DNA of 32,233 nt, taken from NCBI GenBank assembly GCA_030066335.1, contig JASJBV010000027.1, positions 1 to 32,233 on the forward strand. Direction: 5' to 3'. Within the stretch, counting starts at the first letter, position 1; every line of letters begins with the position of its first letter. The notes under the pieces were generated by a model, which did no database searches, was not told where the DNA came from, and saw only the letters and a program-made list of their open reading frames with translations. Below are positions 1 to 32,233 of the stretch, piece by piece. The position numbers and the translations under genes are program-made. Origin of the DNA: Gammaproteobacteria bacterium. GTDB lineage: Bacteria; Pseudomonadota; Gammaproteobacteria; GCA-001735895.

Positions 1-866
1 AAATACAGAAACATAAACCAACGTTTACGTTTCAGCAATTGGGCTTCGGATTGAGCGGAGATGATGAAGGGTTGACTGGTTTCTCGCGGCTTGCTGATCG
101 TATGATTGACCTGGGCGGGATTACGCTTTTGCACTTCCAGCTCGGCCTGGCGGCGGATCAGTTTCCACTCGCGAGCACCGATCTTACCATTGCCATCGAC
201 ATCGAAGGATTTGAGGTATCGCGCCGGTTGTTGTTTCCATTGGCTTAGCAGTGACTCTACCTGGGCGGACAATGTCTCAGCGCTGGCAAATTCACGCATG
301 GTTTCAAACCAACCGATGACATACAGGGAATCGGCGACCGTGATCAACTTCTCGGTAAAGCGATAACGACCAAAACCGATATAAGGGCTGAAACGACCGG
401 CCCTTATCCGCGCCTGTTGCCTGGCATCGAGATGACTGCCATACCAGATATGGGTTTCCGAGGGCACGGTATGCGCACCTTCCGGGTTGACCACGCAGCT
501 GCCGGTATCATCCTCCAGGTGGAACAGCTGATCCGAGATATCATTACTCTCTTCCACCCATACCGTGTTCTTGCCATGACGTTTCTTGCGCTCAACGATG
601 CATTGATACCACAGGCAACGGCGCCCGCTGAACGGTGACAGGATGGGAGTCCCCGGCATCAATTCACCGAGTCCTTTCAGTTCGACATAACCCTGGGGTG
701 CCGAGGCAATGCGCGAGGTCGCGGTATCGCTGACAAAGCGATAACGGCGATGGGTACGGTAGGCCTTGAACAGCAGAAAGCCGAGGAAAACGAATAGCAG
801 GGAGATTTGAAAATGGAATTCGGCAGGACTGAGACCCTGCACATAATCAGCTATCCACTGGTCCAT
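1..866 (-). CDS. GIDE-domain membrane protein with EF-hand-like loop (3' end cut by window edge)
   Basis: This open frame runs from an ATG at 866 off the left edge, giving 288 visible codons. Residues about 18-36 form a hydrophobic segment, and a second hydrophobic stretch begins at the very edge, so the protein looks membrane-anchored at both ends. The middle (about residues 55-200) resembles the GIDE domain, annotated as 'E3 ubiquitin ligase' in bacteria after its mitochondrial relatives; no RING domain is visible and ligase activity should not be assumed. Residues 222-233 read DVDGNGKIGARE, a canonical 12-residue EF-hand calcium loop with Asp at positions 1 and 3, Asn at 5, Gly at 6, Ile at 8 and Glu at 12. 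It starts 15 bp after lemA, and LemA-GIDE pairs are common, so the two are probably co-transcribed. No good Shine-Dalgarno precedes the ATG. The GIDE assignment is from memory of the family. Confidence 0.75.
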   Translation of the reverse strand, partial: MDQWIADYVQGLSPAEFHFQISLLFVFLGFLLFKAYRTHRRYRFVSDTATSRIASAPQGYVELKGLGELMPGTPILSPFSGRRCLWYQCIVERKKRHGKNTVWVEESNDISDQLFHLEDDTGSCVVNPEGAHTVPSETHIWYGSHLDARQQARIRAGRFSPYIGFGRYRFTEKLITVADSLYVIGWFETMREFASAETLSAQVESLLSQWKQQPARYLKSFDVDGNGKIGAREWKLIRRQAELEVQKRNPAQVNHTISKPRETSQPFIISAQSEAQLLKRKRWFMFLY

Positions 867-881
867 TCAGTAAGGTTATGG

Positions 882-1457
882 TTATTCGTTGAAAAGCTGT
901 TTGACATCGACATCCTTGATTTCGTGTTCTTCAAAAATGAGCAAATCACGCGCGGTGAAGTTCAATAAGCGGGCAATGATGATGTCCGGAAACTGTTCGA
1001 TGCGGATGTTATTGATATTGACCGATTCGTTGTAAAATTCGCGCCGATCCGCGATCGCCGATTCCAGCGCCGAGATTCTTCCCTGCAGATGCTGAAAGGT
1101 CTCATTGGCCTTGAGTTCCGGGTAGGCTTCAGCGACCGCGAACAGATTGCCCAGGCCCATGCGCAGCATACCCTCGGCGGCACCAAGACTGCCCATATCC
1201 TGTGACTGGCGTGCAGCGGAAACCTGGTTCCTCGCCTGCATGACCTTTTCCAGGGTTTCCTTTTCGAATTTCATGTACTGCTTGCAGGTTTCCACCAGCT
1301 TGGGGATTTCATCATGTCGCTGTTTCAGCAACACATCGATATTCGACCAGGCCTTGGATACGTTGTGCTTGATCCGCACCAGGTGGTTATAGATCGTGAC
1401 CGCGTAAAATCCGAGCAGGATAATAACAACCCAAAAAATAATACCGGCAACATCCAT
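882..1457 (-). CDS. lemA: LemA family membrane protein
   Basis: This 191-residue protein matches the LemA family in length and layout. It has a short N-terminal tail, one membrane segment (about residues 5-27), and then a long helical domain with the family's typical stretch around 'ARNQVSAAR' and a conserved 'AEAYPELKANETFQHLQ' region near the middle. LemA proteins are inner-membrane proteins with an exposed helical bundle; their molecular role is unsettled. The gene begins only 4 bp after the gyrB stop and ends 15 bp before the GIDE gene, so it is probably read through from gyrB. This placement directly behind gyrB is less usual than the LemA-GIDE pairing. Confidence 0.9.
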   Translation of the reverse strand: MDVAGIIFWVVIILLGFYAVTIYNHLVRIKHNVSKAWSNIDVLLKQRHDEIPKLVETCKQYMKFEKETLEKVMQARNQVSAARQSQDMGSLGAAEGMLRMGLGNLFAVAEAYPELKANETFQHLQGRISALESAIADRREFYNESVNINNIRIEQFPDIIIARLLNFTARDLLIFEEHEIKDVDVKQLFNE

Positions 1458-1461
1458 CGTG

Positions 1462-4943
<3,482 letters not shown>

Positions 4944-4986
4944 GATCTTGTGGCTTCAATGATTGATCCGCAGCGCAGCCTAAGCA

Positions 4987-6087
4987 CTATAGCCGCATCG
5001 GCATGACGACATAGCGAAATTGCTCGGTATCTGCTGCGGTAATGATACAACTGCTGTTCGAGTCCTTGAGCTTGATCATTACATCTTCGCCGTCGAGCAC
5101 CGACAACACATCCAGTAAATAGGTCACGTTGAAACCAATCTCGATCGAAGACTCCTCGTAGTCGACCGTGATTTCTTCCTCTGCTTCCTCCTGGTCCGGA
5201 TTATTCGCCTGGATGGAAAGATTGTTATCATCCAATGCCAGTCTGATACCTCGATACTTCTCATTGGACAGGATGGAAATTCGCTGCAGTGAATGCTTGA
5301 GCAATTCGCGATTGACCATCAGGGTCTTGTTGCCATCGACCGGAATAACCCGATTGTAATCAGGAAACTTGCCATCGATGAGTTTCGAGGTGAATACCAG
5401 GTCACCGGTTTCCACCCGGATATGATTCTGGCTCAGGATAATGTTGGCCTGGTCTTCACTGCTGGTCAGCAACCGGGCCAGTTCCAGTATGCCTTTTCTG
5501 GGAACGATCAACTGCTTACTACTACTGATACCGGTATCATCGCTGTGTTCACTGAGCGCCAGTCGATGGCCATCGGTCGCCACCAGGCGGATAACGTCCT
5601 TATCCAGTTCCAATAGCATGCCATTGAGGTAATAACGAACATCCTGCAAGGCCATCGCAAAAGCGGTTTTATCGATCAGGGTCTTTAATGCGCTTTGTGG
5701 AATGGTGAATTCACTTTGTGCCTTGATCTCATCGATGGTCGGAAAATCCTTCGCCGGCAGCGAGGCCAGGGTGAAGCGACTGCGAGCAGATTTTAGCGTG
5801 ACCTGGTTGTCGTCGATGCTGAAATCTATATCTGCACCCTCGGGTAATGCCTTGCAGATATCCAATAACTTACGCGCCGGCAGGGTGGTGGCAATACTAT
5901 CCTGAATATCGATATCGATTCTTGCCACGAGTTCAATTTCCAGGTCTGTCGCGGTCAGGCTTAATTTACCCTGGTCTGATTGGATCAGTACATTGCCCAG
6001 TATGGGCAGGGTCTGTTTTCTCTCCACTGCTCCGATCACTTGCTGTAAAGGATGCAGGAGTTTCTCTCTATTAATAACAATATTCAT
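4987..6087 (-). CDS. dnaN: DNA polymerase III sliding clamp, beta subunit
   Basis: DnaN is the ring-shaped processivity clamp for Pol III and a hub for repair factors. The protein has 366 residues, exactly the family length. It shows the three consecutive clamp domains: N-terminal 'MNIVINREKLLHPLQQVIGAV', a central 'VRYYLNGMLLEL' and 'VATDGHRLA' region, and the C-terminal end '...QFRYVVMPMRL'. It follows dnaA after a 221-bp gap that holds DnaA boxes and an AT-rich tract, and precedes recF by 43 bp. The ATG at 6085-6087 has only a weak upstream Shine-Dalgarno. A start further downstream would cut into the conserved N-terminus. Confidence 0.98.
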   Translation of the reverse strand: MNIVINREKLLHPLQQVIGAVERKQTLPILGNVLIQSDQGKLSLTATDLEIELVARIDIDIQDSIATTLPARKLLDICKALPEGADIDFSIDDNQVTLKSARSRFTLASLPAKDFPTIDEIKAQSEFTIPQSALKTLIDKTAFAMALQDVRYYLNGMLLELDKDVIRLVATDGHRLALSEHSDDTGISSSKQLIVPRKGILELARLLTSSEDQANIILSQNHIRVETGDLVFTSKLIDGKFPDYNRVIPVDGNKTLMVNRELLKHSLQRISILSNEKYRGIRLALDDNNLSIQANNPDQEEAEEEITVDYEESSIEIGFNVTYLLDVLSVLDGEDVMIKLKDSNSSCIITAADTEQFRYVVMPMRL

Positions 6088-6120
6088 TTATATAGATTAT
6101 CAGTTGTTGTAATTAGGTTT

Positions 6121-6308
6121 GGCCAAAGCCGTTAGTAAATAAAAAAAATTATTATAAATCAATTAGTTATGTAAAAAAACGCGGTTAATAGCTTGTCCAT
6201 AGTTTATCAATAAGTTGTGGATAAGTTATGGAAAAAAACCCGCTCTTTTTTATCCCAATAGTTATCCACAGACTGTGCACATAGATACTACATGTTCTGT
6301 CATCCACA
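6121..6308. other. Candidate replication origin segment (dnaA-dnaN gap): DnaA boxes plus AT-rich tract
   Basis: The gap contains one perfect DnaA box on each strand: TGTGGATAA at 6216-6224 (minus) and TTATCCACA at 6262-6270 (plus). A one-mismatch box TCATCCACA lies at 6300-6308, and weaker look-alikes at 6193-6201 (TTGTCCATA) and 6205-6213 (TTATCAATA). About 40 bp away, toward dnaN, an AT-rich stretch at 6134-6178 rich in A-runs could serve as the unwinding element. Boxes flanking an AT tract between dnaA and dnaN resemble the unwinding half of bipartite origins such as that of Bacillus subtilis. Origin function is inferred. Confidence 0.6.
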
Positions 6309-7631
6309 TTAATTACTCAAGGTTCGATGCAGGTTTTCATAATCCTCGTTAACCCGCAGATCAGCGCCTCGTAATTCCTCGATCTTTCGGCAGGCATGTA
6401 ACACCGTGGTGTGATCGCGGCCGCCGAAATTACTGCCAATTTCCGGCAGACTGTGTCGGGTCAGTTGCTTGGCCAGGGCCATGGCCATTTGCCGCGGACG
6501 GGTAATCGACCGGGTGCGCCGGCTGGACAATAAATCGGCCACCGAGATCTTGAAATAATCCGCCACAGTTTTCTGGATATTCTCGATCGTAACCATCTTT
6601 TCCTGCACCGCGAGCAGATCCTTCAGCGCTTCACGAGCGAATTCCTGGGTAATCGGATGGCCGGTAAAATGGGCATGGGCGATAACCCGCTTCAACGCGC
6701 CTTCCAACTCACGAATATTGGATTTGAATTTATTGGCGATGAAAAAAGCAACCTCTTCCGGCAGAAAGGTCTGGCTGTTCTCCGCCTTGCTGTGCAGAAT
6801 CGCGACCCGGGTCTCGAGGTCGGGTGGCTTGATATCCACCGCCAGACCCCAGCCCAGGCGGGAGCGAATACGATCATCCAGTCCATCGATCTCCTTCGGG
6901 TAGCGATCGCAGGTGATAATCATTTGCGCATTGGCCTCGTACAATGAATTGAAGGTATGAAAGAATTCTTCCTGGGAACGGTTTTTGTCGGCCAGGAACT
7001 GGATATCATCGATTAGCAGGGCATCGACATTACGATAGAAATTCTTGAATTCGTTGATCTTGCTGTGCTGCAGGGCCTTGACCATGTCGGATACAAAGCG
7101 TTCACAATTGACATAGACCACATGACTGTTGGGATTTAGCTGCTTGATCTGGTTGCCGGCAGCCTGCATTAAGTGGGTTTTACCCAGACCGACCCCACCA
7201 TAGATGTATAGGGGATTGTAATCCTTGCCGGGGTTGTTACTGACCTGGATCGAGGCCGCCCGGGCCAACTGGTTGGATTTGCCCTCGACGTAATTATCAA
7301 ACACCTGGGTTTCGTTGAGACCGGAGGGGTATAACATTTCCTTGGTGACCGGGGTGGGCGCCGCCGTCGGTTCACTGCTCTTTTGCCCATGGCTGCCAAT
7401 GCCAATATTGACATCGATCGACTTACTGTCATCGAATTGCAGCACCGTGGTTTTGATCTGATCCAGAAAATTCTTCTTCACCCAATCCATGACAAAACGG
7501 TTGGGTGCCAACAGCTTCAGGCAGTTATTATCCAGTTCCACCTGTAACGGCAGAATCCAGGTATTGAATTGCTGTTCGCTAAGCTCATTTTCGAGAACAT
7601 GGATACACTGTTCCCACAGTTCTTGCGCCAA
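6309..7631 (-). CDS. dnaA: Chromosomal replication initiator DnaA
   Basis: DnaA is the AAA+ initiator that binds DnaA boxes, melts oriC and loads DnaB. The 440-residue protein shows domain I (residues 1-75, starting MAQELWEQC), a short domain II linker, and AAA+ domain III with Walker A GGVGLGKT, Walker B 'LLIDDIQFL' and the arginine-finger region '[12 protein letters not shown]'. Domain IV carries the signature helix '[18 protein letters not shown]'. The start is TTG at 7629-7631, supported by the AAGGA Shine-Dalgarno 8 nt upstream and by alignment of the first residues with other DnaA proteins. It is transcribed divergently from rpmH, from a promoter whose spacer holds a DnaA box, which suggests autoregulation. 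Confidence 0.97.
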
Positions 7632-7655
7632 GATTGATTCCTTTGATGTTTTGTT

Positions 7656-7700
7656 GCGGCTAGCCGCTTTATATATAGTTGTTGTACCCGCTCAACGGGT
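7656..7700 (-). other. dnaA leader palindromes
   Basis: Between the dnaA promoter and its TTG start lie two short dyads. One is a perfect 12-bp palindrome GCGGCTAGCCGC at 7656-7667. The other is a hairpin with arms ACCCG (7686-7690) and CGGGT (7696-7700) around a 5-nt loop. Both would be in the 5' leader of the dnaA mRNA. A role in translation control or protein binding is possible but nothing in the sequence decides it. Confidence 0.4.
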
Positions 7701-7731
7701 AAAACTTTTGGGTTAAGATTTTCGGCCGCTT

Positions 7732-7760
7732 ATTATCGACTTATCCACAGGCTGTGTAAA
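7732..7760 (-). promoter_or_regulatory. dnaA sigma-70 promoter with DnaA box in the spacer
   Basis: On the minus strand the -35 is TTTACA (7755-7760) and the -10 is GATAAT (7732-7737), with an optimal 17-bp spacer. A perfect DnaA box (TTATCCACA on plus, 7741-7749) lies entirely in the spacer. DnaA bound there should block RNA polymerase, the classic autorepression arrangement. Promoter elements and box are seen directly; regulation is inferred. Confidence 0.7.
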
Positions 7761-7781
7761 ACTATTTCTGTCATTTCTACG

Positions 7782-7799
7782 AGTGAAAAAGTTTTCACT
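7782..7799. promoter_or_regulatory. Perfect dyad between the divergent dnaA and rpmH promoters
   Basis: The 8-bp arms AGTGAAAA (7782-7789) and TTTTCACT (7792-7799) are separated by 2 bp. The dyad lies about 21 bp upstream of the dnaA -35 and about 30 bp upstream of the rpmH -35. It is therefore well placed for a dimeric regulator acting on one or both promoters. No T-run or gene end suggests a terminator. The cognate regulator is unknown. Confidence 0.4.
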
Positions 7800-7829
7800 A
7801 AACCGACTCAATATAAGCGGAAAATGATA

Positions 7830-7858
7830 TTGACCTTTGCAACAGATACCAGTATGGT
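7830..7858 (+). promoter_or_regulatory. rpmH operon sigma-70 promoter
   Basis: The -35 TTGACC (7830-7835) and -10 TATGGT (7853-7858) are separated by 17 bp. Each hexamer is close to consensus, and the promoter sits 45 bp upstream of the rpmH ATG. It should drive rpmH-rnpA-yidD and probably yidC-mnmE. Confidence 0.7.
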
Positions 7859-7902
7859 GTCGCGCCTGCTTTTTTCGGGCGACTGATCAGTTTGAGGCTT
7901 TT

Positions 7903-8037
7903 ATGAAACGTACATTTCAACCAAGTAAGATTAAGCGTGCCAGGACTCACGGTTTCCGTGCACGTATGCAAACCCGTGGCGGACGCCTGGTTATCAAGGC
8001 AAGACGGGCAAAGGGCAGAGCGCGTCTGACTCCATAA
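7903..8037 (+). CDS. rpmH: 50S ribosomal protein L34
   Basis: L34 is a small basic protein of the large ribosomal subunit. The product is 44 residues, starting MKRTFQPSK and containing the family motif 'RTHGFRARM', with a very basic C-terminal half. An upstream in-frame start at 7837 would add 22 residues with no counterpart in L34 and would begin before or at the promoter -10, so the ATG at 7903 is the true start. rnpA follows after 13 bp. Confidence 0.97.
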
Positions 8038-8050
8038 CATTTTTGAGGTT

Positions 8051-8413
8051 ATGGCCACGGCCGGAAATTCCTTTTCCAGGTCTAACAGACTTGTACATGC
8101 CGAACACTATCGTCAGGTATTTGCGCACAATCAACGCATCCGCGATGATTGCATTACCCTGTTGATGGGTAAACATGGTGGCAGACAACCGCGGTTGGGA
8201 TTTGCCATCGCCAAGAAACAGGTAAAACGAGCGGTTGACCGTAACCGCCTGAAACGTCTCATGCGTGAGAGTTTTCGACTGAATCAGCATGATCTACCCG
8301 ATGTCGACATCGTCATCATGGTGCGGCACAACATTTTAACCCTGACCCATGGTGAAATTTATCAACGCCTGGATAAACTCTGGCAAAAAGTGATTGAACG
8401 ATGCGAAAACTAG
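8051..8413 (+). CDS. rnpA: Ribonuclease P protein component
   Basis: RnpA is the protein cofactor of RNase P, which matures tRNA 5' ends. The 120-residue basic protein shows '[22 protein letters not shown]' features, including the family's signature RNR motif ([16 protein letters not shown]). A Shine-Dalgarno GAGG precedes the ATG by about 4-5 nt. It lies 13 bp after rpmH and overlaps yidD by 13 bp, the conserved arrangement. Confidence 0.95.
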
Positions 8414-8619
8414 TTATTCTGCCAATCCGTTTCTATCAATATGCGATCAGTCCCTATCTGGGTAGTCGTTGTCGATATACGCCTACCTGCTCTCAGTATG
8501 CGATTGAGGCCATCGAGCGCTTCGGTGTGTTCAAGGGTAGCTGGTTAGCCATCAAACGCCTGTTGTCCTGCCATCCCTGGGGTAAATGCGGTTATGATCC
8601 GGTGCCACCTAAACATTAA
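8401..8619 (+). CDS. yidD: Membrane protein insertion efficiency factor YidD
   Basis: YidD is a small membrane-associated protein that aids YidC-dependent insertion. The 72-residue product has the family signature '[18 protein letters not shown]', followed by '[20 protein letters not shown]'. All the conserved cysteines are present. It starts inside the last codons of rnpA (13-bp overlap), so it is translationally coupled. yidC begins 22 bp later. Confidence 0.95.
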
Positions 8620-8641
8620 TAATTGCAATCAATAACCAATA

Positions 8642-10306
8642 ATGGATAACACGAGACTATTTTTATATGCAGCCTTGGCTTTTGTCGGATTGCTGTTATG
8701 GGAGCAGTGGCAGGCCGATTACGGACCCCAGCCGGTGGCGCTGCAGGAACCGGCCGCCGTTGTTGATTACGGAGAGGACGTAAATATCGACAGCGCAACT
8801 GCCGCTGATTTACCTGAGATTGATCAGATGGCCGCGTCCGGCGACCTGCCGACTTCCCCTCCGCAACCGGCCAACCAACAGAGTCGCCTGATCGAAGTCG
8901 AAACCGACGTGATCCTGGCCAAGATCGATACCCGTGGTGGGGTGATTCGATCATTGAAATTGAAACTATACCCGGTCGATGTCGATAAACCCGACGAATA
9001 CCTGGAACTGATTCATGACCAACCGGATACCCTGTACCTGGTACAAAGCGGCCTGCGTTCGAGTAATAACCCGGCGCCAACCCACCACAGTATCTATTCC
9101 GCGGCGCAGGATGTCTATCGGCTGGCCGATGGTGCCGATGTATTGAATGTGCCAATGACCTGGGTGGAAGATGGGATTCAGGTGAACAAGACCTATCAGT
9201 TCACTCGTGGGGATTACCTGATCAACCTGTCGCACCAGGTCGTCAACCGGTCAGCCAACGACTGGGTCGGTAGTCAATATCGTCAGCTGCAGCGAGCGCG
9301 TCCGCTGGAAACCAGCAAGCTGCTGTATACCTATACCGGGGCGGTGGTTTACAACGAAGAGATCAAATACGAAAAAATCGATTTCGATGACATGGAGGGC
9401 GAATCCTTCAAACTGGATTCGAGCGGCGGCTGGGTGGCGATGATCCAGCATTACTTCCTGTCTGCCTGGGTGGCCGAGCCGCAACAGAATAACCTGCTCT
9501 ACTCGATCGCCAACACCCGGCGCTATCCAGCGACCTATACCATCGGGATGCGTTCGCAGAACCAGACCATTGCGGCCGGACAACAGGCCGAGTTCACCAG
9601 CCAGTTGTTTGTCGGTCCCAAGCTGGTCAATCGACTGGAAGAGATTTCCCCGGGCCTGGATCTGACCGTCGATTATGGCGCCCTGACCTTCCTGTCGAAA
9701 CCCCTGTATTGGCTGCTGTCGTTTTTCAATGACATCGTGGGCAATTGGGGAGTAGCGATCATCCTGCTGACCCTGGTGGTGAAGGCGGTATTTTTCAAAC
9801 TGTCCGAAACCAGTTACAAATCGATGGCCAAGATGCGCAAGGTGGGGCCGCGGCTAAAGACCCTGAAGGAGCGCTATGGGGATGATCGCCAGAAGATGAA
9901 CCAGGCGATGATGGATTTGTACAAGCAGGAAAAGATCAATCCGATGGGTGGCTGTCTGCCGATCCTGGTGCAGATCCCGGTATTCATTGCCCTCTACTGG
10001 GCCTTGCTCGAGAGTGTCGAATTACGCCAGGCGCCTTTTATCCTGTGGATCGTCGATTTGTCGGTTAGAGACCCCTATTTCGTATTGCCACTGATCATGG
10101 GCGCCAGCATGTTGATCCAGCAAAAACTCAACCCGGCCCCACCCGATCCGATCCAGGCCAAGGTGATGATGGTGTTGCCGCTGGTATTCACCGTGTTCTT
10201 TGCGTTCTTCCCGTCCGGTCTGGTCCTGTACTGGGTGGTCAATAATATCCTGTCGATCGCCCAGCAATACGTCATTACCAAGCGCATCGAGGCCGGCGAG
10301 GGGTAA
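8642..10306 (+). CDS. yidC: Membrane protein insertase YidC
   Basis: YidC inserts and folds inner-membrane proteins, alone or with SecYEG. The 554-residue protein (548 in E. coli) has an N-terminal membrane segment (about residues 4-20), a large periplasmic domain (about 60-340), and then the conserved five-helix insertase core from about residue 350. That core contains the cytoplasmic loop 'KMRKVGPRLKTLKERYGDD' and the 'NPMGGCLPILVQIPVFIALYW' segment (both quoted in part). No clear Shine-Dalgarno precedes the ATG, so translation may be coupled to yidD. mnmE starts 24 bp downstream. Confidence 0.97.
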   Translation: MDNTRLFLYAALAFVGLLLWEQWQADYGPQPVALQEPAAVVDYGEDVNIDSATAADLPEIDQMAASGDLPTSPPQPANQQSRLIEVETDVILAKIDTRGGVIRSLKLKLYPVDVDKPDEYLELIHDQPDTLYLVQSGLRSSNNPAPTHHSIYSAAQDVYRLADGADVLNVPMTWVEDGIQVNKTYQFTRGDYLINLSHQVVNRSANDWVGSQYRQLQRARPLETSKLLYTYTGAVVYNEEIKYEKIDFDDMEGESFKLDSSGGWVAMIQHYFLSAWVAEPQQNNLLYSIANTRRYPATYTIGMRSQNQTIAAGQQAEFTSQLFVGPKLVNRLEEISPGLDLTVDYGALTFLSKPLYWLLSFFNDIVGNWGVAIILLTLVVKAVFFKLSETSYKSMAKMRKVGPRLKTLKERYGDDRQKMNQAMMDLYKQEKINPMGGCLPILVQIPVFIALYWALLESVELRQAPFILWIVDLSVRDPYFVLPLIMGASMLIQQKLNPAPPDPIQAKVMMVLPLVFTVFFAFFPSGLVLYWVVNNILSIAQQYVITKRIEAGEG

Positions 10307-10330
10307 ATCCGCCCGGCATCAATCCATCCC

Positions 10331-11665
10331 ATGTCGGATAAGGACACCATTGCCGCGATCGCCACCCCACAGGGGGTGGGTGGTATCGGTATCATCCGCC
10401 TGTCCGGCGCCCAGGCCCTGTCCATCGCCGAATCCCTGACCCGCTCGAGGCTCAGCGTGGGTAAAACCCAGTTTCGCTATTTCCGCGATGCGGATGGCCA
10501 GGTCATCGATCATGGCATCGTGTTGTATTTCCAGGGTCCGCATTCGTTCACCGGCGAGGACGTGGTCGAATTGCAGGGACACGGCGGACTGGTGTTGCAG
10601 GACATGTTATTGAGCCGGGTACATGAACTGGGTGCGCGGCTGGCCCATGCCGGTGAATACTCCGAACGTGCATTCCTTAATAACAAACTCGACCTGGCCC
10701 AGGCCGAGGCGATCGCCGATCTGATCGAATCGGGCAGTCAGGCGGCTGCGCGGGCCGCGATGCGTTCGCTGCAAGGGATGTTTTCCGACCAGGTGCATAA
10801 CCTGGTTAACGGTATCATAAGCTTACGCAGCTACGTCGAGGCCGCCCTGGATTTCGCCGAAGAAGAGATCGATTTCCTCGCCGACACCGATATTCAGCAG
10901 CAACTGACAGCTCTGCTGGAGCAGAATCAGCAGATCCTGGAGCAGGCCGAGCAGGGGCGTATCCTCAACGAGGGCATGACCCTGGCCATCGCCGGCCAAC
11001 CCAATGCCGGCAAATCCAGCCTGTTGAATTACCTGGCCGGTTATGATGCCGCCATCGTCACCGATATCGCCGGTACCACCCGCGACGTGATCCGCGAACA
11101 CATTGCGTTGAAAGGGGTACCGGTTAAGGTCATAGATACCGCCGGCTTGCGCGAATCAAGCGACCCGGTGGAACAGGAAGGGGTCAAGCGCGCCTGGCGC
11201 GAGATCGAACTGGCGGATGTGGTGTTATTGTTGATCGATGCCGAACGCGGTTACAGTGAACAGGATGCAGCGATCGAACAACGTCTGCAGCAGCAGAACA
11301 TCCAACGCATTTATACCAAGGCCGACCTGCTCTCGCCGGCCCGACAACAAAGCATCGAGGGCCAGCTGATATCAACCCGGAACGGTCAGGGGATGGATCA
11401 ACTGGTGGATCGGTTGACCGCCAACTACCATGACTACAACCACGATCAATCAAGTTTCATTGCGCGTAAACGCCATGTCGAGGGATTGAAAACCGCAATC
11501 CTCTATCTGCAGCAGGCCGCCGAGGTATTTGCCGAAACCGGTTCCGGTGAACTGATGGCGGAAGACCTGCGCCTGGCCCAGCAACAGTTGAACCAGATCA
11601 CCGGTGAATTCACCAGCGAGGACCTGCTGGGGCAGATCTTCTCCAGTTTCTGTATCGGTAAATAA
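10331..11665 (+). CDS. mnmE: tRNA uridine-5-carboxymethylaminomethyl GTPase MnmE
   Basis: MnmE, with MnmG, modifies U34 of certain tRNAs. The 444-residue protein begins with the folate-binding domain (DTIAAIATPQGVGGIGIIRLSG). It then shows the helical domain with an inserted G domain: G1 GQPNAGKS at 222-229, G2 in 'DIAGTTRDV', G3 DTAG at 269-272 and G4 TKAD at 329-332. The C-terminal catalytic CxGK is C441-I-G-K444. G4 is TKAD instead of the usual NKAD, a tolerated variant seen in other GTPases such as EngB. The partner gene mnmG, which commonly follows mnmE, is not here. Confidence 0.97.
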   Translation: MSDKDTIAAIATPQGVGGIGIIRLSGAQALSIAESLTRSRLSVGKTQFRYFRDADGQVIDHGIVLYFQGPHSFTGEDVVELQGHGGLVLQDMLLSRVHELGARLAHAGEYSERAFLNNKLDLAQAEAIADLIESGSQAAARAAMRSLQGMFSDQVHNLVNGIISLRSYVEAALDFAEEEIDFLADTDIQQQLTALLEQNQQILEQAEQGRILNEGMTLAIAGQPNAGKSSLLNYLAGYDAAIVTDIAGTTRDVIREHIALKGVPVKVIDTAGLRESSDPVEQEGVKRAWREIELADVVLLLIDAERGYSEQDAAIEQRLQQQNIQRIYTKADLLSPARQQSIEGQLISTRNGQGMDQLVDRLTANYHDYNHDQSSFIARKRHVEGLKTAILYLQQAAEVFAETGSGELMAEDLRLAQQQLNQITGEFTSEDLLGQIFSSFCIGK

Positions 11666-11685
11666 TCTAATCGCTGATTTTAATT

Positions 11686-11815
11686 AACCACGAAGAGCAC
11701 GAAGGACACGAAGATATAAATAGTGTTCATACAGGAATTCTTATCGTTTTGAAATTACGCACAGTCTGTAATTCAACGCCGAAAATCCAATATCCTTCGT
11801 GTCCTTCGTGGTTCA
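11686..11815. repeat. Palindromic CACGAAG repeat element
   Basis: The left arm (11686-11717) contains three tandem 9-mers of the form NNCACGAAG (ACCACGAAG, AGCACGAAG, GACACGAAG). The right arm (about 11790-11813) is the reverse complement of a near-identical array with two such units. Both arms share an ACGAAGGACACGAAG core flanked by ATAT on the inner side. About 72 bp of unrelated sequence lies between them. The element fills most of the 184-bp gap between mnmE and the convergent LOG gene. It resembles dispersed small inverted-repeat elements with CACGAAG cores found in diverse bacteria; it could also fold as a long RNA hairpin in either direction. Confidence 0.7.
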
Positions 11816-11849
11816 ATCTGCAACCCAATAAATAAGCACAATAGAAAAA

Positions 11850-12575
11850 TTACAGGCGCAGCATGCGTTCCTGTTCTTCCGCCGACGGTTCGAAGGTCCG
11901 GCCATGATAGAAATCGAAGATTGCATCCACTACCTGTTGCGGATCATCGATGACCTTGATCAGGTCCAGGTCAGACTCACTAATGGTGCCATAGTCAACC
12001 ATGGTATTTTTAAACCATTCGAGCAAACCCTGCCAGAACGCCGATTCAACCAGGATGATCGGAATCCGGCGTGATTTACCGGTCTGGATCAGGGTCAGGA
12101 TTTCTGCCAGCTCATCCAGGGTACCGAAGCCGCCGGGCAGCACAATGTAGGCCGTGGCATATTTGACGAACATGACCTTGCGGGTGAAGAAATGGCGGAA
12201 GTTCAGCGAGATATCCTGGTAGGTGTTGGGCACCTGCTCATGGGGTAACATGATATTCAGGCCGATACTGGTGGATTTGCCGGCATGGGCCCCTTTATTG
12301 ACCGCCTCCATAATCCCGGGTCCGCCGCCACTGACCACGGAAAAGCCGGAATCCGATAACAGCCGGGAAATTTTCTCCGCCTTCAGATAGTAAGGGCTAT
12401 CTTCAGGGGTACGCGCTGAACCAAAGATACTGACCGAGGGCTTGATCAGGGCCAGGTTTTCAAAACCATCGACAAACTCGGCCATGATCTGGAATATTTT
12501 CCAGGATTCACGGGTCAGCAGGTTTTCCAGGCCGGCCGATTCTTCAGCATGGCTCTCTGTGTTTTTGTTATCCAT
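11850..12575 (-). CDS. LOG family protein (TIGR00730-type Rossmann-fold nucleotide hydrolase)
   Basis: The 241-residue protein carries both hallmark motifs of the LOG / 'lysine decarboxylase-like' family: GGGPGIM at 83-89 and PGGFGTLDE at 147-155. Members include cytokinin-activating phosphoribohydrolases and bacterial nucleotide 5'-monophosphate nucleosidases. No lysine decarboxylase activity should be inferred from old names. A roughly 45-residue N-terminal extension precedes the Rossmann fold (VSIFGSARTP at about 48-57), as in the bacterial longer-form group. It is divergent from polA, with only 48 bp between start codons, and convergent with mnmE across a palindromic repeat. The exact substrate cannot be told from sequence. 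Confidence 0.88.
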   Translation of the reverse strand: MDNKNTESHAEESAGLENLLTRESWKIFQIMAEFVDGFENLALIKPSVSIFGSARTPEDSPYYLKAEKISRLLSDSGFSVVSGGGPGIMEAVNKGAHAGKSTSIGLNIMLPHEQVPNTYQDISLNFRHFFTRKVMFVKYATAYIVLPGGFGTLDELAEILTLIQTGKSRRIPIILVESAFWQGLLEWFKNTMVDYGTISESDLDLIKVIDDPQQVVDAIFDFYHGRTFEPSAEEQERMLRL

Positions 12576-12623
12576 TCAGGTATTCTGCACGCTCGATAAA
12601 AAACGGCATTGTAACTTATTCAT

Positions 12624-15323
12624 ATGAGCGAAGAGAAAAGAAAAAAACTGCTGCTGGTCGATGCCAGTTCCTATCTATTCCGCGCTTTTCATGCCCTGCC
12701 GCCGCTGGTCAGTCATGGTCATCCGACCGGTGCGATCTACGGGGTGCTGAACATGTTACGCAAGCTGATCGATGATGAACAACCGGACCGTATCGCGGTG
12801 GTGTTCGATGCCAAGGGCAAGACTTTCCGCAACCGCCTGTATGCCGATTACAAGGCCAATCGTCCGCCGATGCCGGATGATCTGCGGGTGCAGATCGAGC
12901 CTTTGCACCAGATCATCGAGGCCCAGGGTTTGCCCCTGATCATGGTCGATGATGTCGAGGCCGATGATGTCATTGGCACCCTCGCCAGCAGCGCCCGCGA
13001 CCAGGGTTACCAGGTATTGATCTCGACCGGTGACAAGGACATGGCGCAACTGGTGGACCCGGATATCAGGCTGATCAACACGATGAACAACGTGATCATG
13101 GACGAGGCGATGGTGGCGGAGAAATTCCAGGTCCGACCGGACCAGATCATCGATTACCTGGCGCTGATGGGGGATAGCTCGGATAACATCCCGGGGGTGC
13201 CCAAGGTCGGGCCCAAGACCGCGAGTAAATGGCTGAATGAATACGACTCTTTGCAAAACATCATCGCCAATGCCGATCAATTCAAGGGCAAGATCGGTGA
13301 CAATCTACGCGAATCACTGGATTTTTTGCCGCTGTCCTATCAGTTGGCAACGATCAAACTCGACGTCGAGCTGGATTTCAGCCTGGATGATCTGCAGCAG
13401 GGCGAGGTCGATGCCAAGCTATTGAAGGATTTCTTTCAGCGCTTCGAGTTCAAGCGCTGGCTGCAGGAGCTGGAGGATGAGGGCCTGATCGGGGAATTGC
13501 CGACCACTACGGTCAGCACCGACTATCAGCTGGTGCTGGAACAAGCCGAATTCGATCGTTGGCTGGATATCATGCGCCGGGCAAACTGGATCGCGCTGGA
13601 TACCGAGACCACCAGCCTCGAGTACATGGATGCGCAACTGGTCGGCATATCCCTCAGCGTCGAAGCCGGTAAAGCCTGTTACATACCGCTGGCGCATCAT
13701 TATCCCGGTGCTCCGCAACAGCTTGCGCGCGCGGCGGTGCTGGATAGCCTAAAACCGTTGTTGCAAGACCCGGCGATCAGGAAGATCGGCCAGAACATCA
13801 AGTATGACTACCACGTATTCCTGAACTATGGCATCGAGCTGCAGGGCATCGAGCATGACACCATGCTCGAATCCTACGTATTGAACTCGACCGCCACCCG
13901 CCACAATATGAACGACCTGGCCAGTTACTATCTCAACCGCGATACCATCAGATACGAGGATGTCGCCGGCAAGGGCGCCAAGCAGATCGGTTTCGACCAG
14001 GTGGACCTGGAACAGGCGCTGACCTATGCCGCGGAAGATGCCGATGTCACCTTGCAGTTACATGAAACCCTGCAGGATCGACTGCAAGACGAAAAAAGCC
14101 TGTACCGGGTTTACCGGGATATCGAGATGCCGCTGATCCCGGTGTTGGCGCGGATGGAACATCACGGGGTGTGCATTGACAGCGCCCTGCTGCAAAAACA
14201 GGGGCAGGAGGTCGATCAGCAGCTGCAACAAATCCAGCAACAGATCTATCAGCTGGCCGATGCCAGCTTCAACCTGAGTTCACCCAAGCAGATTCAGGAG
14301 ATCCTGTTCGAGCGTCTGCAATTACCGGTGATCCGCAAAACCGCCAAGGGCCAGCCGTCGACCGCGGAAGACGTGCTCGAAGAGCTGGCCAAGGATTATG
14401 AAATCCCGCATCTGTTGCTCGAGCATCGCAGCCTGAATAAACTGAAGACGACCTATATCGACAAGCTGCCGCAGCAGATCAATCCGGCCACCGGCCGCAT
14501 CCATACCTCGTATCAACAGGCGGTGGCCTCGACCGGTCGCCTGTCCTCGACCAATCCCAATCTGCAGAACATCCCGATTCGCAACGAGCAGGGCCGGCGT
14601 ATCCGCGAGGCTTTCGTCGCACCGGCAGGCTATCGCATCATGGCTCTGGACTATTCGCAGATCGAATTACGCATCATGGCCCACCTGTCTGGCGATGAAA
14701 ACCTGCTCAAGGCTTTCGACCAGGGCCTGGACGTGCATCGCGCCACCGCCGCCGAGGTGTTTGCGGTCAGCACCGATGCGGTTTCGTCGGATCAGCGCCG
14801 CGCCGCCAAGGCGATCAACTTTGGCCTGATCTACGGCATGTCGGCGTTTGGCCTGGCGCGCCAGCTGAACATCGGTCGCAACGAGGCCCAGCAATACGTG
14901 GATCTGTATTTTGAACGTTATCCCGGGGTCAAGGCCTACATGGAGAATACCCGCGAACAGGCCCATGATCAGGGTTATGTGGAGACGGTTTACGGTCGTC
15001 GCTTGTACCTGCCGGAGCTCAAATCATCCAATGCACAGCGGCGTCAGTATGCCGAACGTACCGCGATCAACGCGCCGATGCAGGGCACCGCGGCGGACAT
15101 CATCAAGCGGGCGATGATCCGGGTCGACGAATGGTTATCCAGTGACGACGCCAAGGCCCACATGGTGATGCAGGTGCATGATGAACTGGTGTTTGAAGTT
15201 GACGAACAAGTTATTGATTCTTATGAGAAAAAATTTATCGAACTGATGACTTCGTCGGCTGATTTGACCGTTGGTCTGGAAGTCGATTGCGGGGTGGGGA
15301 TGAACTGGAACGAGGCCCATTGA
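12624..15323 (+). CDS. polA: DNA polymerase I
   Basis: PolA fills gaps and removes RNA primers. At 899 residues (928 in E. coli) it has all three activities by motif. The 5' nuclease domain occupies residues 1 to about 290 (conserved acidic 'DDVEADDVIG' and 'GDSSDNIPGVPKVGPKTA', quoted in part). The 3'-5' exonuclease has ExoI DTET at 326-329, ExoII 'NIKYDYH' and ExoIII 'YAAEDAD', so proofreading should be intact. The polymerase domain has motif A DYSQIELR at 676-683, motif B 'RRAAKAINFGLIYG' and motif C HDE at 852-854. No clear Shine-Dalgarno precedes the ATG. The gene is followed by a small-RNA locus and by engB on the other strand. Confidence 0.98.
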   Translation: MSEEKRKKLLLVDASSYLFRAFHALPPLVSHGHPTGAIYGVLNMLRKLIDDEQPDRIAVVFDAKGKTFRNRLYADYKANRPPMPDDLRVQIEPLHQIIEAQGLPLIMVDDVEADDVIGTLASSARDQGYQVLISTGDKDMAQLVDPDIRLINTMNNVIMDEAMVAEKFQVRPDQIIDYLALMGDSSDNIPGVPKVGPKTASKWLNEYDSLQNIIANADQFKGKIGDNLRESLDFLPLSYQLATIKLDVELDFSLDDLQQGEVDAKLLKDFFQRFEFKRWLQELEDEGLIGELPTTTVSTDYQLVLEQAEFDRWLDIMRRANWIALDTETTSLEYMDAQLVGISLSVEAGKACYIPLAHHYPGAPQQLARAAVLDSLKPLLQDPAIRKIGQNIKYDYHVFLNYGIELQGIEHDTMLESYVLNSTATRHNMNDLASYYLNRDTIRYEDVAGKGAKQIGFDQVDLEQALTYAAEDADVTLQLHETLQDRLQDEKSLYRVYRDIEMPLIPVLARMEHHGVCIDSALLQKQGQEVDQQLQQIQQQIYQLADASFNLSSPKQIQEILFERLQLPVIRKTAKGQPSTAEDVLEELAKDYEIPHLLLEHRSLNKLKTTYIDKLPQQINPATGRIHTSYQQAVASTGRLSSTNPNLQNIPIRNEQGRRIREAFVAPAGYRIMALDYSQIELRIMAHLSGDENLLKAFDQGLDVHRATAAEVFAVSTDAVSSDQRRAAKAINFGLIYGMSAFGLARQLNIGRNEAQQYVDLYFERYPGVKAYMENTREQAHDQGYVETVYGRRLYLPELKSSNAQRRQYAERTAINAPMQGTAADIIKRAMIRVDEWLSSDDAKAHMVMQVHDELVFEVDEQVIDSYEKKFIELMTSSADLTVGLEVDCGVGMNWNEAH

Positions 15324-15374
15324 CCGGTTGTCAGACCGAACAGAAAAAATTGTCACAACAGCTATATTTAATCA

Positions 15375-15405
15375 GAACTAAATGATTGTGTTTCGGTCAT
15401 ATAGT
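15375..15405 (+). promoter_or_regulatory. Candidate promoter of the polA-engB small RNA
   Basis: Two readings are possible. An extracytoplasmic (RpoE/AlgU-like) promoter would have -35 GAACTA (15375-15380) and -10 TCATA (15397-15401) with 16 bp between, close to the consensus GAACTT / TCNAA. A housekeeping promoter would use TATAGT (15400-15405), one mismatch from TATAAT, but with no good -35. Both place the transcript start at about 15407-15412. Confidence 0.45.
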
Positions 15406-15406
15406 T

Positions 15407-15521
15407 ATGCGCACAAGCCCGGCGCTAAGTTCGTCTGACATCTCCTGTCGGATGAACGGATCCGGAAACCCCACCGGATCAAGACTTAGACCCCGTCACA
15501 TGCAGTGACGGGGTTTTTTTT
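15407..15521 (+). ncRNA. Putative small regulatory RNA in the Spot 42 / ErsA locus
   Basis: The region downstream of polA folds into three consecutive stem-loops. Stem 1 has arms GTTCGTCTGACA (15429-15440) and TGTCGGATGAAC (15446-15457), fully paired over 12 bp with two G-U pairs, closing a UCUCC loop. Stem 2 has arms GATCCGG (15459-15465) and CCGGATC (15474-15480) with a C-rich 8-nt loop. Stem 3 is a Rho-independent terminator. The loops carry anti-Shine-Dalgarno-like sequence (UCUCC, CCCC), typical of sRNAs that block translation. The predicted length is about 115 nt. The polA-engB gap is where enterics encode Spot 42 and Pseudomonas encodes ErsA, and the flanking order engB-c4-dsbA also matches Pseudomonas. 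No open reading frame explains the structure. Homology to either RNA is inferred from position, not sequence identity. Confidence 0.7.
15491..15521 (+). terminator. Rho-independent terminator of the polA-engB small RNA
   Basis: A perfect 9-bp GC-rich stem (CCCCGTCAC at 15491-15499, GTGACGGGG at 15505-15513) with a 5-nt loop is followed by eight T residues (15514-15521). No T-run lies on the other side, so it acts only rightward. It can end both polA read-through and the small RNA. Confidence 0.93.
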
Positions 15522-15595
15522 GCATGGACGCAATTATACCGCGGAGGCCAGGGACGACCGGGAGCGGTGCTTTCGTCTTAAAGAAATTTCGCAGC

Positions 15596-16189
15596 TTAGG
15601 CCTCGAGCTGCAGAAAACGATCGCAAACCGTCTCGAATTCTTCCAGGCCCTCACCGTTCAATGCGGAAAACGCGGACACGCTGATCCCGTCATTCTGCAA
15701 CTGTTTACGGGTTTGCATGATGACCTTTTGCCTCGCAGCGTGTTTCAGCTTGTCCGACTTGGTCAGCAGGATGTGCAGCGGCAAATTGATATCCACCAGG
15801 TCGATCAGGCCCCAGTCGAGTTCACTCAGGCCGCGGCGAATATCGACCAGGATCACCAGGCCCATCAGCGACTGGCGTTGCAACAGGTATTGCGACAGTA
15901 CCTGGTTCCAGTGCTGGCGCATTTTCGGCGGTACCTTGGCATAGCCATAACCCGGTAGATCGACCAGGCGCCGCTGTTCGTCGAGTTGAAAAAAATTGAT
16001 CAGCTGGGTACGACCGGGCGTTTTACTGGTCTTACACAGGTTCTTCTGGCGGGTCAGACGGTTGATCGCCGTGGACTTGCCGGCATTGGAACGGCCGGCA
16101 AAGGCAATTTCGATACCTTGGTCCTCGACCAGTTGCGAGATCTTGAAGGCGCTGGATAAAAAACGGGCTTGCTGATAAAGATTTGCCAT
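15596..16189 (-). CDS. engB: Ribosome biogenesis GTP-binding protein EngB (YihA/YsxC)
   Basis: EngB is an essential small GTPase for 50S subunit assembly. The 197-residue protein shows G1 GRSNAGKS at 32-39, the G2 region 'KTPGRTQLINFF', G3 DLPGYG at 77-82 and G4 TKSD in 'HILLTKSDKL'. G5 is 'VSAFSA' near the C-terminus. It converges on polA and the small RNA, ending about 75 bp from the terminator. Its start is 100 bp from the divergent cytochrome c4 gene. The Shine-Dalgarno is weak. Confidence 0.96.
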   Translation of the reverse strand: MANLYQQARFLSSAFKISQLVEDQGIEIAFAGRSNAGKSTAINRLTRQKNLCKTSKTPGRTQLINFFQLDEQRRLVDLPGYGYAKVPPKMRQHWNQVLSQYLLQRQSLMGLVILVDIRRGLSELDWGLIDLVDINLPLHILLTKSDKLKHAARQKVIMQTRKQLQNDGISVSAFSALNGEGLEEFETVCDRFLQLEA

Positions 16190-16217
16190 TAACTGCGGTC
16201 GGATGGTGATGGATTCA

Positions 16218-16246
16218 TTGAATAGGATGGGCAGGTATGATATACA
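16218..16246 (+). promoter_or_regulatory. Cytochrome c4 sigma-70 promoter
   Basis: The -35 TTGAAT (16218-16223) and -10 TATACA (16241-16246) have a 17-bp spacer, 44 bp upstream of the ATG. A good AGGAGA Shine-Dalgarno follows before the start codon. Confidence 0.6.
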
Positions 16247-16289
16247 TTCCGCCCCAAAATTTCTGTATTCGTTTTAATCAGGAGAACCT

Positions 16290-16901
16290 ATGAATGCTCG
16301 CCACTTTAAAGCGGTGTTGATTGGCTTGTGCGGCTTGCTTGCAGGATTATCTGCGCAGGCGGCTGACATCGAAGCCGGTAAGGCCAAATCCGCACTTTGC
16401 ATGGCCTGTCATGGAGCCGATGGCAACAGCACCAACGTGATCTGGCCGCGCCTGGCCGGTCAACATGCCAGTTACCTGGCCAAACAATTGCGCGATTACA
16501 AATCCGGCAAGAGAGTCAATGCCACGATGCAGGGTATGGTTGCCGCTTTGACCGAGGAAGACATGGACAATCTGGCCGCCTTCTACTCCAGCCAGCAACC
16601 CACCGAGGCCACTTATGATGATGCGCTGCTGGCCAAGGGTCAGGACATCTATCGGGGTGGTATCACCGAGACCTCGGTCGCCGCTTGCATGGGCTGCCAC
16701 AGTCCCTCAGGCGACGGTAACGGTCCGGCTGCCTATCCATCGTTGAAAGGTCAACACATGGAATATACGGTTTCCCAGCTCAAGGCGTTCAAGGATGGTG
16801 TGCGCGCCAACGATGGCGGAAAAATGATGCGTAATGTCGCCAACCGCATGTCCGATCAGGAAATGCAAGCGGTTGCCGCCTATCTCGCCGGGATGAAATA
16901 A
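16290..16901 (+). CDS. cc4: Cytochrome c4, di-heme periplasmic electron carrier
   Basis: The 203-residue protein begins with a Sec signal peptide (MNARHFKAVL then a hydrophobic core, likely cleavage after SAQA near residue 24). Two class-I cytochrome c domains follow, each with a CxxCH heme site: CMACH at 37-41 and CMGCH at 133-137. Distal methionine candidates lie in 'NATMQGM' and 'KMMRNVANRM'. Cytochrome c4 carries electrons from the bc1 complex toward terminal oxidases, including cbb3 types. An AGGAGA Shine-Dalgarno precedes the ATG. The order engB-c4-dsbA is as in Pseudomonas, where c4 and dsbA are also neighbours. Confidence 0.94.
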   Translation: MNARHFKAVLIGLCGLLAGLSAQAADIEAGKAKSALCMACHGADGNSTNVIWPRLAGQHASYLAKQLRDYKSGKRVNATMQGMVAALTEEDMDNLAAFYSSQQPTEATYDDALLAKGQDIYRGGITETSVAACMGCHSPSGDGNGPAAYPSLKGQHMEYTVSQLKAFKDGVRANDGGKMMRNVANRMSDQEMQAVAAYLAGMK

Positions 16902-16927
16902 ACCCCGCTAACCCATCAAGTTGAATC

Positions 16928-16959
16928 CAGACCGTCGGCCAGAGATGGCCGGCGGTCTG
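16928..16959 (+). terminator. Stem-loop downstream of cytochrome c4
   Basis: Arms CAGACCGTCGGCC (16928-16940) and GGCCGGCGGTCTG (16947-16959) pair over 13 bp with one G-U and a 6-nt loop, 26 bp after the stop codon. No T-run follows. It may be a weak or factor-assisted terminator, or an mRNA 3'-end stabiliser. Confidence 0.5.
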
Positions 16960-17055
16960 TGATCCAGCAACATTCAGCGAAGATTAGTCCACCGCAATAA
17001 ACTATTTTGTCGCGGACGAGTCCAAACACCGGATAAAAAAACAAGAGGAAATCAC

Positions 17056-17682
17056 ATGTTGCGCAGAACCCTGTTCCTATTCTTTCTGGCGCTATTCTCA
17101 CTGTCTGCTGTCTACGCCGAGGATTTTTCCGAGGGTATCGAATATGACAAGCTGAAAAATCCGGTAACAACTTCCAATCCCGACAAGGTCGTGGTCACCG
17201 AGGTGTTCTGGTACGGCTGCCCCCATTGTTTCCGTCTCGAACCCTACATGGTCAAATGGAAAGAAACCCTGCCGGACGGCGTCGAGCTGGAAATCGTGCC
17301 CTCGGTGTTGAATCGCAACTGGGCAAACCATGCGCGAGCTTACTATGCATTACAGATGATGGGTGCAGACGAGCAGATGCATGCCAGAATTTTCAATGCC
17401 ATCCACCTGCGCAACCAACGCCTGGATACGGCCGAGTCACTGGCGGATTTCGTCGCCAAACAGGGGCTGGACGAGAAGCAATTTCTCGACTATTTCGGTT
17501 CGTTTCCGGTCGACAGCAAGCTGCGTAAAAACCGGCAAATCGAACGTAAATACGGTCACCGCGGGGTACCGGCCATTATCGTCAATGGTAAATATCTGAC
17601 CAGCGCATCCAGGGCCGGTAGCAATGCGCAGATGCTGAAAGTGGTTGATTATCTGATCCAGCAGGAATTGGCCCAACGATAA
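17056..17682 (+). CDS. dsbA: Thiol:disulfide interchange protein DsbA
   Basis: DsbA introduces disulfides into exported proteins in the periplasm and is re-oxidised by DsbB. The 208-residue product has a signal peptide (residues 1 to about 21, ending VYA), the active site CPHC at 55-58, and the cis-proline loop 'RGVPAIIVNGKY' typical of thioredoxin folds. The helical insertion lies between. A GAGGAA Shine-Dalgarno is 6 nt before the ATG. It follows cytochrome c4 after 154 bp containing a stem-loop, so it may have its own promoter, though none is clear. Confidence 0.96.
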   Translation: MLRRTLFLFFLALFSLSAVYAEDFSEGIEYDKLKNPVTTSNPDKVVVTEVFWYGCPHCFRLEPYMVKWKETLPDGVELEIVPSVLNRNWANHARAYYALQMMGADEQMHARIFNAIHLRNQRLDTAESLADFVAKQGLDEKQFLDYFGSFPVDSKLRKNRQIERKYGHRGVPAIIVNGKYLTSASRAGSNAQMLKVVDYLIQQELAQR

Positions 17683-17693
17683 TATTGGTTGTG

Positions 17694-17728
17694 GATTCGG
17701 GTTGACCAATAGCGAATCAACCCGAATC
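17694..17728 (+). terminator. Perfect 12-bp stem-loop downstream of dsbA
   Basis: Arms GATTCGGGTTGA (17694-17705) and TCAACCCGAATC (17717-17728) pair perfectly with an 11-nt loop, 11 bp after the dsbA stop. No T-run follows, so intrinsic termination is doubtful. A second small dyad (CCCTGAG / CTCAGGG, 17751-17766) lies just upstream of the next gene. Confidence 0.5.
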
Positions 17729-17799
17729 GGCAGCTAAGCCGACATTGCAGCCCTGAGGTCTCAGGGTTAACATAGCAGCTCTGTTTGGAGGTGGTATAC

Positions 17800-18927
17800 A
17801 TGCATCATATCGTCATCGCCGGTGCGGGATTCGCCGCATGCACGGCGGTAAAAACCCTTAGAAAACGTGGCTTCAATGGCAAGATCAGTCTGGTCGCTCC
17901 CAGGGCCGAGCTGTTTTATTATCCGAGCCTGATCTGGGTACCGGCCGGTAAAAGGTCCTACCAGGACCTGGTGGTACCGTTGCATGAGTTCCTGAAAAAG
18001 AACAACGTTGAATATGTTCAATCCAGCGTCACCGGCGTCGATCCCGCCAGCAAAAGCCTGCAGCTGGAAGCCGACTCCATCAACTACGATGCATTGATCA
18101 TCGCCACCGGCGGTCGTTACATCCGCAAACTGCCGGGCATCGAACATGCCAAGATCGCCTGTAGTGGCTGGGATGATACCAAGGCTTTTTCCGACCAGCT
18201 GGCCAATATGAACGAGGGCACGATTGCGTTCGGATTTTCCGGTAATCCCAACGAACCCTCGGCGATGCGCGGCGGTCCGGTGTTCGAATTCCTGTTCGGG
18301 GTCGATACCCTGTTGCGAAAACAGGGCCGGCGTGACCAGTTCAACCTGGTTTTCTTCAGCCCGGCGGCCCGTCCGGGTCAACGCATGGGCGACAAAGCGG
18401 TCGACCGCCTGATGGGTGAAATGCAAAAGCGCGACATCCAAACTTACCTTGGCAGCAAGATGAAACGCTTCAGTGAAACCGGGGTGGAGACCGAGTCCAG
18501 CAGTTTCGATGCAGACCTGATTCTGTTTATTCCCGGCATGACCGGACCGGCCTGGGCCGCGGATTCCGGCCTGACCCTGTCCGAAGGTGGATTCTTCAAG
18601 GCCAACGAGTTCTGCCAGGTGGAAGGCCAGGAACATATCTTCGTTGCCGGTGATGCCGGCAGCTTCCCCGGTCCGGACTGGAAGCCGAAGCAGGCGCATA
18701 TGGCGGACCTGCAGGCCGAGGCCGCGGCGAAAAATGTGGTCGATGTGCTTAGCCTCAAACCAGCTCGCCATACCTTCAAGACCGAGCTGATCTGTATCGT
18801 CGATACCCTGACCAACGGCAGTCTGGTTTACCGCGACCCCAAGCGTGGTTTGATGATGAAAATGCCGCCGCTGCACTGGCTCAAGGTCGCGTTTGAGAAA
18901 ATTTACCTGCGCGCCTACACGCCCTGA
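17800..18927 (+). CDS. SQR/FCSD-like FAD-dependent oxidoreductase lacking one redox cysteine
   Basis: The 375-residue protein starts with the FAD-binding GAGFAA (residues 8-13), has 'ALIIATGGR' at about 98-106 and the second FAD motif 'HIFVAGDAGSFPG' at about 279-291. It ends with the amphipathic 'PPLHWLKVAFEKIYL' typical of membrane-associated sulfide:quinone reductases and flavocytochrome c sulfide dehydrogenase relatives. Cysteines are at 14, 121, 272 and 332. Cys332 matches the C-terminal redox cysteine by position, but the segment that should hold the middle one reads SAMRGGPVFEF with no cysteine. Canonical sulfide oxidation is therefore doubtful. The ATG at 17800 is chosen over an upstream TTG at 17785 because GGAGG lies between them at the right distance. 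It stands alone between dsbA and a convergent regulator. Confidence 0.8.
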   Translation: MHHIVIAGAGFAACTAVKTLRKRGFNGKISLVAPRAELFYYPSLIWVPAGKRSYQDLVVPLHEFLKKNNVEYVQSSVTGVDPASKSLQLEADSINYDALIIATGGRYIRKLPGIEHAKIACSGWDDTKAFSDQLANMNEGTIAFGFSGNPNEPSAMRGGPVFEFLFGVDTLLRKQGRRDQFNLVFFSPAARPGQRMGDKAVDRLMGEMQKRDIQTYLGSKMKRFSETGVETESSSFDADLILFIPGMTGPAWAADSGLTLSEGGFFKANEFCQVEGQEHIFVAGDAGSFPGPDWKPKQAHMADLQAEAAAKNVVDVLSLKPARHTFKTELICIVDTLTNGSLVYRDPKRGLMMKMPPLHWLKVAFEKIYLRAYTP

Positions 18928-18967
18928 CCCGAGACTCACCCGGCGGGGTCGTTCGGTCGCTGCGGAC

Positions 18968-20668
18968 TCAGGTGGTTTTCCAGTTGTAGATCGCCTCGAC
19001 CACGTTGCCGGCGTCCTGGTAATTCAGCGATTCGCATAAATCCCTGATCAACAGGATGCCGCGGCCGGCCAGACCGGTGTTGTCATCCGCCTTGAGGATG
19101 TCGTGGTTCAGATAATCGAAGCCCTTGCCGCTGTCCTCGATCCGGATCTTCATGCTGCGACTGTCCTCATTCTGTTCGACGTTCAGATAAAAACTGACAT
19201 GTCCGGTCTGCAGGTTATCCAGGCGCTGCTCACGCTCACTGAAATACTGGGCAAACCCGGAGGGATCCGATTTGAGCGCCGAATCCAGGCCCAACACGCC
19301 GTGGTCCAGTGCGTTGACATACAGCTCGGTTAATACCGTGAACAGCGACTGGCGTTCCTCTTCGATACCTTCCATTTCCATGACCTGGCCGATGATGATC
19401 GGTACCGGGTTGGTCTGGCGCAGACGATTGTCCTTCAGGGTCAGTGAATAGGCCCAGTCGCCATGAGTATCAAAATGATGGGCCTTGGGCTTGATATCGG
19501 TATGCGCCTCGAGCGGCGGGATCAAATCATCGGTACAGTTAATCTCGATCAGGGTGACATCATCGGCCAGTGAGCGGGCACCGCAGAACAGCTCGAGCTG
19601 GGTCAGGATATTGTCGAACACATCGACCGCGCCGGCGTGCTGGATCGCCTGCTCCAACCGCGCCTGGCCGAATTCCACATCATCTTCGGACCAGGCCTCG
19701 GTCAGCCCATCGCTGTACAGCACCAGCTTGTCGGCCTCGAACAGTGGGTAACTCTGGGCGATACTGCGGCTGTTGATATTATCCAGCACGCCGAGAGGTA
19801 CCGAGTTGGATTCGACATGATGCTTGATCTGGTTGGTGGCACCATCGAGGATCAACAGCGGCGGCATCCCCGCGTTGAAAACGGTTACCTGTTCCAGGTC
19901 ATGACTGACCCGGACCAGCAGGGTGCCGAGAAACATGCCGACCGGCAGGAACTGGCGTAGCTTTTTATTGATGCCGTTAAGGATATCTTCGGGTTCAAAA
20001 CCCTTCGCGGTCATTGCGCGAAACACCTCGGATACTGGCATCGCCCCGAGTGCGGCGGACAATCCATGGCCGGTGAAATCACCGAGCAGGAAATGCAGGT
20101 CACGCGATGGGCTGAACTCCGATAGGATCATGTCGCCGCTGAAGGTACTGGCAGGGCGGATGATGCTCTTGACCATCTGGTTGCGGATATTGCCTTTTTG
20201 GACCGCATTGATAAACACCTGCTCGGCAATTTCCTGTTCACGATGGATCAGGCTGTACATCCCGGCGACTTCGCGGTTGAGGTTGGCGATGCGCTGCATC
20301 GCCTGGATCTTGCTTTGCAGCAGGAAACGATCATAGGGCTTGACCAGGAAATCATCACCGCCGGCGTCGATACAGGCCTGCAGTGATTGTTCATCGGTCA
20401 TCGCGGTGAGAAAGATCACCGGGATAAAATTACGCCCGGCCATTTCCTTGATCTGGCGGGTAGCTTCATAGCCATCCATTTCCGGCATCATGACATCCAT
20501 GAACACGATGCTCGGCTGTTCCTGGCCGAACAGCTCGATCGCCTGTACCCCGTTCTCTGCCTCTATCGTCTGGTAATCGAGTTTTTTCAATAACGAACGC
20601 AGGATCAGACGATTGGTCATTTCATCATCGACGATCAGGGCTTTGGGCAGGATGGATTCTTGATTCAT
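18968..20668 (-). CDS. Response regulator with SpoIIE-type phosphatase and anti-sigma kinase domains (HsbR-like)
   Basis: The 566-residue protein has three parts. The receiver domain (1-125) has acidic pair D14-D15, phosphoacceptor D58 in 'FMDVMMPE' and K110. After a probable coiled-coil (about 115-155) comes a PPM/SpoIIE phosphatase domain with metal aspartates D179 (SGD) and D197 (GDFTGHG). The C-terminal HATPase_c domain of RsbW type (about 410-566) has N box 'ELYVNALDHG', 'EDSGKGFD' and 'GRGILLI'. This architecture matches HsbR of Pseudomonas and CrsR of Shewanella, which control an anti-anti-sigma protein by partner switching. No STAS-domain partner and no histidine kinase lie beside it here. 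It converges on the SQR-like gene and is divergent from recC. Confidence 0.9.
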   Translation of the reverse strand: MNQESILPKALIVDDEMTNRLILRSLLKKLDYQTIEAENGVQAIELFGQEQPSIVFMDVMMPEMDGYEATRQIKEMAGRNFIPVIFLTAMTDEQSLQACIDAGGDDFLVKPYDRFLLQSKIQAMQRIANLNREVAGMYSLIHREQEIAEQVFINAVQKGNIRNQMVKSIIRPASTFSGDMILSEFSPSRDLHFLLGDFTGHGLSAALGAMPVSEVFRAMTAKGFEPEDILNGINKKLRQFLPVGMFLGTLLVRVSHDLEQVTVFNAGMPPLLILDGATNQIKHHVESNSVPLGVLDNINSRSIAQSYPLFEADKLVLYSDGLTEAWSEDDVEFGQARLEQAIQHAGAVDVFDNILTQLELFCGARSLADDVTLIEINCTDDLIPPLEAHTDIKPKAHHFDTHGDWAYSLTLKDNRLRQTNPVPIIIGQVMEMEGIEEERQSLFTVLTELYVNALDHGVLGLDSALKSDPSGFAQYFSEREQRLDNLQTGHVSFYLNVEQNEDSRSMKIRIEDSGKGFDYLNHDILKADDNTGLAGRGILLIRDLCESLNYQDAGNVVEAIYNWKTT

Positions 20669-20713
20669 TGAGTGTTAACAGGCCCTGGGGTTTAGTGCAA
20701 CTTATGCCATTTT

Positions 20714-20741
20714 GTTGTAGTACAAATAGGCCTGTTTTCAA
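20714..20741 (-). promoter_or_regulatory. Candidate promoter of the HsbR-like gene
   Basis: On the minus strand TTGAAA (20736-20741) and TACAAC (20714-20719) are 16 bp apart, 46 bp upstream of the ATG. The -35 is good and the -10 moderate. Confidence 0.35.
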
Positions 20742-20768
20742 GCATAACCCGCAAAGCTTGCGTAGTTT

Positions 20769-20796
20769 TTGCCAGGCGCTACTGTTACAGTATTCC
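20769..20796 (+). promoter_or_regulatory. Candidate promoter of the recC operon
   Basis: TTGCCA (20769-20774) and TATTCC (20791-20796) are 16 bp apart, 43 bp before the recC ATG. Each differs from consensus at one or two positions. It is the best match in the 170-bp divergent gap. Confidence 0.35.
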
Positions 20797-20838
20797 TTCC
20801 GTTTTCGCACGCACCATTTCGAATATCAATAATCCCGC

Positions 20839-23800
20839 ATGCTGCATTTGCACCATAGTAACAAGCTCACCCAGTTAGTGGAAATCCTGCTCGACCAGAT
20901 GGGCAAGCAGCAACTGGGCGTGCTGGAGCCGGAGCAGATCCTGGTGCAGAATCCCGGCATCAAGCGCTGGCTGCAGCAACAGATCAGCCAACGCCATGCG
21001 CTGGCGGCCAACATCGAGTTTCCCCTGCCCTCGCGCTTCATCTGGGATATCTTTCTCGATCAGTTCGATGTCGAGCAGCTGTCGGCATACGATGACGAGG
21101 TATTGCGCTGGACCCTGATGCAGTTGCTGCATGAACACCGGGATGATCCCAAGCTCAAGCTGCTGGGTCCTTACCTGCAGCAGGATGAAGATGGGCTGGC
21201 GAGTTTTCAACTGGCGCAGAAACTGGCCGCCTTATTCAACCAGTACCTGGTATATCGGCCGTTGCTGATCGAGCAATGGCAACAGGGTCAGCCAGCGCAG
21301 GATGCGGTCGAGGCCTGGCAATCCCATCTATGGCGCTTACTACGTGCCCGCCAACCACAGGCGCATCGGGCCGAACTGATCCAGCGCCTGATCGCCGGTT
21401 TGCAGGCGGGACAGGCGGATAAGAACGGCCTGCCTCGACGCGTTTTCGTGTTTGCCATTTCCGCCATGTCTCCGCTGTACATGGATGTGCTGGCTGAACT
21501 GGGCCAGCAGATCGATGTCCATATCTTTATCCTCAATCCCTGCCAGCATTACTGGGGCGACCTGGAGGATAGAAAGCAACTGATCAGGCAGGGCGAGACC
21601 AGGGTCTCGGACAATGAGCTGTTGGCTTCGCTGGGTAAGCAGGGGCGCGACTATATCGATCAGTTTTATGAGCGCGACTATCCCTGTGCGGACACTATGG
21701 CGTTCGTCGAGATTGCCGGTGACAGCCTGCTCAATCGTATCCAGCGCCAGATCCTCAACCTGGAGCAGGACCAGCAGCAGCAGGATTTTTCCACTGACCG
21801 GTCGATCCAGATCACCAGCTGTTACAGCGAGTTGCGCGAACTGCAGGTGTTGCATGATCAATTGTTATCCCTGCTTGATCAGGATCCCAGCCTGCAGCCG
21901 CACGATATCGTGGTCATGTCGCCCGATATCAACACTCTGTCACCTTATATCGAGGCGGTATTCGGTGAACAACCGGAGCATAAGCGCATCCCTTTCAGTA
22001 TTTCGGATCAGGACGAGCTGGCTTCTTTCCCGTTGTTTCAGGCCATCGTCGACTGGATCGGATTAGCCAATAGCCGATTCACCGCCAGCGAATTACTGGC
22101 CTGGCTGGAACTGCCCGGTGTCCAGCGTGCTTATGAGCTGGACCAGGATGCATTGGAGATAATCCGTCACTGGATAACCAGCACTCATATCCACTGGGGT
22201 TATAACCAGCAGCACAAGCTTAAACTGGGGCTCGGTGATAATGAACAAAACACCTGGATCCAGGGCATCAACCAGTTGTTGACGGCTTACCTGTTACACG
22301 AGGATGTTGACATATTTGCCGGCCAGGTCGCGGCGGACAGCCTGGTCAGTAATGCAGAGCTGCATGCGCTGGGCAATCTGCATAAATTTATCGATGATTT
22401 ATTCCATTGGAGCGAACGCCTGGGCCAGCCGCTTAGCCTTCCGCAATGGCAGTTGCAGATTAATTATATGCTGGATAGATTTCTGCAGCTGGATGACGAT
22501 GAAGAATGGCTGGTAAAGACAATCCGCAACCAGTTCAGCAGCTGGCAGCAGCAGGGACTGCTGGGTGGCTTCAACGAGACCATCAGTGCCAGCCTGGTGC
22601 AGCATATGCTGACCAGGGCGATCACGGAATCGACGGCACAACATCATTATCTCAGTGGCGGCATCAACTTCTGCAACCTGATCCCGATGCGTACCCTGCC
22701 CTTTTCTGTGGTTTGCCTGATCGGGATGGGGGATGAGCATTTCCCCCGCGTCGAAGTGCCGATGCAGATGGACCTGATCGCCATGCACCCGCAAAAAGGT
22801 GACAGATCCAGGCGGGAGGATGATCGCTACATGTTCCTGCAATCCCTGATTTCGGCGCAGGATGTGTTCTACATCAGTTATGTAGGCAACAATAAAAAAG
22901 ATGATTCCGAGCTGGAACCCTCGGTCGTGGTCGCTGAATTGATTGATCATATCGAGCAGACTACCGGTCATATAATCCCGATCCGGCAAACATCATTACA
23001 GGCTTTCAGCAGCAACAATTATCATCATGGCAGTTACGCTGATCTGTGGCTACCGAATCCCGGTCATCAGCAACAGGCCTTCGATCAGGAGATACCCGCG
23101 ATCGCCAAAGAGAGTAATATCTCGTTGGATGAATTAATCGGATTTTACCGCAACCCGATCCGCTACTTCATGCTCAAGCGTCTGAATTTATCCTTGTATG
23201 ACAAGTCGGTGATGATCGATGATGATGAGCCGTTCACTCTGGACCCATTAAATCGTTATCGTATCTCGCATGCGATGTTGGATGACTTGTGGCAGGATCG
23301 GTTTATCAGCAAGGAAAAATACCTGAATCGTGGCAGCCTCGCTCAGCAGCATATCGGTATGCTGCAATTCAATGAGCTGGAGTCACGGATCGGGGAAATC
23401 CACCAGCAGATTAACGCCCATCCCGGATATGACGGCAGCATCATTTTCCAAAACAGTATCGACATTGAAACTCAACTGCTGGATGGCAGGATCCATAGCT
23501 ATGCGAGCAAGGGCCTGTTGCAGTTCACCCTGTCGCGACTTAACGGCCGCCAGGTTTTCAGCTGGTGGATACAGCACTGCTTTTTATGTGCTCTGGAAAA
23601 AATTGAATTCAGTGAATTTCTCCACCGAGACGGCAACGGTAAATTGAAAAAAATTGGTTTCGATTTGTTGCCAAAAGCGATTGCCCGACAACAGCTTGAG
23701 CAGCTGTTGGCAGGTTATAACCAGGGTAGCAATCGAATATGGCCGCTGTATCCCGACAGTGCTTTCGAATACGAAAAAATCCGCCAGCAGCAAGGTGAGG

Positions 23801-23985
23801 ATAAAGCCTGGTCGCGCCTGCAATCGCTGTGGAGCGGTGACAGTTTTGCCCGCTTCGCCGAGGCCGAGGATATCTATATCCAGACCAGTGGTAACAACGC
23901 CGGCTTGTTCAGCGACGAGTTTTTTCAACTGTCCTCAAGCTATATGCAACCCTTGTTACAGTCGATGGTGGAAACAGCATGGTAG
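20839..23985 (+). CDS. recC: Exodeoxyribonuclease V subunit gamma (RecC)
   Basis: RecC is the Chi-scanning, helicase-like but inactive subunit of RecBCD. At 1048 residues it is somewhat shorter than E. coli RecC (1122). The N-terminus 'LHHSNKLTQLVEILLDQM', followed by 'ILVQNPGIKRWLQQQIS' and 'ANIEFPLPSRFIWDIF', is strongly RecC-like. Further on, 'NLIPMRTLPFSVVCLIGMGD' and 'FPRVEVPMQMDLI' fit the conserved central part (all quoted in part). The stop overlaps the recB start by 7 bp (ATGGTAG), so the two are coupled. There is no ptr gene between recC and recB, unlike E. coli. The Shine-Dalgarno before the ATG is not evident. Confidence 0.96.
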   Translation: MLHLHHSNKLTQLVEILLDQMGKQQLGVLEPEQILVQNPGIKRWLQQQISQRHALAANIEFPLPSRFIWDIFLDQFDVEQLSAYDDEVLRWTLMQLLHEHRDDPKLKLLGPYLQQDEDGLASFQLAQKLAALFNQYLVYRPLLIEQWQQGQPAQDAVEAWQSHLWRLLRARQPQAHRAELIQRLIAGLQAGQADKNGLPRRVFVFAISAMSPLYMDVLAELGQQIDVHIFILNPCQHYWGDLEDRKQLIRQGETRVSDNELLASLGKQGRDYIDQFYERDYPCADTMAFVEIAGDSLLNRIQRQILNLEQDQQQQDFSTDRSIQITSCYSELRELQVLHDQLLSLLDQDPSLQPHDIVVMSPDINTLSPYIEAVFGEQPEHKRIPFSISDQDELASFPLFQAIVDWIGLANSRFTASELLAWLELPGVQRAYELDQDALEIIRHWITSTHIHWGYNQQHKLKLGLGDNEQNTWIQGINQLLTAYLLHEDVDIFAGQVAADSLVSNAELHALGNLHKFIDDLFHWSERLGQPLSLPQWQLQINYMLDRFLQLDDDEEWLVKTIRNQFSSWQQQGLLGGFNETISASLVQHMLTRAITESTAQHHYLSGGINFCNLIPMRTLPFSVVCLIGMGDEHFPRVEVPMQMDLIAMHPQKGDRSRREDDRYMFLQSLISAQDVFYISYVGNNKKDDSELEPSVVVAELIDHIEQTTGHIIPIRQTSLQAFSSNNYHHGSYADLWLPNPGHQQQAFDQEIPAIAKESNISLDELIGFYRNPIRYFMLKRLNLSLYDKSVMIDDDEPFTLDPLNRYRISHAMLDDLWQDRFISKEKYLNRGSLAQQHIGMLQFNELESRIGEIHQQINAHPGYDGSIIFQNSIDIETQLLDGRIHSYASKGLLQFTLSRLNGRQVFSWWIQHCFLCALEKIEFSEFLHRDGNGKLKKIGFDLLPKAIARQQLEQLLAGYNQGSNRIWPLYPDSAFEYEKIRQQQGEDKAWSRLQSLWSGDSFARFAEAEDIYIQTSGNNAGLFSDEFFQLSSSYMQPLLQSMVETAW

Positions 23986-26900
23986 TTGAGCAGGTCGATC
24001 TAAGGCAGCATCCTCTCAGCGGTATGTCGCTGATCGAAGCCAGTGCTGGCACGGGCAAAACCTATACCATCAGCCACCTCTACCTGCGTTGTTTGCTGGA
24101 GACGGATTACGAGGTCGAACAACTACTGGTGGTGACCTTTACCAATGCAGCAACCCAGGAGTTAAAGGGACGTATCCGCAAATTGATTCATCAGGTCTGG
24201 CAATATCTGGCAGATGAGGACATAGAAGATCATCGCTTTGACACCTTATTTGGCGAATACCGTGGACGCCCCGATGCTTTGTTCAAGCTGCAAAAAGCCC
24301 TGATCAATTTTGATGAGGCCGCCGTTTATTCGATCCATGGTTTTTGTCAACGTATCCTGAACCGCTACCCGGTCGAAACCAACTCCCTGATTGACCAGCA
24401 AATCATTGCCGATGAAAAGCAGTTGTTAGTGGATGCGGTACAGGACTACTGGCGCAAACACATCATCAACCGTGAAATTGATCGGCTGCAATGGATACTG
24501 CAAAGCTGGAAAAACCCGCAAGGGTTGCTGCAGGATATCCAGCCATTGCTCGGTTTCGAGCGTGATCTGCAACAGCTGTCACAACAGCTTGCGGGCCAGG
24601 CATTGCGTGCACAGCTACAGGATCTGTGGCAACAGCTCACGCAAGCCTGGCGGGAACATGACGAGTTGCAGGATATCCTGCTCAATAGCCCGGCCCTGAA
24701 TAAACAGCGAATCCAGAAAAATACGGTCAACCGTTTGTTTACCGAATTGACGGAGTTGTTCCAGCAACCACTGCCCTACGACCTGCCGGCGAAATGGGAA
24801 ATCATCACCGCCAACAAGCTAGCAGCCAGCGTGAAAAAAAATTGCAGCGATGAACGTCTGCTACACCGTTTTTTTACCTTAGCCGGTCAATTTGCCGATA
24901 TCCATCAGCAATGGCTGGAGCAGCTGCAAATCGAGTTTCTGATCGAGGCCGCGACCTACGTGCAGACAGCGCTCGACCGGGCCAAGAGCCAGGCCCAGAA
25001 TGTCTCGTTCAATGATTTAATTAAAAAAGTCGCGGCCGTGATCAATAACGATAATCCCTGGCTGATAGAGAAAATCAACCGCCAGTATCCACTGGCGATG
25101 GTCGATGAATTTCAGGATACCGATCAGCGTCAATACCAGATTTTCAAGACCTTGTACCAGGGGCGCGAGGACAGTGGCTTGATCATGATCGGAGATCCGA
25201 AACAGGCGATTTACAGTTTTCGTGGAGCCGATGTATTTACCTATCAACAGGCCAAACAGGCGACAGCGCGACAATACACCCTGGCCACCAACTATCGATC
25301 CAGTGCCAGCTATATCGATATGGTCAACGCGCTGTTCCAGCAGCAGGACGACGCCTTTGTGTTTCCGCGCCTGATCTCGTTTGAGCAGGCCACGGCCAGT
25401 GACCAGGTTGCCGGGCCATTGACCGAGGATGGAGAGGATGCGGCTCCGCTTGTTTGTTGGTTGCCCCCGGCAACTGACAAACCCCTGGCGAAAAACGAAG
25501 CCAGCCATTTTTTTGCCGCTGTTTGTGCCCAACAGATCAACGACTTGCTGCAGCGGGCGGAGCTGAAGATAGCGGGTGACCCGGTGCAGGCGCGCGACCT
25601 GGCGGTACTGGTGAAAACCGGGCGCCAGGCGCGTCTGGTCAAGCAATACCTGGCGGAACTGGGTATCAGCAGCGCGTTGGTGTTGCGGGATTCGGTGTTC
25701 GCCAGTGATCAGGCCCGGGAAATCAGCCTATTGCTGGAAGTCATCATTGAGCCGGCTAATATCCCTCGGCTGGCTGGACTGCTGAGCAGTGATTTATTCG
25801 GTTGGGATGCGGCGCAGATTTTCCAGCTGCAGCAGGATAACCAGCAACTGGTGGTGCTGCTCGAACAGATGAGAAGCTACCAACAGCTGTGGCAGGATAA
25901 GGGTGTGCTGTCGATGTTCTTTCGCCTGTTGTCCGAGCACCAGGTCGTGCAGAAAAATCTTGCTCATATCGAGGGTGAGCGGCGTGTGACCAACTGGTTG
26001 CATATCATGGAATTGCTGCAGCAACAGGCCGGTCAGCACGCCAGCCAAAGCCAGGCCCTGCACTGGTTGCAACTACAGCGTGAGCAGGCCGAGCTGCAAC
26101 AGGAAAACGATGAACATCAGCTGCGCCTGGAGAGTGACAGCGACCTGGTCAGGATCGTCACCATCCACAAGAGCAAGGGCCTGGAATATCCCATCGTGTT
26201 TCTGCCGTTCATGTGGGATGTGCCGGGTAATCGCAATCGGCCCAACAGCTACAGTTATCACGATGACCAGGGTTACAAACGGTTGATGGTTTATGATGAA
26301 ACACAGCGCCAACGCTGGCGTCAGGAAAACCTGGCCGAGCAGGTACGCCTGTTCTACGTGGCCATGACCCGTGCCAGGTATCGTTGTTACCTGGGCTGGG
26401 GCCATATCAGCGGTGCGGGCAGCTCCGCCATCGCCCATTGCCTGTATCCGCGGGCCGAGGATACGGATCGTTATCCCCTGGATCTGCAGGCAGCCGACAG
26501 GGATTCGTTACGCGCGCCCTTTGCACAGATCAATCGGCAGCAGCAGCTGGTGGACATAATCGAGCCTGAGCTGCAACCGCTGGTAAGCGCAGAAGCATCG
26601 AAACAGGAAACATCATCGCTATCGGCACTCGAGTTTAAGCGTCACATCGAACAGCAATGGCGAATCAGTTCATATAGCCAGATTGCCACCAGTGGTCACA
26701 GTGAACGTACCGATCGCCCCGACTATGATGCAGTGGTGGAGCTATCGGCAGCAACCGATAATATCGTGATGGCATCTGGGTATACCCGCTACTCCTTTGC
26801 TAAAGGGGCCAAAGCCGGAAGTTTTTTACATGATATTCTTGAGCACCAGGATTTTACCCGGTCTATAGATATCGAATTGATTCGACAAAAAAGCACCGAA

Positions 26901-27476
26901 TATGGTTTTGATGAAGCCTGGCTGGAATTGATCGCAGGCTGGATCGATGAGGTATTATGCTGTGATCTCGGTGGTTTCAGTTTGGCGGATATCGATACGA
27001 CAAGCCGAATCAGTGAGATGGAATTCTATCTATCGATCGGAGAACTTAGAGCGTCGCAACTCAACCAGCTCCTGCAAACCAACGATTATCTGCAGCCGCA
27101 TCAGCATTACAGCTTTGCCGATATTCGTGGTTTTCTAAAGGGCTTTATCGATCTGGTATTCGAACAGGATGGCCGCTATTTCATCGCCGATTACAAGAGT
27201 AATTACCTGGGATCCAGACCGGAGGATTACGATCAGGCGCGGTGCCGGGCGGCGATGTATGAACATCATTATCATCTGCAGTACCTGATCTACAGCCTGG
27301 CGTTACATCGATACCTGCAACAGCGATTGCCCGGTTATGATTATGCCCAGCATTTCGGCGGCGTTTATTACCTTTTCCTGCGTGGAATGCATGCAGATAA
27401 CAGCAATAACAATGGTATCTTTTTCCACCGTCCCGAACCCGAGCTCATCCGGCAGCTCGAGGATATGTTTGACTGA
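23979..27476 (+). CDS. recB: Exodeoxyribonuclease V subunit beta (RecB)
   Basis: RecB is the 3'-5' helicase and the nuclease of RecBCD. The 1165-residue protein (1180 in E. coli) has Walker A ASAGTGKT at 21-28, UvrD-type helicase motifs ('VDEFQDTDQRQY', 'GDPKQAIYSFRGAD', 'TIHKSKGLEYPIVF'), and a C-terminal nuclease domain. The nuclease residues are present: histidine in 'GSFLHDILEH', aspartate in 'GFIDLVFE', and D1071 and K1073 in 'ADYKSNYLG'. All catalytic residues therefore appear intact. It overlaps recC by 7 bp and shares one base with the recD ATG. Confidence 0.97.
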   Translation: MVVEQVDLRQHPLSGMSLIEASAGTGKTYTISHLYLRCLLETDYEVEQLLVVTFTNAATQELKGRIRKLIHQVWQYLADEDIEDHRFDTLFGEYRGRPDALFKLQKALINFDEAAVYSIHGFCQRILNRYPVETNSLIDQQIIADEKQLLVDAVQDYWRKHIINREIDRLQWILQSWKNPQGLLQDIQPLLGFERDLQQLSQQLAGQALRAQLQDLWQQLTQAWREHDELQDILLNSPALNKQRIQKNTVNRLFTELTELFQQPLPYDLPAKWEIITANKLAASVKKNCSDERLLHRFFTLAGQFADIHQQWLEQLQIEFLIEAATYVQTALDRAKSQAQNVSFNDLIKKVAAVINNDNPWLIEKINRQYPLAMVDEFQDTDQRQYQIFKTLYQGREDSGLIMIGDPKQAIYSFRGADVFTYQQAKQATARQYTLATNYRSSASYIDMVNALFQQQDDAFVFPRLISFEQATASDQVAGPLTEDGEDAAPLVCWLPPATDKPLAKNEASHFFAAVCAQQINDLLQRAELKIAGDPVQARDLAVLVKTGRQARLVKQYLAELGISSALVLRDSVFASDQAREISLLLEVIIEPANIPRLAGLLSSDLFGWDAAQIFQLQQDNQQLVVLLEQMRSYQQLWQDKGVLSMFFRLLSEHQVVQKNLAHIEGERRVTNWLHIMELLQQQAGQHASQSQALHWLQLQREQAELQQENDEHQLRLESDSDLVRIVTIHKSKGLEYPIVFLPFMWDVPGNRNRPNSYSYHDDQGYKRLMVYDETQRQRWRQENLAEQVRLFYVAMTRARYRCYLGWGHISGAGSSAIAHCLYPRAEDTDRYPLDLQAADRDSLRAPFAQINRQQQLVDIIEPELQPLVSAEASKQETSSLSALEFKRHIEQQWRISSYSQIATSGHSERTDRPDYDAVVELSAATDNIVMASGYTRYSFAKGAKAGSFLHDILEHQDFTRSIDIELIRQKSTEYGFDEAWLELIAGWIDEVLCCDLGGFSLADIDTTSRISEMEFYLSIGELRASQLNQLLQTNDYLQPHQHYSFADIRGFLKGFIDLVFEQDGRYFIADYKSNYLGSRPEDYDQARCRAAMYEHHYHLQYLIYSLALHRYLQQRLPGYDYAQHFGGVYYLFLRGMHADNSNNNGIFFHRPEPELIRQLEDMFD

Positions 27477-29290
27477 TGGCCGATCTGAATATCATCCGTC
27501 AGCATATCCTGAACAATGGCATCGACTATTGTCATTTTACTCTGGCCCAATATATCAATCGCAGCATACCCGAAGCCAGCGAGCTGTGCCTGTGGCTGGC
27601 GGTACTGGTCAACCTGGAAATAGACCAGGCGAATGTGTGCCTGGATATAGAGTCAGTCTCGGAAAAATCCGCGGCCTGGGGTTGGCGCGAGATACCCGGG
27701 CTGGAGCAACTGCAGAATGATATCGCTGACTGCCCGGTGATCGGCAGGCCAGGAGATGTGCGGCCACTGATTGCGGATAACGGCAAGCTTTATCTGCACC
27801 GCTATTTCCACTACGAGACGAGCATCAGCCAACATTTGTTAGCCAGGACCGGACAGCAACCGCTGCTGGTAGAGAGTCAGATCAAAAACATAGACTCGGT
27901 GTTTGCGGCTGAGCAGGGTGATCCTGAGGTCGATATGCAAAAGATTGCCGCCATCGTCTGCAGCCTGCATCCGTTGGTTATCATCTCTGGCGGCCCCGGT
28001 ACCGGTAAAACCTATACCGTTAGCAGGGTGCTGGCGATCTTGATCCAACAGCAACCGGACATCAAGATCCAGCTCGCGGCCCCGACCGGCAAGGCGGCAA
28101 TGAGACTGTCCCAATCGATCGTCAAACTACACCAGCGGTTGGGGCTGGACGATGCGATACAGCAGCGCATACCGCAACAGGCATTGACCCTGCATCGTTT
28201 GTTGGCGATCGATCGCTATCATCACCGGCCCAGGTATCACCAGGCCAATCCGCTGGATTGTGACCTGCTGGTCGTCGATGAAGCCTCGATGATCGATCAA
28301 CAGATGATGGCCATGCTGTGTAATGCATTGGCGCCGGATGCGCGATTAATTTTACTCGGTGACAAGGACCAGTTATCGTCGGTCGAGGCTGGTAGTGTAT
28401 TTGCCGATTTATGTGGCGGCCTGCAGTCTACCGGGTTTAATCAAGCGCAACGGTATTTGCTTGCACAGGCCTGGCAGTATGAGCTTAAGCTGAATCAATC
28501 AACCCATGCCCTCGCGGACCAACTGGTGGTACTGGATAAAAGTCATCGATTCGATGCATCATCCGCAATTGGTAAGCTGGCCAGCACCATCAATAGGGGG
28601 CAAAGTCATCAATGCCTGCAGATAATGGATAACCAGGACAACAATATCCAGTGGTTGCCAATGGAGGATCGTCGGTTAGCGGTTGCGCTCAAACAGCAGG
28701 CAGATAATGTCTATTGGCAAATGATGCAGGCCGCTGACATCGACCAGGCATTCGCCCTGTTTCATCGATACCAGATCCTCAGCGCGGTATGGTCGGGGCC
28801 GGCCGGTGTGCATAACATCAACACCATTATCGAGCAGCATTTAAAACTGAAGTCCGGCATTGACCAAAATCTGCAGTATTACCAGGGCAAGCCATTGATG
28901 GTGACGCGCAATGTCTATGAATACAATCTGTTCAACGGGGATATCGGTATTATCTGGCCGGACCAGGACGGGGAGTTGAAAATCTGGTTTGCAAGCGGTC
29001 ACGCCGAGTATCGTGTGCTGTCTCTATCCCAGCTTCCGCAACATGAAATAGCCTACGCAATGACCGTGCACAAATCCCAGGGTTCCGAATTCGAGCATGT
29101 GCTGATGGTGTTGCCGTTCGAGGATGTCGAGGTGTTAACCCGGGAACTGTTGTATACCGCGATCACCCGTGCCGCCAAATCGCTGGAAATCTGGGGTCAG
29201 GCAGATATCATCACCCGCACTGTCGAGCGTAAAACTCAACGGGTGTCGGGGCTGATGCAACGATTACAACTTACAGCCACCAGACCATGA
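27476..29290 (+). CDS. recD: Exodeoxyribonuclease V subunit alpha (RecD)
   Basis: RecD is the 5'-3' superfamily-1B helicase of RecBCD. The 604-residue protein (608 in E. coli) has an N-terminal RecB-contacting domain (about 1-120), Walker A GGPGTGKT at 172-179, Walker B 'LLVVDEASMID', 'LLGDKDQLSSVEAG', and the C-terminal motif 'AYAMTVHKSQGSEFEHVL' with 'LLYTAITRA'. Its ATG overlaps the recB TGA by one base, and its own TGA overlaps the next ATG (ATGA), so the whole run is translationally coupled. Confidence 0.97.
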   Translation: MADLNIIRQHILNNGIDYCHFTLAQYINRSIPEASELCLWLAVLVNLEIDQANVCLDIESVSEKSAAWGWREIPGLEQLQNDIADCPVIGRPGDVRPLIADNGKLYLHRYFHYETSISQHLLARTGQQPLLVESQIKNIDSVFAAEQGDPEVDMQKIAAIVCSLHPLVIISGGPGTGKTYTVSRVLAILIQQQPDIKIQLAAPTGKAAMRLSQSIVKLHQRLGLDDAIQQRIPQQALTLHRLLAIDRYHHRPRYHQANPLDCDLLVVDEASMIDQQMMAMLCNALAPDARLILLGDKDQLSSVEAGSVFADLCGGLQSTGFNQAQRYLLAQAWQYELKLNQSTHALADQLVVLDKSHRFDASSAIGKLASTINRGQSHQCLQIMDNQDNNIQWLPMEDRRLAVALKQQADNVYWQMMQAADIDQAFALFHRYQILSAVWSGPAGVHNINTIIEQHLKLKSGIDQNLQYYQGKPLMVTRNVYEYNLFNGDIGIIWPDQDGELKIWFASGHAEYRVLSLSQLPQHEIAYAMTVHKSQGSEFEHVLMVLPFEDVEVLTRELLYTAITRAAKSLEIWGQADIITRTVERKTQRVSGLMQRLQLTATRP

Positions 29291-29745
29291 GCAGTGAAGC
29301 CAGATTATTGAACGCATCCAATGCATTATACATTTCGCAGAATGTAACCGTGCCACTGAGCGAAATTGAACTCAGCGCCATCCGTTCCCAGGGGCCGGGT
29401 GGGCAGAATGTCAATAAGCTGTCGACGGCGATCCATTGTCGCTTCGATATCCTCGCTTCTTCGTTGCCGGACTGGTATAAACAGCGTTTGTTGAAGCTGC
29501 CGGATCATCGAATCAGCAAACAAGGGGTCATTATCATCAAGGCGCAAAGCAAGCGCAGCCAGGAACGGAATCGCGTCGAGGCACTGCAGCGATTGCAGGT
29601 ATTGATCCGTTCGGCCGCCGGTAAGCGGAAACCAAGAATCGCGACCAAGCCGACCAAGTCAGCGCAGCGCAAGCGGCTGGATAGCAAGACCCGCAGGGGA
29701 CGCAGCAAGGCGCTCAGAGCGAAAATATCACCCGGTTCATATTGA
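29287..29745 (+). CDS. arfB: Alternative ribosome-rescue peptidyl-tRNA hydrolase ArfB (YaeJ)
   Basis: ArfB binds stalled ribosomes through a basic tail and hydrolyses peptidyl-tRNA with a GGQ motif. The 152-residue product has GGQ at 38-40 in 'SQGPGGQNVNKLSTAIH', then 'RFDILASSLPDWYKQRLL'. Its C-terminal 45 residues are rich in Arg and Lys, the mRNA-channel-entering tail. Compared with E. coli ArfB (140 residues) it carries about 14 extra N-terminal residues. The start is supported by the ATGA overlap with recD. It is too short for RF1 or RF2 and lacks their anticodon-like domains. Placement behind recBCD is unusual. Confidence 0.93.
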   Translation: MSSEARLLNASNALYISQNVTVPLSEIELSAIRSQGPGGQNVNKLSTAIHCRFDILASSLPDWYKQRLLKLPDHRISKQGVIIIKAQSKRSQERNRVEALQRLQVLIRSAAGKRKPRIATKPTKSAQRKRLDSKTRRGRSKALRAKISPGSY

Positions 29746-29750
29746 TTACC

Positions 29751-31085
29751 ATGCCAAAAACACTGCTCAAACTGATCATTGCCCTGCTGCTTGCGGCCAT
29801 CGTATTCACCCTGGTGCCGGATGACAGTGATATCAAAACCGGCCTCGCCATCCTGACCCTGGTCGCGATCTTGTGGATGACCGAGACCTTCCATATCTCG
29901 ATCACCGCGCTACTGATTCCGTTGCTGGCGATATTCAGCGGCCTGTTCGACGTCAAGCAGGCACTGGTCAATTTCGCCCATCCGGTGATCTGGTTGTTCA
30001 TGGGCGGATTTGCCCTGGCCAGCGCCCTGCACAAGCAACAACTGGATCGCTATATCGCCGACAGCATCCTGCGCCTGGCCCGGGGCCACACCCAGATGGC
30101 GATCTGGAGGATCTTCATCACCACCGCGTTTGTGTCGATGTGGATTTCCAATACCGCGACCGCGGCGATGATGTTACCGCTGGCGCTGGGCCTGTTGAGT
30201 AAAATGGGTTACCAGGAACATAAGAACAGCTACTGGTTTGTCCTGCTCGGCATCGCCTACTCGGCGAATGTCGGTGGTATCGGCACCCTGGTGGGCAGCC
30301 CACCTAACGCGATCGCTGCCGCCAATGCGCAGATCAGTTTTGTCGAATGGCTGGGCTATGGCCTGCCGGCGGTAATCGTCATGCTGCCCATGCTGTGGGC
30401 CGTTCTGTACTGGCGTTATCGTCCCTGCCTGGATACCTGCTTCCCCGTGGCGGAAAAACTTCCGGCCTTGACTAGCAACCAGAAACTGACCTTGCTGGTG
30501 TTTGCGATTACTGTTGCTGGCTGGTTATTCAGCAAGCCGTTATCGGCCTGGTTCGGGGTGCAGGCCTATTTCGATTCGGTGGTGGCGATGCTGGCGATCA
30601 TCCAGCTCGCGGTGCTGCGCCTGATTGCCTGGGATGACTTTCAGCAGGGCGTCAACTGGGGCGTGTTAATCCTGTTCGGAGGCGGCCTGACCCTGTCGGC
30701 CATGTTGCAGTCCACCGGCAGCAGTGCCTATCTCGGCGAGCTGATCCTGCAGGGCCTGGAGCAGGCGCCCCTGTTGTTGCTGCTGATGGCGCTGACCCTG
30801 TTTGTGATCATGTTGACCGAGGTGGCCAGCAACACCGCCAGCAGTGCCTTGCTGATCCCGATCTTCATCTCGGTCGCCGCCAGCTTCAACATCGCGCCGG
30901 AGATGATCGCGATCATGATTGCGATCGCTGCATCCTGTGCTTTCATGCTGCCGGTAGCGACCCCGCCGAATGCGATCGTGTTCGGTTCTGGCCTGTTACC
31001 GCAGCAGCAGATGATGAAAACCGGCCTGATCCTCAACCTGCTGATGACCCTGGTCATCTCGCTGGCAACCTGGTTGTTAGTGTAG
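29751..31085 (+). CDS. SLC13/DASS-family sodium-coupled anion transporter
   Basis: The 444-residue, very hydrophobic protein has about 11-12 membrane segments and the two-fold repeat of the divalent-anion/sodium symporter family. The paired SNT signatures are at 133-135 (ISNTATAAM) and 360-362 (ASNTASSALLIP). Each is followed by a proline-rich hairpin tail: 'GTLVGSPPNAIA' in the first half and 'LPVATPPNAIVFGSG' in the second. Family members carry dicarboxylates, citrate, sulfate or other oxyanions. The neighbouring CysB-type regulator makes sulfate conceivable, but substrate cannot be read from sequence. The ATG at 29751 is preferred over a TTG at 29742 that overlaps the arfB stop; no clear Shine-Dalgarno supports either. 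Confidence 0.88.
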   Translation: MPKTLLKLIIALLLAAIVFTLVPDDSDIKTGLAILTLVAILWMTETFHISITALLIPLLAIFSGLFDVKQALVNFAHPVIWLFMGGFALASALHKQQLDRYIADSILRLARGHTQMAIWRIFITTAFVSMWISNTATAAMMLPLALGLLSKMGYQEHKNSYWFVLLGIAYSANVGGIGTLVGSPPNAIAAANAQISFVEWLGYGLPAVIVMLPMLWAVLYWRYRPCLDTCFPVAEKLPALTSNQKLTLLVFAITVAGWLFSKPLSAWFGVQAYFDSVVAMLAIIQLAVLRLIAWDDFQQGVNWGVLILFGGGLTLSAMLQSTGSSAYLGELILQGLEQAPLLLLLMALTLFVIMLTEVASNTASSALLIPIFISVAASFNIAPEMIAIMIAIAASCAFMLPVATPPNAIVFGSGLLPQQQMMKTGLILNLLMTLVISLATWLLV

Positions 31086-31109
31086 ATATCGCATCCTCAT
31101 AAAAAGGTA

Positions 31110-32030
31110 TCAGAGCGGTTTGAACCGGTGTGAATGCTCGTCGGCAATGGTGTCGAGGAACAGGTCGATAAAGGTCTGCTGGTAACGCCGTAACGTCTTG
31201 GTCTTGAGAAAAGCGATCCGGGTTACCTCCCACGGGAACAGATGGCTCAGGTCCTGGTACTCCCAGGCGGTATCGATTTTTTCATCATAGGCCATGCCGG
31301 CGATAATGCCGATCCCCAGCCCATCCAGAACATAAGCCTTGATGATATCCGTATCGGCGGCACTCAACACGATATCGGGCTCGAGCTGGGCCTGGCTGAA
31401 GCTGTCATTGAAATGTTTGCGCCCGGTAAAACCCAGCACGTAGGTGATGATCGGGTACTCGCAGAGGTCGGCCAGCGAGATCTGCTCGAGCTGCTGTAAA
31501 GGATGCTGCGGCAGGGTGATCAGGCAGCGGTTCCATTGATAACAGGGAATGCTCTGCAACTGGCTGGATTCGGCCAACTCCTCGGTACAGATCGAAAAAT
31601 CCACCTGGTCCCTGACCGCCCATTCCACCAGTTGGCGCGGGTTGCCCTGGTGCATTTGCAGTTCCACGTCCGGATAACTGCGGTTGAAGCGCCGGATCAC
31701 CGGCGGCAACACGTAGCGGGCCTGGGTGTGGGTACAACCGATCCGCAGCACCGCCGAGGACAACTGCTGTTGTTCCGCGGCCAGGGATTGAATATTACTG
31801 ACCGCGGTCAGCGAGGCCCGCGCCTGTTGCTCGATCTGCTGGCCGAACTCGGTCAGCCCCAACAAGCGCTTGCCCTTGCGGATGAACAGGCTGCTGCCGA
31901 GTTCCTGTTCCAGGCGTTTCAATTGCTGGGACACCGCGGATTGCACCAGGAACAGCTTTTCCGCGGTAGCGGTAACATTGAAGTCCGAGTTGATCAGGGT
32001 AATGAAGGTTTGTAACTGGCGCAGTTCCAT
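31110..32030 (-). CDS. cysB: CysB-family LysR-type transcriptional regulator
   Basis: The 306-residue protein has an N-terminal winged HTH (residues 1-60) and a CysB-type effector domain (324 residues in E. coli CysB). It shares runs such as THTQARY, MHQG, CYxWNR, TYxxGFTGR and DGLGIGIIAGMA-like sequence with CysB. Residues reported to bind sulfate in CysB are at identical numbers: Thr100, Thr102, Gln103, Thr149, Trp166 and Thr202. It should therefore sense a sulfur-status ligand such as sulfate or N-acetylserine and control sulfur genes. It is divergent from a DsrC/TusE-like gene over a 104-bp AT-rich gap and convergent with the SLC13 transporter. It could be a CysB paralogue (Cbl-like) instead of the main CysB. 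Residue numbers of CysB are from memory. Confidence 0.88.
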   Translation of the reverse strand: MELRQLQTFITLINSDFNVTATAEKLFLVQSAVSQQLKRLEQELGSSLFIRKGKRLLGLTEFGQQIEQQARASLTAVSNIQSLAAEQQQLSSAVLRIGCTHTQARYVLPPVIRRFNRSYPDVELQMHQGNPRQLVEWAVRDQVDFSICTEELAESSQLQSIPCYQWNRCLITLPQHPLQQLEQISLADLCEYPIITYVLGFTGRKHFNDSFSQAQLEPDIVLSAADTDIIKAYVLDGLGIGIIAGMAYDEKIDTAWEYQDLSHLFPWEVTRIAFLKTKTLRRYQQTFIDLFLDTIADEHSHRFKPL

Positions 32031-32041
32031 TGCGCATGTAT

Positions 32042-32100
32042 ATCACTAATTATGATATTAATTCAATAATTATTATTTTATTTAATATTATGCCCAGGTC
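32042..32100. promoter_or_regulatory. AT-rich divergent control region of the CysB-like and DsrC-like genes
   Basis: About 50 bp between the two divergent starts (32048-32092) are almost pure A/T, ending in TATTAT-like -10 sequence (TAATATTAT). LysR regulators, CysB included, bind AT-rich sites with poor consensus beside such promoters. A -35 such as TTCAAT lies 17-18 bp upstream of the -10. Individual operators cannot be fixed by eye. Confidence 0.45.
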
Positions 32101-32134
32101 TAGAATCCATCCATGAACTAATCGGAGGCGAATC

Positions 32135-32233
32135 ATGTTAAACCTGGACCAAGCAACTCAATCACCGCAACAAACGACCAGCGAAATCCTCGACGAGGAA
32201 GGATTTCTGCTGCACCCAGCGGACTGGAGCCGG
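32135..32233 (+). CDS. DsrC/TusE-family sulfur carrier-like protein (5' part only)
   Basis: The frame starts at the ATG at 32135, with GGAGG at 32124-32128 as a strong Shine-Dalgarno, and stays open for 33 codons to the window edge. The segment LDEEGFLLHPADWSR matches the N-terminal 'DEEGYL..xxDW' signature of the TusE/DsrC/DsvC family. The diagnostic C-terminal cysteine arm lies outside the window, so TusE (tRNA thiolation), DsrC (dissimilatory sulfur metabolism) or an assimilatory variant cannot be separated. Its position opposite a CysB-type regulator favours a sulfur-metabolism role. Confidence 0.72.
   Translation, partial: MLNLDQATQSPQQTTSEILDEEGFLLHPADWSR

Follow-up and report, generated by a model that had tools for sequence, protein, structure and literature searches.

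What occupies the 272-nt gap between polA and engB in this gammaproteobacterial genome, and how does it relate to the small RNAs (sRNAs) known from the same place in other bacteria? The original prediction for the window, by which we mean the whole 32,233-nt stretch of DNA analysed here, put an unannotated three-stem sRNA in the gap and suggested a family link to Spot 42 and ErsA. Our sequence comparisons indicate that the small RNA gene in the polA-engB gap is real and conserved and that its product folds into four hairpins; the gene, its fold and its promoter motif are well supported by these comparisons.

The gene content of the window is that of an origin-type region: gyrB, dnaA, yidC, mnmE, polA and engB (Table 1), together with genes encoding a cytochrome c and a DsbA-like protein in the same neighborhood as polA and engB. 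NCBIfam matches confirmed polA and engB as the two flanking genes, as predicted. Farther along, two frames adjoin recC-recB-recD, one of 390 aa that had no Pfam or NCBIfam match and one of 566 aa that had no NCBIfam match at E <= 1e-30.

Table 1 Features of the window, with positions counted from its first nucleotide
Feature	Position	Strand	Description
gyrB	1462-3864	-	
dnaA	6309-7631	-	
polA	12624-15323	+	Upstream neighbor; NCBIfam match above cut-off
Sigma-E/AlgU-type promoter	15374-15401	+	AGAACTA (-35), GTCATA (-10); spacing GAAC-N17-GTC
Small RNA gene, about 118 nt	15404-15521	+	Fold z-score, covariance models R1 and R2, covariation
Hairpin SL1	15409-15425	+	GCGC 15409-15412 pairs with GCGC 15422-15425; loop ACAAGCCCG, includes AGCCC
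Hairpin SL2	15429-15457	+	12-bp stem, loop UCUCC
Hairpin SL3	15459-15480	+	7-bp stem, loop AAACCCCA
Intrinsic terminator SL4	15488-15521	+	Hairpin 15488-15516, 12 bp, loop AUGCA; eight T 15514-15521
engB (yihA/ysxC)	15596-16189	-	Convergent downstream neighbor; NCBIfam match above cut-off
390-aa frame	17767-18939	-	
566-aa frame	18968-20668	-	
recC-recB-recD	20839-29290		

The sRNA segment had a minimum free energy of -55.9 kcal/mol, compared with -32.3 +/- 3.7 kcal/mol in dinucleotide shuffles (z = -6.44), and 0/200 shuffles folded as well. The predicted 12-bp stem with a UCUCC loop, 7-bp stem with a C-rich loop and terminator with eight T residues were all located where they had been placed (SL2, SL3 and SL4), while the 5'-most of the four hairpins, SL1, had been missed. 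The predicted span of 15407-15521 was likewise correct at its 3' end, given by the T run, and too short at its 5' end: from the covariance model and a sigma-E-type promoter that had also been overlooked, the start most likely lies near 15404. SL1 was kept in relatives, where it was longer than in the window, and a linker of only 3 nt (15426-15428) joins it to SL2. In congeners SL2 had an 8-bp stem and a 10-12-nt loop (UCCCUCCU...); the stem in the window was extended to 12 bp and exposed UCUCC only, which may be a modification of the targeting loop peculiar to this lineage. Because this loop is unusually small (5 nt), it may work less well here. An ATG-initiated frame is present at 15407, and relatives L005, L006 and L007 have ATG CGC TAA there; we ruled out a small protein from this ATG since the frame closes at codon 3 in these three relatives.

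A homologue lay 3' of polA in 30 other genomes of the same family (f1), distributed over three genera. The f1 homologues shared a layout of a hairpin GCGC..AGCCC..GCGC, a hairpin with loop UCCCUCCUAU or UUCCCUCCUGUU, a hairpin with loop AAACCCCA(U), and a terminator. R1, a covariance model trained on 19 sequences of the single genus g3, to which the window does not belong, scored the window at 61.6 bits (E ~4e-15, all E-values being rough as calibration was shortened) and members of the window's own genus at 62-79 bits. R2, a model from a diverse alignment that had the window in its training set, scored the window at 81.1 bits. No Rfam model reached its gathering score at the locus in the window and the eight f1 relatives tested. 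One genome of the window's genus (G001) carried two polA-RNA loci with clearly different RNAs, L051 on contig 138 and L006 on contig 26; the short contig that carries L051 probably comes from a contaminant belonging to another family.

In a plain MAFFT alignment of all 31 sequences, SL2 was misaligned between genera, and we therefore used a structure-guided model. For the structure test we used 53 distinct sequences, drawn from f1 and from 18 further families. Within these, 97.0% of cells were paired, a figure somewhat inflated because the alignment (A5) was fitted to the structure. Double-sided, compensatory change occurred in 30/31 base pairs and in 342 cells (shuffled mean, 86), and the covariation score of 0.590 compared with 0.190 in shuffles and <=0.072 when the structure was slid by 1-3 columns. 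Compensatory change supported all four helices, and its excess is too large for alignment fitting to explain. The stems are conserved by compensatory substitution in relatives, on which the original prediction had staked itself. The least variable parts of the RNA were the loop cores AGCCC, CUCC and ACCCC, where the core C positions mostly had 0-0.4 bits of variation versus a stem mean of 0.99.

The sequence 5' of the RNA had little in common from genome to genome apart from GAAC(T/C) and GTC, usually 17 nt apart, which is the layout of RpoE/AlgU promoters. A search for GAAC-N15..20-TC ending within -14 to +4 of the RNA start found the motif in 31/31 f1 members (window counted) and in 59/86 other RNAs; the control, 45 nt further upstream, gave 0 and 0, and shuffled sequence gave 2-2.5%. 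In a minority of lineages, at L073, L076, L059, L060, L062 and L066 the RNA was kept with no sigma-E-type motif at the expected place, and control of the RNA may have switched in these lineages.

Hairpins that come directly after polA on its own strand and finish with a good terminator could be mainly the terminator or 3' UTR of polA, with any sRNA a by-product of polA mRNA processing. We consider this very improbable, given that all 31 f1 members have the promoter-like motif after the polA stop codon and before the RNA, with unrelated sequence around it, and that conservation is highest in the loops, which contribute nothing to termination. RNAs of the group also occur away from polA (at L151, beside engB and hemB) and in tandem copies with separate promoters. 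A plain polA terminator was rejected on the conservation of the motif, the conservation of the loops and the copies away from polA.

The RNA could also be an sRNA of the group that is not sigma-E-driven here, a housekeeping or growth-phase regulator under another promoter as in the lineages that lack the motif. The motif was absent from the expected place in 27/86 other relatives, and AGAACTA/GTCATA in the window departs at a few positions from the E. coli sigma-E consensus, GGAACTT/GTCTAA. No sigma-70-like site was found in the sRNA region either. This reading appears unlikely to us: the motif stands at a fixed distance in 31/31 f1 members, and the source genome encodes RpoE (319 bits, cut-off 236). 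A search upstream of rpoE in the source genome found no sigma-E promoter, so the promoter consensus is not calibrated within that genome.

We searched 369 evenly sampled genomes of the class to evaluate the distribution of the RNA. R2 matched 183/369 genomes, about half, and R1 matched 42. The Rfam model for anti-hemB (RF02837) matched 167/369 at E <= 0.001, with 20 over its cut-off, and that for ErsA (RF01719) matched 13/369, with one over its cut-off. Matches of R1, R2 and RF02837 often fell at common coordinates (e.g. in G398, G044, G306, G166 and G141). Loci adjoining polA and/or engB made up 23/29 of the R1 loci outside the source genome, 23/28 of the RF02837 loci and 14/20 of the weaker R2 matches, and one more of the latter lay beside the cytochrome c and dsbA genes of the same neighborhood. 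In a broad DNA pattern scan about half of the matches, many of them in other phyla, were due to chance and had no polA or engB nearby. We classify the window RNA as an unannotated, divergent member of a C-rich-loop group that is found in about half of the sampled Gammaproteobacteria and keeps its position at polA-engB, which agrees with the original suggestion that it could be a divergent member of an sRNA family conserved in position. The result is a well-supported sRNA gene in a group of marine and symbiont bacteria, mostly uncultured and apparently including the Olavius algarvensis Gamma 3 endosymbiont, where no Rfam family passes its cut-off at this locus.

Several loci of the survey had other arrangements. 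At L151 (867-2696), one of the RF02837 loci, engB was followed by the RNA on the opposite strand and then by hemB (porphobilinogen synthase). Two to four tandem copies of the RNA occurred at L171 (G205 contig 33:13148-13903), L083, L085, L147, L152 and L153, and tandem copies were likewise present in G297, G312 and G371. Each copy in L171, L083 and L153 had its own sigma-E-type motif, which recalls multicopy stress sRNAs. At L063 a c-di-GMP-I riboswitch (2037-2121, minus strand; 77.9 bits, cut-off 35) lay between polA and the sRNA on the same strand.

We infer the transcription and mechanism of the window RNA from ErsA and from sX13 of Xanthomonas. By this analogy it is probably a trans-acting envelope-stress sRNA that is made from its own sigma-E-type promoter and base-pairs through its C-rich loops with Shine-Dalgarno or G-rich sites of mRNAs, mostly blocking translation. 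Envelope stress would free RpoE, which would transcribe the RNA of about 118 nt from the RpoE/AlgU-type promoter until the RNA's own terminator ends it. The four hairpins would then act as a scaffold presenting the C-rich loops AGCCC, UCUCC and ACCCC, and these would base-pair, at the start of target mRNAs, with Shine-Dalgarno sequences or other sites rich in G. Pairing would mostly block translation, as for sX13 and partly ErsA, and the result would be a post-transcriptional arm of the envelope-stress response. Repression need not be the only outcome, since ErsA activates amrZ and anr.

The usual SL2 loop of f1 contains CCUCCU, which is the anti-Shine-Dalgarno core of 16S rRNA. Such loops, together with the repetition of one motif over several C-rich loops, would also suit an RNA that has no particular mRNA targets and mainly binds protein, as a CsrA/RsmA- or Hfq-type sponge, or titrates ribosomal Shine-Dalgarno recognition. 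We regard this as quite improbable, as CsrA sponges present GGA loops, not C-rich ones, and particular mRNAs are the targets of ErsA and sX13, the nearest analogues that have been studied. The source genome encodes Hfq (96.8 bits, cut-off 61.7), and its hfq leader had only a generic AGGAGA match.

Spot 42 resembles the window RNA in lying in the gene gap downstream of polA and in being a trans-acting sRNA. The original prediction had noted that the sequence is not visibly Spot 42, and the Spot 42 model (RF00021) indeed gave no match in 15200-15700 at E <= 10. With no match in the source genome either, and only one weak match in the 369 genomes, Spot 42 identity was rejected. To our knowledge, Spot 42 is not known as a sigma-E-driven sRNA. 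Its repression by cAMP-CRP is stated in the title of a 1988 paper cited in PMC3771888. Of the proposed link to Spot 42 and ErsA, the Spot 42 half is unsupported; ErsA shares the position, the promoter type and C-rich loops with the window RNA, and the nearest family by sequence is a third one.

That family is anti-hemB, or Burkholderia RNA 7 (RF02837; ncS04 of B. cenocepacia, PMC5688073), a 105-nt RNA that is expressed in Burkholderia (PMC5688073). The window scored 22.5 bits with the anti-hemB model, under its gathering cut-off of 49.5, and five class relatives that were found with R1 passed the cut-off at the same place. Anti-hemB was the best Rfam family for relatives L004 (35.7 bits, E 9.4e-7) and L010 (26.7 bits). 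The top low-threshold Rfam match, suhB/mmgR (24.6 bits, cut-off 41), was dropped because L010 and L004 gave anti-hemB clearly first. Like the window RNA, anti-hemB has C-rich loops and loci that lie 3' of engB in convergent orientation. The window RNA differs in adjoining polA instead of hemB; the hemB layout was seen in L151, and the engB-RNA-hemB order there explains the name anti-hemB and ties the family to the 3' side of engB. The Rfam model of anti-hemB (81 positions) also lacks the SL1 hairpin. The literature searched contained no sigma-E link for anti-hemB and mentioned neither the sharing of a sigma-E-type promoter nor the connection to anti-hemB, and we found no publication joining polA, engB, anti-hemB and sigma-E.

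ErsA (Pseudomon-1, RF01719) is the best-studied analogue by position, promoter and size. Its gene is located in the polA-engB gap (PMC8575079), as is that of the window RNA, its transcription is strictly sigma-22 (AlgU)-dependent (PMC7565897), and the ErsA locus in our dataset (L170) had the same promoter layout as the window. In the literature found, sigma-E-type control is reported for ErsA only, while the sigma-E-type motif was on most of the group described here. ErsA represses algC (PMC7565897, PMC8575079, PMC8395346), in addition to activating the targets named above. Both RNAs have C-rich loops and a terminator, but the window RNA lacks the U-rich, single-stranded domain II that lies between SL1 and SL2 in ErsA (PMC8575079). 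Homology of the window group to ErsA appears only marginal: the window scored 21.7 bits with RF01719, under the gathering cut-off of 50, R2 gave 19 bits at the same place in the ErsA locus, and that locus had no anti-hemB match up to E = 10. Weak ErsA-model matches in several other genomes coincided with R2 matches, which suggests bridges between the two, short of proof of common descent.

sX13 of Xanthomonas, which we liken to the window RNA by place and loops from its description and not by sequence, is 115 nt long, lies downstream of polA and has hairpin loops CCCC, CCCC and CCCCC (PMC3771888). Through its C-rich loops it represses mRNAs that carry G-rich motifs close to the start codon, and it was reported in Xanthomonadaceae only (PMC3771888). 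The window RNA also lies downstream of polA and has C-rich SL1 and SL3 loops; its SL2 loop is UCUCC, and its terminator loop, AUGCA, is not C-rich. The 5' region of sX13 is unstructured where the window RNA has SL1, and the downstream neighbor of sX13 is the hypothetical gene XCV4199, compared with engB in the window. The sX13 authors noted that sRNAs at polA occur in several groups, so the positional idea was already known, and raised the question of whether other polA loci encode similar ones (PMC3771888); related RNAs in 183/369 genomes of the class are a testable answer. We hypothesize that ErsA, anti-hemB and sX13 form one family. In this hypothesis, to which we give an even chance, ErsA, anti-hemB and possibly sX13 would be lineage names for a single sRNA gene of ancient origin, with C-rich loops and sigma-E control, that lies next to engB, in most cases with polA on its other side, throughout Gammaproteobacteria in the broad (GTDB) sense. 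If true, this one gene would be a basic post-transcriptional envelope-stress arm outside enterics, sometimes amplified into tandem arrays.
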